Shown here piece by piece: positions 1-64,000 of a stretch of DNA of 64,000 bases (position 1 is the first letter of the stretch; each line of letters opens with the position of its first letter). The notes beneath the pieces are model-generated. The model was not told the DNA's origin, ran no database searches, and saw only the letters and a program-made list of their open reading frames with translations. The stretch covers positions 112,443 through 176,442 of the forward strand of contig JACPQY010000060.1 in the NCBI GenBank assembly GCA_016190245.1, given 5' to 3'. A program made the position numbers and the translations under genes. The DNA comes from Nitrospirota bacterium (GTDB taxonomy: Bacteria > JACPQY01).

Positions 1-1
1 G

Positions 2-160
2 CCCCCACTCGCCGATGCATGCCGGGTGTGGAACATCATGACCAAGGCTCCGGTCAATCTGCTCATGCGTGTTCTCGTGCCTCCATTCCTTGGAGCGTTC
101 GAGAATGACGTGGAGCGCCGGAAGTTGTCGTTGCGACCACGCAACTGTAACGAATCCTGA
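2..160 (+). CDS. 3' end of an unrecognised protein, cut by the window edge
   Basis: An open frame runs from base 2 to a TGA at 158-160 and gives about 52 residues ending RRKLSLRPRNCNES. Third codon positions are mostly G or C, as in the neighbouring real genes, so it is probably the C-terminus of a gene that starts outside the window. It contains a short hydrophobic stretch (VNLLMRVLVPPFLG). I do not recognise the family. It lies 44 bases upstream of the phosphate permease on the same strand and may belong to the same operon. Confidence 0.45.
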   Translation, partial: PPLADACRVWNIMTKAPVNLLMRVLVPPFLGAFENDVERRKLSLRPRNCNES

Positions 161-204
161 CCCCGGAGCCACTGACCAAGAAGCGTGAAAGAGCAGCGAA
201 CATC

Positions 205-1353
205 GTGAACTCGGTTCTCGGGGCTAAAGGTCTCTTCGCTCTTGTGGCCGTCATTGTGGGACTACTCGCGTTCGCCAATGGGGCAAATGACAACTTCAAG
301 GGCGTGGCAACTCTCTTTGGCAGCGGCACCACCCGCTATCGCTCGGCCCTCGTGTGGGCCGCGGCGACCACGCTGGCGGGTTCGGTGTGCTCCTTCCTCT
401 TGGCAGGAGAGCTCATGCTCGTGTTCAGTGGAAAGGGCATCGTCCCGAATGAGCTCGTCGGCCAGCCTGGCTTCCTGTCCGCTGTCGGCGCGGGTGCTGC
501 GGGCTCGGTCCTCCTGGCCACACGTTTCGGCTTCCCCATCTCCACGACTCACGCGCTGGTCGGCGGGCTTGTTGGAGGGGGTCTGGTTGCCTCAAGCGGG
601 CAAGTCCAATTCGCGGCACTTGCAGGAACCTTCGTATTGCCCTTGATTGCAGGCCCGATCGCCGCCTTGGGTCTGACCTTTATCGTCTACGGGCTGGGCA
701 CGCGGATCCGTCGCTGGATGGGCATTTCGAAAGAGTTCTGCGTGTGCGTCGGGCGCGAGGAGCAGGTGGTGGCGGTGGGCCTGAACCCGGCAGGAGAGGG
801 CTACGCAGCAGCTCGGAGCCTGTTCACCGTGCGTGCCGACCAGCCGACGCGCTGCCACGAACGCTATCAGGGGGAGTTTGTCGGCCTGGGTGTACAGTCC
901 ATCCTCAACGGTGTCCATTTCTTCTCGTCTGGAGCGGTCGGTTTCGCCCGGGGTCTGAACGATACGCCCAAGATCGCCGCCCTCCTGATGGTGGCGGGTG
1001 CGCTCCGCCCCGAGATGTCGGCCTTGGCGGTCGCGTTGGTGATGGCCTTGGGTGGCCTCGTGGCCGCTCGCCGCGTGGCGCACACCATGAGTCAGAGAAT
1101 TACCGAGATGAATCACGGCCAGGGACTTGCCGGCAATCTGGTTACGGCGGCGCTCGTGGTCTTGGCGTCGCGTTGGGGAATGCCGGTCTCCACGACACAC
1201 GTCTCGGTCGGTTCGCTCCTGGGTGTCGGGGTTGTTTCACACAAGGCCCGCTGGGCGATGATCCGCCAGATCTTGGTTGCCTGGATTGTCACGCTGCCCG
1301 TGGCTGCGGGGCTCTCCGCGGCCACGTATTGTTTGTGGCACAGTTTGAGCTAG
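205..1353 (+). CDS. PiT-family inorganic phosphate (possibly arsenate) permease
   Basis: A 382-residue integral membrane protein with about ten hydrophobic segments. Both halves carry the PiT family signatures: GANDNFKG near residue 26 with PISTTHA near residue 112 in the first half, and GLNDTPK plus PVSTTH in the second. PiT carriers import phosphate with a cation across the inner membrane and cannot fully exclude arsenate. The start is GTG at 205. The stop lies 10 bases before the radical SAM-ArsM gene, so the two are very likely co-transcribed; PiT-type carriers also occur in described arsenosugar gene clusters. The family call is firm. Whether the physiological substrate is phosphate or an arsenic oxyanion is inference from context. 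Confidence 0.93.
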   Translation: MNSVLGAKGLFALVAVIVGLLAFANGANDNFKGVATLFGSGTTRYRSALVWAAATTLAGSVCSFLLAGELMLVFSGKGIVPNELVGQPGFLSAVGAGAAGSVLLATRFGFPISTTHALVGGLVGGGLVASSGQVQFAALAGTFVLPLIAGPIAALGLTFIVYGLGTRIRRWMGISKEFCVCVGREEQVVAVGLNPAGEGYAAARSLFTVRADQPTRCHERYQGEFVGLGVQSILNGVHFFSSGAVGFARGLNDTPKIAALLMVAGALRPEMSALAVALVMALGGLVAARRVAHTMSQRITEMNHGQGLAGNLVTAALVVLASRWGMPVSTTHVSVGSLLGVGVVSHKARWAMIRQILVAWIVTLPVAAGLSAATYCLWHSLS

Positions 1354-1363
1354 GGAGGTTGTC

Positions 1364-4021
1364 ATGAAAGAAATCGGAGAAGCTTATTCGGACAAGACGA
1401 TTTGGCACATTCCCCCTCTCGTGGAGAAGCGGCACGGCGATACCTTCACATTTCTCGACCCGGAAGGCCCCAACTGGATCTCGACCGACGCGCGTGGTGC
1501 GAGCATTCTGCGTCTGGTCGATGGAAAGATCTCGTTCGCCGAACTGGTCCGGCGCTACTCCGAGCATTCAGGCACGGCGATGGCTCTCGCCTGGACACAT
1601 TGTTTCACCTTTCTGAAGGATGCCGCTCGGGCCGGGCTCGCCGGCCGTCAACCGTTTTCTAGCAGGCAAGCCTACGAGGGCCGAGCCGCCATCATCGAGC
1701 CGGCACTCCGGGAGATTTGGATTCATACGAACAATTCCTGCAATCTTGCGTGTGCCCATTGCCTTGTGAGCTCCGGACCCAAGGAGGACAAGGGGCTTGC
1801 ACTGGACCAGTGGAAAGGCATCTTGGCGCAAGCTTTCGATCTTGGCGCCAGGCAGGTCTATTTCACCGGTGGCGAGCCGTTCGTTCGGAAGGACATCTTC
1901 GACTTGATCGACACCGTCCTGGCCGATCCGGGGCGTAGGCTCGTGATCCTGACCAACGGGATGCTACTGAAGGGGAGGATTCTCGAACGGCTGAAGGACT
2001 ATTCAAGACGGCCTCTCACCCTCCAGATCAGTCTGGACGGACCGGATGCGGGGACGAACGATCCGATTCGAGGCAAGGGGAGTTTCGAGCCCATCGTCCA
2101 CGGCATCCGGGCTGGGCTCGACGCAGGTTTCCAGCCGATCGTCACCACCGTTGTAAACGAATCGAATCGGCGAAAGGTGGCGGGGGTGACCCGTCTGCTG
2201 GGCTCGCTGGGCGTGAAGAGTCACCACCTGCTTTGGCCTCATCTGCGTGGGCGCGCGGCGATGCTCAATGGAAACTTCACGCTGACGGCCGAGAAGTGCC
2301 TGGACGTGTTGCTGGAGGCTCGCGAGGCGGGGCGCGAGGCGGGTGTTGCAGTGGACAACTTCGAGTCCTTCCGAGCCCGAATCAGCGGTCGGCGGTTCGT
2401 CAGGATGGACCTGACCGGGGCCGGTGTCGAAAGCCTTTGCGTGTATTCGGATGGCCGAGTGTTCCCGTCCGCCTCGACGGCCGGCTACGCGAACCTATCG
2501 TGTGGCAATGCGCTTGAACTGCCCCTGTCGTCCATCTGGGAGAGCGCGAGGGTCCTCGCCGAGGCGAGACAGGCATCTGTGAAGGACAAGGTGATATGTC
2601 GTTCCTGCGAGTGGCGCTACATCTGCGGCGGAGGCGAGATCGAGCACGCATATGCCTATTCGCAGAACGGCAAGGCCCGTGCCGCCTACGTGGGGTTCAT
2701 GGAACACGACCCCTTCTGTGGTCTCTACAAAGGAGCGCTGGAGCGGATTCTTGTGGAGGAGTCCAAACCAAGGGGCCCTCTCAACAGGACGAGCGGGTTC
2801 AACTCGCCCGTGGTGTTTCGTTCGATGGGGGACTCCATCCTCTGCGGGCGGGAATCCGAACTGACGCGAGGCCGAAACGGCGTGGCCGTGGGTCATTCGT
2901 CTTGCCACTTGTCTGTGGACATCGCCCATCTTCGGGAAGACGTGCGGAACTACTACGCCGAGGCCGCCAAGGAGCCTCAGGAGGCTCTTTGCTGCCCGGT
3001 GAAATACGATTCCTCGGAGCTGAGCCACATCCCGAAGGACGTTATCGACCGATTCTACGGATGTGGCGGTCCCGTCGCCGCGGCACGGATCAAGGAGGGG
3101 GAGGTTGTCGTGGATTTCGGCAGCGGAGCGGGCATCGATTGTTTCATTGCCGCGCGGAAGGTCGGTTCCTCGGGCGGAGTGATCGGCGTGGACATGACCG
3201 ACGAGATGCTCGCGGTCGCTGAGCGGTGCAAGGCCGAAGTGGCCGGGCGGCTCGGGTACGACGTGGTCGAATTCCGAAAGGGCTTCCTCGAGGAAGTGCC
3301 CGTCCCCGACGCCACAGCCGACCTCGTCATGTCCAACTGCGTGGTGAATCTCTCGCCGGACAAGCGGAAAGTTTTCGCGGAGATGTGGCGCATTCTGAAG
3401 GACCATGGGCGCGTGGTGATCTCGGATATCGTCGCCGACAAGGCCGTTCCCTTGGACATGCAGCGAGACGTGGAGCTTCGGGGCGCCTGCATCAGCGGTG
3501 CGCTGACGGAAGAGGAGTTCCTCGCCTATCTCGAGCGTGCGGGATTCTATGGGTTGCGATTGATCGATAGGAAGCCTTGGAAGGAGGTCGAGGGTAGTCG
3601 CTTCTCCTCGGTCACGGTGGAAGGATACAAGTTCGAGAAGAAGGCGGGCTGCACCTACATCGGTCAGCGGGTGGTCTACTCCGGTCCGTTCAAGGCCGTG
3701 ATCGACGAGGAAGGGCACCTCTTTCCGCGAAACGAGCCGGTCGAAGTCTGCACCGACACGGCGGCCAAGCTCAGACATTCGCCGTATTCCGGAACATTTG
3801 TCGTGTTGGAACCAGATGGCTCAGAGGCCGAATCACCGTCCGGCGAGATCCTGTCCGAAAACCCTAACCCCGACCCTTCCGCCAAAGGCGGATTCCCTCT
3901 CCTCGAAGAGGACCTGCCCGTCCGCCGAGGCGGACAGGCGGGGAGGGATAGGGTGAGGAATTCTGAAGCCCTCGACTCGGGCTCTAGGATAGGCGCTAAG
4001 TGCGGTCCGGGTTGCTGCTGA
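1364..4021 (+). CDS. Radical SAM/SPASM protein fused to an ArsM-like arsenite methyltransferase
   Basis: An 885-residue protein; ATG follows the Shine-Dalgarno GGGAGG. Residues about 1-95 look like a PqqD-type domain. A radical SAM domain follows, with C126-x3-C130-x2-C133 for the [4Fe-4S] cluster and GGEP at 169-172. A SPASM-like region has C359, C380, C412, C415, C421 and C452. From about 525 there is a SAM methyltransferase with VDFGSGAGID (583-592) and the cysteines expected for As(III) binding: C543/C544, C567 in YGCGGP, C659 in SNCVVNLSPDK and C709 in GACISGAL. The tail ends CGPGCC. ArsM enzymes methylate arsenite; radical SAM partners add carbon groups to arsenic or modify peptides. 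Residues about 832-868 are encoded by a palindromic repeat and look like an in-frame insertion. Both catalytic halves appear intact; the combined product is unknown. Confidence 0.88.
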   Translation: MKEIGEAYSDKTIWHIPPLVEKRHGDTFTFLDPEGPNWISTDARGASILRLVDGKISFAELVRRYSEHSGTAMALAWTHCFTFLKDAARAGLAGRQPFSSRQAYEGRAAIIEPALREIWIHTNNSCNLACAHCLVSSGPKEDKGLALDQWKGILAQAFDLGARQVYFTGGEPFVRKDIFDLIDTVLADPGRRLVILTNGMLLKGRILERLKDYSRRPLTLQISLDGPDAGTNDPIRGKGSFEPIVHGIRAGLDAGFQPIVTTVVNESNRRKVAGVTRLLGSLGVKSHHLLWPHLRGRAAMLNGNFTLTAEKCLDVLLEAREAGREAGVAVDNFESFRARISGRRFVRMDLTGAGVESLCVYSDGRVFPSASTAGYANLSCGNALELPLSSIWESARVLAEARQASVKDKVICRSCEWRYICGGGEIEHAYAYSQNGKARAAYVGFMEHDPFCGLYKGALERILVEESKPRGPLNRTSGFNSPVVFRSMGDSILCGRESELTRGRNGVAVGHSSCHLSVDIAHLREDVRNYYAEAAKEPQEALCCPVKYDSSELSHIPKDVIDRFYGCGGPVAAARIKEGEVVVDFGSGAGIDCFIAARKVGSSGGVIGVDMTDEMLAVAERCKAEVAGRLGYDVVEFRKGFLEEVPVPDATADLVMSNCVVNLSPDKRKVFAEMWRILKDHGRVVISDIVADKAVPLDMQRDVELRGACISGALTEEEFLAYLERAGFYGLRLIDRKPWKEVEGSRFSSVTVEGYKFEKKAGCTYIGQRVVYSGPFKAVIDEEGHLFPRNEPVEVCTDTAAKLRHSPYSGTFVVLEPDGSEAESPSGEILSENPNPDPSAKGGFPLLEEDLPVRRGGQAGRDRVRNSEALDSGSRIGAKCGPGCC
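3861..3960. repeat. REP-like double palindrome inside the fusion gene's 3' end
   Basis: Two hairpins lie side by side: TCCGCC-AAA-GGCGGA at 3878-3892 and GTCCGCC-GA-GGCGGAC at 3920-3935, flanked by CCCTAACCC on one side and GGGATAGGGTGAGG on the other. The same TCCGCC/GGCGGA core recurs at 44574, 52909, 56386 and 62420. Here it is read in frame and encodes a low-complexity segment of the preceding protein. Confidence 0.7.
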
Positions 4022-4087
4022 CATGGGCTCCCCGCAATTCTTGGTTTGCTCGCCGGTGCCGCGAATCGGATTCCCTGAGGAGGCGCG

Positions 4088-5611
4088 ATGACGACGCAGC
4101 CCTCAGTCCTGCCCCAAGACCCCCACAACTTGGCGCTTGTCCAGAATGTGCATCCGCGCGGCTGGAAAAACCCCACGCCGGAAAAACGTTACAACCTCGT
4201 GGTCATTGGAGGGGGGACGGCGGGGCTTGTGACCGCCGCCGGTGCGGCCGGCTTGGGCGCGAAGGTGGCCTTGGTCGAGAAACACCTGCTCGGCGGCGAT
4301 TGTCTCAACTACGGCTGCGTCCCTTCGAAGGCGTTGATTCGCGCCTCACGGGCTGCGGCCGACGCGCGCGACGCAGGCGCCTTCGGGGTCACTGGCGCCA
4401 CGGGCGTGAGTGTGAACTTCCCCGCCGTGATGGAGCGCATGCGAGGGCTTCGCGCGCACATCAGCGAGCACGATTCGGCAACAAGGTTTCGGGGCCTGGG
4501 CGTGGATGTCTTCCTTGGCGAAGCACGGTTCAACGGAACCGATACGGTAGAGGTTGATGGTGCGAAGTTGCGGTTCCGTCGCGCGGTGATCGCCACGGGC
4601 GGTCGCGCCACCGGCCTCCCCATCCCCGGGCTCGCAAAGGCCGGTTTCCTCACCAACGAAACGATCTTCTCCCTTACCCGCCTCCCGGCCAGGCTCGCGG
4701 TCATCGGCGCGGGCCCTATTGGATGCGAAATGGCACAGGCCTTCCGGCGTTTTGGCTCGGAGGTCTGCTTGCTCGAGGCGGAAGGCCACGTCCTGCCGCG
4801 TGAAGACCGCGAGGCGGCTTCGATTGTGGCTGGGGCCTTCAAGCGGGACGGGATTCGATGCGTCTGTTCCGCGAAAATCTCTGACGTGGAGAGCCAAGGC
4901 GCAACAAAGACCATCAGGTACGCCTGCGATGGGACTCCGGTAACCCTCGAGGTGGATGAAGTTCTTGTCGGTGTCGGTCGATCACCCAACGTGGAGGGAC
5001 TAGGCTTGGAGTCGGCCGGTATCGAGTACGACACGAAACAGGGCATCAGGGTGGACGACCGGCTTAGGACGACCAACCCGCGCGTTCTTGCGGCCGGGGA
5101 TGTGTGTTCGCGCTACAAGTTCACGCACGCCGCCGACTTCATGGCCCGAATCGTCATCCAGAATGCGCTCTTCTTCGGCCGGGCGAAGGTAAGCGCCCTC
5201 ACGATTCCGTGGTGCACGTACACGGACCCCGAGATCGCCCACGTCGGACTCTACGAACACGAGGCTGAGTCCAGGAACATCATGACGCGGACCTTCACTC
5301 AGAAACTTGACGAAGTGGACCGCGCCGTTCTGGATGGGGAGTCGGATGGCTTCGTCAAGGTTCTCATCCAAGAGGGCACCGACAGAATCCTCGGCGCCAC
5401 GATCGTGGCGAGGCACGCCGGGGAAATGATTTCGGAAATCACGCTGGCGATGACCGGCAAGCTCGGCCTGAAAACCATCGCCGGCACGATCCACCCATAC
5501 CCCACTCAGGCCGAGGCCATACGGAAGGTCGGTGACGCTTACAATCGGACGAGGCTGACGCCGTTCCTCAAGGGTCTGTTTGCCCGCTGGTTGGCGTTCA
5601 TGAGACGATAA
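4088..5611 (+). CDS. MerA-like FAD-dependent pyridine nucleotide-disulfide oxidoreductase
   Basis: A 507-residue class I flavoprotein disulfide reductase. It has the FAD Rossmann motif VVIGGGTAGL (38-47), the redox pair C72-x4-C77 in GGDCLNYGCVPSK, the NAD(P)H motif VIGAGPIGCEMAQ, the second FAD motif ending AAGDVC, and the dimer-interface HPYPT near the C-terminus. It lacks the N-terminal metal-binding NmerA domain and the C-terminal vicinal cysteines of true mercuric reductase, and it ends in a hydrophobic-basic tail (LFARWLAFMRR) typical of the membrane-associated MerA-like group. Genes of this type occur beside ArsM/ArsS genes in arsenosugar clusters. It begins 66 bases after the radical SAM-ArsM gene with GAGGAGG at its ribosome binding site. 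The disulfide reductase fold is certain; the substrate is not. Confidence 0.9.
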   Translation: MTTQPSVLPQDPHNLALVQNVHPRGWKNPTPEKRYNLVVIGGGTAGLVTAAGAAGLGAKVALVEKHLLGGDCLNYGCVPSKALIRASRAAADARDAGAFGVTGATGVSVNFPAVMERMRGLRAHISEHDSATRFRGLGVDVFLGEARFNGTDTVEVDGAKLRFRRAVIATGGRATGLPIPGLAKAGFLTNETIFSLTRLPARLAVIGAGPIGCEMAQAFRRFGSEVCLLEAEGHVLPREDREAASIVAGAFKRDGIRCVCSAKISDVESQGATKTIRYACDGTPVTLEVDEVLVGVGRSPNVEGLGLESAGIEYDTKQGIRVDDRLRTTNPRVLAAGDVCSRYKFTHAADFMARIVIQNALFFGRAKVSALTIPWCTYTDPEIAHVGLYEHEAESRNIMTRTFTQKLDEVDRAVLDGESDGFVKVLIQEGTDRILGATIVARHAGEMISEITLAMTGKLGLKTIAGTIHPYPTQAEAIRKVGDAYNRTRLTPFLKGLFARWLAFMRR

Positions 5612-5749
5612 CCGATCGGGGGTACGGGGCGGTGATGAGCCTTCTTTTTGAAAGCCTGGTTCCCTCCGCAGACAGCCACGCCGCTGGGGGCGTTCCCGGC
5701 CAAGCTGCAAGACCCGCGCGCGGACTCCGTGTATGCTTTCTGGACCTGA

Positions 5750-7879
5750 ATGAGACTCGACGACAAGAAGATCCTGGTTTTCGGCCCACTCATGTATGTT
5801 TCGAACCGCCGTGGCAACGCCGATGAGAGGCTGAGCGAGCCGAAAGGCCTCACCTGGTACGACACACGAATGGTGCGCACATTTGATCTTCGCATCAACG
5901 GTGAAATCCCGAACCTTCTGACGACCGAAGAGCCGCAGCCGAACCTCAGGCGATTCGGTCTCACCCTGACGGATCGTACATCGGCGGGGCTCTTCCAGCA
6001 TCCGCGCCATTTCGTCCACATCACGAGGACGCAGTTTCTTGACGCGGCCTTCGTGGACGCGCTCGAAATTCGGAATTTCACACCACGGCCCGTTCCGATC
6101 CATATTCGCTACCAATGGAGCGCGGACTTCGCCGACGTCTCCGAGATTCGCCAGCCGGGGCTCCACGATGGGGGGGGTCGGCGCGTTGTCGTGGAGCGGC
6201 TAGGGTCCGGCGTGCGACTCGCGTATCGAGGACACGACGCCAGGACGTACTTCTGTGACATCTTGATGTCTCATCCAGCGGCCAGCGTGCGTGCCGATGG
6301 TGGCCGCGTTCGCGTCGCCTTGGCTTCGCGCGGGATCATGCGACTCTCCATCGAAATCCGCGCGGGAGCGGAAGCCGGCAGGCGGCTGACCGGCCGAAGG
6401 AAAGAGGAGCCCCGCACCGACGGGGCCTCCATACCTCTGCGCCTTCGCGCCCTCGAGCGGCAGCGTGACAAGTGGTTCGACGGAACGGCGACTATCGAGA
6501 GCGACAACCCCGCCCTGGACCGCGAACTCGAACGCGCCCTCGACGACGTACGGTGCTTGGACCTTCCCCTCGATGGCTTATCCGTCCCCTCTGCCGGTGT
6601 TCCACTGTTTCACGCTCCCTTTGGGCGAGACATGATCCTCACGGCATTCTCTCTGCTTCCGTTCCGGCCGCAGATGGCAAGGGAGGTTCTGCTCTTCCTG
6701 GCCGAGCGACAGGGCCGTGTGACCGACGTTGTCCGAGAGGAAGAGCCGGGCAAGATCCTCCACGAACTCCGCCTGGGGGAACTGGCTGGAGCCGGCAAGG
6801 TGCCGCACAACCCCTACTATGGAAGCATCGACGTCTCGCTGCTTTTCGTTTCCCTCCTCCACGAGTACTTCCTCTGGACGGGAGACGAAGGAACCGTTCG
6901 CAATCTCGCGCCGGCGCTCGCCCGCGCCTTGGAGTGGGCTGAGGTGCATGGCGACGCGGACGGCGATGGTTGGATCGAATACGACCGTCTGCCGGGGCGA
7001 GGACTCGTCCACAAGGGATGGAAAGACAGTCGGGACAGCCTGACGGACGAGAGGGGGAGGTCCCCTCGGCCGCCCATCCGACTTGTCGAGGTTCAGGGGT
7101 ATTGGGTGGATGCTCTCCGCCGTTCATCAGAACTCTTCGGAGCTTTAGGTGACACCCTGCGGGCATCGCGATGCGCGGTTCGGGGGCGCGAATTGCAGCG
7201 CCGTATCGAAAGCCAATTCAGCCTGCCCCGAACGCGCTACACCGCCCTCGCGCTGGATGGGGCCTATCGTCAGCTCCGCCTGATCACCTCGAACCCCGGC
7301 CATCTGCTCTTTTCAGGCGCCGTCGGCCGACGCGTTGCCCTTTCGATACGCGACCGTCTCTTCAAGCCCGACATGCATTCCGGCTGGGGGATTCGCACAC
7401 TTTCATCGGACGAAGCGGCGTATCACCCTCTTCACTACCACCGAGGGACCGTCTGGCCGCACGACAACGCCATCATCGCCTTCGGTCTGTCGCGATACGG
7501 GATGACCTCGGATGCCGCGTCGCTCTTCACGAGTCTTCGCGAAGCGGTGAGCTCCTTGCCGGGCCGGAGATGGCCTGAGCTGTTTTGCGGATTCGGCCGA
7601 ACAGATCACCCACTCCCCGTTCCCTACCCACTGGCCTGCGCGCCGCAGGCGTGGTCCGCAGCGTCGCTGTTCCTGATGCTCCGCGCGTCCATGGGCCTCT
7701 TTGCGGACGCGCCGGCGGGCCACCTCGAGCTCCGCAAACCCATCCTGCCGCCGGGGCTGACGCGTCTTTCGATTCGCGGCTTGCGAATCGGCCGATCGGT
7801 CGGAACGCTGTCCGTTTCCCGTGCCCGTTGTGAGTGGATTCGGCGCTCAGGCCCGAAGATTCGGCTCCGTAGGCTCTGA
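5750..7879 (+). CDS. Glycogen-debranching-type amylo-alpha-1,6-glucosidase family protein
   Basis: A 709-residue cytosolic protein. The first 200 residues match the GDE N-bis domain (GLTWYDTRMVRTFDLRING, then a beta-rich segment). From about 280 onward is an (alpha/alpha)6-barrel with FGRDMILTAFSLLPF, HKGWKDSRDSL, VEVQGYWVDAL and YHRGTVWPHDNAI, the hallmarks of the glucan debranching and GH15-like catalytic domain. Members cleave alpha-1,6 branches or trim oligosaccharides; many remain uncharacterised. The gene overlaps the 3' end of the convergent otsB by 33 bases, which places glucan or maltodextrin turnover next to trehalose synthesis. The start is ATG; a good Shine-Dalgarno is not obvious. 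Confidence 0.85.
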   Translation: MRLDDKKILVFGPLMYVSNRRGNADERLSEPKGLTWYDTRMVRTFDLRINGEIPNLLTTEEPQPNLRRFGLTLTDRTSAGLFQHPRHFVHITRTQFLDAAFVDALEIRNFTPRPVPIHIRYQWSADFADVSEIRQPGLHDGGGRRVVVERLGSGVRLAYRGHDARTYFCDILMSHPAASVRADGGRVRVALASRGIMRLSIEIRAGAEAGRRLTGRRKEEPRTDGASIPLRLRALERQRDKWFDGTATIESDNPALDRELERALDDVRCLDLPLDGLSVPSAGVPLFHAPFGRDMILTAFSLLPFRPQMAREVLLFLAERQGRVTDVVREEEPGKILHELRLGELAGAGKVPHNPYYGSIDVSLLFVSLLHEYFLWTGDEGTVRNLAPALARALEWAEVHGDADGDGWIEYDRLPGRGLVHKGWKDSRDSLTDERGRSPRPPIRLVEVQGYWVDALRRSSELFGALGDTLRASRCAVRGRELQRRIESQFSLPRTRYTALALDGAYRQLRLITSNPGHLLFSGAVGRRVALSIRDRLFKPDMHSGWGIRTLSSDEAAYHPLHYHRGTVWPHDNAIIAFGLSRYGMTSDAASLFTSLREAVSSLPGRRWPELFCGFGRTDHPLPVPYPLACAPQAWSAASLFLMLRASMGLFADAPAGHLELRKPILPPGLTRLSIRGLRIGRSVGTLSVSRARCEWIRRSGPKIRLRRL

Positions 7880-8668
7880 GACTGCTTCAGTGCACACCCG
7901 TTCAAGCAACTCCAGCACGCGGGCCGGATTGGCGAGACGATACTCGGCAGCGCTGGGCAGCGGTTTGCCCACTCGGACGGTGACAGCCTTCCCTCGAAGC
8001 GCACGGAAGGCGGCCTCGTCGCTCGTGTCATCGCCGATGTAGACGACGGCGGGTCGCCGCCACCGTCCGTTCCGGCTGATCAGAAGCTGCGACACGGCCC
8101 AGCCTTTGTCGATCCCCCTGGGGCCGACCTCGATCCCGTAGGCGTTTTCAGCCACCACGAGGCACCGGCGCCTGTCGAGCCGCCGAAGTCGCGCGCGCAC
8201 GATCTGAGCCACCTCGGTCCTTGCGGCCGGCGGCAGCAGTCGCGCCTGCACGCCGACGCAGCCCCACTTGTCCTCGATGATCAGATCGGGAAAGCGTGCC
8301 AAGTCCCGAAGCAGCGATCGATGCATGCGGCGGACAAGGGGCCGAAGCGCGCGCACACGGGGGTGCCATGTGGCTTTCCCCCCGGGCCGCTTGGTCTGAG
8401 CCCCGTACGCGCCCAGGTGCGTCAGGCCTCGAATCGGCAGCAGCCTGACCAACTGGGCTGCCGTCCGACCGCTGACCATGAAGACACGAACGTTCGAGAA
8501 CCTGACAAGCCTACGTAGCGCCTCGAGGACAGGCCTCGGAGTCCGCGCGTCTCCCGGCCGATCCTTCAGTTCCGCAAGCGTGCCGTCGTAGTCCAGACAG
8601 AGGAGGAGGGGGGTGCCGTGCCGCCGCGCCAAGCCGATCCGGGACACGATTCGGTCAATGTCGGCCAT
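7847..8668 (-). CDS. otsB: Trehalose-6-phosphate phosphatase
   Basis: A 273-residue HAD-superfamily phosphatase. Motif I is CLDYDGTLAEL (nucleophile Asp and general acid Asp), motif II is MVSGRTAAQL, and the Mg-binding motif is YIGDDTSDEAAF. It removes phosphate from trehalose-6-phosphate to release trehalose, a compatible solute and stress protectant. It follows otsA by 9 bases on the same strand, so the two form an operon in biosynthetic order. Its end overlaps the convergent debranching-enzyme gene. Length and motifs are normal for the family. Confidence 0.93.
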   Translation of the reverse strand: MADIDRIVSRIGLARRHGTPLLLCLDYDGTLAELKDRPGDARTPRPVLEALRRLVRFSNVRVFMVSGRTAAQLVRLLPIRGLTHLGAYGAQTKRPGGKATWHPRVRALRPLVRRMHRSLLRDLARFPDLIIEDKWGCVGVQARLLPPAARTEVAQIVRARLRRLDRRRCLVVAENAYGIEVGPRGIDKGWAVSQLLISRNGRWRRPAVVYIGDDTSDEAAFRALRGKAVTVRVGKPLPSAAEYRLANPARVLELLERVCTEAVSEPTEPNLRA

Positions 8669-8677
8669 GGGTGACTG

Positions 8678-10084
8678 TTACATGGAAGAGAGGCAGGCCT
8701 GCGCCCAATGCCTGAGGTCGTGGGCGGCGACCAACTCCCGCATTCTTCTCATGCGCCTGCGTTTTTCGGGGAGTGGCATCTCAAGGGCGGCGGCCAAGGT
8801 TTTCGCCACCTCTTGCGGGTTGTAGGGGTTGACGACGAGCGCGTCCGACATCTCCTCGACGGCCCCCGCGAACTCGCTCAAGACGAGGACCCCTCGCTCC
8901 TCCGGATGACAGGCCACATATTCCTTCGCCACGAGGTTCATGCCGTCTCTCAGGGGCGTAACCAGCGCCACGTCCGCCGCTCGGTAGTGCGCCGCCAGGC
9001 TGGGAAGAGCCAGCATCCGGAAATAGTAGTGGATCGGGACCCACCCCGAGCGCGAGAAGCGCCCGTTGATCCGACCGATGGACCGGTCGATGTCCTCTTT
9101 CATCCGGCGGTATTCCCCCACCCGCGTTCGGCTCGGCACCATCACCTGGAGGAAGACGAACCGCTCGTGATACGCTGGATTCTGTTCAAGGAAGACCTCG
9201 ATGGCCTCCAGCCTTTCCAGCACCCCCTTCGTGTAGTCGAGCCGGTCCACCGCGAGCGCCAGGTGACGCGCCCGGAGCTGGCGCCTCAGTTCACGCACGT
9301 GCTGTTTCACCTCCGCGGAGTCCGCGAGCTGAGCCAGCGCCTCCGCGTCGACGCCCATGGGGAAGGCCCGCACCTTGACCCGCCTGTCCTCGAGCCGCAC
9401 CGTGCCTTTCTTTCGGAGGACCTTCAGCCCCAGGACCTTGTTCACGCATTGCAGGAAGTTCCTCGCGTACTCGACGGTGTGGAAGCCGATCACGTTGCTG
9501 TCCAGGAGCCCCAGGAGCAGTTCGGCGCGCCACGGGAAGACGGCGAAGACTTCCCTTGCGGGAAAGGGCACATGCCAGAAGAAGAGGATCCTGGCTCGCT
9601 TTCGCCGGGTTCGGATCATGTGCGGAACCAGCGCCAATTGGTAGTCGTGCACCCAGATGACATCTCCGGGCCGGTACTCATCCAGGACGGCCCGCGCGAT
9701 CTTCTGGTTGACTTGGAGGAACGTCTCCCACTCCTCCGTGCTGAACTTGCATCGGCCGATGAAATAGTGGGCGAGGGGCCAAAGGGCGTTGTTCGACAGC
9801 CCCGAATAGAAACCGGAGACCTCTTTGTCGGTGAGATGGACCAGCCGGAGCGCGTAGCGTGGAGCCTCGATCGGCACCTCGACTCGGCGCAGGCCCCGCC
9901 GATCGCCCCCCGTGTCCCCCCACGCGATCCACAGGCCGCCGCGCTCCTGCATGATCGGATCGAGGCCCGCCACGAGACCTCCCACCGCGCGCTCGGCCTT
10001 AAGCTCCGTCGGCGCGCCGCGAACGCTGTAGGGCGCCCGGCTGGACACCACAATCAACCGTTGGTCCTTGGGCGGCGCCGGCAC
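8678..10084 (-). CDS. otsA: Trehalose-6-phosphate synthase (GT20)
   Basis: A 468-residue GT-B glycosyltransferase. It begins with the strand LIVVSSRAPYSV and AVGGLVAGLDPIM at the donor loop, then HDYQLALVPHMIR, HVPFPAREVF and SNVIGFHTVEYARNF, and in the second half DRLDYTKGVLERLEAIE, LRDGMNLVAKEYVA and LSEFAGAVEEMSDALVVNP. These are OtsA landmarks: the enzyme joins a UDP- or ADP-glucose to glucose-6-phosphate. Glucosylglycerol-phosphate synthase shares the fold and cannot be fully excluded, but the otsB partner favours trehalose. The gene is divergent from the merR-type regulator, with a shared 114-base upstream region. Confidence 0.92.
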   Translation of the reverse strand: MPAPPKDQRLIVVSSRAPYSVRGAPTELKAERAVGGLVAGLDPIMQERGGLWIAWGDTGGDRRGLRRVEVPIEAPRYALRLVHLTDKEVSGFYSGLSNNALWPLAHYFIGRCKFSTEEWETFLQVNQKIARAVLDEYRPGDVIWVHDYQLALVPHMIRTRRKRARILFFWHVPFPAREVFAVFPWRAELLLGLLDSNVIGFHTVEYARNFLQCVNKVLGLKVLRKKGTVRLEDRRVKVRAFPMGVDAEALAQLADSAEVKQHVRELRRQLRARHLALAVDRLDYTKGVLERLEAIEVFLEQNPAYHERFVFLQVMVPSRTRVGEYRRMKEDIDRSIGRINGRFSRSGWVPIHYYFRMLALPSLAAHYRAADVALVTPLRDGMNLVAKEYVACHPEERGVLVLSEFAGAVEEMSDALVVNPYNPQEVAKTLAAALEMPLPEKRRRMRRMRELVAAHDLRHWAQACLSSM

Positions 10085-10157
10085 AACACCAATCTACCCC
10101 AACTCGTCCCTCTTGCCCACGTTCCATTCGGTCGGCGGTCGAGGCGGGGGGCTGGCC

Positions 10158-10195
10158 TTGACAGGGGGGCATAGGAAGTAGTAAGTGGTACTTCC
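10158..10195 (+). promoter_or_regulatory. Promoter with MerR-like inverted-repeat operator
   Basis: A perfect -35 box TTGACA (10158-10163) is followed by an inverted repeat GGAAGTA (10174-10180) and TACTTCC (10189-10195) separated by 8 bases, just before the regulator's start codon. No consensus -10 at 17 bases is seen; TAGTAA begins after 15 bases. Dyads between or near the promoter elements are typical of MerR-controlled promoters, so autoregulation of the downstream operon is likely. Confidence 0.5.
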
Positions 10196-10198
10196 GAC

Positions 10199-10954
10199 AT
10201 GCCACAACGGGAACGGCTCAGGATGAGCGAGATCGCCCGGCGCGCGGCCGTCGCGCCGAGCACGATCAAGTATTACATGAGCCAGGGTCTCCTGCCCAGG
10301 CCCGTCAAGACGAGCCGCAACATGGCCTACTACGACCAGAGCACGGTCGAGCGCGTGCGGCTGATCAAGGAATTGCAGGAGAAGGCCTTCCTGCCGCTTA
10401 GTGTGGTTCGCCGGATCCTCCGGCACACGCCGGACCCCGGCGACATCCGCGAAGTCCTCAAGTTCCGAGGCTTCCGTCCACCCGAGTGGGGAGGGGGGCT
10501 GGAGGGAATCGAGGAACGGCGTCTGACGGAGGAGGGCCTGATCACGGCCGAGGACTTGAGGCGCCTCGAACGCGTAGGGATCATAGACCCCGAGGTGCGC
10601 CATGGGGAGAGGTTCTACGGGCCGGACGATGCCTCCATCATCCGGAATCTGGTGAGGGTGAGGAAGGCGGGGTTCACGCCGCAGCGGGGTTTTCGAATCG
10701 AACATCTCAAGATCTACAGAGAGGCGCTTGAGGAATTGGCCAAGAAGGAGATCGGACTGGCCCTCCAGGGCATCCTCGGAAAGATGAAGCCGGAGGAACT
10801 GCTGAAGGTGGCGGAGGAGGTCATGACCTGTACGAACGAGATGATCGCTGCGCTGCACCGCAAGATCGTCCGGCGGCTCCTCGGCGCCATCCGGAAGGAG
10901 ATGCGGGCGCGGGATGAAGGGAGCCGAAAGGGAGGCAACGGTGGCCGATCGTAG
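10199..10954 (+). CDS. MerR-family transcriptional regulator
   Basis: A 251-residue regulator. Residues about 9-75 form the winged helix-turn-helix of MerR proteins (MSEIARRAAVAPSTIKYYMSQG, then SRNMAYYDQSTVERVRLIKEL). The remaining 170 residues are helical and longer than in metal-sensing MerR proteins, so it more likely binds an organic ligand or an acyl-CoA. A second in-frame ATG at 10223 matches the usual family start and is equally possible. The gene overlaps the thiolase-like gene by 14 bases, so it heads and probably controls the operon at 10.2-18.3 kb. An inverted repeat directly upstream is a candidate operator. Confidence 0.85.
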   Translation: MPQRERLRMSEIARRAAVAPSTIKYYMSQGLLPRPVKTSRNMAYYDQSTVERVRLIKELQEKAFLPLSVVRRILRHTPDPGDIREVLKFRGFRPPEWGGGLEGIEERRLTEEGLITAEDLRRLERVGIIDPEVRHGERFYGPDDASIIRNLVRVRKAGFTPQRGFRIEHLKIYREALEELAKKEIGLALQGILGKMKPEELLKVAEEVMTCTNEMIAALHRKIVRRLLGAIRKEMRARDEGSRKGGNGGRS

Positions 10955-12149
10955 GCGGATGCGGAAGGCGGCGATCGCGGGCGTGGCGATGAGCCCCATC
11001 GCGAAGCACTTCAAGAGGCCGTACAAGGACGAAATTCGTGCCGTTGTGGAGGCAGCGCTGTCGGATGCCGGATTGGCACTGACGGACGTGGATGGCATGG
11101 TGTTCACGCCGCCCGGGATCGCCGGCCTCAGCCACGCCATGCACGCTCACCACATGGGCCACCTCTTCGGCCTCCCGCTGAAGACCGAGACGATGGTGGA
11201 GAATGGCGGAGCCACGGCAGCACAGGCGCTCCGATTCGGCCTCTATGAAGTGATGTCGAAGCGCTGCGACGTCTGTGTGGTCTGCGCCATCGACATCCGA
11301 CTGGACCCGACCGCGGACAGCGGGATGGACATGAGCCAATTCCTGACCGTGACGGTCACGTCGCTTTTCTCGGTGTACGGTCCGATTGACGCGCTGTACG
11401 GTCTCGGCGCTCCGATTCCCTACTACGCGATGTCGGCCCAGCGGTACCTCCACGAAACGGGCGTGACGCGTGAGCAACTCTCGTGGGTTCCGGTGACGCT
11501 CAGGCTTTCCTCTGCGCGGATCCCCGAGGCGATGTACAAGGAAACGATTGGCCCCGAAGACGTGACGGCCTCGCCCGTCATCAGTCCGCCGTTGCATCTT
11601 CTTGACTGCTCGGCCTTTGCGTCGGGTACCGCGGCGACCGTGATTGTCTCGCCGCGGGTGGCCAAGGAGCTCAAGAAGCGTCCCGTCTGGGTGGTGGGGA
11701 TGGGCGAGTGGCACGATCCCTCATCCTTCTTCTCGAACACCAAACCGATCTCGACGTTCGAGAGCATCCGCCGCGCGAGCAAGGAGGCGTTCCGCCAAGC
11801 GCGGGTTGCTCCATCGGACCTTCACGTGGCCGAGGTGTACGGGGTCTTTTCAGCGACGGAACTGATCATTCTGGAGGACCTTGGGCTTTTCGAAAGGGGG
11901 ACAGCGTGGAAGGCGTTCGCGGACGGCTCGATCGGTCCCGACGGGACCGGCGTGTGGGTGGATCCCTCGGGCTCGCGTCTCTCGCTCGGCCATCCGGCGG
12001 CGGCGACGCCGCTGATGGAAGTCTGGGGGGCGACCCGGGCGCTGCGCGGCGAACTCCAGACGAGTCGGAGCAAACTCGACTTGGCACTCGTACACGCCGA
12101 GCACGGGATGCTGAACGGGTCTTCGGTGTATATCCTCGAGGGGGCATGA
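10941..12149 (+). CDS. Thiolase-fold lipid-transfer protein (Ltp2-like), probable retro-aldolase
   Basis: A thiolase-superfamily protein of about 402 residues. I chose GTG at 10941, preceded by GGGAGG at a good distance and overlapping the regulator's stop; an ATG at 10914 would add nine residues. The usual catalytic Cys loop is replaced by ENGGATAAQALR, so it should not be a normal thiolase. It keeps the lipid-transfer-type EVYGVFSATELIILEDLG segment with a Tyr, and SLGHP near the C-terminus. In mycobacterial Ltp2 this fold works with a DUF35 partner to split tertiary beta-hydroxyacyl-CoAs by retro-aldol cleavage. Here the DUF35 gene follows at once, which supports that role. The true substrate is unknown. 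Confidence 0.8.
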   Translation: MADRRRMRKAAIAGVAMSPIAKHFKRPYKDEIRAVVEAALSDAGLALTDVDGMVFTPPGIAGLSHAMHAHHMGHLFGLPLKTETMVENGGATAAQALRFGLYEVMSKRCDVCVVCAIDIRLDPTADSGMDMSQFLTVTVTSLFSVYGPIDALYGLGAPIPYYAMSAQRYLHETGVTREQLSWVPVTLRLSSARIPEAMYKETIGPEDVTASPVISPPLHLLDCSAFASGTAATVIVSPRVAKELKKRPVWVVGMGEWHDPSSFFSNTKPISTFESIRRASKEAFRQARVAPSDLHVAEVYGVFSATELIILEDLGLFERGTAWKAFADGSIGPDGTGVWVDPSGSRLSLGHPAAATPLMEVWGATRALRGELQTSRSKLDLALVHAEHGMLNGSSVYILEGA

Positions 12150-12162
12150 GGGGAGACCGAGC

Positions 12163-12591
12163 ATGAACCCCAAGGAAATCATAGGAAACCTCGGCCAGGC
12201 GTGCCTGCGCCACTACGGTGACGAGGCCACGCTGAAATTCTTCGCACATCTCAAGGCGCGCGAGTTCAAGTCCACGCGATGCCTCTCGTGCCGGAAGATC
12301 GGGTACCCGCCGCGCGCGTTCTGTCCCTTCTGCGGCAAGGGTGAGGTCGAGTGGGTGGATCTGCCCCGCAGCGGAAAGCTTTACGCCTTCTCACAGCAGG
12401 ACCGGGCGCTGAGATTCACGAAACCCGACGTGCTCGGGCTCGTCGAACTCAGGGGTGTTGGACACATCCTGACCAAGATCGCCGCCCCGATCGAGACGCT
12501 TCGGATCGGACTGCCCGTGCGGCTCGATTTCATCGAGATCGAGGGGGAGATTGTCCTTCACCAGTTCAAGCAGGTGGGAGGGCAGGGGTGA
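12163..12591 (+). CDS. DUF35 zinc-ribbon/OB-fold protein, partner of the thiolase-fold enzyme
   Basis: A 142-residue protein with the two-part DUF35 layout: an N-terminal rubredoxin-like zinc ribbon with CLSCRK and CPFCGK pairs at about residues 44-64, then an OB-fold (GKLYAFSQQDRALRF to LDFIEIEG). Such proteins bind acyl-CoA and complete the active site of non-catalytic-Cys thiolase-fold enzymes such as Ltp2. It starts 13 bases after the Ltp2-like gene with GGGGAGA before the ATG, so the pair is almost certainly made together as a complex. Confidence 0.88.
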   Translation: MNPKEIIGNLGQACLRHYGDEATLKFFAHLKAREFKSTRCLSCRKIGYPPRAFCPFCGKGEVEWVDLPRSGKLYAFSQQDRALRFTKPDVLGLVELRGVGHILTKIAAPIETLRIGLPVRLDFIEIEGEIVLHQFKQVGGQG

Positions 12592-12649
12592 ACGGCCAAC
12601 GGCAAAGGGCCGGGGGCAGAGTGCAGAGCGCAGGGGCGGGGCGCGGAAA

Positions 12650-13699
12650 GTGAGCTTTGCGCTCAGCGGCGAGCAGAAACTGATTTCCGAATCGGCGGCC
12701 CGGTTCGCGCAGACCTTGCGCGAGCGCCAAAGGGACACGGAGGCTCAGGGTCTGAGCGGGGAGCTCGTCCGCACGTACCGGGAGTTGGGATTGCTGGGCC
12801 TCGACTGGCCTGAGAAGGACGGTGGTGTGCAGCTCGGACGTTTGAGCAAGGGGATCGCGCTCGAGGAGTTGGCGTTTGGCGACGCGGCGGCGGCGCTTGC
12901 GCTGGACCGCGTCTCCTGGGTTTGCTCGCCGTTACTCGATATCGAGGGCGCGGCGGACCGAGTGGCGGCGGCGATCCGCGAGGGCGGCGAGGGGTTCTCG
13001 CCCGTTGCCTGCGTGGACACGGACGAGCGGCTCGCGCTCGAATCGGGCCGGTTGAAGGGACGGCTTCCCTACCTGCCAGCCTCGCGGTGCGATGTTCTCT
13101 ATGTGTTGAAAGGGAGGAGGTTGGCGGCGATCCGGGATGGTGTCTCGCTCGCGCCCACGCTTCCCGGCGCTCTCGACGCGCTGGGTGCGTCGTCGGCCGA
13201 AATAGACGGACCGGTCCTGTGGTCGTTGGATTTCCCGCGGCCCGTCGCGCTCGAACTGGCTGGCCTGTGGCGCTTCTATCTGGCGTCGGTCCTTCTCGGG
13301 GTCTCGCGCGCGGCGACGGAGTACGCCCAAGCCTACTGCCTGGAACGGGTCGCGTTCGGGAAGAAGGTGGCGCACCACCAGGCGGTGGCCTTTGCGCTGG
13401 TGGACATGTCGATTGCGGTCGAAGCGGCGCGGCTGCTCGTGCGCCGCGCAGCGGCTGCCGCGGATGAAGGAAAGCCGGCCGCGCTGGAACTCAATGCGGC
13501 GTTCCTCCAGGCGTCGGAATGCGCCCTCATGACCACCACGGGCGCCGTGCAGTTCCTTGCCAGCGCGGGATACGTGCGCGATCACCCCGTCGAGAAATGG
13601 ATGCGGGAGGCTCGAGCCCTCACGCTTCTGATGGGCGGATCGGACGGTGCGCAGCTCGACGCGAACGAGGCCCTTAGATCTTCGTTGGAGGCCGCGTGA
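12650..13699 (+). CDS. Acyl-CoA dehydrogenase-like subunit with degenerate active site
   Basis: A protein of about 349 residues from GTG at 12650 (VSFALSGEQKLI); an upstream extension to 12551 would overlap the DUF35 gene and looks non-coding. The N-terminal helical domain (ELGLLGLDWPEKDGG, ALEELAFGD) and C-terminal helical domain (CLERVAFGKKVAHHQAVAFALVDM) of the family are clear. The middle beta domain is short and lacks the flavin-contacting TEPxAGSD motif, and the catalytic Glu region reads LLMGGSDGAQ. It therefore looks like the non-catalytic half of a heteromeric dehydrogenase, as in the ChsE1/ChsE2 type. Its stop overlaps the next gene's start (GTGA). Confidence 0.82.
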   Translation: MSFALSGEQKLISESAARFAQTLRERQRDTEAQGLSGELVRTYRELGLLGLDWPEKDGGVQLGRLSKGIALEELAFGDAAAALALDRVSWVCSPLLDIEGAADRVAAAIREGGEGFSPVACVDTDERLALESGRLKGRLPYLPASRCDVLYVLKGRRLAAIRDGVSLAPTLPGALDALGASSAEIDGPVLWSLDFPRPVALELAGLWRFYLASVLLGVSRAATEYAQAYCLERVAFGKKVAHHQAVAFALVDMSIAVEAARLLVRRAAAAADEGKPAALELNAAFLQASECALMTTTGAVQFLASAGYVRDHPVEKWMREARALTLLMGGSDGAQLDANEALRSSLEAA

Positions 13700-14916
13700 T
13701 CGATCTGGTCGAAGTCCCTCCGGCCATCCGCAATCTGGTCGAGATGACGCGATGGATGGGGAAGGAGCATCTGCGGCCCCTCGGGATCGAGGCCGACCGA
13801 CAGGGTCATCCACACCCGCCCGATCATCCGTTCTACAAGATGGTGGCCGAGATGGGGATCATGAAGCGCCGGATGGAACAGGAGACGCCGGCCGACGAAA
13901 AGAAGGATGAGGGGAAGGAGCGGTGGGGCGCGCGCTCGGCGGTCCTGGCGCTCGAGGAGGCATCCTACTGGGATCGGGGCATGGCCGTTTCACTGCCGGG
14001 CCCCGGGCTGGGGGGGCCGCCCATTTCGCAACTTGGCACCCCCGAGCAGAAGGAGAGGTTTCTGGGGATTTTTCGAGACACATCCAAACCCCGGTGGGGC
14101 GCGTTCGGGATGACGGAGCCGGGCGCGGGTTCGGACGTGGCGCGGATCGCCACGCGATGCGAGAAGAAGGGCTCCGAGTGGGTGCTGAACGGGGAGAAGT
14201 CGTTCTGTTCGAACAGCCCGCGGGCCGACTGGGTGGTGGTGTATGCGACGATCGACCGCAACCTGGGCCGCGAGGGGCACCGGGCGTTCGTGATCGAGCG
14301 GGGGACGGCGGGCATGAGCACGCCCAAACTCGAGAAGAAGATGGGGCTGGTGTCCTACGAAACGGCCTCGTTTTCGCTCACGGACTGCCGCCTGCCGGCG
14401 GGGAATCTTCTTGGAGGGGAGGCGGTGTACAAGGGGAAGGCGGGGTTCGTTTCCGCGATGAAGTCGTTCGACATCTCGCGGCCCGCGATTGCGGCGATGG
14501 CGGCAGGGATCGCACGCGCGGCGTATGACTACACGCGGGATTTCGTGAAGCAGAACTACACCACGGGGCGTCCCATCCCGCGGTATGCGAGGATGCTCGA
14601 CCGGCTCACCACGATGAAGCGCAAGATCGAGGCGTCCGCCCTGCTCTGCTGGAAGGCGGGATGGATGGCCGACCTGCGCGAGCCCAACACCCTCATGGCC
14701 TCGATGGCCAAGGCGTACTCGGCGCCCGCCGCGCTGGAGGCGTGCAGCCTGGGTCTTGAGGTCCTGGGGGACGCGGGGGTGACCAAGGACTACTTCATCG
14801 AGAAGCTCTACCGGGACGTGAAGGCGATGGACATTGTGGAGGGCACGGGGCAGATTCAGCGGATCGTGATCGCGAGGCGGATGCTTGACTATCCGCGGGC
14901 GGAACAAGGGGGATGA
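13696..14916 (+). CDS. Acyl-CoA dehydrogenase, catalytic subunit
   Basis: A 406-residue FAD enzyme. It has GMTEPGAGSDVARIAT in the middle domain for flavin and substrate binding, VLNGEKSFCSNSPRADW in the beta domain, and EKLYRDVKAMDIVEGTGQIQRIVIARRML at the C-terminus, where the Glu of IVEGTGQIQ is the likely catalytic base. It introduces an alpha-beta double bond into an acyl-CoA and passes electrons to an electron-transfer flavoprotein. The GTG start overlaps the stop of the preceding degenerate dehydrogenase, which suggests coupled synthesis of a two-subunit enzyme. Confidence 0.9.
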   Translation: MIDLVEVPPAIRNLVEMTRWMGKEHLRPLGIEADRQGHPHPPDHPFYKMVAEMGIMKRRMEQETPADEKKDEGKERWGARSAVLALEEASYWDRGMAVSLPGPGLGGPPISQLGTPEQKERFLGIFRDTSKPRWGAFGMTEPGAGSDVARIATRCEKKGSEWVLNGEKSFCSNSPRADWVVVYATIDRNLGREGHRAFVIERGTAGMSTPKLEKKMGLVSYETASFSLTDCRLPAGNLLGGEAVYKGKAGFVSAMKSFDISRPAIAAMAAGIARAAYDYTRDFVKQNYTTGRPIPRYARMLDRLTTMKRKIEASALLCWKAGWMADLREPNTLMASMAKAYSAPAALEACSLGLEVLGDAGVTKDYFIEKLYRDVKAMDIVEGTGQIQRIVIARRMLDYPRAEQGG

Positions 14917-14925
14917 GCCCCGAGG

Positions 14926-14987
14926 ATTTGAAATCTCAGATCTCAAATCTCAGATCACAGGTTTCTGACTTGAAATTTCAGATTCCA
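14926..14987. repeat. AT-rich AATCTCAGAT-type repeat
   Basis: Between two operon genes lies an AT-rich block with repeated, slightly varied copies of AAATCTCAGAT and TTGAAATTTCAGAT. Its base composition is very different from the surrounding coding DNA. A closely related block occurs at 46008-46039, and a looser relative (GAATCGTGAATCG) at the end of the window. Confidence 0.65.
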
Positions 14988-15009
14988 AGCTGCAGAAAAG
15001 GAGAGACAC

Positions 15010-16146
15010 ATGGTTGACTTGCCGAAGAAGGCCAAAGCGGCCGTATGGGTGAAGGCGGGTGCGCCTGTGGAGATCCGGGAGTATCCGGTGGTGCCGCCCC
15101 CGCCGGGGCACGTGCTGGTGAAGATCGAGCGCGCGAACATCTGCGGCTCGGATCTGCACATGTACCGGGGTGACGCCTTTGCCGGGATGCCGCTCCCCTT
15201 CGCGTTCGTGATGGGACACGAGATGATGGGTTCCGTGGCCGCGCTTGGAGAAGGAGTGGAGCGCGACGCGCGCGGGAACACGCTTAGCCCCGGAGACCTC
15301 GTGACGTTCTCCTACTTCCGTGGCTGCGGCACCTGCGGTGTGTGCCTCAGCGGTCGCGAGTACGCCTGTTTTTTCAGCCTCATCTCCATCGTTTCGGATG
15401 CGGATGAGGCGCCGCACTTCAAGGGCGGCTGGGCGGAGTACTACTACGTGCGGCCCGGCCAGAAGGTTTTCAAGGTGCCCGAGGGCGTTTCCCCGCAACT
15501 CGCGGCCGGGTGCAACTGTGCCCTGGCCCAGGTCATTCACGGCCTCCGAACGGTTGGCCTGAGGTACGGCGATCAGGTGGTGATCCAGGGCGCCGGGGGC
15601 CTCGGGCTCTACGCGACGGCCGTCGCACGAAAAATGGGCGCGAGCAAGATCGTGGTGATCGATGGCATCCAGGCCCGCCTCGATCTGGCAAAGGAGTTCG
15701 GCGCGGACGAGGTCGTGTCCATGCAGGCCGTGCCGGACGCGAAGGAGCGCACCTCCTTCGTCAAGGGCCTCACGAACGGCGGGTCCGACGTGTGCATCGA
15801 GGTGGTGGGGCGTGCCGTGGCCGTGAACGAGGGGGTGCGGATGCTTCAGCGCGGTGGCCGCTATCTCATCATGGGCAGCATCAACCCGCGCGATTTCGTC
15901 AAGCTGGACCCCTCGATCTGCGTCACCCAGAACCTCACGCTCTACGGGGTTTGTCTCTACGACCCGATCTGCTTGGGCTACGCGCTCGACTTCGTGAGGG
16001 AAGCGGGGCACAAGCTTCCGATGGACAAGATGTCTGCCCGGACGTTCGCTCTCACGGAGGTGAACCAGGCCATCGAGGCGGCGGACGCGCTCTCGAACCA
16101 GAAGACGACGGCGCTGCGTGTCCAACTCACGATGGAGGGCCGGTAG
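15010..16146 (+). CDS. Zinc-dependent alcohol dehydrogenase (MDR family)
   Basis: A 378-residue medium-chain dehydrogenase/reductase. The catalytic zinc ligands appear in NICGSDLHMYRG and GHEMMGS, the structural zinc in CGTCGVCLSGREYAC, and the NAD-binding Rossmann turn in VIQGAGGLGLYATAVA followed by IDGIQARLDLA. It oxidises an alcohol to a ketone or aldehyde with NAD(P). A strong AAAGGAGA ribosome site precedes the ATG. It sits in the same operon as the acyl-CoA dehydrogenases and 7 bases before an aldehyde dehydrogenase, so the likely route is alcohol to aldehyde to acid. The exact substrate is not predictable. Confidence 0.9.
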   Translation: MVDLPKKAKAAVWVKAGAPVEIREYPVVPPPPGHVLVKIERANICGSDLHMYRGDAFAGMPLPFAFVMGHEMMGSVAALGEGVERDARGNTLSPGDLVTFSYFRGCGTCGVCLSGREYACFFSLISIVSDADEAPHFKGGWAEYYYVRPGQKVFKVPEGVSPQLAAGCNCALAQVIHGLRTVGLRYGDQVVIQGAGGLGLYATAVARKMGASKIVVIDGIQARLDLAKEFGADEVVSMQAVPDAKERTSFVKGLTNGGSDVCIEVVGRAVAVNEGVRMLQRGGRYLIMGSINPRDFVKLDPSICVTQNLTLYGVCLYDPICLGYALDFVREAGHKLPMDKMSARTFALTEVNQAIEAADALSNQKTTALRVQLTMEGR

Positions 16147-16153
16147 GGGCGTC

Positions 16154-17626
16154 ATGATCGAGAGCCACCGGGAAACCATCCAGGAACTGGGCATCCCGAA
16201 GGCCCTCCGCCACTACATCGCAGGCGGCTTCCGGGCGGAGGCAAAGCGCACCCTCCCGGCGGTCGATCCCACTACGCAAGAGATCATTACCGAAATCCCC
16301 CAGGCCACGGAAGGAGAGATCGAAACCGCCGTGCAGGCGGCTGTGAAGGCCCAAGCGGAATGGAGCAACGCCTCGCCCGGCCGCCGGCGGAAGACCCTGC
16401 TGGGGCTTGTCGAGGCGCTGAAGAAACGTGAGAAGGACCTGCCCAGGATCGAGGCGGTGGACGTGGGGATGCCCAGGGTGGTCTCGCAACAGTTCTCCTC
16501 GCGGGCCATGCTCCGCCACCTCGAGTACTACGCCGAGTGGGCGGACAAGGTTGGCGGCCATCTCGTCCCCTCCGGCGCCTCGGCCGAGTCGCTCAACTAT
16601 GTCGTGTACGAGCCGGTCGGCGTGGTCGTCGCGATCGTCCCGTGGAATTCGCCCTTCCTGTTTTTTGGATCCAAGGTGGCTCCGGCTCTCGCCGCCGGCT
16701 GCTCGATCATCCTCAAGCCGTCGGAGCTCGCCAGCGTGACCGCTCACACCTTTGCCGAGGCCGTTCACGAGGCGGGGCTCCCTGCTGGATTGGTCCAGGT
16801 CCTCTACGGAGATGGCGACGTCGGGAGACGTCTCACTCTGCATCCGGCGGTGAACAAGGTGGCCTTTACCGGCGGGACGGGCAAGGGCCGCGACATCATG
16901 GCCCAGGCGAGCGGAACGCTCAAACGGGTGTCGCTCGAACTCGGTGGGAAGTCCCCCAACATCGTTTTCGAGGACGCGGATCTCTCGCGCGCGACGATGA
17001 TGTCCACCTACGGCATGTTTTCTCTCACCGGCCAGGCGTGCGTGGCGGCGTCGCGCTTGTTCGTGCATCGGAATCTGGCCGAGGGGTTCGTGCGGGGCAT
17101 CGTGAACTTCGCACAAACACTCCAGGTAGGCGATCCGCTCGACGGGAGCGTGATGCTCGGGCCGCTCATCTCGAACAGTCACTTGGAGCGCGTGGATTCC
17201 TTCGTGCGTGACGCGAAAGGGCAGGGTGCGCGAGTCCTGTGCGGTGGGGAGCCGGCCAGGGTGGGGAAGGGAAACTTCTATCCGCCCACCGTGCTCACCG
17301 GGGTTGACCCCAAGTCGCGCGCGGCACAAGAGGAAATCTTCGGCCCGGTGATGTGCGTTTTCGAGTTCGACACCGAGGAGGAGGTCGTCGCGCGGGCCAA
17401 CGAAACGATCTACGGTCTCGGCGCCGCTGTCTGGACCAAGGACATTTCGCGGGCATTGCGCGTGGCGGCGCGTCTTCAGGCCGGAACGGTCTGGGTGAAC
17501 GCCTACGGAACGCTTCCGATCCAATCCCCGTTCGGCGGCTACAAGCAGAGCGGGTTCGGCCGGGACGGCGGGGTGGAGGGCATCCTCGAGTACCTCCAGC
17601 CGAAGAACGTCTTCGTCCAGCTCTGA
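16154..17626 (+). CDS. NAD(P)-dependent aldehyde dehydrogenase
   Basis: A 490-residue aldehyde dehydrogenase from ATG at 16154. It has VVAIVPWNSPFLFFGSKVAPALAAG for cofactor binding, FTGGTGKGRDI, the general-base LELGGKSPNIVF, the nucleophile C296 in TGQACVAASRLFV, and EEIFGPVMCVFEFD toward the C-terminus. It converts an aldehyde to the carboxylic acid. Its position between the alcohol dehydrogenase and the flavin reductase fits the oxidation of an alcohol-derived aldehyde in the same pathway. An upstream GTG at 16118 would overlap the preceding gene and is unlikely. Confidence 0.92.
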   Translation: MIESHRETIQELGIPKALRHYIAGGFRAEAKRTLPAVDPTTQEIITEIPQATEGEIETAVQAAVKAQAEWSNASPGRRRKTLLGLVEALKKREKDLPRIEAVDVGMPRVVSQQFSSRAMLRHLEYYAEWADKVGGHLVPSGASAESLNYVVYEPVGVVVAIVPWNSPFLFFGSKVAPALAAGCSIILKPSELASVTAHTFAEAVHEAGLPAGLVQVLYGDGDVGRRLTLHPAVNKVAFTGGTGKGRDIMAQASGTLKRVSLELGGKSPNIVFEDADLSRATMMSTYGMFSLTGQACVAASRLFVHRNLAEGFVRGIVNFAQTLQVGDPLDGSVMLGPLISNSHLERVDSFVRDAKGQGARVLCGGEPARVGKGNFYPPTVLTGVDPKSRAAQEEIFGPVMCVFEFDTEEEVVARANETIYGLGAAVWTKDISRALRVAARLQAGTVWVNAYGTLPIQSPFGGYKQSGFGRDGGVEGILEYLQPKNVFVQL

Positions 17627-17640
17627 TTCCAAGGCGCACC

Positions 17641-18333
17641 ATGCCACGAACGGCCACTATCACTCGTGCTCTTGATCTGAGCGATCGCGCGAGACTGCTG
17701 GTTCTCGAGGCGGGTGGCGCCGAGCCGTTCGCCTTCCTCGCGGGTCAGCATGCCTCCATAGGATTTCCGGTGGGGTCAGGGAAGAAATCGGGTCCGTACT
17801 CGATCGCCAGCGCCCCCGATGGGACACCGCGCTTCGAGATCCTTCTCAACCTCGTGTCCCATGACGCCGAAAGTCCCTTCGACCAGTTCCGAGCCGGCGT
17901 TGAGGTTGAAGTGCTGGGTCCTTCCGGGAGCTTCCTGTTTCGTGATAAGCCCGATCATCGTGCCGTGTTCGTGGCAGGTGGCACCGGCATCGCTCCCTTG
18001 CGCTCGATGATCCTCGACGCGCTCGGCCGAGGCGTCCGGCGGGAGATGGATCTCGTCCTCGCGGGGCGTTCCAGGAATCACCTCTATTTCCTGTCCGAGT
18101 GGAGAGACTTGGAGCATGCGCGCTCGAACTTCACATGCTACACCGTTCTGTCCGAGCCGGGTGCAGCGTGGGCAGGCCTGCGCGGCCTCCCAACGGCTCA
18201 CCTCGATCTGTTCTCCTCGGAACCGGAGCGGACCGACTTCTATCTGTGTGGTCCCCCACCGTTGGTCGCCCTTCTCCGGCAGGCCCTCCCTGCGAGGGGG
18301 GCCGATCCCGCCCGGATCTTCACCGAGTCCTGA
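17641..18333 (+). CDS. Ferredoxin-NADP reductase-like flavin oxidoreductase
   Basis: A 230-residue FNR-fold protein starting at ATG 17641, 14 bases after the aldehyde dehydrogenase. The FAD domain carries AGQHASIGFPVG and GPYSIASAP, and the NAD(P) domain carries VFVAGGTGIAPLRSMI and FYLCGPPPLVALL. It has no iron-sulfur domain, so it would need a separate partner. The usual RxYS flavin motif reads GPYS, missing the conserved Arg. It probably supplies or removes electrons for an oxygenase or another enzyme of the pathway. It is the last gene of the operon that begins with the MerR regulator. Confidence 0.82.
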   Translation: MPRTATITRALDLSDRARLLVLEAGGAEPFAFLAGQHASIGFPVGSGKKSGPYSIASAPDGTPRFEILLNLVSHDAESPFDQFRAGVEVEVLGPSGSFLFRDKPDHRAVFVAGGTGIAPLRSMILDALGRGVRREMDLVLAGRSRNHLYFLSEWRDLEHARSNFTCYTVLSEPGAAWAGLRGLPTAHLDLFSSEPERTDFYLCGPPPLVALLRQALPARGADPARIFTES

Positions 18334-18476
18334 ACTACGCCCACGGGGCCCCGCACCGTCAACGCCGCCTCCTTCCGTCTGCCGGACGCCCGCTGGAGAG
18401 CGAGTGGCGCAGGACCGGAGTTTCAGAAGCTCCCGGTTGAATTGATTCGGCGCCTTTGCCAGGACAGACTGCCGAA

Positions 18477-18791
18477 ATGCGAGTCGTCGAGTTCCTCGTC
18501 TGGTTGACCGACCGTGATCGGATCCGCCACATGCATTCAGTGGAGAAGGGTAGGGTGGTCTCGTTCATGCTACAATACGAGCGGCATGTGCGAGGTGCAT
18601 GGTGCCCCGTCGTTCGCTACGATACGGCGCACGGCTACGCACACAAGGACGAGTATGGGGCCACAGGAGAAACGACCAAGACCAGGCTGGGGAAGATGAG
18701 CTTTGACGAAGCTCTGACGTATGCGGAGGATGACTTGCGAGCCAATTGGGGGGAGTACGGCAAGGCATTTGCGGAGGTGAGCGATGAGTGA
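18477..18791 (+). CDS. Small protein resembling DUF7718, first gene of an overlapping pair
   Basis: A protein of about 104 residues. The body FMLQYERHVRGAWCPVVRYDTAHGYAHKDEYG with a later LGKMSFDEALTYAEDDLRANW matches my memory of the DUF7718 family, which has no established function. I prefer the ATG at 18477; a TTG at 18456 would add seven residues. Its stop overlaps the next gene's start by 8 bases, the layout of toxin-antitoxin and other bicistronic pairs. The family name is a recollection and less certain than the coding call. Confidence 0.7.
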   Translation: MRVVEFLVWLTDRDRIRHMHSVEKGRVVSFMLQYERHVRGAWCPVVRYDTAHGYAHKDEYGATGETTKTRLGKMSFDEALTYAEDDLRANWGEYGKAFAEVSDE

Positions 18792-19056
18792 GACGGAGCT
18801 GAGGAACAAGAATCTGGTGCTGGCAGTCGAGTTCAGTCGGTACGTGCTCACTCATCCGTCGTTCGCAAGGAAGATTCCAAAGGGATCTCAGGTTGTGCTG
18901 GTGCCGAAAGGCGATTCCCCCCTTCGTCGCGAGAACCTCAGGCTGGTAGAGCGGATCAGGCGGGAAGAGCCGAATCGGCCACTCGCGGTCGTTCAGTTTG
19001 ACGGTCTGGCCCCCCTGCAGTCACGCCTCAAGAACCCGCGGCTGCTCGCCGCCTGA
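18784..19056 (+). CDS. DUF5647-like small protein, second gene of the pair
   Basis: A 90-residue protein beginning MSETELRNKNLVLAVEFSRYVLTHPSFARKIPKGSQVVLVPKGDSP, which fits the DUF5647 family of small proteins of unknown function. It overlaps the preceding DUF7718-like gene by 8 bases. Pairs of this kind are common in mobile or accessory regions, and a toxin-antitoxin-type role is possible but unproven. After it comes a 125-base spacer with a run of nine G residues. Confidence 0.72.
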   Translation: MSETELRNKNLVLAVEFSRYVLTHPSFARKIPKGSQVVLVPKGDSPLRRENLRLVERIRREEPNRPLAVVQFDGLAPLQSRLKNPRLLAA

Positions 19057-19181
19057 ATCACAAGGAGCGCGGGTTCAGGAGCCCCGCGGGTGTCTGCAAG
19101 GGGTGGCCAGCCGGGTTCCTGCGACCCTCGATGGCGGATCAGCAGCACCGGCACGGGAGGGGGGGGGTGGAGGCTGGACTT

Positions 19182-20672
19182 TCAATTCTTGGCGGTGAAA
19201 GGCTTCGAGAAGTTTTCCTCACAGAGCCGGGCTTCGCCTGGACCTGAGGATGCCTTGAAGCCGAAGCCGTTCCAAGCATACGCCTGAGTTCGCACACGCT
19301 CGCGACCCGGTCCTCGCGCCAGAAACGAGTCCCCCCGGTGGAGCGCACAGAGGAAGTATCCGTTTTCGGGAGTCCCGAGTACCGTGGCGTCCAGTAGCGG
19401 CCAGGCAAGCGCCGTTCCTCGCCACACGGCGGTGGGTCCGCCCGGCATGAGCCTGTACACGGCCGGACGCGGGGCACTATCCCCATCCAAGTCGGACACC
19501 GCAGAGTGCAGCAGCAACAGAAGTTCCTCTCCCCCCTCCTTGGTGGAGGGCAGGGCGTCGAGGGAAAGAAGATTCCTGGTGCCCTCGGCCCAGCGGGGCG
19601 AGCCCCGTTCCTGCGCCTCGATGACCAGTTCTCCAGACGAGAACGTGGTGTCCTGATAGGTGGGCAGGAGTTCGTAGCCCGCCACCGTGATGGGACTTCG
19701 GGCTCGGACGGGGCAGTCGAGGGTGGATTGCAGTTCTGCCCGGCTGCCAGGGTGATGTTCCGGGAAGTCGAGACGCGGGAAGAAGGAACCCGGCTTGGCC
19801 CGAGTTGCGACACTCCCGCATCGCATCCAGTCATCCGAGATCCGGCAGTCCGCAATCAGTCCCGCTTTTGACGCAGGATACCGCTGGTCGAACAGGTGGT
19901 TTCCTAACGAGTAGAAGACGGGGCGTCCGCTCACGCAGGTAGCCTGCTGGACGACATGTGGGTGATGACCGATGACGACATCAGCTCCGTGTTCGATCAG
20001 CCACCGGGCCTGGGACACTTGCCGGGCGTCGGGCCAATCGAGCAACTCGGACCCCCAGTGGACGTACGCGATGGTCCAGTGCGAGAGGCGTCTCGAAAGG
20101 CGGAGCTTGTGCCTGACCGCGGCGTCCAAGGCCGCAGACCCGGCACGGGAATCCGGTTGGGTGAGGTCCAATGCGATCAACGAAACGACCTTGTTGCCGA
20201 TCCGGCGGAAATACGGCGAGCCCACGAACGTGAGTGGGTACACCCCGGCTTGGCGCAACGCCCGGACGGTTTCATCCCGCCCGCGGGGCCCAAGATCCGA
20301 GGCGTGGTTGTTCTCGATCCCCACCGCTCCGAGCCCCGCCGCCCGAAGCAGCCCGAGATGGTTCTCGGGTGTCGCAAAGCAGAGGGATTCACGGGCCCTG
20401 GACTTTCCAGAACACCGGGCTTGTTCGCCCACCGCCCCTGCGAGGTTCCCCACCGCCCAGTCCGCGTCCGCGAAGAAGCCGGCGAGATCCTCCCAAGGCG
20501 AGGCTCCCCCCCACATCCGGATTTCCTGGTCAACCCCCCGCGAGAGGAGCATGTCGCCCACGAAGATCAGCTTGGATTCGCTCGAACGGGTGTTCGCCGG
20601 AGTGGTCGAATCCAGCGGGACGACCCAGGCGGTCACGACGAGGAGCCCGAGGCCGACGGAGGCAGGTCTCAA
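19182..20672 (-). CDS. CapA-family (poly-gamma-glutamate synthesis-type) secreted protein
   Basis: Contains the calcineurin-like CapA motifs in order: FVGDMLLSRGVD, NLAGAVGE, GIENNHASDLG, YVHWGSELLDWPD, VIGHHPHVVQ and FYSLGNHLFDQ. A TTG at 20672 overlaps the stop of the upstream gene (TTGA) and yields a clean signal peptide (VGLGLLVVTAWVV); an ATG at 20753 is possible but overlaps that gene by 85 bases and delays the signal peptide. The last third (about 180 residues) is unlike typical CapA proteins and not recognised. CapA proteins act outside the inner membrane in capsule or peptide-polymer metabolism; the role here is unknown. Confidence 0.82.
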   Translation of the reverse strand: MRPASVGLGLLVVTAWVVPLDSTTPANTRSSESKLIFVGDMLLSRGVDQEIRMWGGASPWEDLAGFFADADWAVGNLAGAVGEQARCSGKSRARESLCFATPENHLGLLRAAGLGAVGIENNHASDLGPRGRDETVRALRQAGVYPLTFVGSPYFRRIGNKVVSLIALDLTQPDSRAGSAALDAAVRHKLRLSRRLSHWTIAYVHWGSELLDWPDARQVSQARWLIEHGADVVIGHHPHVVQQATCVSGRPVFYSLGNHLFDQRYPASKAGLIADCRISDDWMRCGSVATRAKPGSFFPRLDFPEHHPGSRAELQSTLDCPVRARSPITVAGYELLPTYQDTTFSSGELVIEAQERGSPRWAEGTRNLLSLDALPSTKEGGEELLLLLHSAVSDLDGDSAPRPAVYRLMPGGPTAVWRGTALAWPLLDATVLGTPENGYFLCALHRGDSFLARGPGRERVRTQAYAWNGFGFKASSGPGEARLCEENFSKPFTAKN

Positions 20673-23377
20673 GGAAGGCAGGTGTGCGGTCGATCGTGGA
20701 CGAACGGTCTGAGCCACGGCGGTCTCGGTTGGCCGTCCACATTGCCGAGCCATTCAGAGTCATCGAGTAATTCGGCGGACACCAGCTCGTAGTAGGAGTA
20801 GATGGAGCCCGAAGCGATCTGTCGCCGGCCGAAAAACGGCACAATCTGGTCCCAGACCAGGGGATTTCCAACAGCGGCATGAAGGTAGCGTGGCGGGCGC
20901 TCGCCGGAATCCGCCACGTCGGCGACCCTGGGAAGCGGGCCCGGCTCGCCCAGACCGAGGTCCTTCCGCGAGAGGCTCCTGAATACCAGGTGGTCGTGCT
21001 CGATCCAACCTCCGACGGCACGGATCAGAATGAATTCGTCTTCCGTGAGGGGGCGGGCGTCAATCTCCTTCTGCGCGATGTCCGCAAACCGCGCGGCAAG
21101 GTTTCGCGCTTCCGTGAGCCGCCGGATCACACCTTCCCTCAGGGCTTCCTTCTCGTTTGCATAGGGCTCGCTCGGCAGCACTCCCGTCCATTTCCCTCCA
21201 GCGGACTTGAACCACGAGGCTGTGGCATCGAAAAGATCTCCGATGGCGTTGAACGCCCTCGGGTCCGGCTCAACGTAGCCCTTGGGGGGCGTGAGGAGAA
21301 TCGCCTCAAACCCTCCTTCCCCTGCCTCCGCCGCGGAGCGTTCGTTGATGAGGAGAGTCGCGTGCCTCAGCATCGTCCACGAGGCAAGGCCGGTTTGGAG
21401 ACGCTTCGCGTGCCACAGCGATGATGAAAATGTCCGGCCCGGTGAGACGACATCCTCCGCCCACTGGAGGGCCAGAGAGTCTATCCATCTCTCGTAGAGA
21501 CTGCCGGGACGTTTCCGTCCTTCCCGATGTTCCTTGAAGTTCTTGCGGAGGGCCTTCAGCTTGCCCGGCAGGACCGGATAGCGGAGGAACTCACCGCTCT
21601 GTTCGAGATATCGGGCGGCAACGGGGCTGCCGAGCGCCATCGCTATGTCCGTTCCGGAGGGGAGCAGACGGGGTCCCTCCGGCCCCAGGACCTGATCTTC
21701 GGGCGGCCAGTCCGAGTGATAAACAGCCCGGTTCATGATCTCGTTGTCGAAGCCCCAGGAGAGCGGAGAGGTGAACGCAAGCTTGATCGGGTGAAGGAGG
21801 TACGAGGGCGGGTCGTAAGCAACGCCCTTCCAGATCAGCGGTCTTCGCGAGGGTGCCTGAAACGGTGAGTAGGCCTCGATCCAGGTCCGGGCGAGAGATT
21901 GCACGTCATCCGGCAGCTTTGCGAGTGGCGATAGATCGATCTTGGTCGGTTTGAGCACCATGAAGTAATGTGCCGCCCTGAAATAGAGTCCGAGTTCCGG
22001 ATCGAGGGCGTAGTGGCCCCTCGGCTTGAACTCGCCTTGATCGGCAAGGATCTCGGCGGCGAGCTTGTCGGATTCGGAATCGCCGACGAGCACGGCCTTG
22101 AGCGCGGCCAGCACCTGGGTGACCTCGGCACGCGGGGAGTCGCGTCGCAAGTGCTCTTCGGCCCCCGCGACGAACCGGACAAAGGCGGGGATGGCGGCCT
22201 GTCTTTCCACCAGGATGAACAGGCCTTCGAATGCTGCGGAGAAAAGGTCCCAGAGCAGATCGGTTGTGACAAGGTTGGGGTGCTCCACAAGGGGCTCGCC
22301 TCGGCAGGAGGGGTAGGTGTTGAACTCATATTGGGAGTACATCTGCGGCGGCGAATCGGCGGGAAACTCCGAACGGGCCAGGGGACGGAAGAGGCCGCTC
22401 GATGACTCGAAGAGTTCCCACTCTTTCTCTGACGTGACAAACTGCCAGGCGTTCGCCACGTCGCCCAGCGGAATTGCGACAGGCATGTAGACTATCTTCT
22501 CCCCCTTCGGACCTTCCGTCACCCCCACGATTCCTCTGCCATCCGCCATGAGGATGGGCATGGAGAGGAACGTCGTGTCGGTGAGGAGGCGCACCGGCGC
22601 ATTCCTGCCGGTCAGATAAAGGGTGACCCCTCGAGCGCCTGGGCGCCAGTGCAGCACGGCCGCGCCGTTGGGTGCGTATGCGAGGCCTCCTGAACAAGAG
22701 ACGGAATCGGGGAGTCCCAAACCGTGTTTTCCCACCCAATTCCAGATGCCGTAGTGTGCCGTCCCGTGGCACCCTTTCTCGTTTCTGAAGAGCATGACGT
22801 AGCCCCCGGGATGGAAGCCGACCGGCTCGGCCGATCGCGCGCGAAGGGTTTCCGGCGGATCCTGGTACCTGGGCTGCACGGGCGCAGACCAAGTTTCTAG
22901 TTCAGTGTCAGGAGTCTCCTCCACCACGGGGTAGATTCGCTCCCCCTCTTCCGTCGCGCTGTAGATCGCCCATCGGTCACCGGGGCGTGCCACGCCAAAG
23001 AAGAGTCGGTAGCGCTCGATCCACTCGCCGCTCCGCGAGCGGGTTTCGAACGGTTCGGGGCCCGCAATGAGGTTTCCCAACGACCGGTCGGTGTCGAGGA
23101 TGGTTGAGGGAGACCATCCTTTCGCGGGGAACGCGCTCCTCAAGATGGCGTGTCGCTCGCCCCGGCGCGCCGCAAAGAACACGGTCTTTCCGTCGGGGTG
23201 CCAGGCCAACGAGTGGATCGAAGTGTCCTCGGGCAGCGCGATCTCGGTGCGGCCACGGCCACCTCCCGGTCGCCAGTGCCAGACCTCCTGCGTCACGGCC
23301 GGTCCCTGGACAACGGCCAGCACATCCGGCCCCCTCGGTGACACCTGCATCGCGATCACCTTCGCCCCTTTGTTCAA
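20669..23377 (-). CDS. Propeller plus DUF3160-type protein, probably missing its N-terminus by frameshift
   Basis: A 902-residue protein from TTG at 23377. Residues about 1-330 look like a TolB/WD-type beta propeller (LAWHPDGKTVFFAARRGERHAILRS, GLAYAPNGAAVLHW). The rest fits DUF3160 (LYERWIDSLALQWAEDV, LASWTMLRHATLLINERS, PPKGYVEPDPRAFNAIGDLF), a domain of unknown function in secreted bacterial proteins. No signal peptide is present in this frame. The open frame continues upstream of 23377 through a Pro/Ser-rich stretch that overlaps the membrane-anchor frame at 23410-23712, so the two are probably one protein split by a frameshift. It overlaps the CapA-like gene downstream, so they are likely expressed together. 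Confidence 0.78.
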   Translation of the reverse strand: MNKGAKVIAMQVSPRGPDVLAVVQGPAVTQEVWHWRPGGGRGRTEIALPEDTSIHSLAWHPDGKTVFFAARRGERHAILRSAFPAKGWSPSTILDTDRSLGNLIAGPEPFETRSRSGEWIERYRLFFGVARPGDRWAIYSATEEGERIYPVVEETPDTELETWSAPVQPRYQDPPETLRARSAEPVGFHPGGYVMLFRNEKGCHGTAHYGIWNWVGKHGLGLPDSVSCSGGLAYAPNGAAVLHWRPGARGVTLYLTGRNAPVRLLTDTTFLSMPILMADGRGIVGVTEGPKGEKIVYMPVAIPLGDVANAWQFVTSEKEWELFESSSGLFRPLARSEFPADSPPQMYSQYEFNTYPSCRGEPLVEHPNLVTTDLLWDLFSAAFEGLFILVERQAAIPAFVRFVAGAEEHLRRDSPRAEVTQVLAALKAVLVGDSESDKLAAEILADQGEFKPRGHYALDPELGLYFRAAHYFMVLKPTKIDLSPLAKLPDDVQSLARTWIEAYSPFQAPSRRPLIWKGVAYDPPSYLLHPIKLAFTSPLSWGFDNEIMNRAVYHSDWPPEDQVLGPEGPRLLPSGTDIAMALGSPVAARYLEQSGEFLRYPVLPGKLKALRKNFKEHREGRKRPGSLYERWIDSLALQWAEDVVSPGRTFSSSLWHAKRLQTGLASWTMLRHATLLINERSAAEAGEGGFEAILLTPPKGYVEPDPRAFNAIGDLFDATASWFKSAGGKWTGVLPSEPYANEKEALREGVIRRLTEARNLAARFADIAQKEIDARPLTEDEFILIRAVGGWIEHDHLVFRSLSRKDLGLGEPGPLPRVADVADSGERPPRYLHAAVGNPLVWDQIVPFFGRRQIASGSIYSYYELVSAELLDDSEWLGNVDGQPRPPWLRPFVHDRPHTCLP

Positions 23378-23409
23378 GTCGAGGGATTCGGATGCGGGAG
23401 GGGATGGCG

Positions 23410-23712
23410 TTACCGCGGGTCTACCGGAACGTAGGGTTCGCCACGCGGCGGTCGGCTGGGTTCCGGGGTGATGGATTCGGGGGTCAGCCGAGATTCGGTT
23501 GACGGGGACGACTCTCCTGGTGCCGTCGCGGCGGGGATTTCGCCCGAACTCCGGACGGGGGCCGGTGATTCGGGAGCGACAATGGCCTGGCTGGCGAGTT
23601 CCTGGGTCCTCCTCAGGTGGACTTGGTCCACGACGACAACGAGTGCGAACGCGACGAAGGAGCAGGCCGCGGCCACAAGCGCGATCCGGAACAGGCGGGA
23701 CGATTTCATCAT
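23410..23712 (-). CDS. Membrane anchor and Pro-rich linker, likely the detached N-terminus of the DUF3160 protein
   Basis: A 100-residue frame starting MMKSSRLFRIALVAAACSFVAFALVVVVD: a basic N-terminus and one transmembrane helix, followed by a Pro/Ser/Glu-rich stretch. It stops 32 bases before the apparent start of the DUF3160 protein, which itself lacks any secretion signal. A single frame change near 23412-23450 would join anchor, linker and propeller. It may instead be a separate small membrane protein. Whether the break is biological or a sequencing error cannot be told from the sequence. Confidence 0.6.
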   Translation of the reverse strand: MMKSSRLFRIALVAAACSFVAFALVVVVDQVHLRRTQELASQAIVAPESPAPVRSSGEIPAATAPGESSPSTESRLTPESITPEPSRPPRGEPYVPVDPR

Positions 23713-23986
23713 CTTCGACTCGGCGGCAGGTTGTGCAATCGCAAAAGGAGGGGAAAGAAACCGGCGGCAGGGAGAGCAGGATCGGGGAGTGCGGCGATGG
23801 CGCCGACCAGCCTTGCGGTCACAGGACCAGCCTACCACCGGTCGAGTTCTCTGCCCAACACAGTTGGAAGGACAACGGCAGGGGCGATCTTCGCGCGCAT
23901 CTTCGGGTTCGGGGCCGGCCTGCACGATTTGCGCCCGGCGACGTGGCTCACTTGACTAGTCTGACCAGGTGAGGCACGCTGGGGGG

Positions 23987-24310
23987 ATGGGCGCGAGGTA
24001 TTCGATCTACGACGCGAAGGCGAAGCTGAGCGAGATCATTCGGACGGTGAAGCGGAACCGGAGCGTGGTCATCACCGAGCGCGGCCGGGAGGTGGCGCGC
24101 GTCGTTCCCGTGGAGAGGGCACAAACGCTCGAAGAGCGGATCGCAGACCTTACGGCGCAGGGCGTGATCGTGCCGGCGAAGGCCGATCACCGAGTGGGAC
24201 TCGGGCCCATCGCCCAGCGCCGCGGTGCCGTGGCACGGTTGCACGCGGACCGGGAGGAGCGCGATGAGGGCCTACGTCGACACGTCGGTCCTGGCCGCCG
24301 TCGTTCTTGA
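23987..24310 (+). CDS. Phd/YefM-type antitoxin
   Basis: A 107-residue protein from ATG 23987. The N-terminal part (YSIYDAKAKLSEIIRTVKRNRSVVITERGREVARVVPV) is the prevent-host-death antitoxin fold: a dimeric DNA-binding half that represses its own promoter. The C-terminal part would wrap the toxin, but the last 50 residues, rich in Arg and overlapping the toxin frame, look poorly conserved. It overlaps the PIN-domain toxin gene by 47 bases, an unusually long overlap that implies tight translational coupling. Confidence 0.85.
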   Translation: MGARYSIYDAKAKLSEIIRTVKRNRSVVITERGREVARVVPVERAQTLEERIADLTAQGVIVPAKADHRVGLGPIAQRRGAVARLHADREERDEGLRRHVGPGRRRS

Positions 24311-24656
24311 CGAGCGGGGCGCGGGATCCGTCCGGCGGAAACTGCGGCGGTGCGAAGGGCTCTACTCCTCGAATCTGCTCGAGGCTGAGCTGCGATCGGT
24401 CGTCCGGCGTGCCGGAGTGCCTGTGGGGTCGCTGGGAACCCATCTTGCGTGGCTGAACTGGGTCTTCCCGGACCGACCGCTCACGGAGGAGATGGTCCGC
24501 GTGCTCGACGCCGGGCTTCTCCGCGGGGCCGACCTCTGGCACCTGGCGTGCGCGCTTTTTCTCTCGCCTGAACCGGCGGACATCGAATTCCTCACGTTGG
24601 ACCGAGACCAGGCCCGCACGGCGCGCGCCCTGGGCTTTCGCGTTCCCGCCCTCTGA
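24264..24656 (+). CDS. VapC-like PIN-domain toxin
   Basis: A 130-residue PIN-domain ribonuclease from ATG 24264 with GGGAGGAG before it. The acidic active site is visible: Asp in MRAYVDTSVLAAVV, Glu in SSNLLEAELRSVVRRAG, Asp in LRGADLWHLACAL and Asp in FLTLDRDQARTARALGF. VapC toxins cut tRNA or rRNA and are held in check by the co-encoded antitoxin, here the overlapping Phd-type gene. All four metal-ligand positions seem kept, so the toxin is probably active. Confidence 0.88.
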   Translation: MRAYVDTSVLAAVVLDERGAGSVRRKLRRCEGLYSSNLLEAELRSVVRRAGVPVGSLGTHLAWLNWVFPDRPLTEEMVRVLDAGLLRGADLWHLACALFLSPEPADIEFLTLDRDQARTARALGFRVPAL

Positions 24657-24677
24657 TATCACCCAGTTCGGTTGGGT

Positions 24678-24701
24678 GGAAGCTCCGAGTGAGCTCCTTT
24701 T
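24678..24701 (+). terminator. Candidate Rho-independent terminator after the toxin gene
   Basis: GGAAGCTC and GAGCTCC form a stem with one bulge and a 5-base loop, followed by TTTT. A second small hairpin ACCCA/TGGGT lies just before it at 24661-24677. The T-tract is short, so termination strength is uncertain. Confidence 0.4.
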
Positions 24702-24769
24702 GGTGATGATCGGGGGGAGGATTTCCGCTTCGTTGATGGGGGGACAGGCTCTCTTTCCCTGAGATTTCC

Positions 24770-27154
24770 TCAGGCCCGCCTCGTTCGGCCGGGGCGGGAC
24801 TTCCGCAGCAACGGGAAGATGAGGAGGGGAGCCAGGAAGACACCGAAATTCACAACGTAGGAAGCGAGGCGTCCGGTGGTCGCCTTGGGCCTCAGCTTCG
24901 AGAGGATCAGGCGACGGATGGCCTTCTCGGCCTGGACGGATGACACTCCGCTCCGGGCATCAACCAGCATGCACATGGGAAGGCTTGCCGAGGCGGACGA
25001 CGGCGGCTGGGCCGGGCAGCCGAAGTCGAAATCCGAGGAATCACAGCCGAAATCGAGGTCGCTCAGGTCGGGAGAGCAATTCATGTCACCCTCGTCTTCG
25101 CACGAGTAATCGCCTTCGCAACTGAAGTCGAAGGATGAGGCACACGACAGCCCTTCGAGGGATGTGCCGCCGCAGGAGAAGAAGGTATCCCCGATGGTGT
25201 CCAGGGCTTCGTTTTCGCAGAGCTTGGATTCCAGCACGGCGAAGCTGAGGAGGGCGTTCAGGGTGCGCGCATCCGTGGAGACGAACCTGCCTGTCAGCCA
25301 GGGGGCGAGAAACCGGTCGCAGACGGGCTTGGTCTCGTCCGTGACGGCGAGAAGGACACCCTCATCCACCCTGAGCAGCCCGCGCAAATCGGGATGTTTC
25401 GGTTCGATGTACGGGAGATAGCCCCCGCCTCGCGCTTTCCGGAAGAAGTCGGTGGGACTTGCCTTGTAGAGATCGAGCAGCTCCTCCGTGACGAAGATGT
25501 GGTCGGCCGCGATGCGCCTGCTGAAGTGGTCGGCATCGCCTCGATAGATGGCGCCCGAGTAGTCCTGTTCACCTTTGGCGTTCTTGCAGACCCATTCGCC
25601 CGATTCCGACTTGCCCTCCGGACATGTGGGCGCGTCCTGGTTGACCTCGGCCTCCACGGCCGCTCTGAAAGTCTCCCCCGATCCGGAGGACAGCGGCGCG
25701 AACATGCTGAGCCCATCCCTGAAGAGGACACCTGGATAGATCTCGGCGAGCGCAGGGATGGGGCGGTCCCCTTCCGCGGACAGGATCGGGTTGAGGTCCG
25801 CGAACGAGAACCCGATCGACGGATCGAGCGCGGATCGCCCGAGCTTGTCGAGCAGGCCGGAGATCGTTTCAAGGAGGAGATCGTAGTTGATGGCGGTGCC
25901 GTCTGGCGTCGTTTTCGCGAATTGGATGGCTCGTGGCGGGACAGGTTCGGTGCAACCCTCGGCGGGCTCGGAATCGTAGTAGTCGGAGAACAGCGAATCG
26001 GCAAGGCCGAGGTTGAATTGGATCGAGTCGCAGGCTCCCAGCCGGAAATCCCCGCTATTCACGAGGCGGATGCCGAGGCCCTCGTCGATCTGAGTCGTCA
26101 GGGACCGGAGGACGGCAGACTCGGCGCCGTGGCCCCCCGTCAGCCAACGGGCGGCCCGCTCGACTGCTTCCGCGCTTAGGACGAGCTGGGCCGTGCCAAC
26201 TACCTTGATGGTTGGGGTCTCCAGAATCCTGATGAGCAGACGGTCCATGGAATCCAGACTGCCGAGGAACTGGCCTGCCGTGTTCGCTTCGCAAGACAGG
26301 TTGAGGCCGCTCATGAGGCTCGTCGCCTCACTGATGATCGAGGTCAGGTCAATGTGGGCCGCCAGAAAGTACAGGATGGCATAGGTCAGTTCGCCTGTGG
26401 CAGCCAGGAGGCGGAAGGCGGGCTCATTGTACGTGCCGCCCAGGTCGTAGGAGTCGTTCGCTATCGTGACGATTGTGGAGGGCATCACGTGGGGGCTGTA
26501 GATGCTTTCCCCCATGGCCTCGACGGCCTTGGACACGTCCCGGCCGCACATGGCAAAGCCGCCGTCGCTGCACTTGGTCGTGGGGTCGAGGAGGGAGGTG
26601 AGCAACGGGAGGACAGCCGAGAAGTCGAGAGCTCCCGGGCCGGAAGATGGGGCGAGGAAGGCTACGGCAGGTTCGGCCGCCTGAGCCACCTTGAACATGA
26701 GGTAAGTGAACCGAGCGGCATCCTGGAGGTCCGGGCAGCTCGCTCCCACACGCTGAAGCAGGTACTCGGTGGTGGTGAGGGGTGGATTGGTCTTGCGCAT
26801 GGGCTGTTCTTCCCCTGCCTGGGCGACGCGAAGCGTGGCGAGATTCAGGAGGTCCACGGCGGCCGGCCGGCCGTTCTCGTCGAGATCAAGGTTGCACAAT
26901 TCCTCAGGGGTTGCGCGGGCAAGGCCGACACGCAGGCACTCTTCGATACGACGGCGGTCCGGAGTCCCCGTTTGCAGGAGGAGCACGGCCTCCTCGATGT
27001 CCGGGCAGCCATCGCCCTCTCCGCAGGCGGGCATGACGGTCATAGCGCAGAGGGCCATGAGGAAGGCGGCCGCCGATGCCCTTGTGTACGAACTGCCCAC
27101 TGCGATGATGATCTTGGATCGCGCCTTGGGCCGAGTCAATGGGTGACGGCCCAC
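24770..27154 (-). CDS. Large lipoprotein with acidic Cys-rich segment and C-terminal membrane helix
   Basis: A 794-residue protein with no recognised family. The signal region ends MALCAMTVMPACGEGDGCPD, a lipobox-like site; GTG at 27154 is the longest start, and GTG at 27100 would place the signal peptide nearer the N-terminus. The central part is helical with DLDENGRPAAVDLLN-type phrases. Residues about 674-713 are an acidic Cys-rich array with alternating patterns such as DLDFGC and DFDFGC. Residues about 766-784 form a transmembrane helix followed by a basic tail (RKSRPGRTRR), like a C-terminal sorting or anchoring signal. Having both a lipid anchor and a C-terminal helix is unusual. It is divergent from the hydrolase-gyrA unit. 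Confidence 0.75.
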   Translation of the reverse strand: MGRHPLTRPKARSKIIIAVGSSYTRASAAAFLMALCAMTVMPACGEGDGCPDIEEAVLLLQTGTPDRRRIEECLRVGLARATPEELCNLDLDENGRPAAVDLLNLATLRVAQAGEEQPMRKTNPPLTTTEYLLQRVGASCPDLQDAARFTYLMFKVAQAAEPAVAFLAPSSGPGALDFSAVLPLLTSLLDPTTKCSDGGFAMCGRDVSKAVEAMGESIYSPHVMPSTIVTIANDSYDLGGTYNEPAFRLLAATGELTYAILYFLAAHIDLTSIISEATSLMSGLNLSCEANTAGQFLGSLDSMDRLLIRILETPTIKVVGTAQLVLSAEAVERAARWLTGGHGAESAVLRSLTTQIDEGLGIRLVNSGDFRLGACDSIQFNLGLADSLFSDYYDSEPAEGCTEPVPPRAIQFAKTTPDGTAINYDLLLETISGLLDKLGRSALDPSIGFSFADLNPILSAEGDRPIPALAEIYPGVLFRDGLSMFAPLSSGSGETFRAAVEAEVNQDAPTCPEGKSESGEWVCKNAKGEQDYSGAIYRGDADHFSRRIAADHIFVTEELLDLYKASPTDFFRKARGGGYLPYIEPKHPDLRGLLRVDEGVLLAVTDETKPVCDRFLAPWLTGRFVSTDARTLNALLSFAVLESKLCENEALDTIGDTFFSCGGTSLEGLSCASSFDFSCEGDYSCEDEGDMNCSPDLSDLDFGCDSSDFDFGCPAQPPSSASASLPMCMLVDARSGVSSVQAEKAIRRLILSKLRPKATTGRLASYVVNFGVFLAPLLIFPLLRKSRPGRTRRA

Positions 27155-27265
27155 GGAACTGAGCCGTGCCGGCAGGCAAGGCGCGCGTGGACCGTCGTCT
27201 GCCTTTCTCCTTGATCGGAGCGGTGGGGAGGACTAGTATGGCGCGGCGGAAAACCGCGGAACCAC

Positions 27266-28096
27266 GTGGAGGAGAAGCGCGCGAAGCTGTCGGGAGTGGA
27301 GATCTCTCACTACGATGAGGGTGGGGGAGAGGCCGTCGTGTTCGTGCACGGCCTCGGGGGATACAAGGAGAATTGGGAGTTCAACGTGCCCTACTTTGCG
27401 CGGGGCCATCGGGCCGTCGCCCTCGATCTGCCCGGTTTCGGCCATTCCGACAAACCCAAGCGAGAATATACGATGGAATTTTTCGTGGAGACGGCGCGGG
27501 AATTCATGGACCGACTCCGCATCGAGAAGGCCACGCTGGTTGGGAACTCCATGGGAGGGATGATCTCCGCCGCGTTTGCCTTGGCGCACCCCGATCGAGT
27601 GGCCCGACTCGCCCTGGTGGATGCCGCCGGCATCAACATATTCCCTCCGAACCTCATGAAGATGGACGACCTACCGATTCAAGTCTTCGCCGTCGCCTCG
27701 GGGGTGGAGAGGGACCCGGCCAAGCGGGAGCAGGTCGTCCGCCGCTACATCCGCCGTCTGATCTTTTTCACCGAGCCGCCCGTGCTCGAGAAGATGGTTC
27801 AACACGCTCTGCGCGAGTTTTTTGGCAACGATTTCCAAGGGCGGGCGCACGCCTTCATGTCCTCGGCCCAGAACGCGCTCCTTGCGCCGCTGAAGGCCCG
27901 GCTTCGCGAGATCCAGGCTCCGACCTGGATCGTGTGGGGCGATCGCGACGCGCTCCTGCCACTCGAAAACGCCCACGCCTTCAAACAGGCTCTTCCCCAC
28001 TCGACTCTGACGGTGGTTCCGGAGTGCGGCCACTGCCCCATGCTGGAGTACCCGGATCGGTTCAACGCGGAGCTCGAATCTTTCCTCGCCGCGTGA
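27266..28096 (+). CDS. Alpha/beta-fold hydrolase
   Basis: A 276-residue hydrolase starting at GTG 27266. It has the oxyanion strand [14 protein letters not shown], the nucleophile elbow GNSMGG, the acid within WGDRDALLP, and the catalytic His in [12 protein letters not shown]. The overall pattern fits the group of meta-cleavage-product hydrolases, lipases and haloperoxidase-like enzymes, which hydrolyse esters or carbon-carbon bonds. It ends 4 bases before gyrA, so both are probably transcribed together. The substrate cannot be inferred. Confidence 0.88.
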
Positions 28097-28100
28097 TGAC

Positions 28101-30575
28101 ATGACGACGACCCCGCCCGCCGCACCGACGATCCAGCCCATTGCGTTCGAGGACGAGCTCAAACGCTCGTTCCTCGATTATTCGATGAGCGTCATCGTGA
28201 GCCGGGCCCTGCCCGACGTCCGCGACGGCCTCAAGCCCGTCCAGCGCCGGATCCTCTTCGCCATGTACGAACTCGGAAACCTCCACAACAAGGCCTACAA
28301 GAAATCGGCGCGCGTGGTCGGCGACGTCATCGGCAAGTACCATCCCCACGGGGACGACCCCGTGTACGAAGCCCTCGTGCGCATGGCCCAGGATTTTTCC
28401 CTGCGCCATCCGCTGGTGGACGGTCAGGGCAACTTCGGCTCCCTCGACGGCGATCCGCCCGCCGCCATGCGCTACACCGAGGTGCGGATGGCCCGGATCG
28501 CCGAGGAGCTGCTCTCGGACATCGAGAAGGACACGGTAGAGTTCTCACCCAACTACGACGGCTCCCTCAGGGAGCCGCGCGTCTTCCCCGCCCGCATCCC
28601 CAATCTCCTGATCAACGGTTCCACGGGCATTGCCGTGGGGATGGCGACCGAGGTGCCCCCGCACAACCTGGGCGAGGTGGTTGACGCGCTTGTCCATCTC
28701 ATCACCCACCCTGAAGCCGAGCTCAAGGACCTCCTCAAGTTCGTCAAGGGCCCGGACTTCCCCACCGCCGGCATCATCCACGGCGCGGAGGGCTTGAAGG
28801 AGGCCTACGCCACGGGCCGCGGGCGTGTGAACATTCGGGCCCGTGCTCGGATCGAGAAGCACGAGAAGGGCGGACGCGAAAGCATCGTCATCACGGAGAT
28901 TCCCTACCAGGTGAACAAGGCCAGGATCCTCGAGACGATGGCCCACCTCGTCCAGAACAAGAAGATCGAAGGCATCTCGGACGTGCGCGACGAATCGGAC
29001 CGGGACGGGATCCGGGTCGTCGTGGATCTCAAGCGCGATGCCCCCGCGCAGACGATCATGAACCAGCTCTATCACTCGGGCGGGCTCGATCAGGTCTACA
29101 ATTTCATGATGGTGGCGCTCGTGGGGGGCCGGCCCGAGCTCGTGAACCTTCACGGCCTCCTCAGCCACTTCATCCGTTTCCGAAAGGAGATGGTGAGCCG
29201 TCGCTGCCTCTACGAGTTGCGCAAGGCGGAGGAGAAGGCGCACATCCTCGAGGGACTCAAGATCTGCATCGACCACTTGGACGCCATCATCAAACTGATC
29301 CGTTCGAGCAAAGGGCCCGCGGAGGCGAAGGAGGGCCTGATGTCGCGGTTCAAGCTCACCGATGTGCAGGCCCAGGCCATCCTCGACATGCGGCTGCAGA
29401 AACTCACCCAGCTCGAGCGCGAGAAGCTGCTGGCCGACTACAAGGAGACCCTCAAGGAGATCAACCGGCTCAAGGAAATCTTGTCGAGCGAGAAACTGCT
29501 CCTCAACGTGGTGAGGGAGGAACTTCTGGAAGTCCGCGAGCGCTACGCGGATCCCCGCCGCACCGAGATCGTGGAGAAGGCCGAGCAGGTCACGACGGAG
29601 GACCTCATCGTGGAGGAGGACATGGTCGTCACGATCTCCCACCAGGGCTACATCAAGCGCAACCCCCTTTCGCTCTACCGGGCGCAGCGGCGGGGCGGGC
29701 GCGGGAAGATCGGGATGAAGACCCGCGAGGAGGACTTTGCCGCCGACGTGTTCGTGGCCTCCACGAAGGACTACCTCCTCATCTTTACCGATCGCGGGCG
29801 GGTGTACTGGCTCAAGGTTCACAAGATCCCGCAGGCCGGCCGGGCCACGCGCGGAGCGCCGATCGTCAGCCTCGTGAACTTCGAGCCGGGGGAGCTCACG
29901 CAGGCGATCATCAACGTCCGCGAATTCGAGGACGACAAGTACGTGATGATGGCGACCCGGGACGGGATGATCAAGAAAACGCCGCTCAGCGCGTTTTCGA
30001 ACCCGATGTCGCGGGGGATCATCGCGCTCAAGCTGAAGGAGAAGGATGCGCTCGTCGGCGTGGCGATCACGGACGGCAAGTCTGAGGTCATTCTCGCTTC
30101 GGATCAGGGCAAGGCGATCCGGTTCAAGGAGACGGACGTTCGGCCGATGGGCCGGTCGGCGGCCGGCGTGAGGGCGCTTCGGCTCAAGGGCTCGGCCAAG
30201 GTGCTGGGGATGGCTGTCTCGGTCGATCCCAAGAGCACCGTGCTCACGGTGACCCAGAAGGGCTACGGGAAGCGGTCCCACCTGGAGGACTACCGCCTCC
30301 AGACCCGGGGGGGGGGCGGCGTCATCAACATCAATGTGACGCCACGAACGGGGGACCCCGTGGACATCCGCGTGGTGACGGACGAGGACGACCTCATGCT
30401 CATCACGAGCAAGGGCACGGTCCTTCGGATCCGCGCGAAAGATGTGCGTGTCACCGGACGCAGCACCCAGGGCGTGCGGGCGATCACCCTTGAGGAAGGG
30501 GAGGTCGTCTCGGCCGTCGCGCGCTTGGCGGAGAAGGACGACGAGGAGAATGGAGCAGGGGGGGGGGAATCGTGA
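28101..30575 (+). CDS. gyrA: DNA gyrase subunit A
   Basis: An 824-residue type IIA topoisomerase subunit. The catalytic tyrosine is Y125 in [10 protein letters not shown], and the GyrA box reads QRRGGRG, which separates gyrase from topoisomerase IV. The C-terminal domain shows the repeated beta-pinwheel blades and ends in a short acidic tail. It introduces negative supercoils together with GyrB, which is not in this window. The quinolone-resistance region reads [10 protein letters not shown]: Asp at the E. coli Ser83 position (D86 here) and Glu at Asp87 (E90), both unlike drug-sensitive enzymes. Two runs of ten G lie in the 3' part of the gene. Confidence 0.96.
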
Positions 30576-30582
30576 GGTCAGG

Positions 30583-31440
30583 ATGGGCGTGAAACTCGCG
30601 GGCAAGCGCGTTCTGATCACGGGCGCGGCGCGCGGGATCGGCCTGTGCACGGCCGAGGAGTTTGCGCGGGCCGGGTGCCATCTCGTCCTCACCGATATCC
30701 GTCAGGACGCGCTTGCGGACGCGTCCGCGAAGTTGGGGCGCCACGGCATTCAGGTGGAGACGCACGTCGTGGACGTGACGCGGCAGGACGAGGTCGAAAA
30801 GATGGCGCGACAGGTTCTGAACCGTCACGGCGGGCTCGACATCTTGATCAACAATGCGGGGATCGGACACAACGCCGAGCTGGCCAAGACGACCATCCCG
30901 GCGTGGCGGAAGCTGATCGACGTCAACCTGCTCGGGCCTCTCTACCACGTCTACGCCTTTCTGCCCTCCATGATCGAGCGACGCGCCGGACAAATCGTCA
31001 ACGTCAGTTCCGGCCAGGCCTTTTACCGGCTCCCGACGTGGGGCGCCTATGCCGCGGTGAAGGTCGCGCTGGGGGTCTTCTCAGAGGTGCTCTCCTTCGA
31101 GCTGCGCAAGTACGGCATCCGTGTGACGACGGTGTACCCGTTCATGGTCAACACCGCTTTCTACGAAGGCGTGCGGGGGGAGACGTTCACCGGCCGGCTC
31201 TCGATGAAACTTCTGCCGTACTACTCGGACACACCGGAGGAAGTGGCGCGGATCATCTTTCGGGCCGTGAGGAGCGGCAAGCGGATCGAGATGGTCAGCT
31301 TCTTCAACCACATCGGGTTCTATTCGCACCTCGTGCCACCGGCGGCTGCCGTGATCGGTCTCGTCACCAGCCGGCTCCTCGCGTCGCCGGCGGAGCCGAA
31401 GGCACCGGCAGGGTCGAAGAACAAGGCGGAGACGGCGTGA
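30583..31440 (+). CDS. Short-chain dehydrogenase/reductase
   Basis: A 285-residue classical SDR from ATG 30583 with AGGTCAGG before it. It has the cofactor motif TGAARGIG, DILINNAGIG, catalytic Ser in NVSSGQ, and the YxxxK pair in GAYAAVK. The C-terminal extension carries a hydrophobic helix (LVPPAAAVIGLVTSRLLA) that may bind membrane, as in some lipid-acting SDRs. It starts 8 bases after gyrA and overlaps the next gene at TGATG, so it is read with both. The substrate is unknown; the membrane-binding tail hints at a lipid or steroid. Confidence 0.88.
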   Translation: MGVKLAGKRVLITGAARGIGLCTAEEFARAGCHLVLTDIRQDALADASAKLGRHGIQVETHVVDVTRQDEVEKMARQVLNRHGGLDILINNAGIGHNAELAKTTIPAWRKLIDVNLLGPLYHVYAFLPSMIERRAGQIVNVSSGQAFYRLPTWGAYAAVKVALGVFSEVLSFELRKYGIRVTTVYPFMVNTAFYEGVRGETFTGRLSMKLLPYYSDTPEEVARIIFRAVRSGKRIEMVSFFNHIGFYSHLVPPAAAVIGLVTSRLLASPAEPKAPAGSKNKAETA

Positions 31441-31982
31441 TGTCCGCGACAGAGGCGACGAATGGAATTGGAGGGAAACGCAACATGCCATCGTTCACCG
31501 AGGCTTTGAGAAAACTCTGGGATCGCCATCTCGGTTTCCTCGTGGATGAGGAGATGGTGGGCGAGCACGAATTTGAGCCCGGCCTCGGACCGCCCGGGAA
31601 ACACCCGATGAGCTTTACCGCGACATGGGGAGCGAAGGATCTACGCACGTACCTGAACCCGCTGAAGGGCGCCTACTTGGTGGGGGACCTCGAGGGGAAC
31701 GTGACCGTCGGTGGGCTCTGCCGGAATGCGCCGTGCAAAGGCTCGATCGAGCTGTCCTACCTGAGTGGCAAACTGATCTATCGTTTCGATTTCCGCGCGC
31801 GAGGGAAGGCGTACCATTTTCTCGGCGAGAAACGGAACATCCGGCCGTGGAATCTCCACGTTTCCCATACGACGCTCTACGGCGACCTCACCGATGCATC
31901 AGGCCGGCTCGTTTCGCGCTCGGTGACACGCTTCCACCTTCGCGCCCTGCCCGCGATGGTGCTGAGCTTCCGGCTGGTCTGA
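31440..31982 (+). CDS. Conserved-looking hypothetical protein coupled to the SDR
   Basis: A 180-residue protein; ATG at 31440 overlaps the SDR stop, and a second ATG at 31485 is also possible. The sequence (SFTATWGAKDLRTYLNPLKGAYLVGDLEGNV, IYRFDFRARGKAYHFLGEKRNI, HTTLYGDL) suggests a beta-rich fold. It recalls the extra domain that follows some GMC-type cholesterol oxidases, where SFT-DL and DTTTLY phrases recur, but this resemblance is weak. Its tight coupling to an SDR suggests a shared role, perhaps in lipid metabolism. Confidence 0.55.
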   Translation: MSATEATNGIGGKRNMPSFTEALRKLWDRHLGFLVDEEMVGEHEFEPGLGPPGKHPMSFTATWGAKDLRTYLNPLKGAYLVGDLEGNVTVGGLCRNAPCKGSIELSYLSGKLIYRFDFRARGKAYHFLGEKRNIRPWNLHVSHTTLYGDLTDASGRLVSRSVTRFHLRALPAMVLSFRLV

Positions 31983-32045
31983 GCCAGGCGGTCTTTCGGC
32001 TCCTGGGATCGCGGACGCGGGGGAGCGCCTTCCTCCCCTCACAAC

Positions 32046-33392
32046 TCACGCCCGCCGGAGGCGGAGTTGTTCGGCAAGCGTCGTGTCGTACTCGCAGGAG
32101 AGGAACTCGGGTGAGTCGATCAAGTCTTGAAGAAAGGGGATGTTCGTTTTCACGCCGACGATGACCGTCTCGGCCAGGGCCCGTTTCATGATGCAGATGG
32201 CCTCGGCCCGGGTGGGGGCGTGGGTGATGATTTTCGCGACGAGCGGGTCGTAGTGCGGCCAGATCACGGTGGAGCCGGTCGCCGCCGTGTCCACCCGCAC
32301 GTGGGGACCGCCGGGGAAGTGGACGTAGACGATCGTGCCGGGGCTCGGCATGAAATCGCGCGGGTCCTCGGCATTGATGCGGCACTCGAGGGCGTGTCCC
32401 TGCGGGCGAAGATCGCCCTGATCGTAGCCGAGCGGTTCCTTGGCGGCCACGAGGATCTGGGCCTTGACCAAGTCTCGCCCCGTGATGGCCTCCGTCACGG
32501 GGTGCTCCACCTGAAGGCGGGTATTGGCCTCGATGAAGTAGTAGCGGCCTGAGGTATCGCACAGGAACTCGAACGTGCCGGCGTTTAGATACCCGACCTC
32601 GCGTGCCAGCGCGAGGGCGGCCTCAGTGAGTTGGGTCCTCAGGCCTGGCGAGAGCGTAGAGGAAGGGGCTTCTTCGATCACCTTCTGGTGCCGGCGTTGA
32701 ACGGAACAGTCGCGCTCGAAGAAATGGAGGATCTGGCCGGGGCCGACGCCCAGCACCTGGATCTCGATGTGCCGGGGGCGCTCGATGTATTTCTCGAGGT
32801 ACATATCCGGGTCCCCGAAGGCGGCCCGGGCTTCCTGGCGGGACTTCGCGAAGGCGACGGGCATGTCCTCGGGCCGCTGGACCACCGACATGCCTCGGCC
32901 GCCCCCCCCCGCTTTCGCCTTGAGCAACGCCGGATAGCCGACACGCGCGGCGGCGCGCAGCGCCTCCTGCTCGTCTGCAAGTTTCTCCTCCGTGCCCGGA
33001 ACCGTCGGCACGCCGATCCGGCGAGCCGCACGCTTGGCCTGGATCTTGTCTCCGAGAAGGCTCATCGCCTGGGGGGGGGGACCGATGAAGGTGATGCCGT
33101 AGGTTTCGCACACTTCCGCGAGCGCGCTGTTCTCCGCGAGGAAGCCGTAGCCGGGGTGGAGGGCGTCGGCCTTCTTGATCTGGCAGGCCGCGAGGATGGG
33201 GAGGGCGGAGAGGTACGAGTGGGCGGCTTCAGGCGGCCCGATGCACACGCGTTCGTCCGCAAGCAGGGTCGGCACGGCGTCTTTGTCGGCCTCGGAGTAG
33301 GTGACGACGGTGCTCACGCCGAGCTCCCTGCACGCGCGCCAGACGCGGAGCGCGATTTCGCCTCGGTTCGCGATGACGACCTTGCGGAACAG
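32046..33392 (-). CDS. accC: Acetyl-CoA carboxylase, biotin carboxylase subunit
   Basis: About 448 residues if begun at CTG 33392, the normal family length. The first in-frame GTG (33317) would lose the essential N-terminus FRKVVIANRGEIALRVWRACRELG, and a TGA lies two codons before the CTG, so CTG is the only start that keeps the fold. The enzyme carboxylates biotin on BCCP using ATP and bicarbonate. Visible features include the glycine-rich ATP loop KAKAGGGGRGMSVV, the active-site ERDCSVQRRHQKV and the FIEANTRLQVEHPVTE segment. It sits 59 bases downstream of accB in one operon. A ten-G run lies near the 5' end. Confidence 0.93.
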   Translation of the reverse strand: MFRKVVIANRGEIALRVWRACRELGVSTVVTYSEADKDAVPTLLADERVCIGPPEAAHSYLSALPILAACQIKKADALHPGYGFLAENSALAEVCETYGITFIGPPPQAMSLLGDKIQAKRAARRIGVPTVPGTEEKLADEQEALRAAARVGYPALLKAKAGGGGRGMSVVQRPEDMPVAFAKSRQEARAAFGDPDMYLEKYIERPRHIEIQVLGVGPGQILHFFERDCSVQRRHQKVIEEAPSSTLSPGLRTQLTEAALALAREVGYLNAGTFEFLCDTSGRYYFIEANTRLQVEHPVTEAITGRDLVKAQILVAAKEPLGYDQGDLRPQGHALECRINAEDPRDFMPSPGTIVYVHFPGGPHVRVDTAATGSTVIWPHYDPLVAKIITHAPTRAEAICIMKRALAETVIVGVKTNIPFLQDLIDSPEFLSCEYDTTLAEQLRLRRA

Positions 33393-33451
33393 GGCTCAGG
33401 GCTCCGGGGAAGAAACGGTGCGGGTCGCGCAGCGCCCGCTGCCTGCGGATT

Positions 33452-33946
33452 TCACTGCCGCTTGAGAACCATGAGAGGCTCGCCGTATTCGACCGTCGTC
33501 CCGTTCTCCCGGAGGACGTTGTGGACCTCTCCATCGAATTCGCACTGGATCTCGTTCATCAGTTTCATGGCTTCGACAATGCACAACGTCTGGCCCTTCT
33601 TGACCTTGTCGCCGACCTCCACAAAGGCTTTGGCCCCCGGTGAGGGGGCTCTGTAGAACGTGCCGACGAGCGGGGAGGAGACGAGCACCTGCCCGGGCTC
33701 CAGTTCGAGGCGCGTCTGGCTCAACCCGGAGGCGGCCGTCGACCCGGGGGGTGGCGGCGGCGAGAGCGGCGGCGTCCCGGTCGTTGGAGCCGCCGACGAG
33801 GCAAAAGCGCCGGCCCTCTTGATGTGGATCCGTTTGGTCCCGTCCTTCACGTCAAGTTCCAGGACGTCGGTTCCCTGGATTAGCCGCAGGAGATCCTGAA
33901 GGGTCTCGATAACGGGTTCGGTTTCGGTCTTGGGGGGTCGCGTCAT
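33452..33946 (-). CDS. accB: Biotin carboxyl carrier protein of acetyl-CoA carboxylase
   Basis: A 164-residue protein from ATG 33946. It has an N-terminal helical segment ([30 protein letters not shown]), a Pro/Ala-rich linker, and the C-terminal biotinyl domain with EAMKLMN; K128 is the lysine that carries biotin. It shuttles CO2 between the biotin carboxylase and the transferase in fatty acid synthesis. It lies upstream of accC, and a good promoter precedes it. An upstream extension to 34012 would run through the promoter and is rejected. Confidence 0.94.
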
Positions 33947-33983
33947 CGGCCTTCGCGATCGGCGGGAGCGATCACTGCCCGCG

Positions 33984-34012
33984 ATGCTATCGGCGCACCT
34001 GTTGAAAGTCAA
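33984..34012 (-). promoter_or_regulatory. Sigma-70 promoter of accBC
   Basis: On the minus strand TTGACT (34007-34012) and TAGCAT (33984-33989) are separated by 17 bases and lie about 40 bases upstream of accB. A candidate plus-strand promoter TTGAAA-N16-TATCCT (34002-34029), pointing toward rnpB, overlaps it. Confidence 0.6.
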
Positions 34013-34101
34013 TCGGGAGGTGGTATCCTGTAGATGGGGTGACCGGGCGATCGCTCCCCCGGGTCGTGAACCTGTGAGCCCGTGAACGGGTTCAGAGGAG
34101 T

Positions 34102-34541
34102 TCGGCGGGACGGCGTTGCGGGTTCATGGGTTCACGATTCCGCGGGGGGAGGAAAGTCCGGGCTCCGCAGGGCAGGGTGCCTCACGAGAGCCCGCCGCGC
34201 CCCGTGCAGGGTGCCGAACAGCGTTCGGCACGGCAGACGGGGCCGCGCGGGACGGGAAGTGGGGGCTTCTCGCCGAAAGGCGGGGAGACGAACAGTGCCA
34301 CAGAGACGAGTATTCCCCGCCGCGAGGCGGGGAGGACGTGAAACGCGGCAAACTCCGCCCGGAGCAAGTCCAAGCAAACTCCGCCTCCGCAGCGCTGCGG
34401 GGAAGGCCGGCCCGGCCGATGTCCTCGCCGAACGGCGGGGAGGGCGGGGTGGGTAGGACGCACGAGAGGAATGATCGCCTCGCCCCCCACCACGTTGGGT
34501 GGAGGGCCAGACAGAACCCGGCTTACAGGTCATCCCGTCGG
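34102..34541 (+). ncRNA. rnpB: RNase P RNA
   Basis: The conserved core of bacterial class A RNase P RNA is clear. At the 5' side is GAGGAAAGTCCGGGCTCC followed by GGGCAGGGTGCC-like sequence; then AGTGCCACAGAGA; then GGGTGGGTAGGACGCACGAG; and at the 3' side ACAGAACCCGGCTTACAGG. The ends are set by a P1 helix, CGGCGGGA (34103-34110) with TCCCGTCG (34533-34540). This RNA is the catalytic part of the ribonuclease that trims tRNA 5' leaders. Its gene is divergent from accBC and converges on rnhA. Several GC-rich hairpins lie inside it. Exact ends are uncertain by a few bases. Confidence 0.93.
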
Positions 34542-34606
34542 TTGGGGATCTTCCCGCGAAAGCGGGGAGGTCCCCGCCTACGTTTCGCGGCCCGCTCCTG
34601 ACGGAG

Positions 34607-35089
34607 CTACTTGGCCTGAGTGGACGCGGGAGAGGCCGCGGCCGGCCCTTCGCCCGCCTCGCTGCGGCTCGCCGCCTGGTTGGCGAGACGATCGGCCTCG
34701 CCGTTGAGCTTGCGCCGTATGTGAACAAGCTCCCACCGCTCGAACTCCCCGAGCAGCGCAAGAACCTTGGTCCATAGCGGAACGATCCGCTCGTGGCGAA
34801 CCTTGTACACGCCGGTCACCTGGTTCACGAGGAGTTGGGAATCCGAGTACACGCGGATCCGCCTGGCGCCGTGCTGGAGGGCGGCCTGGAGCGCCGCGAC
34901 GAGGGCGCTGTACTCCGCTACGTTGTTCGTCGTGCGTCCGAGCGGCAGCACGATCTCGGCGCGTTTCCCTCCCTCCGGGCCCTTGAGCACGGCCCCCCCC
35001 CCGGCCGGCCCGGGGTTGCCCCGCGAAGCTCCATCCACGTAGATCTCGAGGTCCACGATCGAAGCTTGCAGGGCGGTGTCCGTGGTCAT
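34607..35089 (-). CDS. rnhA: Ribonuclease HI-type protein
   Basis: A 160-residue RNase H-fold protein. It shows the acidic active site: Asp in EIYVDGASRGNPGPAG, Glu in TTNNVAEYSALVAAL, Asp in IRVYSDSQLLVNQVTG and Asp in RKLNGEADRLANQA. It belongs to the compact group lacking the basic protrusion of E. coli RNase HI. It degrades RNA in RNA-DNA hybrids. The ATG overlaps the stop of the zinc-ribbon gene (ATGA), a linkage common in deltaproteobacterial genomes. An Ala/Ser-rich tail follows the domain. Confidence 0.9.
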   Translation of the reverse strand: MTTDTALQASIVDLEIYVDGASRGNPGPAGGGAVLKGPEGGKRAEIVLPLGRTTNNVAEYSALVAALQAALQHGARRIRVYSDSQLLVNQVTGVYKVRHERIVPLWTKVLALLGEFERWELVHIRRKLNGEADRLANQAASRSEAGEGPAAASPASTQAK

Positions 35090-35835
35090 GCGGTGGCGGT
35101 CCCGGCTTCAGCCACCTCGTCCCCGGGCTCGAAATACAGGATCCGGTTGCAGCTCGGGCAGGTGTGAATGACTTCATCCTTGAGGAGCTCGTTGAAGATC
35201 TGGGGGGGGATGTTTCGGTGGCAGGCCATGCAGATTTCCGTCTTTGCCCGGGCCAGCGCCACGCCGCCCCGACGCTGACGGATGAGATCGTAGCGCCGCA
35301 GCAAGTCCGCGCTCACGCCGACGGCGGTCCGGTCCCGCTCCGTCACCACGCCTTGAATCGTCTCCTCCACTTCCTTGAGTCGCGCCAGAAGGGCTTTCTC
35401 CTTTTCCGCGAACTGGGCATCGAGGGCGCGTTTCTCGCTCTCGGACTGGCTCAGGACGCGCCGGTTCTCATCCATCAGGATCATCGTCTTGAGAAGTTCC
35501 TCCTCGCTGTCTTCCTTCATTTTCTTGGCGACCGAGATCTCTTTCAAGAGCGCCTGGTACTCCTTGTTCGTCTTGATCTGGGTTACACGCTCCTCGTAGC
35601 GCTTGATCTGTTCCTTTTCAAGCTGAATCTCATGCTCGATGGATCTTTGGTCGGTCTCGATCTTGGCCTGGCGCTGCTGGGTCTCAGCGACCCGCTGCTC
35701 ATGGGCGGCTTGCTCGGCGCGGATCGAATCCAACTCGCGGGGAATCTGCTCCTTGGCGTCGCGCATCTGTTGTATCCGGGCGTCGATGTCCTGGAGGTCA
35801 ACCAGGATGCGGAGCTGGGCTCGAATGGAAATCAT
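35086..35835 (-). CDS. Coiled-coil protein with C-terminal C4 zinc ribbon
   Basis: A 249-residue protein. Residues about 5-180 form a long coiled coil (QLRILVDLQDIDARIQQMRDAKEQIP onward), then a zinc ribbon with CMACHRNIP and CPSCNRILYF pairs near the C-terminus. It fits the CT398 / zf-RING_7 family, which is linked to flagellar and secretion assembly in some bacteria and to nucleic-acid handling in others; its function is not settled. It is coupled to rnhA and starts 29 bases after a tRNA gene on the same strand. Confidence 0.87.
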   Translation of the reverse strand: MISIRAQLRILVDLQDIDARIQQMRDAKEQIPRELDSIRAEQAAHEQRVAETQQRQAKIETDQRSIEHEIQLEKEQIKRYEERVTQIKTNKEYQALLKEISVAKKMKEDSEEELLKTMILMDENRRVLSQSESEKRALDAQFAEKEKALLARLKEVEETIQGVVTERDRTAVGVSADLLRRYDLIRQRRGGVALARAKTEICMACHRNIPPQIFNELLKDEVIHTCPSCNRILYFEPGDEVAEAGTATA

Positions 35836-35864
35836 GGTTTCGAAAGAGGGGATGTGATGGATCC

Positions 35865-35936
35865 TGGTCCCGCCTGGGATCGAACCAGGATCAGCCGCTT
35901 ATAAGGCGGCCGCTCTCGCCGTTGAGCTACGGGACC
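35865..35936 (-). tRNA. tRNA-Ile (anticodon UAU)
   Basis: A full cloverleaf can be drawn. The acceptor stem is GGTCCCG with CGGGACC, the D stem GCTC/GAGC, the anticodon stem GCCGC/GCGGC with loop CTTATAA, a 4-base variable loop, and the T arm CCTGG/CCAGG with TTCGATC. The anticodon is TAT, which reads the isoleucine codon AUA. CCA is not encoded. Most bacteria read AUA with a lysidine-modified CAU tRNA instead, so a genuine UAU tRNA is less common. Confidence 0.88.
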
Positions 35937-36143
35937 CCGCACCTTTCGGGCGAATCGCATTCTCTCCATTTTCGCGCCCGTTTGCCACAGGGCCTTCCGG
36001 AGGGACGTTGTGCGTGGCGGGGCCTCAGAAGAGGAGAATGCGACGCCATCGAGTGGGCCTGCCGACAAGGCGGCAGTTAGGCGGTCTGTTTTGCAACGGC
36101 GCTGGGCTGGGGCGAGCATGCTCAGTGCCCGAAAGGTGCGGGG
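35935..36143. repeat. Long-spaced inverted repeat flanking the rpoD-tRNA spacer
   Basis: CCCCGCACCTTTCGGGC at 35935-35951 is repeated in perfect inverse orientation at 36127-36143. A weaker inner pair (GCATTCTC near 35958 and GAGAATGC near 36033) lies between them. The left arm is the 5' leader of the tRNA-Ile gene; the right arm is a second copy of that leader without a tRNA. The enclosed bases have no gene I can support. Confidence 0.65.
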
Positions 36144-36168
36144 GGACCCCCGATGGATGGCGCTCGCA

Positions 36169-37954
<1,786 letters not shown>

Positions 37955-37968
<14 letters not shown>

Positions 37969-39826
37969 GGTTGATCGTGTTTTCCGGCTCAGACCGGAGC
38001 CATTCGGGCAGGCCCTCCGCGATCGGCCAAGGCAAGCGGGACGTCTCGACCTCCTTCTTGCGGCGATAGAGATCCTTCATCTCTGCGCTGCTGCCGGAAC
38101 GGCTGGCCTTCCGAATGAGGTTCCTTACATAAACCAGTTTGTCCTTTTTCGCAAGGTCGTGGAGGTTTTCCAGCGCATCGCGCAGCCGGGCCTCCGGGAG
38201 GGCGTCCGGGGCCGGGCCCGAGCGGAACTGGAGGCGCGTCAAACGAGCGGGGTCCAGATCGTCTCCGTGGTGGGCCATGAGGGCGTCCGGCGTCCTTTCC
38301 TCCGCGGCCCCGGCCTGCTCGCTCACCACTTTGATCAGCTTGAGGTGCCAAGGGTCGGAGAAGAGGGAACGGGTTTGGACGACCACTTCCCAAAGGAGGG
38401 GGTCGTCGAAAGCCGCCTGGAGAGCATCCTCCTCGTACTCGGTGCGGTGGCGGGCGCGCAAGGACCGCAGATCACGCGGGTCCGGCCGGGCGGCGGCAGG
38501 GGGCGCGTGGAGGGGCGGCTCGACACGGCCGGTGGTGAGCGAACGCCAGAGGCTTTGTTCGCGGATGCCAAGGCCGGCTGCCGCTTTCTTGAGGTAGGCG
38601 TCCTGGACCACGGGTTCACTCGCGGCGCGGAGGATCGTGAGGATGGCGTCCGCCGCCTGTTTCTGTTTCTGGGGCGTGGCCGGGGTGGAGCCGCCTATGA
38701 GGGTGTCCAGGGCTACGTCGAAGAGGTCCGCGTCGGCCTCGAAGCGGCGGTGCATCTCCGAGGGGCCGAGGCGGCGAATCAGGCTGTCCGGATCCTCGCC
38801 CCGAGGGAGGCGAACGGCGCGGGCGAGGACCCCTTCGGCAAGCAGCAGAGGCAGCGCGCGGAGCGCCGCGCGGGTGCCGGCATCGTCGGCGTCGAACAGG
38901 ACCTTGACCGTCGCGGCCACGCGTTTGAGGCCCCGCACGTGGTTCTCAGTCAACGCCGTCCCGAGGGGCGCCACGGCGGTGGGCAGACCGGCCTGGTGGA
39001 GGGCGATGACATCCATGTACCCCTCCACGAGGGTTGCCTGCGAGGCCTTCAGGATGTGCTCGCGCGCATGGTGGAGGCCGTAGAGGAGATCGCCCTTGTG
39101 GAAAAGCTCCGTCTCGGGGGAGTTGAAATACTTCGGTTCGGTGCGACCCTCGGGGGGCGCCGCGGCGGTCGAAGCTTGCGTCACGCGGCCGCCGAACCCC
39201 GCGAGGCGACCCTGTCCATCGCGAATCGGAAAGATGACTCGGGCTCGAAACAGGTCGAAGTACCCGCTCCTCCCGCTGCGGAGCAGCCCGCATGTCTCGG
39301 CCAAGCTCAGGTCCACCTTGCGGGAGCGGAAGTGATCGCGGAGGTTTTCCCAGCCTTCAGGCGCCCAGCCGAGCTCAAACCGTTCGATCGTCTCAGGCGT
39401 GAGCCCTCGGGCGCGCAGGTAGTCGAAGGCGCTTTTTCCGGCGGCGGAGGCAAGCTGCGCCCGGAAGAAGGAGCGCGCCGCCTCCAGAACGCCTCGCATC
39501 GCCTCGTGCAGGCTTTCCCGGCGGGCTTCCGACGGGCGCTGCGGCAGCGTCACGCCGGCTCGCTTTGCCAACTCCTTCAAGGCGTCCTGGAAACCGACGT
39601 GCTCGGTCTGCATGTAGAACCGGAAGAGGTCCCCGCCCACTCCGCATCCGAAGCAGTAGTAGAGCTGCTTGTCCGGGTTGACGTGGAAGGAGGGTGTTTT
39701 CTCCGAATGGAAAGGGCACAGGCCCACGAAGTGCCGGCCCGACTTCCGAAGGGGGACATGTTTCTGGACCAAGTCCACCAGTGAAAGCCGCTGACGGATC
39801 TGTTCGATCGAGTCGTCCCGAGTCAC
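37955..39826 (-). CDS. dnaG: DNA primase
   Basis: About 623 residues from GTG 39826 ([21 protein letters not shown]); a start at 39919 would add an unlikely leader. The CHC2 zinc finger reads [25 protein letters not shown], followed by the TOPRIM domain ([31 protein letters not shown]) and a C-terminal helicase-binding domain. It makes RNA primers for replication, with the DnaB helicase encoded at 61 kb. It is followed by rpoD in one operon; motA and its promoter are divergent, 291 bases away. Confidence 0.95.
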
Positions 39827-40060
39827 CGTCCCGTTCCTGCCGGCGTGGGTGATGATGTGTGCCGGCGGCGGATGTCGCCCCCGTGCGCGCCATTGTAGGA
39901 AGGGGAGGGCGTTTGTCAATCAAAGGCCGCGTTGTACCGGTGCTTTCCAAGGAGCGTCGCCAGACCAGTGCCCCCAAGACCACGCGTGAACCACACAAGA
40001 AGCCTTTTGCAATCGTTGTACGTTCTTTGAATTATCTTGAACGGAATTGTAAGTATTTGT

Positions 40061-40089
40061 TTGACAAGACCAACCCTCTCGGCTATATT
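40061..40089 (+). promoter_or_regulatory. Near-consensus sigma-70 promoter of the flagellar operon
   Basis: TTGACA (40061-40066), a 17-base spacer, then TATATT (40084-40089), in an AT-rich stretch unlike the rest of the window, 28 bases upstream of the motA start codon. This suggests that the flagellar operon is read by the housekeeping sigma factor rather than by FliA. Confidence 0.8.
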
Positions 40090-40117
40090 GTTGCCGTTGA
40101 GGAGCTGGTCATAGTCC

Positions 40118-40888
40118 GTGGATATCGCAACCCTTCTCGGCGTTGCCGCAGGTTCGGGGATGATCCTGTACGGGATCCTTCTGGGCAGCCCCCTACTGAC
40201 CTTCTACGACCTGCCGAGCGTGATGATCGTGGGTGGTGGTGCAATCGGTTCCACGCTCATCAATTTTACACTGGGCGAGGTTTTCAGCATCATGAAAGTG
40301 GCCAAGAACACGCTGTTCTCGCAGCCCGCCTCGCCTGCCGCGCTCATCCCCCAGTTTGTCGAGATGGCCCAGCGCGCCAAGCGGGAAGGGATTCTGGCCC
40401 TCGAGTCCGTGGTGGAGCAGACGAATGACAAGTTCCTGGGCACGGGCATTCAGCTCGCGGTGGACGGCTACGACCTAGAGGCCATCGGCGATATTCTCGA
40501 GTCCGACATCGAGCACATGCACGGCCGCCACCAGGCCGGGTCGGACATCTTCAACAAGATCGGTTACTATGCACCGGCCTTCGGCATGATCGGCACGCTC
40601 ATCGGGCTGGTGCAGATGCTCAAGAACTTGAATGACCCCTCGGCCATCGGCCCCGGCATGGCCACGGCGCTCATCACGACGTTCTATGGCGCGATCATGG
40701 CGAATCTCTTTTGCCTTCCCATCGCCGGCAAGCTGGCCAACCGCTCGGACAACGAGGTCATGATGAAGCGCCTCGTGGTCCAGGGGATTCTTTCCATCAG
40801 TTCCGGCGACAACCCACGCGTGGTCGAGCAGAAGCTCCTCACGTTCCTGCCGCCCAAAGAGCGCAAGTCGGTGTTTGCCGGGAAATGA
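40118..40888 (+). CDS. motA: Flagellar motor stator protein MotA
   Basis: A 256-residue inner-membrane protein with four transmembrane segments (ATLLGVAAGSGMILYGILLG; SVMIVGGGAIGSTLI; a pair around GYYAPAFGMIGTLIGLVQML and MATALITTFYGAIMANLFCLPI) and a cytoplasmic loop between the second and third. Pro residues of the channel segments are present. It forms the stator ion channel with MotB and transmits torque to FliG. The start is GTG with TGAGGAG upstream. It is the first gene of the long flagellar run. Confidence 0.93.
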   Translation: MDIATLLGVAAGSGMILYGILLGSPLLTFYDLPSVMIVGGGAIGSTLINFTLGEVFSIMKVAKNTLFSQPASPAALIPQFVEMAQRAKREGILALESVVEQTNDKFLGTGIQLAVDGYDLEAIGDILESDIEHMHGRHQAGSDIFNKIGYYAPAFGMIGTLIGLVQMLKNLNDPSAIGPGMATALITTFYGAIMANLFCLPIAGKLANRSDNEVMMKRLVVQGILSISSGDNPRVVEQKLLTFLPPKERKSVFAGK

Positions 40889-40897
40889 GCATCCGGG

Positions 40898-41689
40898 ATG
40901 GCGCATCGGAAAAAACGTGGAGCGATGCCCAAGAAGGGGGCGATCGAGACGCCGGGTTGGCTCCTCACCTTCGGCGATCTCAACAGCCTTCTCCTGACAT
41001 TCTTCGTGTTGCTCATCTCGCTGTCCGTCCCCAACAAGCCGAAGATGAAGCAGGTGATCATCTCCATGAACAACGCCTTCGGGGAGTCGAAGGAGACGGC
41101 CCCGGACGTGGCCAAGCGAAAGATGCCGTTGCACAAGGCGAGCGAGCCGGTGAACATGCCGGTGCATCAACCCACGGAGTTCCAGCGGAAGGTGGAGGAG
41201 AAGATCCGGCAGCAACGCACGGGGCAGTTTGCCCAGTTCGAGAAGACGCCGGAGGGCTTGCGGCTGCGGTTGCAGGAGGCGCTGCTTTTCGATCCCGGCT
41301 CCACGGAGATGCGCGGCACGGGAATCGCGTTCCTGGCTTCCCTGGCGCCGCTGGTGCGCAGTTCCGACTTTGCCGTGAGGATCGAGGGGCACGCGGATGC
41401 CGCCCCGTTCCAGTCGGAGTCGGTGCCGTCCAACGTGGAGCTTTCGGCGCTGCGCGCCACCAGTGTCCTTCGGGCTTTTCAGGGGCTGGGCGGGGTGGAC
41501 GCCAGGCGGCTCACCGCGGTCGGTTTTGGGGAGCACAGGCCCATTGCTCCCAACGACACGCCGGAGAACCGCGCGCGGAATCGGCGCGTGGATATCTATT
41601 TCATCGAGACCGAGGAGGAGCCTGAGGTGCCGCCTCGCACGTGGTCGCCCGGGAGCGATCTCGAACTTCCCCAGCGCAGGACGCGATAG
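40898..41689 (+). CDS. motB: MotB-like stator protein, first of two tandem copies
   Basis: A 263-residue protein from ATG 40898. The single transmembrane helix begins ETPGWLLTFGDLNSLLLTFFVLLISLS, with D27 as the ion-binding residue. The C-terminal OmpA-like peptidoglycan-binding domain follows (VRIEGHADAAPF, RLTAVGFGEHRPIAPNDTPENRARNRRVDIYF). It anchors the stator to the cell wall. It lies 10 bases after motA and 10 bases before a second motB. Compared with the second copy it has a longer Pro-rich C-terminal tail. Confidence 0.9.
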   Translation: MAHRKKRGAMPKKGAIETPGWLLTFGDLNSLLLTFFVLLISLSVPNKPKMKQVIISMNNAFGESKETAPDVAKRKMPLHKASEPVNMPVHQPTEFQRKVEEKIRQQRTGQFAQFEKTPEGLRLRLQEALLFDPGSTEMRGTGIAFLASLAPLVRSSDFAVRIEGHADAAPFQSESVPSNVELSALRATSVLRAFQGLGGVDARRLTAVGFGEHRPIAPNDTPENRARNRRVDIYFIETEEEPEVPPRTWSPGSDLELPQRRTR

Positions 41690-41698
41690 GACACCGCC

Positions 41699-42424
41699 AT
41701 GGCACGCCGCGAACCCAAGCCTCTCTCCGCGAAGAAGAACATCGAGACGCCCGGCTGGCTCCTCACCTTCGGCGACTTGAACAGCCTTTTGCTCACGTTC
41801 TTCGTCCTGCTCCTCTCGCTCTCGACGATCGATAAGGAACGCGCCCAGGAAGCCATGATGTCCCTCGAAAAAGCGTTCGGGATCCCGATCGGCACGTGGT
41901 CCATGAATCCCGTCAAATCGCCCATTGACGCCATCACCAAGACGAGCGCCTTTGATTTTCCCGCATTCCGCAAGCACGAGTACCAGCGGCGGATCGAGGA
42001 GGAAGTCCAGAAGAACCAGCTTGGAGAGTTCGTGGACGTCGAGTCCGGGCCCGGCGGGATCCTGATCCGCCTCAACACCGAGATCCTTTTCGAGCCGGGC
42101 GGCTTCAATCCGAGCGACTCCAGCCTGCCGTTTCTCAAGAAGATGGGTTCAATCATCAAGGATTCGCCATACGATGTCTTTGTGGAGGCCCACACGGACG
42201 ATCGGCCCATTTCCACGCCGCTCGTCAAGGACAATTGGGACCTCTCCGCGCGCCGGGCCTCGCGGGTGGCCGGCATCCTCGAAAAGTTTTCGGGGGTTGA
42301 ACCGGGGCGCATCGGCGCGGTAGGCTATGGCGAGAGCCGTCCCCTGGCTAGGAACGACACGCCCGAGAACCGGTCGCGAAATCGTCGCGTGGAGATCCTG
42401 CTAAGGGAGCCCAAGGCCCCGTGA
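41699..42424 (+). CDS. motB: MotB-like stator protein, second tandem copy
   Basis: A 241-residue paralogue of the preceding protein. The membrane segment ETPGWLLTFGDLNSLLLTFFVLLLSLS is nearly identical, with D26 as the channel aspartate. The plug and linker differ, and the OmpA-like domain reads VFVEAHTDDRPIS and IGAVGYGESRPLARNDTPENRSRNRRVEI. Both copies keep every residue known to matter, so both should be functional. Two MotB proteins with one MotA suggest mixed or alternative stators. Confidence 0.9.
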   Translation: MARREPKPLSAKKNIETPGWLLTFGDLNSLLLTFFVLLLSLSTIDKERAQEAMMSLEKAFGIPIGTWSMNPVKSPIDAITKTSAFDFPAFRKHEYQRRIEEEVQKNQLGEFVDVESGPGGILIRLNTEILFEPGGFNPSDSSLPFLKKMGSIIKDSPYDVFVEAHTDDRPISTPLVKDNWDLSARRASRVAGILEKFSGVEPGRIGAVGYGESRPLARNDTPENRSRNRRVEILLREPKAP

Positions 42425-42446
42425 GAGGGGATAGGAGGTAGAGAGG

Positions 42447-42941
42447 ATGGCCGAGGAAGAACCAGCAAAAGACGAAGCGGCACCGGAGCCCAAAAAGGGT
42501 GGAGGGGGCCTCAAGAAGATCCTGATCATCGTCCCGGCCGCCCTCGTCGGCGTGGGTGTGCTCGCCGGAGGGGGGATGTTCGCCTACAAGAAATTCATGG
42601 CCCAGAAGGCGGAGCCCGCCGACGTGATCAAGGAGATGGGGCCCACCTACGACCTCGAGCCGGTCATCGCCAACCTGGGGGATGAGAGCGGCGATCGCTT
42701 TGCCAAGCTCAAGCTCGTCTTTGAGTTAAGCGATGCGGCGATGGTGGAGGAGCTGGAGAAGCGCAAACCCAAAATCCAGCAGATCATCAACCTGACGCTG
42801 CGCAGCAAGACGGCCCGTGAGCTCAACACCTCCACGGGCATCGGCCTTTTCTCGGAGGAGATCCTCCACCAGGTGAACGCCATCCTCACCGGCGAGCACA
42901 CGATCCGGGAGGTCTATGTGACGGAGATCGCGGTCCAATAG
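42447..42941 (+). CDS. fliL: Flagellar basal-body protein FliL
   Basis: A 164-residue single-span membrane protein: acidic and Lys-rich cytoplasmic start, helix ILIIVPAALVGVGVLAGGGMF, then a periplasmic domain (MGPTYDLEPVIANLGDE, RFAKLKLVFELSD, LTGEHTIREVYVTEIAVQ). FliL surrounds the stator and helps recruit or stabilise it. AGGAGGTAGAGAGG precedes the ATG. It stands between the stator genes and the switch genes, as in many flagellar operons. Confidence 0.92.
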   Translation: MAEEEPAKDEAAPEPKKGGGGLKKILIIVPAALVGVGVLAGGGMFAYKKFMAQKAEPADVIKEMGPTYDLEPVIANLGDESGDRFAKLKLVFELSDAAMVEELEKRKPKIQQIINLTLRSKTARELNTSTGIGLFSEEILHQVNAILTGEHTIREVYVTEIAVQ

Positions 42942-42952
42942 CGGAGACGGTC

Positions 42953-43975
42953 ATGGCGGACAAGATGCTCAGCCAGGATGAGATCGATTCCCTGCTCTCG
43001 GGGATCCAGACCGGGGATCTGGCCACCGCCCTCGACGAGAAGAAACCGGCGAAGGCGAAGGGCGGTGGCGCGGCCGCGCCGGACGCGTCGTCCTACGATT
43101 TTACCCATCACGAGCGCTCCGTCACGGGCAAGTACCCCAGCCTCGAGAGATCCTTGGAGCGATTCGCGCGGTCCTTTCGGACGACGCTGTCCAACTCCTT
43201 GCGAACGATGGTGGACATCGCGGTAAACGCCGTGAAGGCGGGCAACTTCGGCGAGTTCCTCTCGCGCTTGCCTCTGCCTTCCAGCATCCACATCTTCAAG
43301 CTCGATCCCCTCAAGGGGACCGCGCTCGCCGTGCTCGAGACCAACCTCGTCTTCGCGCTGGTGGACATTTTCTTTGGCGGTAGCGGCAAGCCCTCCATGA
43401 AGATCGAGGGCCGCGAATTCACCGGCATCGAGAGCCGCATCATCCAGAAGGTGATCCACATGATGCTGGAGGACCTGGAGCGCGCCCTCTCCGACATCCT
43501 GCGCGTGAAGGCGGACTACCAGCGCGGCGAGATGAACCCGCAGTTCGCGAAGATCGTGCACGACAACGAGCAGGTCTTCATCGTCACCTTCGTGATGGAC
43601 CTGGACCAGCACTCGGGCAAGATGTACTTCTGTTTCCCGCAGAGCCTGTTCGACCCGGTGCGCGAGCGTCTCCGCGTCCAGGTGGCGGAAGAGGAGTCCT
43701 CGGACGACAAATGGAAGCCCCTCATCCGCCGGGAGGTGAAGAGCGTTCCCATCGAGGTGGCCGTGGAGCTCGGCCGGGCGCATACGACCGCGCGCGAGCT
43801 CCTCAGTCTTAAGGTGGGCGACATCGTCGAGCTGGAGCAGATGCACACTGACGAGTTGTTGGTGCGGGTGTCGGGCGTTCCGAAGATGAAGGGCGTTGCC
43901 GGGATCTACAGAGGGAACCTGGCGGTCAAGGTCTCGGCCTTACTGGAAGAGGAGCAAGTGAAAAATGGCGGATGA
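42953..43975 (+). CDS. fliM: Flagellar switch protein FliM
   Basis: A 340-residue protein. The N-terminus MLSQDEIDSLLSGIQ is the CheY-P binding peptide; the middle CheC-like domain contains YDFTHHERSVTGKYPSLERSLERFAR and GGSGKPSMKIEGREFTGIESRIIQKV; the C-terminal SpoA-type domain (VELGRAHTTARELLSLKVGDIVELEQ) binds FliN. It forms the C ring and sets rotation direction. Its end overlaps fliN by 11 bases. Presence of a CheY-binding peptide implies chemotaxis control elsewhere in the genome. Confidence 0.95.
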   Translation: MADKMLSQDEIDSLLSGIQTGDLATALDEKKPAKAKGGGAAAPDASSYDFTHHERSVTGKYPSLERSLERFARSFRTTLSNSLRTMVDIAVNAVKAGNFGEFLSRLPLPSSIHIFKLDPLKGTALAVLETNLVFALVDIFFGGSGKPSMKIEGREFTGIESRIIQKVIHMMLEDLERALSDILRVKADYQRGEMNPQFAKIVHDNEQVFIVTFVMDLDQHSGKMYFCFPQSLFDPVRERLRVQVAEEESSDDKWKPLIRREVKSVPIEVAVELGRAHTTARELLSLKVGDIVELEQMHTDELLVRVSGVPKMKGVAGIYRGNLAVKVSALLEEEQVKNGG

Positions 43976-44552
43976 GGAGAAGAAGGAGGAGTTTCCCTCG
44001 CTCGACGACTTCTGGTCGTCCGGCGGGGCGGAGGAAGGGCAGAAGCCGGAAGCGGGGGCGGCCCCCGCGGCCGCGCCTGCGGCCGGCGGCGAGGCGGCCC
44101 CCCCCGCGGCGGCCCCTGCAGCAGGGGGGGGAGCCACCCTGGGGGACATGAACCTGGAATCCGGCTGGGATGAGGCCCTCAAGGACATGACCTCGGCCGA
44201 GCCTCGCCCGGCGCCGCCGCAGGCGGGGAAGAAGGTTCAGGCCAAGGCGTTCGATACCATCGAGGCCGTCGAGCCCGAGCCGGGCGCCCAGCCCAGGAAC
44301 CTCGAGATCATCCTCGATATTCCCATGGAGATCACCGCAGAGCTCGGCAAGACCCGCATCATGGTCCAGGATTTCCTTCGCCTGGGCATGGGTTCTATTA
44401 TCGAGCTCCAGAAGGCCGCGGGCGAACCGGTGGAGATCCTGGTCAACGGCACCCTCGTGGCCCGAGGAGAAGTGGTGGTGGTCAACGAGAAGTTCGGCGT
44501 GCGATTGACCGACATCATCAGCCAGGCCGAAAGAATCAAGAAGCTGGTGTAG
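43965..44552 (+). CDS. fliN: Flagellar switch protein FliN
   Basis: A 195-residue protein. The C-terminal 85 residues are the SpoA domain (LEIILDIPMEITAELGKTRIMVQDFLRLG, VEILVNGTLVARGEVVVVNEKFGVRLTDIIS). The first 100 residues include a low-complexity Ala/Pro/Gly tract (about residues 25-55) longer than in E. coli FliN. FliN forms the bottom of the C ring and binds FliH for export. The gene overlaps fliM. Confidence 0.94.
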   Translation: MADEEKKEEFPSLDDFWSSGGAEEGQKPEAGAAPAAAPAAGGEAAPPAAAPAAGGGATLGDMNLESGWDEALKDMTSAEPRPAPPQAGKKVQAKAFDTIEAVEPEPGAQPRNLEIILDIPMEITAELGKTRIMVQDFLRLGMGSIIELQKAAGEPVEILVNGTLVARGEVVVVNEKFGVRLTDIISQAERIKKLV

Positions 44553-44573
44553 GCACGTGAAAACAGACCTGTC

Positions 44574-44588
44574 TCCGCCGTAGGCGGA
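44574..44588. repeat. TCCGCC/GGCGGA palindrome before fliO
   Basis: A small hairpin TCCGCC-GTA-GGCGGA lies in the 49-base spacer between fliN and fliO, directly before the fliO ribosome binding site (GGAAGGGGGG). It has the same core as the other dispersed palindromes in this window. Confidence 0.6.
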
Positions 44589-44601
44589 AGCGGAAGGGGG
44601 G

Positions 44602-45198
44602 ATGACGAACATGGAGGTTCGGAGGTGGATGGTGGTGGGCGCCTTGGTGTGTCTGGGCGCCGTGAGCATGGGCGCGCCCGCACTCGCGGGGCCCACACGG
44701 GCCGCCGGGGCCGGAGTGGCCGGAACCGAGCCGCTCGGGTTTGAAACGGGCGAAAGGTTGGGAACCCTGGATCTCGGCTCGGGTTCATCTCCCAGCATGC
44801 TCCAGAGCTCCGTGCGAGTGGTCTTCGGCGTGGGGTTCGTGCTGGCGCTTCTTTTCGCTCTCGCCTTCTTTGCGCAGAAGTATCTTCTCAAGGGAGCGGT
44901 CATCGGGGCGCGCGCGCGGTTCATCCGCATTGTGGACCGGCTCATCCTGGGGCCTCGCAAGTCGCTCATCGTGGTGGAGGCGTACGGAGAGAAGTTCCTC
45001 CTTGCCGCCGTCGGTTCCGGTTTCCAGTTCCTGTCGAAGATCGAGGATCACAACACCCCGGCCCGAGTGGCGGAGGCGAAGCCCGAAGAGGCGGCAGCAC
45101 CGGCGCGGCCGGCCGCCGCCGCTGCGGGAGGGGGCTCGATGGCCCGCTGGTCGAAAACGCTCCGCGAGGAGCTCGGTCGCCTGAGACTTCAACCGTAA
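44602..45198 (+). CDS. fliO: Flagellar biosynthesis protein FliO
   Basis: A 198-residue protein with a signal peptide (WMVVGALVCLGAVSMGAPALAGP), a transmembrane helix (VVFGVGFVLALLFALAFFAQKYLL) and the cytoplasmic FliO domain (IVDRLILGPRKSLIVVEAYGEKFLLAAV). FliO assists assembly of FliP into the export gate. The start could be ATG 44602 or 44611. An Ala-rich region comes before the C-terminus. Its place before fliP is the standard order. Confidence 0.87.
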   Translation: MTNMEVRRWMVVGALVCLGAVSMGAPALAGPTRAAGAGVAGTEPLGFETGERLGTLDLGSGSSPSMLQSSVRVVFGVGFVLALLFALAFFAQKYLLKGAVIGARARFIRIVDRLILGPRKSLIVVEAYGEKFLLAAVGSGFQFLSKIEDHNTPARVAEAKPEEAAAPARPAAAAAGGGSMARWSKTLREELGRLRLQP

Positions 45199-45220
45199 CG
45201 GGATCTGAAGAGAACAGGGC

Positions 45221-46009
45221 ATGGAAGCCCCCCGCAACGAAACAAGGAAGGCTCGACCCGCGCGCATCGTGACCTGGGCCGGAGGCCTCCTGCTTCTGAT
45301 CGTGCCCGCCGTGGTGTGGGCGCAGGCCATCCCGATCCCCAAGATCACCTTCGGGATAGATGCCGCGAGGGAGCCGCAGGAGGTGGCCCTGTCGCTCCAG
45401 GTGCTCATCCTCATGACCGTACTCAGCCTGGCCCCGTCCATCCTGGCCATGCTCACGTCGTTCACCCGGATCATGATCGTGCTTCTCTTCCTCCGGCAGG
45501 CGCTGGGCACACAGCAGATGCCGCCCAACCAGGTGCTGGGGGGCCTCGCCCTCTTCCTGGCCTTTTTCACCATGGGGCCGGTCTGGGACAAGATCAACGA
45601 GCACGCCCTCCAGCCCTACCTGAACAAGGAGATCACGCTGGTGGAGGCCTACGACGAAACCATGGGCCCGCTGCGCGAATTCATGTTCAGCCAGACGCGG
45701 GAAAAAGACATCGCCCTGTTCATCAACGTCTCGCGCGGGGAGCGTCCGCGCACGAAGGAGGACGTACCCAATAGCGTGCTCATCCCCGCCTTCATCATCA
45801 GCGAGTTGAAGACCGCTTTCCAGATCGGATTCCTCATCTACATGCCGTTCATTGTGATCGACATGGTCGTCTCCGCCATCCTCCTCAGCATGGGCATGAT
45901 GTTCCTGCCACCGGTTCTCGTTTCGATGCCGTTCAAGCTGATGCTCTTCGTGCTCGTGGATGGCTGGAACCTCGTCATTACCTCGCTCGTGAAAGGGCTC
46001 CGGGTGTGA
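45221..46009 (+). CDS. fliP: Flagellar export gate protein FliP
   Basis: A 262-residue protein with an N-terminal signal (IVTWAGGLLLLIVPAVVWAQA) and four transmembrane segments. Family landmarks include LAPSILAMLTSFTRIMIVLLFLRQALGTQQMPPNQVL, FMFSQTREKDIALF and IPAFIISELKTAFQIGFLIYMPFIVIDMVVSAILLSMGMMFLPP. Five copies form the core of the FliPQR export channel. Length is typical. A 129-base spacer with repeats follows before fliQ, unlike the tight spacing elsewhere in the operon. Confidence 0.95.
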   Translation: MEAPRNETRKARPARIVTWAGGLLLLIVPAVVWAQAIPIPKITFGIDAAREPQEVALSLQVLILMTVLSLAPSILAMLTSFTRIMIVLLFLRQALGTQQMPPNQVLGGLALFLAFFTMGPVWDKINEHALQPYLNKEITLVEAYDETMGPLREFMFSQTREKDIALFINVSRGERPRTKEDVPNSVLIPAFIISELKTAFQIGFLIYMPFIVIDMVVSAILLSMGMMFLPPVLVSMPFKLMLFVLVDGWNLVITSLVKGLRV

Positions 46010-46039
46010 ATCTGGAATCTCAAATCCCAAATCTCAGAT
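46008..46039. repeat. AT-rich AATCTCAGAT-type repeat between fliP and fliQ
   Basis: GAATCTGGAATCTCAAATCCC followed by AAATCTCAGAT directly abuts the fliP stop codon. It is a close relative of the block at 14926-14987 and breaks the otherwise compact operon. Confidence 0.6.
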
Positions 46040-46066
46040 GCTCGCCGGAGGCGCGCCGATGACCCT

Positions 46067-46138
46067 CCCACCTCCGACCGGACCCGAGGGCCGGGCGGAT
46101 TTCGCCCCGCCTTTCGGCGGGGCGTCGGAGGTGGTGGG
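46067..46138 (+). promoter_or_regulatory. Large hairpin containing the fliQ ribosome binding site
   Basis: CCCACCTCCGAC (46067-46078) pairs with GTCGGAGGTGGTGGG (46124-46138, with a 3-base insertion), and an inner stem CGCCCCGCC-TTTC-GGCGGGGCG spans 46103-46124. The right outer arm contains GGAGG (46127-46131), the Shine-Dalgarno of fliQ, whose GTG start is at 46139. Folding would mask the site, giving translational control, or the structure may reduce downstream transcription. Confidence 0.6.
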
Positions 46139-46411
46139 GTGACACAGGAATTCGTCATGACCATCGCCCGCCGAACCATGGAGGTGACGTTCCTCGTGGC
46201 GGCCCCGGCGCTCGGCGTGGCGATGATCGCCGGGATCCTCATCAGCCTGTTTCAGGCGATGACCCAGCTCCAGGAGATGACGCTTACGTTTGTCCCGAAG
46301 ATTGCGCTGACGGGCTTGGCCCTTATCATCTTCGGCCCCTGGATGCTCCAGATGCTGCTCGATTTCATGGTGGAAATGCTCAGCACCTATCCGCAGCTCA
46401 TGTTGCAGTAG
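46139..46411 (+). CDS. fliQ: Flagellar export gate protein FliQ
   Basis: A 90-residue protein with two transmembrane helices (TFLVAAPALGVAMIAGILISLFQAM and IALTGLALIIFGPWMLQMLLDFM) and the family core TQLQEMTLTFVPK between them. It starts at GTG 46139. It joins FliP and FliR in the export gate. Its ribosome binding site is inside a hairpin. Confidence 0.94.
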   Translation: MTQEFVMTIARRTMEVTFLVAAPALGVAMIAGILISLFQAMTQLQEMTLTFVPKIALTGLALIIFGPWMLQMLLDFMVEMLSTYPQLMLQ

Positions 46412-46424
46412 GGCGGCCACCGGC

Positions 46425-47207
46425 ATGGCTCCGATCGCGATCGACCAACGCACGCTCGAAATCTTTGCGCTCGTGCTCTTCCGCATCAGCGGAATCCTGT
46501 TCGTTTCGCCCGTGCTGGGGGCCAGAAACGTTCCGATCATGGTGAAGACGGGGCTTTCGACCCTATTCGCCTTCCTTATCTACCCGACGCTTCCGGCGGA
46601 TCTGGATGTGGGGTTCCGCGGTCTGCCCGACCTCCTCATCGGCTTGGCGGGAGAGTTCATGCTGGGGGCCACGCTTGGCCTCGTCGCGGATTTCTTCTTC
46701 TCCGGCGTCGAGATGGCCGGCCAGTGGCTCGGCATGCAGATTGGCTTCGGAATGGCGAACGTCCTCGACCCGCAGGGTGAGCGGCAGGTGACGATCCTTG
46801 CCCAGATCAAGATCATGATCGCGTTCATGCTCTTCCTGCTCGTGGACGGTCACCACATGATCTTCCGTTCCGTCGCGGAGAGCTTTCGGCTGGTCCCGCT
46901 CCTGCACGCTCGCTTCCACGGCGCCATGGTAGAGTACCTCTTCGACCTTGCGGGGGGGCTGTTCGTGCTCGGGGTCAAGATCGCGGCCCCCGTGATGGGC
47001 GTGCTCATGGTCGTCGAGGTCGCGATGGCGTTGGTGGCGCGCACCGTCCCCCAGATGAACATCCTCATGGTGGGCATGCCCGTCAAGGTTCTGCTGGGTG
47101 TCTTTGCGGTCTCGGCCATGATCCCCGTCACCACGCTCATGATTCTGAAGAACATGCCTCAGGTAGAACGGCACATTGCCGACGTGCTGAAGCTGATGGG
47201 GAGATAG
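46425..47207 (+). CDS. fliR: Flagellar export gate protein FliR
   Basis: A 260-residue membrane protein with six predicted segments. Family phrases are FRISGILFVSPVLGARNVPIMVKTGLS, AGEFMLGATLGLVADFFFSGVEMAGQWLGMQIGFGMANVLDP and VMALVARTVPQMNILMVGMPVKVLLG-like (in full AMALVARTVPQMNIL). A single copy caps the FliPQR complex and contacts FlhB. It lies 13 bases after fliQ and 3 bases before flhB. Confidence 0.95.
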   Translation: MAPIAIDQRTLEIFALVLFRISGILFVSPVLGARNVPIMVKTGLSTLFAFLIYPTLPADLDVGFRGLPDLLIGLAGEFMLGATLGLVADFFFSGVEMAGQWLGMQIGFGMANVLDPQGERQVTILAQIKIMIAFMLFLLVDGHHMIFRSVAESFRLVPLLHARFHGAMVEYLFDLAGGLFVLGVKIAAPVMGVLMVVEVAMALVARTVPQMNILMVGMPVKVLLGVFAVSAMIPVTTLMILKNMPQVERHIADVLKLMGR

Positions 47208-47210
47208 ACC

Positions 47211-48284
47211 GTGCCTCTCTTCGGCCAGGACCCCTCGAAAACCGAAGCCCCTACGCCCAAACGGCGGGGCGAGGCCCGCGGCCGCGGCCAGGTGGCGCGA
47301 AGCAAGGAAATATCCAATGTGGTGGTCCTCTTCGCGGCGTTGGTCGCGCTCGCCTGGTATGGGACAGACCTGGTGGATGGCATGGGCGACTTCATGGCCC
47401 ACACCTTCGGGCGGCTCCACGAGCTCGACTTCACCGTGCAGGGCCTCCTGGCCTACGCGCTCTTTGTGGCCCGGTTCGTAGCCAAGCTCATCCTGCCGAT
47501 CCTTCTGATCCTGCTTGTCGCCGGGGTTCTTTCCAACATCGCCCAGGTGGGGTGGATCTTCACGACCGAGCCGCTCCAGCCGGACCTGGCCAAGCTCAAT
47601 CCGATTAACGGTCTTCGGCGCATCGTCTCGCTCAACGGCATCTTCGAGCTGTTCAAGTCCAGCCTCAAACTCATCGTGGTCGGCGGGGTGGCCTACTACG
47701 TGGTGAAGAAGGAGATGCTGACGCTGCCCTTCATCGGTGACATGAGCCTCCCCGACATGTTTGGCGAGATTCTGAGGGTGGCGACCAAGCTCTTTCTCAC
47801 GGTGGGCGTGGTCATGATCATCATCGCCATCATCGACTATGCCTATACCAAGTGGGAGTACGAGCAGAGCCTCAAGATGAGCAAGGAAGAGGTCAAGGAC
47901 GAGGCGAAGCAACGGGAAGGTGATCCGCAGATCAAGGCCAAGCAGCGCCAGAAGCAGCGGGAAGTCTCGATGCGGCGGATGATGCAGGAGGTCCCGAGGG
48001 CCGACGTGGTCATCACCAATCCCACCTTCATCGCGGTGGCCATCCGCTACGCCCCGGAGGACATGCAGGCCCCGACGGTGGTGGCAAAGGGGGCGCGGCT
48101 CGTGGCCGAACGCATCCGGGACCTCGCCAAGGCCCACGGTGTGCTCATCCACGAGGATCCCCCCCTCGCGCAATCCCTGTATGATATGGTCGAGATAGGG
48201 CAGCAGATCCCGCCCGAACTCTTTGGAGCGGTCGCCCAAGTGCTCGCCTACGTCTACCGGATGAAAGGAAAGGCCGCGGCATAA
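47211..48284 (+). CDS. flhB: Flagellar export switch protein FlhB
   Basis: A 357-residue protein from GTG 47211. It opens with the basic TEAPTPKRRGEARGRGQVARSKE segment, has four membrane helices, and a C-terminal cytoplasmic domain (EVKDEAKQREGDPQIKAKQRQKQRE, then RADVVITNPTFIAVAIRY). The autocleavage motif, normally NPTH, reads N270-P271-T272-F273. Cleavage between N and P switches export from hook to filament substrates; the Asn and Pro are kept but the usual His is Phe. Spacing to fliR and flhA is 3 bases on each side. Confidence 0.94.
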   Translation: MPLFGQDPSKTEAPTPKRRGEARGRGQVARSKEISNVVVLFAALVALAWYGTDLVDGMGDFMAHTFGRLHELDFTVQGLLAYALFVARFVAKLILPILLILLVAGVLSNIAQVGWIFTTEPLQPDLAKLNPINGLRRIVSLNGIFELFKSSLKLIVVGGVAYYVVKKEMLTLPFIGDMSLPDMFGEILRVATKLFLTVGVVMIIIAIIDYAYTKWEYEQSLKMSKEEVKDEAKQREGDPQIKAKQRQKQREVSMRRMMQEVPRADVVITNPTFIAVAIRYAPEDMQAPTVVAKGARLVAERIRDLAKAHGVLIHEDPPLAQSLYDMVEIGQQIPPELFGAVAQVLAYVYRMKGKAAA

Positions 48285-48287
48285 TCC

Positions 48288-50411
48288 ATGGCTACGCCCG
48301 CCCCCGCCATTCCGGCCATCCTGAGCCCCCGGTGGGTCAGCCGGAACTCGGATATCATCCTCGCCCTGTTCGTCGTCGGCAGCATCGCGGTCCTCATGAT
48401 CCCGTTGCCCGCCCCTCTCCTCGATGTGCTCCTCGTGGTCAACATCACCTCCGCCCTTCTCATCCTCCTCATCACCCTGTACACGTTCCGCCCCCTCGAG
48501 TTTTCGGTCTTCCCGACCTTGCTCCTGATGACGACGTTGTTCCGGTTGTCGCTGAACGTCGCCACCACGCGACGGATCCTCCTCTACGGCGACCAGGGCA
48601 TGGACGCCGCGGGGCACGTCATCGAGGCGTTCGGCCAGTTCGTTGTGGGCGGGAGCTATGCCGTGGGGATCGTCGTCTTCATCATCCTCAACGTGATCAA
48701 CTTCGCGGTGGTGACGAAGGGCTCCGGCCGCATCGCCGAGGTGGCCGCGCGCTTCACGTTGGACGGCATGCCCGGCAAACAGATGGCCATCGACGCGGAC
48801 CTCAACTCGGGGCTCATCACCGAGCAGGAGGCCAAGGACCGGCGCCGGGACATCCAGCGCGAGGCGGACTTCTACGGGGCGATGGACGGCGCGAGCAAGT
48901 TCGTCAGGGGCGATGCCGTGGCGGGGGCCATCATCACCGTGATCAACATCCTGGCGGGGTTCTTCATCGGGATCTTCCTGAAGGGGATGGACATCTTCGG
49001 CGCGCTGCAGACCTTTACCATCCTCACCATCGGCGACGGCTTGGTGGCCATCATCCCGTCGTTCCTGATCTCCGTGGGGTCGGGCCTCATTGTGTCGCGG
49101 GCCGTCGGGGCGGCCGAGCTCGGCAACGAACTCGCAAAACAGATCTTCAGCTACCCGCGCGCCCTGGGTGTGGCCGCCGGTTTCCTCCTCTTGGCCGGCG
49201 TCATCCCCGGCATGCCCGCCGTGCCCTTCACGATGATGGGCGCGATCACCTCGGTTGCTGCCTATGTCACCTACCGGTCGGAGCGCCGCGCGCTGGCCAA
49301 GGAGGCCGATGACAAGAAGAAAGCCGCCCGACCGGAGGGACCGGAGAAGGTCGAGAAACTCCTCAGTCTGGACATGATCGAGCTCGAGGTGGGCTACGGC
49401 CTCATCCCGCTTGTGGATTCGACTCAGAACGGCGAGCTGCTCGATCGCATCAAGGGTATCCGCCGGCAGTTCGCCCTCGACATGGGCATCGTGGTCCCGC
49501 CCATCCACATCCGCGACAACCTCCAGCTCAAGCCGCACGAGTACACGATCCTCATCAAGGGGATCGAGGTCGCGCGCGACACCGTGCAGATCAAGTCGTT
49601 CCTCGCCATGGCCCCCGCAGGTGTGAAGACCCCCATCGCGGGCACGCGCACGAAGGATCCGGCCTTCGGCATGCCGGCCTACTGGATTGGTGAGACCGAG
49701 AAGGAGAAGGCGATCATGGGCGGCTACATGGTGGTGGACGTGCCTACGGTGATCGCGACGCACCTCACGGAGATCGTTCGATCACACGCCTACGAGCTGA
49801 TCGGCCGCCAGGAGGTGCAGAATCTGCTCGACAACCTGGCCCAGAAATATCCGAAGGTGGTTGAAGAAATCGTTCCGAAGGTGATAAGCTTGGGCGATGT
49901 TCACAAGGTGATCCAAAACCTCGTCCGCGAACAGATCTCCATCCGCGACCTTCTGACCGTGATCGAAACCATGGGCGACTACGGGGCGACCGTGAAAGAC
50001 CCGTATGCCCTGACCGAGTACGTCCGCCAGTCCCTCAAGCGCGTCATCACGAAGCAGTTTGCCGCCAAGGGCGTGCTGCGCGTCATCTCGCTGGAGCCCA
50101 AGATCGAGGAACTGGTCACCGCCTCCGTTCAGCGGGCGGACAGCCAGTCCGTGATCGCTCTGGAGCCCCAGGTGGCCCAGCGCCTGATCCTGGCGCTGAC
50201 GAAACAGGTGGAGCAGATGCTTGCCACGGAGCACCATCCCGTCCTTCTGGTCGCCCCACAGATCCGGAGGCACCTCAAGAACCTTACCGAACCCTTCCTG
50301 CCCCACCTCGTGGTTCTCTCCTACGCCGAGGTGGAGCCGCGCGTGAAGATCGAGAACGTGGCCACGGTCCGGATGGAAGACCTGCAGAAGGCCGATGGGC
50401 GGTCGCGCTAG
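48288..50411 (+). CDS. flhA: Flagellar export protein FlhA
   Basis: A 707-residue protein with eight membrane segments in the first half (LVVNITSALLILLITLYTFRP, the FHIPEP family core FPTLLLMTTLFRLSLNVATTR, and GFVV-type loops with DGMPGKQMAIDADLNSGLI) and a large cytoplasmic domain that forms the export nonamer (GYGLIPLVD, VPPIHIRDNLQLKPHEYTI, FAAKGVLRVISLEPKIEEL). It drives proton-coupled export and docks chaperone-substrate complexes. Length is normal. Confidence 0.96.
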   Translation: MATPAPAIPAILSPRWVSRNSDIILALFVVGSIAVLMIPLPAPLLDVLLVVNITSALLILLITLYTFRPLEFSVFPTLLLMTTLFRLSLNVATTRRILLYGDQGMDAAGHVIEAFGQFVVGGSYAVGIVVFIILNVINFAVVTKGSGRIAEVAARFTLDGMPGKQMAIDADLNSGLITEQEAKDRRRDIQREADFYGAMDGASKFVRGDAVAGAIITVINILAGFFIGIFLKGMDIFGALQTFTILTIGDGLVAIIPSFLISVGSGLIVSRAVGAAELGNELAKQIFSYPRALGVAAGFLLLAGVIPGMPAVPFTMMGAITSVAAYVTYRSERRALAKEADDKKKAARPEGPEKVEKLLSLDMIELEVGYGLIPLVDSTQNGELLDRIKGIRRQFALDMGIVVPPIHIRDNLQLKPHEYTILIKGIEVARDTVQIKSFLAMAPAGVKTPIAGTRTKDPAFGMPAYWIGETEKEKAIMGGYMVVDVPTVIATHLTEIVRSHAYELIGRQEVQNLLDNLAQKYPKVVEEIVPKVISLGDVHKVIQNLVREQISIRDLLTVIETMGDYGATVKDPYALTEYVRQSLKRVITKQFAAKGVLRVISLEPKIEELVTASVQRADSQSVIALEPQVAQRLILALTKQVEQMLATEHHPVLLVAPQIRRHLKNLTEPFLPHLVVLSYAEVEPRVKIENVATVRMEDLQKADGRSR

Positions 50412-50414
50412 GCG

Positions 50415-51665
50415 ATGAGGATCAAGCGTTTTGTCGGGTCCGACACGGAGCAAGCCATCCGTAAGGTGCGGGACGAGTTCGGCCCCGAGGCGGTCATCCT
50501 GGCGACCCGGGCGATCAAACGTGGCAAGGGCACTTTCGGACTGCTCGGCCGCTCCCTGGTGGAAATCACCGCGGGCATTGACGATGCCCGGCCGGTCCTC
50601 GCGCCCGCGCTTGCGGTCGAGGCGAGCGAACCGCCGCCGGCCCAGCCGCCCTGGCAGGGGCTGGAGCGACTCAAACTGGCCGAGCAGAGCGTCGAACTTA
50701 TCCAGCCCCTCGAGGATCGCCTGAATGACATCCGGGAGATCGTGGAGAGGGCGCTTCAATCCAAGCCGGAGCCCTCCACGAGGCCGGAGGAGATGGGCGA
50801 GATCAAGGCCATGCTCCGCTCCCTCATCAAGGACCAGCGCAGTGTGGGCCTCGCGCAGCTTCCTCCGTGCCTCATCGAATGGCGCGAACGGCTGATCGAG
50901 CGCGGTGTCGAGGAGCGGCTGGCCGGCAAACTCGTGGAGGAAATCAACGGCAAGCTCGCGAGCGACAAGCTCCTGGATGGCGCCTACCTCGAGGGCTACC
51001 TGCAACGCGTAATCGCGCACCTGATCCACACCTCGGGGCCGCTCCAAGCGGGAGACGGTCGGGCGAGGGTCGTCGCCTTCATCGGCGCGACGGGCGTGGG
51101 TAAGACCACCACCATCGCCAAGCTGGCCGCCGACCTTTCGATCGTCCAGCGAAAACGCGTGGCCATGATCACCGTGGACGAGCGCAAGGGCGTTTTCGAG
51201 CAGGTCAAGTTCTTCGCGAAGGCCATCTCCACCGTGAGCCGCATCGCCATCCCCGCCGAGCTCGTGTCGGAGCCCGAAGACCTGGGGGAGGTCCTCCACG
51301 CGTATGCCGGGTACGACGTGATCTTCGTGGACACCGTCGGCACCCCGCACTTCAACGAGGCGCAACTCCAGCGACTGTCCGATTTCATGGCCGTCTGCCC
51401 GGACCCGGAGCGATATCTCGTCCTCTCCTGCCCGACGCGCGACCGCGATCTGATGGACATGGTGCGGCGCTTCGAGACGGTCGGCTACGAGGGGCTGGTC
51501 TTTTCCAAGGCAGATGAGTGCTCCAGCTACGGCCACATCTTCAACGTCCTCATGTACTGCAAGAAGCCCGTGGCCTATGTCACCACCGGCCAGCGCGTGC
51601 CGGAGGACATCGAGCTCGCGACCTCCGAGAAGCTGGCGGAGCGGATCGTCAAGGGGAGGCGTTAG
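50415..51665 (+). CDS. flhF: SRP-type GTPase FlhF
   Basis: A 416-residue GTPase. The N-terminal basic segment (MRIKRFVGSDTEQAIRKVRDEFGPEAVILATR) is typical of FlhF, followed by a Pro-rich linker, an N domain, and the G domain with FIGATGVGKTTTIAKLAA (P-loop), TVDERKGVFEQ, VIFVDTVG and KADECSSYGHIFN. FlhF sets the place and number of polar flagella, usually with the ATPase FlhG. It follows flhA by 3 bases. No flhG gene lies next to it here. Confidence 0.93.
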   Translation: MRIKRFVGSDTEQAIRKVRDEFGPEAVILATRAIKRGKGTFGLLGRSLVEITAGIDDARPVLAPALAVEASEPPPAQPPWQGLERLKLAEQSVELIQPLEDRLNDIREIVERALQSKPEPSTRPEEMGEIKAMLRSLIKDQRSVGLAQLPPCLIEWRERLIERGVEERLAGKLVEEINGKLASDKLLDGAYLEGYLQRVIAHLIHTSGPLQAGDGRARVVAFIGATGVGKTTTIAKLAADLSIVQRKRVAMITVDERKGVFEQVKFFAKAISTVSRIAIPAELVSEPEDLGEVLHAYAGYDVIFVDTVGTPHFNEAQLQRLSDFMAVCPDPERYLVLSCPTRDRDLMDMVRRFETVGYEGLVFSKADECSSYGHIFNVLMYCKKPVAYVTTGQRVPEDIELATSEKLAERIVKGRR

Positions 51666-51689
51666 AGCCCCGCGTCCGCCTCCGCACGA

Positions 51690-52481
51690 ATGCACCCCAA
51701 GTCCTACTCCCAGCAGACGCCCGACGAGAAGAAGGCCATGATCGAGGCCCACCTCATGCTCGTCAAGCACGAGGTGGCCCGGTTCAAGGCGCGACTGCCC
51801 CAGCACGTCTCCGCGGACGACCTGACGAGCGCAGGCGTTTTGGGTCTCATCGATGCCGTCGAGAAGTTCGACGCCACCCGGGGTGTTCCCTTCCGAAACT
51901 ACGCGGCCCTCCGCATCCGCGGGGCCATCCTGGACGAGCTCCGTTCGGAGGACTGGCTCAGCCGCCCCATGCGGCAGGACATCCGACAGCTCGAAGAACT
52001 CATGGTGGAGCTCGAGAACAAGCTCGGGCGACCGCCGGACGACGAAGAGGTGGCCAAGGAGCTCAAGCTGAGCCTCGAGGAGTACTACGAACTGCTTGGG
52101 CGCACCCAGGGGGTTTCGCTCATGAGCCTCGAGGAGTTGCAGGAATTGCGCTCCCGCTCCGAGGACCACCGCGACATCCTGGAGACCCTCATGGATCCCA
52201 GCGTGCAGGATCCGCTGGCCGAGTTGCACCTCTCCGAGCTTCGGGACGTGCTGGCGGACGCCATTGAGAACCTCCCCAAGCAGGAGAAGTTGGCGCTCTC
52301 CCTCTACTACTACGAGGACCTGAACATGAAGGAAGTGGGTCAGGTGCTCAATGTGACGGAGTCGCGGGTTTCCCAGATCCACTCCTCGGCCATCCTCAAG
52401 CTGCGCACGCACCTCAAGTCCTATCTCGAGCGGGGCGAGTACACGAAGGCGGCCCCCCAGCCGAAAGCTGCGCGCCGGTAG
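51690..52481 (+). CDS. fliA: Flagellar sigma factor FliA (sigma-28)
   Basis: A 263-residue sigma factor of the FliA/WhiG group. Region 2 reads HLMLVKHEVARFKARLPQHVSADDLTSAGVLGLIDAVEKFDATRGVPFRNYAALRIRGAILDELR (in pieces), region 3 KLGRPPDDEEVAKELKLSLEEYYELL, and region 4 ALSLYYYEDLNMKEVGQVLNVTESRVSQIHSSAILKLR. It directs late flagellar genes such as flagellin. It starts 24 bases after flhF and ends the operon. Confidence 0.94.
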   Translation: MHPKSYSQQTPDEKKAMIEAHLMLVKHEVARFKARLPQHVSADDLTSAGVLGLIDAVEKFDATRGVPFRNYAALRIRGAILDELRSEDWLSRPMRQDIRQLEELMVELENKLGRPPDDEEVAKELKLSLEEYYELLGRTQGVSLMSLEELQELRSRSEDHRDILETLMDPSVQDPLAELHLSELRDVLADAIENLPKQEKLALSLYYYEDLNMKEVGQVLNVTESRVSQIHSSAILKLRTHLKSYLERGEYTKAAPQPKAARR

Positions 52482-52498
52482 GCGGCCGCGCGCGCTTC

Positions 52499-52527
52499 TT
52501 GCAGTGCATACATATGTGTGCTATGGT
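52499..52527 (+). promoter_or_regulatory. Sigma-70-like promoter, possibly leaderless
   Basis: TTGCAG (52499-52504), a 17-base spacer, and TATGGT (52522-52527). Transcription would begin about 7 bases later, at or next to the ATG at 52534, implying a transcript with almost no leader. No Shine-Dalgarno is seen before that ATG. Confidence 0.5.
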
Positions 52528-52533
52528 GCGACC

Positions 52534-52824
52534 ATGGGGCAGCGGGCGGGGTTCACAGGCGGTGCGGTACGCGGTGAGCCCGTGGCGGTGCTGGCCTCGT
52601 TTCGCGGCCGCCGGGTGAGCGTTCGCGCGATGCTCTGGCGCGGCCGCCGCGTGCGGTTTGAGCGGACCCTCTTCGACTGGCGCGAGCGCCGGGGGGAGGC
52701 GAGGATCGTGGGGGTCAGCGCAACGGACGGAGCCTCTACCTACGAGTTGGAGTTCGAGCCGGAAGAGCTGGCCTGGCGTCTGATTGGCGTGGATGGGGAG
52801 GCCCTCTTGCCGGCACACGAGTGA
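52534..52824 (+). CDS. Small basic hypothetical protein
   Basis: A 96-residue protein from ATG 52534; a GTG at 52504 would lie inside the promoter. The core FRGRRVSVRAMLWRGRRVRFERTLFDWRERRG with a later YELEFEPEELAWRLIGVDGE suggests a small beta-barrel, loosely similar to DUF6504-type proteins that begin with an RGRRY-like segment. The function is unknown. It stands alone between the flagellar operon and the convergent transglycosylase gene. Confidence 0.6.
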   Translation: MGQRAGFTGGAVRGEPVAVLASFRGRRVSVRAMLWRGRRVRFERTLFDWRERRGEARIVGVSATDGASTYELEFEPEELAWRLIGVDGEALLPAHE

Positions 52825-52908
52825 CTTTCGGAGGTCTCACTTTCTGTCCCCTCCGCTTCCAGCCTTCGCAGCCGGAGGCTGCTACGGCGGAGTAGGCCGA
52901 TGGGTGAG

Positions 52909-52924
52909 TCCGCCCGAGGGCGGA
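52909..52924. repeat. TCCGCCC/GGGCGGA palindrome
   Basis: TCCGCCC-GA-GGGCGGA followed by GAGGGTGGG lies between two convergent genes. It belongs to the dispersed palindrome family of this window and may act as a two-way terminator, although no T-tract follows. Confidence 0.55.
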
Positions 52925-52936
52925 GAGGGTGGGTGC

Positions 52937-53641
52937 CTACCCCGGCCCCAAACGGCCGGACCTCACGACACGAACCGCGGCATAGAACTTGGGCACGTAC
53001 TCCCGGGTTTGGAGCGGCAGCAGACCGGCCGCCCGCAGGCTCCAGAAATCCTCCGTCTCGCCGGCGGCCATAGCCGCCCTCACGCGGCCCTCACCGGCGT
53101 TGTAGGCCGCCAGCGCGAGATCCCAGGACTGGAAGCGGTCGTGCAAGTAACGCAGATAGGCGGCGGCGGCTCGCGTGGAGCGCCGGGGATCGAGCCGTTC
53201 GTCGAGGCCTTCCTCCACCCGCAGGCCCAGGCTTCTCGCCGTGGATTCCTTCATCTGCCAGAGCCCTCGTGCGCCGGCCGGTGACTCGGCGCGGTGATCG
53301 AAACCGCTCTCGATGAGGACGAGGTAGACGAGCCCGGGCGGCAGGCCTTCCTCGCAGAGTGCGTCGCGGATGGGGTCGAGGTAGTCGTCCGAGCGGGCGA
53401 GGCTGGATTCCATCTGCGGGCGTCCCTCCGGGGAGAGCCAGCGCTCGACATGGGTCTGAATCGCGGGGTGAGGAGGGATCGGCAGGCTGGGGCAGGCAAG
53501 GGTCCCCCGCGCGGCCGGCTCGGGCGCGGCGAGCGGCCCGGTGGCCGGTCCCACGCCGCAGAGCGCCAGCGTCGCGGCACACAGTGAGATGCGCGTGCGG
53601 CGTGATGAAAGACCCCCCCTCCGCGGCCTCCTCGCGGTCAT
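52937..53641 (-). CDS. Lytic transglycosylase (SLT/MltD-like)
   Basis: About 234 residues from ATG 53641; GTG at 53659 is also in frame. A hydrophobic signal region (ISLCAATLALCGVGPATGPLAA) precedes the catalytic SLT domain: the catalytic Glu in YLVLIESGFDHRAESPAGARGLWQM, then LDERLDPRRSTRAAAAYLRYLHDRF and LALAAYNAGEGRV. It cleaves the glycan chains of peptidoglycan in the periplasm. It has no LysM domain. The start overlaps the edge of a large inverted repeat. Confidence 0.87.
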   Translation of the reverse strand: MTARRPRRGGLSSRRTRISLCAATLALCGVGPATGPLAAPEPAARGTLACPSLPIPPHPAIQTHVERWLSPEGRPQMESSLARSDDYLDPIRDALCEEGLPPGLVYLVLIESGFDHRAESPAGARGLWQMKESTARSLGLRVEEGLDERLDPRRSTRAAAAYLRYLHDRFQSWDLALAAYNAGEGRVRAAMAAGETEDFWSLRAAGLLPLQTREYVPKFYAAVRVVRSGRLGPG

Positions 53642-53677
53642 GACGCAATGCGTTACCACGAATAACGCACTGTGTCA
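53641..53677. promoter_or_regulatory. 37-base imperfect palindrome at the transglycosylase start
   Basis: Arms TGACGCAATGCGTTA (53641-53655) and TAACGCACTGTGTCA (53663-53677) match at 13 of 15 positions around a 7-base centre. It begins at the ATG of the transglycosylase and extends upstream. The size and symmetry suit a binding site for a dimeric repressor, or a hairpin in the 5' leader. Confidence 0.6.
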
Positions 53678-53786
53678 AGGGGCGTCGGCCTTGGTCCATG
53701 AACAACGCCGGATTCCCGAGCCAGGGGAGGGCACCTGTGCCTACGGAATAAGGAGAGACTACAGCGGCCGCGAAGGGTCTTGACGA

Positions 53787-56570
53787 CTACTTCACCTTCG
53801 ACAACTTCAGATCCGCCCTCGGTCCCAGGACCTCCAGTCCCGGGAGCAGTTGCGGCGTCTGGTCGCGGTTCTGGCGGCGGGCGATCTTCTGGACGTTCGG
53901 CTTGAGGTAATCGTACGCCTCGCCGACCGTCACCCAGCCGTCGCCGTCCTTGTCCGCCGCGCCGCGCAAACCCTTGAGGAAAAAATACGTGAACAGCCCA
54001 TGACTTCCCCCCTCATACGAGCCGGAGATCTCGCTCCCGGAGGCGGCCGTGAGAGCCACAATCTTGGAGGAGGGCGGAAGGGCCGAGTCCACTTTCGTCA
54101 CCAGCGGCCTCGCCCCTTTGGCGAGGACGGAACGCCCGCCGGCGCCGGAAAAACAGGAGTCCATCGCCACGATCACCTCCTTCGCAGGCAATTTCGAGAG
54201 CGCCGCGTAGAAGTCTTTGAGCGCCAATCCCGTGGTCTCCAGGAAGTTCGGGTCGCCATCGTAGGGCACCAGGTAGCCCCCGCCGGAGGCGGGGTCCGGC
54301 GCGCCGTGACCGGCGTAGAAGACGAGCAGCCTCGAATGCGCGTCCGTGTTCTTCGGCAACCACTCGTTCAGGTACTTCTGAATGCCGGACTTGGTGGCCT
54401 GAAGGCCGGTCAGTGCGATCACGTTTTCTTCCGGAAACCCCATGGACCTCACCAGGTATTTCTGGAGCGTCTTTGCGTCCCGCTCGGCAAAGTCCACCGC
54501 CGGCAGGCCGGGGTAGCGTTCGATCGCGATGAGCAGCGCAAAGGACTTCTCATCGCGCCTGGCCCGGCCGGAAGGAGGCTCGTCCACGGAGAGGTCGGCA
54601 GCCGGCTCGAGGGTCTCGAGGGTTTGCGGCGCGGAGTAGCGGATATCCAGGGAGGCCACCGGGCCTGCGGCGGCCCCGCCATCGGCGGGGTCAATCCGCA
54701 CCTGCGCCAACGATCGCTTGAGGGTCTCCTTGGTCGGAAGGGCGGCGTACGCCCGAGCGCTCACCTCGATCTCGGCCTGCGCGAAGGAAATCCGTCCACT
54801 GTCATCCAACGCGAAGCGGATCCTCGGAACGCCCTGCTTGAGATCCCGGTCGAACGCCTCAGCCCGGTCGTTCGCAACCCCCTCTTTCAGGACGAGATTC
54901 AACTGGAAGTCACCGGCGCGCTTGCCGGTGGGCTTCACCACACATGAAAAAAGACCCCGGTCGGGGTCGTACTGTGTCTCGGCGATCGCCGGCTCGCCGA
55001 ACACCGAATAGAGGGCGTTCTTGAGGGCCTCGGCCCTGAGCGCGGCCGGTGCCGGCCGAAGAAGCCGCCGGCTGTAGGCATCCGTCTCGGACTGATAATC
55101 GGCTTTCGCGCGGGCCACCCTTTCCCGGAAGTCGGCCGTCTTCTCGTACTTGCCTTGAGTCAGAACCGGAGGAACCGGCTTGCCTCCCGCAGACCCCTCA
55201 GCAAGCCGGCGGAGCTCATCCGCAAAGAGCTTCGAAAAAAGCTCAAAGCCGGTGAGGCCCTTATCAGCATTAACAACCGGCAATTGCCAGAGCTTGAGCG
55301 TATTGTCATCGCTTCCGGATAGGGCATAGCGGCCGTCCGGGGAAAAGGCGACAGAATTCACTGTGCCACTACGGAACACGTCACCATGGCCCTTGAACGT
55401 CCGCACCAAGTTTCCGGATCCCACGTCCCATAGCTTGAGCGTCTTGTCATCGCTCCCGGACAGGGCATAGCCTCCGTCCGGGGAGAAGGCGACGGACCGT
55501 ACCGTATCCCCGTACCCCTTGAACGTCCGCAGCAAGTTGCCCGATTCCACGTCCCAGAGCTTGAGTGTGTTGTCATAGCTTCCCGAAAGGGCGGTGCGCC
55601 CGTCCGGGGAGAAGGCGACGGAATTCACTATGCCACTACGGAACACGTCACCATGGCCCTTGAACGTCCGCAGCAAGTTGCCCGATTCCACGTCCCAGAG
55701 CTTGAGCGTCTTGTCATCGCTCCCGGACAGGGCATAGCGCCCGTCCGGGGAGAAGGCGACGGAGTAGACAGTGCTACCATGGCCCTTGAACGTCCTGAGC
55801 CCGTCTTCGCGGGAAGGACGCAAATCGGTCGCTTCGTAGACAGCGCTGCCATGGCCCTTGAACGTCCGCACCAAGTTGCCCGATCCCATGTCCCAGAGCT
55901 TGAGCGTCTTGTCATCGCTCCCGGATAGGGCATAGCGCCCGTCCGGGGAGAAGGCGACGGACCGTACCGTATCCCCGTGCCCCTTGAACGTTCGCACCAG
56001 GTTGCCGGTTCCTACGTCCCAGAGCTTGAGCGTCCAGTCCCAGCCTCCCGACAGGGCGGTGCGCCCGTCCGGGGAGAAGGCGACGGAGTAGACAGCGCTA
56101 CCATGGCTCTTGAACGTCCGCACCAAGTTGCCCGATCCCACGTCCCAGAGCTTGAGCGTATTGTCATCGCTCCCGGATAGGGCATAGCGCCCGTCCGGGG
56201 AGAAGGCGACGGACCGTACCGAATCCCCGTGCCCCTTGAATGTTCGTTCTTCCCGGAACAAGTCGTGATCGTCGGCCCCCGGCTCCCAGGTGATGCCCGC
56301 CACGCGATCGGTGGGCAGGCCCTGACCCTCCCCCGTCAAGGGGGAGGGGATTCTATCTTCTGTCCCTTCCCCCCCGGAGGGGGAATCCGCCCGTGGCGGA
56401 GAGGATGGGGGGGATCCCCCGGTTTCTCTCTCAATCTCCTCATCCGCCTGCCGCGCCCTCTGTCGCGTTTCATCGAGGACGGGCCTCGGCTGCGCGCAAC
56501 CCGCAGCGACGGTGGCCGCCGAAATCAAGAGTGCGAAGAAGAACGCCGGTACTGCGCATTCCCCCCCCAC
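53787..56570 (-). CDS. WD40-caspase (peptidase C14) lipoprotein
   Basis: About 927 residues from GTG 56570, preceded by GGAGGG; a longer frame to 56783 runs through the DUF2283 gene and is rejected. A lipoprotein-like signal (PAFFFALLISAATVAAGC) is followed by a low-complexity segment, then WD40 repeats (about residues 105-435, seven whole units and one broken), an unassigned middle domain, and a C-terminal caspase-like domain with VFYAGHGAPD (catalytic His) and AMDSCFSGAGGRS (catalytic Cys). Such metacaspase-type proteases cut after basic residues and occur in bacterial stress or immunity systems. It is the last gene of a four-gene unit. Confidence 0.88.
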   Translation of the reverse strand: MGGECAVPAFFFALLISAATVAAGCAQPRPVLDETRQRARQADEEIERETGGSPPSSPPRADSPSGGEGTEDRIPSPLTGEGQGLPTDRVAGITWEPGADDHDLFREERTFKGHGDSVRSVAFSPDGRYALSGSDDNTLKLWDVGSGNLVRTFKSHGSAVYSVAFSPDGRTALSGGWDWTLKLWDVGTGNLVRTFKGHGDTVRSVAFSPDGRYALSGSDDKTLKLWDMGSGNLVRTFKGHGSAVYEATDLRPSREDGLRTFKGHGSTVYSVAFSPDGRYALSGSDDKTLKLWDVESGNLLRTFKGHGDVFRSGIVNSVAFSPDGRTALSGSYDNTLKLWDVESGNLLRTFKGYGDTVRSVAFSPDGGYALSGSDDKTLKLWDVGSGNLVRTFKGHGDVFRSGTVNSVAFSPDGRYALSGSDDNTLKLWQLPVVNADKGLTGFELFSKLFADELRRLAEGSAGGKPVPPVLTQGKYEKTADFRERVARAKADYQSETDAYSRRLLRPAPAALRAEALKNALYSVFGEPAIAETQYDPDRGLFSCVVKPTGKRAGDFQLNLVLKEGVANDRAEAFDRDLKQGVPRIRFALDDSGRISFAQAEIEVSARAYAALPTKETLKRSLAQVRIDPADGGAAAGPVASLDIRYSAPQTLETLEPAADLSVDEPPSGRARRDEKSFALLIAIERYPGLPAVDFAERDAKTLQKYLVRSMGFPEENVIALTGLQATKSGIQKYLNEWLPKNTDAHSRLLVFYAGHGAPDPASGGGYLVPYDGDPNFLETTGLALKDFYAALSKLPAKEVIVAMDSCFSGAGGRSVLAKGARPLVTKVDSALPPSSKIVALTAASGSEISGSYEGGSHGLFTYFFLKGLRGAADKDGDGWVTVGEAYDYLKPNVQKIARRQNRDQTPQLLPGLEVLGPRADLKLSKVK
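55275..56250 (-). repeat. Tandem WD40-coding repeats, nearly identical
   Basis: About 126-base units each encode TFKGHGD-x-VRSVAFSPDGRYALSGSDDN followed by TLKLWDVGSGNLVR. Seven units are whole; one, near 55790-55850, is cut short after TFKGHGSAVY and continues as EATDLRPSREDGL. Two units carry an extra VFRSG insertion. The near identity at base level implies recent duplication or gene conversion. Confidence 0.85.
56330..56415. repeat. Palindromic G/C-rich repeat inside the caspase gene
   Basis: CCTCCCCC/GGGGGAGG and TCCGCC-CGT-GGCGGA (56386-56400) lie in the low-complexity part of the caspase reading frame. The stretch GGGGGAATCCGCC, then GGCGGA and G-rich sequence, resembles the element at 3861-3960 in its reverse orientation. 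It encodes a Ser/Pro/Gly-rich linker. Confidence 0.6.
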
Positions 56571-56625
56571 CTTTGCCCTCCCCCTCGATGGGGGGAGGGG
56601 ATTACCGAGCGCCGTCAAACTTTCT

Positions 56626-56844
56626 CTACGAGGCGGCGAGATCAAGGGGCATCTCCACGCCGAGCGTTGCAATGTCCGACAGGGACATCCGCGTGCTTGC
56701 TTCCAAAATCTCGATTCCCAGCAAGCTGCCATCCTTCCCGATGTCCAGGACAATCCCCTCCTCAACCTCCTTGTTACGGGCAAATTCGCCCTCTTTCAGG
56801 GTGATATATGCGGCATCGGCCTTGGTGTCGTAGCTGATTTTCAT
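56626..56844 (-). CDS. DUF2283 protein, probable antitoxin-like partner
   Basis: A 72-residue protein from ATG 56844. The sequence MKISYDTKADAAYITLKEGEFARN, VEEGIVLDIGKDGSLLGIEILEAS is the DUF2283 pattern. Its start overlaps the stop of the DUF4258 gene (ATGA). DUF2283 and DUF4258 genes often occur as overlapping pairs and are thought to be toxin-antitoxin-like; no activity is established. It lies 55 bases upstream of the caspase gene. Confidence 0.88.
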   Translation of the reverse strand: MKISYDTKADAAYITLKEGEFARNKEVEEGIVLDIGKDGSLLGIEILEASTRMSLSDIATLGVEMPLDLAAS

Positions 56845-57062
56845 GCTTCCCCCCACATGGCGGTGATGATAACACGGCCGTCATTTTCCTCAACGTAGAC
56901 CACCTTCAGGACTCGATTTCCGAACTCCCTGTATGCAAGCGTGCGGTCTTGGTAACCATGACCCCGGCGGTCCGGCTGCGTAGGCGCCTCACGTATCATT
57001 TCTTCAGAGATTCCACGTTTCCTGCACCTAAGTCGGGCGTGCTGAGTCAGGAACAGTTTCAT
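56841..57062 (-). CDS. DUF4258 protein, probable toxin-like partner
   Basis: A 73-residue protein: LTQHARLRCRKRGISEEMIREA, then RTLAYREFGNRVLKVVYVEENDGRVIITAMW. This fits DUF4258, small basic proteins with a RelE-like outline. It is coupled to DUF2283 by an ATGA overlap and starts 18 bases after the DUF4384 lipoprotein gene on the same strand. A ribonuclease role is inference only. Confidence 0.87.
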   Translation of the reverse strand: MKLFLTQHARLRCRKRGISEEMIREAPTQPDRRGHGYQDRTLAYREFGNRVLKVVYVEENDGRVIITAMWGEA

Positions 57063-57080
57063 AGAAACAACCTACCGCCC

Positions 57081-58265
57081 TCACTTCGCGCGGATAACGA
57101 AAGCGGCGCTGTCCTCGGCCCACTCGACGTCCTCCGCCACCAATTGTCTGAACCATTCACCCAGCTTGCCCGGGCGCGAAGCGTAGGATTCCCGGTGCGC
57201 CGCTTCAGCGGAGGGCGCCGCGGTGCCGTCCTGAAAGAGATGATCCATTCGCGTCTTGAAGGCCACGACGCGCAGCACCTCCGCAGAAACGGGTTCGCCC
57301 GGCGGCAATTCGGCTTTCAAGCGGATGCCCATGTTTCGCAACCGCAAATCCGGATAGGTGATGGAACGGGACGGTGTCGTGCAATTCTCAGGGGCATGCG
57401 CATTCGGAAAGACGAGCGCCCAATCGCCCTCCTGGGCCACGTTCAGCAGGTAGACGCAGGCCTCGCGCGTGACGGTGATCGTGGCAATGGCGTCGTCGCC
57501 GTTCACGAAGTTCTGCTTGTTCAGATCCAGCATCACGCGAAAGCCCTTGTCCATCCGATCCGGCCGGCGCGCGATGCAGGCTCGGAGCCGCACCACGTAT
57601 TGCATCCGGCCCCCGGAAATCGCCACGGGCTTCGCCTCCAGGATTTCCTCGCCGAGGATCAGTCCGGATTGAGTGCTGGAAATGAGACTCTCGACCAGCA
57701 CCTGCTGCCCAGCCAGCCCCTCCTGCTCGAAGATCGCGTCGCGCGCTCGAATCTCGTAGCCCAGGACGTCCTTGATCGCCTGCTTTCTTGCCAGGGCCAT
57801 GGCCCTTCCCCTGGCCTGATAGGGAGTATCCTGCTCCCCGAAATCGACCGTGCCCTCGGCCTCCTTGCTGAGGCAGGGTTCCGATTTGGAAGATTTGGGC
57901 GCGGGCGGCGCCATGGGAGCCGGGATGGGAGGCTGCCGCGGGGTGGTACCCTCCGCGGCCATCCGTGGCGCTCCCGCCTTCGCGAAGCCCGCTTCGGCGG
58001 GCGAAGGAAGGCCGGGTACCGTTTGCCTTCCCGGCACGGCCGATTCCTGGGGTGATGTACTCGCAGGGGCTTTCCCGTTTCCCGCTTCCACTCTCCGATC
58101 AAGATCTCGATCGGCCGCGCTTGCCCCTTGACGAACTTCCTGGTGTTCCGGTTTCGGCCCGCTTGAAGCGCAGCCTCCCGGGAGAAACAAGACGATGGAT
58201 ACGACCCAGGCGAGAGGGCAACGCGTCCGACAATCCTTCCGGAGATCCTTCGTAGAGCGGTGCAT
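57081..58265 (-). CDS. DUF4384 lipoprotein
   Basis: About 394 residues from ATG 58265; another ATG at 58292 lies between the -35 and -10 boxes of the predicted promoter. A signal region ends VVSIVLFLPGGCASS, then a long Pro/Ala-rich linker, a domain with ARGRAMALARKQAIKDVLGYEIRA resembling the N-terminal part of FlgT/LPP20-type proteins, and a C-terminal DUF4384 domain (GFRVMLDLNKQNFVNGDDAIATITV, VYLLNVAQEGDWALVFPN). DUF4384 is often fused to caspase domains in other bacteria, which fits the caspase gene three genes downstream. The linker is partly encoded by a GC palindrome. Confidence 0.83.
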   Translation of the reverse strand: MHRSTKDLRKDCRTRCPLAWVVSIVLFLPGGCASSGPKPEHQEVRQGASAADRDLDRRVEAGNGKAPASTSPQESAVPGRQTVPGLPSPAEAGFAKAGAPRMAAEGTTPRQPPIPAPMAPPAPKSSKSEPCLSKEAEGTVDFGEQDTPYQARGRAMALARKQAIKDVLGYEIRARDAIFEQEGLAGQQVLVESLISSTQSGLILGEEILEAKPVAISGGRMQYVVRLRACIARRPDRMDKGFRVMLDLNKQNFVNGDDAIATITVTREACVYLLNVAQEGDWALVFPNAHAPENCTTPSRSITYPDLRLRNMGIRLKAELPPGEPVSAEVLRVVAFKTRMDHLFQDGTAAPSAEAAHRESYASRPGKLGEWFRQLVAEDVEWAEDSAAFVIRAK

Positions 58266-58277
58266 GCCGCCGTCCGG

Positions 58278-58306
58278 AGTAAACCCACTCATCTTGGGTT
58301 TGTCAA
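58278..58306 (-). promoter_or_regulatory. Promoter of the DUF4384-caspase unit
   Basis: Minus-strand TTGACA (58301-58306), a 17-base spacer and TTTACT (58278-58283), ending 13 bases before the chosen ATG at 58265. It is divergent from the rpsF promoter about 60 bases away. Confidence 0.6.
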
Positions 58307-58361
58307 TTCTCCGGCGGGACGGCCTCCGGTGGCGGCTCGGTGAGGCCCGCCCCAAACGGGG

Positions 58362-58390
58362 TTGACACTGCCGGTCCGTGCTGCTACAGA
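58362..58390 (+). promoter_or_regulatory. Promoter of the rpsF operon
   Basis: TTGACA (58362-58367), a 17-base spacer and TACAGA (58385-58390). The -35 is perfect and the -10 weak. The leader to the GTG at 58398 would be only a base or two. Confidence 0.5.
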
Positions 58391-58397
58391 AGAGGGC

Positions 58398-58763
58398 GTG
58401 AGTAACGGTCTCTACGAGACGATGATGATCATGGACCCGCACACCCCCGAGGGTGAAGGCAAGGCCGTGGACCGCGTCCGCCGCCTGCTCACGCGCCCGG
58501 AGGGGTCGAAGATTCTCAAGGAAGAGGACTGGGGCGTCCGGGAGTTGAGCTATCGCATCGGTCGGGTCGAGAAGGGCCGGTACTGGATCATCGTGCACGA
58601 GGCGCCCCCGGACGTCATGGCGGCGCTGCGGGCCGATCTGAAACTGGTCGAGGGCGTGGTGCGCTTCCTCACACTCAGGTTGGATGAGAAGGCCTGGGCG
58701 CGCCGCCAGGCCGCTCCGGCGAGCACTGGTGAGCGGCCCGTCGAGGCGCCGGCGGCGGCCTAA
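58398..58763 (+). CDS. rpsF: 30S ribosomal protein S6
   Basis: A 121-residue protein from GTG 58398 with AGAGGG before it (VSNGLYETMMIMDP); a TTG at 58362 lies in the promoter. The S6 fold is clear in LYETMMIMDPHTPEGEGKAVDRVRRLLT and GVRELSYRIGRVEKGRYWIIVHEAPPDVMAALRADLKLVEGVVRFLTLRLDE. It binds S18 on the 30S platform. An Ala/Pro-rich tail follows. It opens the rpsF-ssb-rpsR operon, spaced 3 bases from ssb. Confidence 0.95.
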   Translation: MSNGLYETMMIMDPHTPEGEGKAVDRVRRLLTRPEGSKILKEEDWGVRELSYRIGRVEKGRYWIIVHEAPPDVMAALRADLKLVEGVVRFLTLRLDEKAWARRQAAPASTGERPVEAPAAA

Positions 58764-58766
58764 GGC

Positions 58767-59216
58767 GTGGCGAGCTACAGCAAGGTGATCCTGATAGGCA
58801 ACCTCACCCGTGCGCCCGAGCTGCGGTTCTCGGCGGGCGGGACGGCTGTGGCCAAGCTCGGCGTGGCGGTGAACCACCGCTTCAAGAAAAACGATCAGAC
58901 CGTGGATGAGGCAAGCTTCTTCGACGTGGTCGTCTTCGGCAAGCAGGCGGAAGTGTGCTCCGAGTATCTGGGCAAGGGCCGCAGCGTTCTCGTCGAGGGC
59001 CGCCTGCGCCAGCAACGGTGGGAGAAAGACGGGCAGAAACGTTCCAAGGTGGAGATCGTGGCGGACCGCGTCCGTTTCATGGGACCGGCTCGCGGTCAGG
59101 CAGAGGCAGGCGGGCCTCCCGCAGAAGTGCACGAGGACGAAATCGGGGCTGCTGCCGCCCCGGCGCCGCCGGTGGCGGAGGAAGAGGCCCCGGTGGACGA
59201 AGACATTCCATTCTGA
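58767..59216 (+). CDS. ssb: Single-stranded DNA-binding protein
   Basis: A 149-residue OB-fold protein from GTG 58767 (VASYSKVILIGNLTRAPELRFSAGGTAVAKLGVAVNHRF). The C-terminal acidic tip ends DEDIPF, the standard docking site for replication and repair proteins. A Pro/Ala-rich linker separates the two. It protects single strands at the fork and works with DnaB and DnaG, both encoded in this window. Confidence 0.96.
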   Translation: MASYSKVILIGNLTRAPELRFSAGGTAVAKLGVAVNHRFKKNDQTVDEASFFDVVVFGKQAEVCSEYLGKGRSVLVEGRLRQQRWEKDGQKRSKVEIVADRVRFMGPARGQAEAGGPPAEVHEDEIGAAAAPAPPVAEEEAPVDEDIPF

Positions 59217-59224
59217 GGTGAAGC

Positions 59225-59539
59225 ATGGGATTTTTTGGGCGAGGCAGGGGAAAGGGTAAGGGTCGAAAGGGCCCTCGGCGGCCGAGCGCCCGGCGGGGAA
59301 GGGGTCGGTCCTTTCGTCGCTGTCGGTTCTGCGCGGATCCCAACCTCGAGATCGACTACAAGAACGTCCACATGTTGCGCACGTTCCTGACCGAACGGTA
59401 CAAGATCGTCTCCTCGCGCCAGTCCAGGGTTTGCGTCTGGCACCAGCGCAAGCTCAACATCGCGATCCGTCGGGCCCGGATGATGGCGTTGCTGCCGTTC
59501 ACGATCAGCAACCGCCTGCCGCCCGATGTCCTCGGCTGA
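59225..59539 (+). CDS. rpsR: 30S ribosomal protein S18
   Basis: A 104-residue protein with an unusually long Arg/Lys/Gly-rich N-terminal extension (about 30 residues), then the S18 core CRFCADPNLEIDYKNVHMLRTFLTERYKI and RARMMALLPF. The two Cys in CRFC may bind zinc, as in some S18 variants. It overlaps the DUF2232 gene by 14 bases. Confidence 0.95.
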   Translation: MGFFGRGRGKGKGRKGPRRPSARRGRGRSFRRCRFCADPNLEIDYKNVHMLRTFLTERYKIVSSRQSRVCVWHQRKLNIAIRRARMMALLPFTISNRLPPDVLG

Positions 59540-60527
59540 GGCGACCCCCGCAGACGCCCGCCCGGACGATCCGGGAGGCGCGAGTCTGTTCGCGTCTCTC
59601 CTTGGAGCGGTGGCCGGGACGAGCGTGGTGTGGCTCGCAACGGCCCGCGTTCCTCTGGCGCTCAAACCGGCCCTCGCGTGCCTCGTTCCGGTGATCGTCC
59701 TCCAGGCCGCGCGCGCCGCGGGCCGCTTCGACGTCGCCCCCCTCTCCGTGCTGGCCGCGTGCGCGGTGGTGGCCGCGCTGGACGGACCGCTTCCCGGGGT
59801 CGGCCTGGCCCTCACGCTCGGTCTCCTCTCGGTGTTCCTCGCCCGGGCCATCCTCCGCCGCAGCGCGCCGCCTGATGCACTCTGGCTCGCGGTGGCCGGG
59901 GTGACCTTCATTCACGCCGTCGCGTGGATCGGCCTCTCCGCTGCGTCCTGGGCGGGGCTTCCGATCGGCCCGGAGGCCATCGCCCGACTCTGGCCCGATG
60001 CCCCGGCGGAGCCGGCCGAGTGGATGCCGCCCCTCGGGCTCGAACCCGGACCTTGGAGCGCGGATCGGCAGCGTGTGCTGGCGGAGGTACTGAAAAAGTT
60101 CGGGCCGGCCCTCGCCGTGGTGGACCTGGCGGTGGTCGGGGGAATTGCGCTCAGACTGACGCAGGCCCTGGGCGCTCTTCGTCTCGGACCGCCGGGACTT
60201 TCCTGGGTGCCGGGGGAGTGGCGCGCCCCCTCGCTGGCTCTGTGGGGTTTCATCATCGCGGGCGGACTCGTTGGGCTGGGACCCGATCAGGCCCGGGACG
60301 CCGCGTGGAACGGCGTGGCCCTTCTCCTCTTCGTCTTCCTCCTCCAGGGGATTTCCATCGTCGCCTTCTACCTGCGCAAGGTCGGCGTGCCGCCCCTCGT
60401 GCGCGGGCTGGTGGTGGTGCTCCTCGTGCTCCAGCTTCCCCTGGCCGCGGCGCTGGCGCTTCTCGGACTTTTCGACTATTGGTTGGACGTGCGGCGTTTC
60501 GGCCGCGTTCAGGAACCGGAGGCATGA
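59526..60527 (+). CDS. DUF2232 membrane protein
   Basis: A 333-residue protein with about eight hydrophobic segments and an ending LLGLFDYWLDVRRFGR that fits the DUF2232 (YybS-like) family. The gene lies between rpsR and rplI in many deltaproteobacteria. The function is unknown. It overlaps rpsR by 14 bases, so it is translated from the same message. Confidence 0.88.
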   Translation: MSSAEATPADARPDDPGGASLFASLLGAVAGTSVVWLATARVPLALKPALACLVPVIVLQAARAAGRFDVAPLSVLAACAVVAALDGPLPGVGLALTLGLLSVFLARAILRRSAPPDALWLAVAGVTFIHAVAWIGLSAASWAGLPIGPEAIARLWPDAPAEPAEWMPPLGLEPGPWSADRQRVLAEVLKKFGPALAVVDLAVVGGIALRLTQALGALRLGPPGLSWVPGEWRAPSLALWGFIIAGGLVGLGPDQARDAAWNGVALLLFVFLLQGISIVAFYLRKVGVPPLVRGLVVVLLVLQLPLAAALALLGLFDYWLDVRRFGRVQEPEA

Positions 60528-60543
60528 CCCAAGGGAGGATCGC

Positions 60544-60987
60544 ATGGAAGTCATCCTGCAGCAGTTCGTTGAGAACCTGGGAAAACCCGGCGACGTCGTA
60601 AAGGTGCGCGCGGGCTTCGCCCGCAACTACCTCATCCCGCGCGGCTTGGCTGCGCCGGCGACCCCGAAGCACGTCCGCAAGATGCAGCACGTCCGCCGCG
60701 GCATCGAATCCGCCGCAAAGAAAGCCTTGGAGGCCGCGCGCGCCCTTGCGGCCAAGATCGGGGAGAAACCGATCCCGCTGAAGGTCAAGGTGGGCGAGCA
60801 GGGCAAGCTGTACGGATCCGTGACGGTACGCGACATCGAAGAGGCGCTCGGCGCGGGCGGGATCACCGTGGACCGCCGCGCCATCCATCTGCCCGAGCCC
60901 ATCAAAGCCCTTGGCGATCAAACGGTCGAAATCCGCCTGCACCCTGAAGTGACCGCCCGGGCCACGATCTCCGTCGTCGCCCAGTAG
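60544..60987 (+). CDS. rplI: 50S ribosomal protein L9
   Basis: A 147-residue protein from ATG 60544 with GGGAGG before it. The N-terminal RNA-binding part has the signature GDVVKVRAGFARNYLIPRGLA, followed by the long connecting helix and the C-terminal domain (GSVTVRDIEEAL, VTARATISVVAQ). It limits frameshifting on the ribosome. It precedes dnaB by 23 bases. Confidence 0.95.
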   Translation: MEVILQQFVENLGKPGDVVKVRAGFARNYLIPRGLAAPATPKHVRKMQHVRRGIESAAKKALEAARALAAKIGEKPIPLKVKVGEQGKLYGSVTVRDIEEALGAGGITVDRRAIHLPEPIKALGDQTVEIRLHPEVTARATISVVAQ

Positions 60988-61010
60988 CCCCGTCAGGGAC
61001 CTCCGTCCGA

Positions 61011-62375
61011 ATGGATCCGAACGCCGGGCAGCCCTCCGTCCCTCAGAGCCGCGAGGCCGAGGCGATGGTGCTGGGAGCCATCCTCAAGAGCGCGGATCTG
61101 TTCTATCGTGTGCAAGACCTTCTCAAGGCGGACGACTTCTACTCCGCCGCCCACATGAGGGTCTTCGAGACCATCTGCGAAATGATGGACCGGACCCGGG
61201 AGATCGATTACTTCACCCTGAGCGAGGCGCTCAAACGCAAAGGGATCCTCGAAGAAGTGGGCGGGATGTCCTACATCGCCGAACTGGAAGACCTTGTGCC
61301 GGCCAAGATGAATGTCGAGGAGTACGCGCGGATCATCCGAGAAAAGGCCGTGCTTCGGAGGGTGATCGACACGGTTACGCGAGTCCTTCAGCAGGCCCAC
61401 GGGGAAGTGGAGGACGTGGAAAAGTTCGTGGACGAGACGGAACAGCTCATTTTCCGAGTGACGCAGAACGACCTCCACGCCCGGACCAAGCCGATGAAGG
61501 ACCTCGTCAAGGACTACCTGAAGAAGCTCGAGACGGTCTCGAAAGACCCGGCGAGCCTGCAGGGCATCCCCAGCGGGTTCGCCGATCTGGATCACCTGAC
61601 GCACGGCTTCCAGCCCGGGGACCTTATTATTGTGGCGGGGCGCCCTTCGATGGGGAAGACGAGCTTCTGCCTCAACATGGCCGCGCACGCGGCCTTCCGC
61701 GCCCGCCGGCCGGTGATGGTGTTCACCCTCGAGATGTCGGCGGAACTCCTCGTCATGCGGCTGTTCTCTTCCGAGGCGCGCGTGAATTCCATGGACCTCA
61801 GGCGGGCGCTCATCCCTCCGGAGGCGTGGGAGAAGCTGGCCGGTGTGGCGGGGCGCATCGCGCAAAGCCCGATGGAAATCGAGGACTCCGGCCATCTCAA
61901 CGTGCGCGAGATCCGCTCGCGCTGCCGCCGTCTGAGAGCCGAGAAGAGGCTGGACCTCATTCTCATCGACTACCTCCAGCTCCTCGGCGGGACCGGCGCG
62001 CCGGGCCGGGGGGGGCGAACGTCGGACCGGGAACGTGAGGTGGCGGAGATCTCGCGATCGCTGAAGACGCTGGCGAAGGAATTAGAGGTGCCGTGCGTGG
62101 CCGTCTCCCAACTCAACCGCCAGGTGGAGCAGCGCGAGAAGAAGAAACCGCAGCTCGCCGACCTGCGCGAGAGCGGCGCCATCGAGCAGGATGCGGACCT
62201 GATCCTTTTCCTCTATCGGCCCGGCTACTACAAGGAGACGCCGGACCCCCACGACAGGACAGTGGAGTTGGGCGTCGGGAAGAACCGTAACGGCCCGACG
62301 GGCGAGATCGAGCTGGCCTTTTTCCCGGAGTTCAATCGCTTCGAAAGCAAGGCGCAGGAGACCGAGGTTTTCTAG
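61011..62375 (+). CDS. dnaB: Replicative DNA helicase DnaB
   Basis: A 454-residue hexameric helicase. The N-terminal domain (PQSREAEAMVLGAILKSAD) is followed by the RecA-like motor with Walker A GRPSMGKTSFCLNMA, Walker B DLILIDYLQLLGG, VSQLNRQVEQREKKKPQLADLRESGAIEQDADLILFL (in part), and the arginine-finger region GKNRNGPTG. It unwinds DNA at the fork. It has no intein. It closes the rpsF operon. Confidence 0.96.
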   Translation: MDPNAGQPSVPQSREAEAMVLGAILKSADLFYRVQDLLKADDFYSAAHMRVFETICEMMDRTREIDYFTLSEALKRKGILEEVGGMSYIAELEDLVPAKMNVEEYARIIREKAVLRRVIDTVTRVLQQAHGEVEDVEKFVDETEQLIFRVTQNDLHARTKPMKDLVKDYLKKLETVSKDPASLQGIPSGFADLDHLTHGFQPGDLIIVAGRPSMGKTSFCLNMAAHAAFRARRPVMVFTLEMSAELLVMRLFSSEARVNSMDLRRALIPPEAWEKLAGVAGRIAQSPMEIEDSGHLNVREIRSRCRRLRAEKRLDLILIDYLQLLGGTGAPGRGGRTSDREREVAEISRSLKTLAKELEVPCVAVSQLNRQVEQREKKKPQLADLRESGAIEQDADLILFLYRPGYYKETPDPHDRTVELGVGKNRNGPTGEIELAFFPEFNRFESKAQETEVF

Positions 62376-62394
62376 GAACGCCGGGTAGAACAGC

Positions 62395-62455
62395 GCGGGC
62401 TGCCTGCCCGCCGAAGTTCGTCCGCCGTGGCGGACTGGACAGGCGGGAAGCCCGC
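62395..62455. repeat. Nested palindrome after dnaB
   Basis: Outer arms GCGGGCT (62395-62401) and AGCCCGC (62449-62455) enclose GTCCGCC-GT-GGCGGAC (62420-62435). It is the same core as at 3920-3935. It may stop transcription after dnaB but has no T-tract. The rest of the 62376-62630 gap holds nothing I can support. Confidence 0.65.
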
Positions 62456-62630
62456 GGCTACCGGGGCTTGGAATCCGAGGTAGGCGCAGGCCATGTTGCA
62501 TGCCGCGCCATCCTGGGCGCGGCGACCTTGCATGGCCCCATGCCCTCCATGGCAAGGGGCTTTGAGCCTGCGTCCAGTACGCGCCAGACAATCACCATGA
62601 CGCTCCGGGGCGGCTGCGGACGGCCCCGCA

Positions 62631-63266
62631 TCAGGGCGCGGGCGCAACGGAGGGGTGATAGAGGATGTCGTCTGTGGTGTCCGGCTGTGCGTCGGGGCCG
62701 GCGCTGAAGAGCGAAAAGCCGGACTCGGTTTTTCGGTAAACCAGCGGTCGGCCCCACGCATCGAGAGCGCGTTTCCGCTCGATCGGATCGTCAGTCGGCG
62801 AGACCTCGTCGAGGGTTTCAGGGTAGGCGCCGTGCTCGGCGTGGTACGCTTCGATTCGCTCGATGACCCGGCCGGCGGCGCTGGCAGGATCTTCGTCAAC
62901 GCGCATTGACCTGCGGCCCATGAAGAATGCCCCCACGGCAACGAGGAGTGCGATGATCCCGATCGGCACGACCACGAAGGGGAGGTAGGCGGACAGGGCA
63001 AGCCGGTGCGTCTCCAAGGCATGGCCGTCGACCACTGTGGCTGAAGGCGGCGCCGCCTCGCGCCGGGCGCGGGCGAGGCGGTAGGCGTCTACGACCGACC
63101 AAATCCAGACGGCCACCGAGCCGACAAGGCCGACAGGCCTGAGCAGGAGACCGGGGAGAACGCTCCCGAGCAGAAAGGCGAAACCGCGTCCCCACGCGCC
63201 GAGGTAGAGATGGCCCAGGCCGGGAAGGAGGAGTGCCAGCAGGACCGCAAGAAAAGGATCTTTCAT
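62631..63266 (-). CDS. Membrane protein with a GspG-like pseudopilin C-terminus
   Basis: A 211-residue protein. The first half has two or three hydrophobic segments (FLAVLLALLLPGLGHLYLGAWGRGFAFLLGSVLPGLLL; a later LPFVVVPIGIIALLVAVGAFF) in the style of TM2-domain proteins. The C-terminal 75 residues read VIERIEAYHAEHGAYPETLDEVSP and DAWGRPLVYRKTESGFSLFSAGPD, which is the C-terminal domain of type II secretion major pseudopilins. There is no prepilin peptidase site. It follows lemA by 3 bases and is translated with it. Confidence 0.78.
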   Translation of the reverse strand: MKDPFLAVLLALLLPGLGHLYLGAWGRGFAFLLGSVLPGLLLRPVGLVGSVAVWIWSVVDAYRLARARREAAPPSATVVDGHALETHRLALSAYLPFVVVPIGIIALLVAVGAFFMGRRSMRVDEDPASAAGRVIERIEAYHAEHGAYPETLDEVSPTDDPIERKRALDAWGRPLVYRKTESGFSLFSAGPDAQPDTTDDILYHPSVAPAP

Positions 63267-63269
63267 CGG

Positions 63270-63845
63270 TCAGAATTTCACTTCTGGAACTTCCTTCTTC
63301 TCCTCAGGAACCTCGTAGTAGGGGAACGCGGTGGCCCCCAGCCACGAGCCGACCATGTTGGCCGGGAATCGCCGGAGCATCGTGTTGTACCCCTGAACCG
63401 AATCGTTGTATCGCTTGCGTTCCACCGCGATCCGGTTCTCCGTGCCCGCCAGCTCGTCCTGGAGTTGGGTGAAGTTCTGATTCGCCTTGAGGTCGGGGTA
63501 GCGCTCAACGATCACCAGCAATCTCGACAGGGCCGAAGAGAGTTCGTTGGCGGCCTTGATCTTTTCGCCGATCGTGGCGGCGCCGCCGAGCTTGGCGCGA
63601 GACTCCGCAATCCCGGTAAAGATCTCCTTCTCGTGAGCGGCGTATCCCTTGACCGTGTTGACGAGGTTCGGGATCAGGTCGCTGCGCCGCTGGAGCACGT
63701 TTTCGACCTGGGCCCACTGGCTCTTGACCACCTCCTCGGCGGTGACGAAGCGGTTGCGCACCGAGACGACGTAGCCGCAGCCGCCGATGCCGAGCGCGGC
63801 AATCAGCCCGATGGTGATGAGAGCGATGACCCAGCCCTTTTTCAT
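63270..63845 (-). CDS. lemA: LemA family protein
   Basis: A 191-residue protein with an N-terminal membrane helix (GWVIALITIGLIAALGIGGCGYVVSV) and the LemA helical domain: YNTMLRRFPANMVGSWLGATAFPYYEV at the end, with DLIPNLVNTVKGYAAHEKEIF and IVERYPDLKANQNFTQLQDELAGTENRIA before it. GTTAGGAGGTCC precedes the ATG. LemA proteins are inner-membrane proteins with the helical domain outside; their function is poorly known. Confidence 0.93.
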   Translation of the reverse strand: MKKGWVIALITIGLIAALGIGGCGYVVSVRNRFVTAEEVVKSQWAQVENVLQRRSDLIPNLVNTVKGYAAHEKEIFTGIAESRAKLGGAATIGEKIKAANELSSALSRLLVIVERYPDLKANQNFTQLQDELAGTENRIAVERKRYNDSVQGYNTMLRRFPANMVGSWLGATAFPYYEVPEEKKEVPEVKF

Positions 63846-63860
63846 GGTGGACCTCCTAAC

Positions 63861-64000
63861 TTCAATCGGGAATCGTGAATCGCAAATCGCGACTCGTCAA
63901 CAGGGTGCCAACTCCATGCTCCCATCCCCGATGCCGGCTGCATCTGAGACTTCTCTGTCCCGCTGTTCACGATTCTCGATTCACGACTCTTACCATCTTC
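63861..64000. repeat. AT-richer repeats upstream of lemA
   Basis: Direct copies of CGGGAATCGTGAATCGCAAATCG near 63868 and inverse copies (CACGATTCTCGATTCACGA) near 63968-63987 flank the last 120 bases. They look like degraded simple repeats related in style to the AATCTCAGAT blocks. No gene is seen here. Confidence 0.45.

Follow-up and report, generated by a model that had tools for sequence, protein, structure and literature searches.

The window, a stretch of 64,000 nucleotides from a Nitrospirota genome, carried an operon-like run in which the first gene, encoding a PiT-family transporter, stopped just upstream of a gene joining a radical SAM (rSAM) enzyme to an ArsM-type arsenite methyltransferase, followed by the gene of a FAD-containing oxidoreductase (FADox), giving the order PiT - fusion - FADox (Table 1). 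The protein of 885 residues was composed, in this order, of a PqqD/RRE-like domain, a radical SAM core, a SPASM domain and an ArsM domain. This layout had been proposed in a sequence-only reading of the locus and was borne out by the open reading frame, the Pfam domains, the homologues and a structure model.

Table 1. Features of the fusion gene and its two neighbours in the window (positions within the window)
Feature	Position	Strand	Evidence
PiT/PHO4-family phosphate (possibly arsenate) transporter	205..1353	+	Pfam PHO4 E 1e-58
rSAM/SPASM-ArsM fusion protein, 885 aa	1364..4021	+	one uninterrupted 885-codon frame
PqqD/RRE-like N-terminal domain, ~residues 17-95	1412..1648	+	Pfam PqqD E 0.077; CteB model match
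Radical SAM core, ~residues 114-300	1703..2263	+	Pfam PF04055 E 2e-22
CX3CX2C [4Fe-4S]/SAM motif, C126-C130-C133	1739..1762	+	invariant, 26/26 fusions
SPASM domain, ~residues 345-455; C359, C380, C412, C415, C421, C452	2396..2728	+	Pfam SPASM 20.4 bits
Inter-domain linker with C494 and invariant C514	2771..2935	+	C514 in 26/26 fusions
ArsM-type arsenite methyltransferase domain and C-terminal subdomain, ~residues 525-820	2936..3823	+	NF008823, CmArsM, 4fr0
C567, As(III) ligand, equivalent to CmArsM C72	3062..3064	+	alignment; invariant
C659, As(III) ligand, equivalent to CmArsM C174	3338..3340	+	alignment; invariant
C709, As(III) ligand, equivalent to CmArsM C224	3488..3490	+	alignment; invariant
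Interspersed genomic repeat, read in frame within tail	3894..3965	+	23 other partial matches, same genome
CGPGCC cysteine tail	4001..4018	+	similar Cys-rich ends in most full-length relatives
PRK06370-type FAD pyridine-nucleotide-disulphide oxidoreductase (MerA/Lpd-like)	4088..5611	+	NF004991 820 bits, cut-off 620

Pfam placed the radical SAM match at residues 123-263 (80.5 bits, cut-off 29.5), where the CxxxCxxC motif noted earlier corresponds to C126/C130/C133, and a methyltransferase match at residues 576-727 (E 4e-27); the rSAM half also included the sequence TGGEP at residues 168-172. The SPASM match at residues 356-416 scored just below the cut-off of 21.5 bits and the PqqD match at residues 31-71 was weak in the window's protein, while the homologue L018 exceeded the PqqD cut-off (33.3 bits against 23.4). 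The best NCBIfam match was the arsenite methyltransferase NF008823 (E 2e-70), and the domain was filed as ArsM-like because its 237.2 bits fell under the curated cut-off of 263 and related standalone proteins (L025 and L027, for example) were likewise slightly under it. The rSAM half resembled the heme b synthase, NirJ2 and Rv1681-type rSAM proteins, and among the NCBIfam matches listed no model was above cut-off for the fusion and none was dedicated to it. Searched against the PDB, the ArsM half matched the Cyanidioschyzon ArsM (CmArsM, 4kw7/4fr0; E 5e-39), and the three cysteines that had been picked out as As(III) ligands lay over the arsenic ligands of the solved enzyme in the alignment. 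The CGPGCC tail was present as described, and the residues ahead of it (approximately 835-870) were a genomic interspersed repeat.

An AlphaFold2 model of the protein (mean pLDDT 78, pTM 0.72, with low confidence in the linker and tail) matched CteB residues 2-450 over residues 17-470 (Z 31.5), TigE over residues 12-482 (Z 26.1) and ArsM 4fr0 over residues 546-821 (Z 27.4 over 271 residues); Foldseek was also run. The predicted SPASM region matched the fold of CteB and anSME. The N-terminal domain of the model is best read as an RRE/PqqD fold, since the match to full-length RRE-rSAM-SPASM maturases began at residue 17. Residues 17-470 are thus predicted to fold like the peptide maturases CteB and TigE and like anSME, whereas the fusion differs from these in its C-terminal ArsM domain, in the unconserved ligands of its auxiliary cluster and in that no precursor peptide was found.

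When 84,980 species genomes were scanned and 290 further genomes searched, the long fusion was recovered as an intact single frame from 25 genomes beyond that of the window, at 29-72% identity, with the highest value in the sister genome G024 (72%). Carriers were found in the Nitrospirota, Planctomycetota, Acidobacteriota, Gemmatimonadota, Armatimonadota, Omnitrophota and Thermodesulfobacteriota and in the Archaea (Methanobacteriota). An assembly artefact or a chance frame was ruled out by these homologous single frames, and the fused frame taken from the sequence is therefore genuine. In L085 the protein was encoded in two adjacent frames divided by a shift. Alignment of the window's protein with the 25 homologues (n = 26) showed that the rSAM cysteines, the three arsenic ligands and the linker cysteine C514 were invariant and that TGGEP was likewise retained in all; C514 had no counterpart at the same position in the standalone ArsM relatives inspected. 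The SPASM ligands C412/C415/C421/C452, present in the window's protein, were all found in 16 of the 26, were absent altogether from nine and were mostly lost in one, and the losses were divided between two distinct clades in the tree.

ArsS and ArsM work together in the opening steps of arsenosugar synthesis (PMC8552651), and ArsS adenosylates arsenic through radical SAM chemistry (PMC12159101). Fusion homologues scored approximately 44-71 bits against the ArsS model TIGR04167, over the core only and with a cut-off of 300, and a profile-profile comparison aligned fusion residues 110-258 with ArsS 31-180 (probability 98.7, E 2e-16) with no match beyond these residues, the ArsS C-terminal domain being absent. 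By these sequence comparisons the superfamily kinship of the rSAM half with ArsS is clear, and inclusion in the ArsS family is not supported; TGGEP in the fusion stands in place of TGGAPE in ArsS. We conclude that the fusion was probably built on a peptide-maturase-type rSAM scaffold and not on ArsS. Standalone proteins resembling the rSAM half were sought, and only ones of approximately 22-27% identity (L149-L153) were returned. The nearest standalone ArsM was that of L025 (62% identical), which like that of L027 is encoded beside a true ArsS, and the ArsM half fell outside the NF038099 arsenosugar clade. No standalone ArsM or ArsS was found elsewhere in the window's genome, where the TIGR04167 profile had no match at E 1e-70.

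Genes surrounding the fusion were those surrounding ArsS and ArsM in canonical clusters. The PiT gene adjoined the fusion also in L013, L014, L016, G024 and G200 and adjoined ArsM/ArsS pairs in Verrucomicrobiota, while the oxidoreductase subfamily found in the window adjoined ArsS in canonical clusters. The order was PiT - fusion - TVP38 - FADox in G024 and G200, TVP38-FADox-...-GT4283-fusion-GT4282 in G254, and patatin - FADox - TVP38 - fusion - fused TIGR04283/TIGR04282 - PiT in L014, where both glycosyltransferase halves were above cut-off for families that NCBI names arsenosugar biosynthesis glycosyltransferases. Glycosyltransferase genes adjoined the fusion in G261, G259 and L023 and FADox adjoined it in G053. 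At 13 of 27 loci (the 26 aligned and the partial L023) at least one of the five partners PiT, TVP38, FADox, TIGR04283 and TIGR04282 was nearby. Canonical loci carried the same partners around ArsS/ArsM, in the orders ArsS-TVP38-FADox-GT (L139, L140, L141), FADox-TVP38-ArsM-PiT-ArsS (L047), ArsM-PiT-GTs-ArsS (L084) and ArsM-ArsS-FADox-TVP38 (L027), and the fusion therefore fills the slot of ArsM plus ArsS. Neither TIGR04283 nor TIGR04282 was above cut-off in the window's own genome (85% complete), and both were found in the sister genome G024. A B12-radical SAM gene adjoined the fusion in L011, L018, L019 and L085; among fusion genomes without TIGR04283 above cut-off, such a neighbour was seen in some Nitrospirota and in the Armatimonadota member.

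Co-occurrence was examined in the 290 genomes, 288 of which were outside the window's family and in effect an unrelated-bacteria background, G024 being the one relative of the lineage among them. ArsS was above cut-off in 46, TIGR04283 in 64 and the long fusion was present in 11. TIGR04283 was found in 9/11 fusion carriers compared with 55/279 others (p 3e-5) and, within ArsS-negative genomes only, in 9/11 compared with 23/233 (p 2e-7), with kinship ignored in both tests; the genomes are not statistically independent and the MAGs are incomplete. Leaving out the window's genome (G000) and G024 gave p values of 2.7e-5 and 2.5e-7, respectively. In a tenth fusion carrier (G259) the TIGR04283 score was slightly under cut-off and the gene was adjacent to the fusion. 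None of the 11 carriers had ArsS, and of the genomes with TIGR04283 nine had the fusion only, thirty-two had ArsS and none had both. The exclusion between fusion and ArsS was significant within TIGR04283 carriers (p 0.002) and not over all 290 genomes (p 0.22), as fusion and ArsS are both rare. Seventeen further fusion genomes came from the first scan, with TIGR04283 above cut-off in ten and ArsS in one; the seven without TIGR04283 above cut-off belonged to the Armatimonadota, Acidobacteriota, Gemmatimonadota, Planctomycetota (one) and Nitrospirota (two). TIGR04283 is not perfectly specific as a marker, since twenty-three genomes had it with neither ArsS nor the fusion, and most of those inspected had a lone glycosyltransferase with no partner genes.

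The position in the cluster, the co-occurrence with TIGR04283 and the near-exclusivity with ArsS suggest that the fusion is probably a bifunctional enzyme that covers both the ArsM and the ArsS step of an arsenosugar-type pathway. Systems of ArsM (NF038099/NF008823) plus ArsS (TIGR04167) likewise combine arsenite methylation with a radical SAM step, and they share the PiT, TVP38, PRK06370 oxidoreductase and TIGR04282/TIGR04283 neighbours, whereas the fusion is a single polypeptide whose rSAM half has an RRE and a SPASM domain and lacks the ArsS C-terminal domain. The ArsM half would convert arsenite, with SAM as methyl donor, to dimethylated As(III) held by C567/C659/C709. In the rSAM half the [4Fe-4S] cluster would be reduced and a second SAM cleaved to a 5'-deoxyadenosyl radical, which would be joined to the methylated arsenic as in the reaction of ArsS. 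The resulting 5'-deoxy-5'-dimethylarsinoyl nucleoside could then be converted to arsenosugars by glycosyltransferases acting downstream. It is from gene context that we infer adenosylation of dimethylarsenite by the rSAM half, in the manner of ArsS. The linker with its invariant C514 may relay the reactive arsenical between the two sites, and the RRE and SPASM domains would come from a peptide-maturase-like ancestor and be retained as a scaffold, with the auxiliary SPASM cluster dispensable. The earlier idea that a methylated arsenical is passed on to a radical SAM step is supported, the product being assigned by inference; the accompanying suggestion of a new organoarsenical is not, as the gene neighbourhood indicates the known type of arsenosugar pathway, in which the fusion replaces ArsM plus ArsS. 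The occurrence of canonical ArsS itself fused to ArsM in other genomes (L145, L146, L148) favours such a replacement, as do the ArsS gene beside the closest standalone ArsM and the invariant rSAM motif and arsenic ligands. The sharing of the core fold only between the rSAM half and ArsS counts against it, as does the lack of TIGR04283 above cut-off in the window's genome and in seven further fusion genomes. With only this core in common and the ArsS C-terminal domain missing, the radical product may differ from that of ArsS. It may also vary from lineage to lineage, given that TIGR04283 is missing from some carriers and that a B12-radical SAM gene adjoins the fusion in four. A fuller scenario, possible though short of probable, is that a peptide-maturase-type rSAM enzyme was captured by ArsM, evolved C-As bond formation independently and displaced ArsS, with arsenic handed between sites by the linker cysteine and the B12-radical-SAM-linked lineages perhaps feeding a non-arsenosugar product.

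It is conceivable but unlikely that the SPASM-type rSAM half places another group on methylated arsenic, such as an aminocarboxypropyl derived from SAM or a carbon of a small molecule or lipid, with the cluster tailoring the product. Such chemistry would suit an rSAM half that is not ArsS-like outside the core, and the clusters of L011, L018 and L019, which combine a B12-radical SAM neighbour with a lack of TIGR04283, could be read in this way. Radical SAM enzymes do make other C-As bonds, as with ArsL (PMC8552651). The ArsL plus ArsM system of arsinothricin biosynthesis resembles the fusion in directing a radical SAM enzyme and ArsM at arsenic. ArsL is a separate protein of another radical SAM family (NF040542), however, and its RCCLKC motif was absent on inspection of the fusion, where the motif is NSCNLACAHC, and no B12-binding domain was detected at E 0.1 in Pfam. 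Most carriers, moreover, have glycosyltransferase and accessory genes in common with ArsS clusters and lack ArsS.

The full RRE-rSAM-SPASM fold of CteB and TigE in the N-terminal half and the PqqD score of L018 would also fit a RiPP-type maturase, in which the RRE binds a precursor peptide that the rSAM and ArsM halves modify with arsenic or a methyl group. We regard this as highly improbable, as a survey of 1,657 small ORFs from 21 fusion loci yielded no conserved small peptide gene, and the earlier suggestion of arsenic on a peptide is not upheld. The small ORFs that were conserved were rejected as candidate precursors, being shadow frames of PiT, TVP38, FADox and other shared neighbours. 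The loss of SPASM cluster ligands in 9/26 fusions and the arsenosugar genes as neighbours argue in the same direction. ArsM by itself is a common resistance enzyme, and it could be that only the ArsM half matters, in detoxification by methylation, with the rSAM half catalysing an unrelated reaction or being vestigial. The degraded SPASM ligands in part of the family would agree with this, but the retention of CX3CX2C and TGGEP throughout the 26 fusions and the association with biosynthetic genes leave it little credence.

To our knowledge, few enzymes make carbon-arsenic bonds other than via methyl transfer. No description of the fusion was found in the literature searched, which was mostly without subscription papers, the original ArsS papers included, in keeping with the sequence-only reading that no counterpart of this layout had been described. 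If the proposed function is correct, a single non-orthologous protein takes the place of ArsM plus ArsS, and arsenosugar-type metabolism would reach many uncultured lineages, Archaea, Nitrospirota, Planctomycetota and Acidobacteriota among them, that are missed by searches with ArsS models. It also offers a single expressible protein for the study of toxic-arsenical handover between two SAM-dependent sites and a family that persists while the SPASM auxiliary cluster can be lost.

Separate ArsM and rSAM proteins, taken as the rule in the earlier account, proved not to be one, as ArsM was also found joined to canonical ArsS, on either side, and to a third rSAM protein that is shorter. The class of ArsM-rSAM fusions is broader than supposed, and the SPASM-type fusion, reached with a different type of radical SAM protein, adds a variant to this known kind of system. 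The ArsS-ArsM and ArsM-ArsS fusions (L145, L146, L148) resemble the long fusion as one chain beside TIGR04283 and differ in that the rSAM part of L145 and L148 is a genuine ArsS (411 and 334 bits, cut-off 300). Short rSAM-ArsM fusions in the Brocadiaceae, other Planctomycetota and Myxococcota (L026, L029-L034, L087) had the same rSAM-then-ArsM frame and an ArsM half related to that of the long fusion (52-58% identical), whereas their rSAM part of approximately 290 aa had no RRE, a different cysteine-rich end and scores under the ArsS cut-off. Long fusions required up to five label changes on a tree of the ArsM half with weak inner branches, on which a single origin with the short fusions is not settled. 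Genes similar to TIGR04282/4283 followed the short fusion in L028, L030, L031, L033 and L034.

All four cysteines of the second auxiliary (SPASM) cluster, C412, C415, C421 and C452 in the window fusion, were jointly lost from the homologues at L010, L012, L014, L015, L016, L022, L024, L107 and L108 (loci in other genomes). This loss was spread over at least two separate clades of homologues, and despite it the radical SAM motif was invariant. One clade of long fusions, two named members of which were Thermodesulfobacteriota, reached 1016-1050 aa in total length, and the additional C-terminal region matched the metal-binding double selenoprotein MbdU in L022 and L024 and also DUF5714 in L022.

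A B12-binding radical SAM gene directly adjoined the fusion in Nitrospirota and one Armatimonadota genomes, most of which lacked TIGR04283, the arsenosugar-cluster glycosyltransferase family, and an alternative end product is possible at these loci. TIGR04283 adjoined the single-frame fusions of canonical ArsS and ArsM at L145, L146 and L148, in which both domain orders occurred. In a third fusion type the radical SAM part was neither ArsS nor SPASM-type; arsenosugar-type glycosyltransferases adjoined this fusion at L030 and L031, and related separate gene pairs were located at L043 and L164.

By their look, the genes downstream in the window (5750-10084) had no apparent relation to arsenic. 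Within the C-terminal tail of the window fusion was an in-frame interspersed repeat of approximately 70 bp (3894-3965) with 23 further partial matches in the same genome, and the CGPGCC end was retained downstream of it.

Positions of fusion types and neighbouring genes
Feature	Positions	Strand	Basis
Long fusion, additional C-terminal region	L022:3009-6161, L024:3804-6914, L107:1357-4407, L108:12-3101		
Conserved B12-binding radical SAM gene	L011:2465-3601, L018:10339-11823, L019:10351-11832, L085:10272-11813		
Canonical ArsS and ArsM, one frame	L145:9018-11003, L146:7508-9463, L148:5471-7267		
Third radical SAM-ArsM fusion type, ~600 aa	L026:6134-7939, L029:3259-5136, L030:6062-7876, L031:447-2222, L087:7962-9785		
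Trehalose-phosphatase-like gene	window 7847-8668	minus	inspection only
Trehalose-6-phosphate synthase-like gene	window 8678-10084	minus	inspection only
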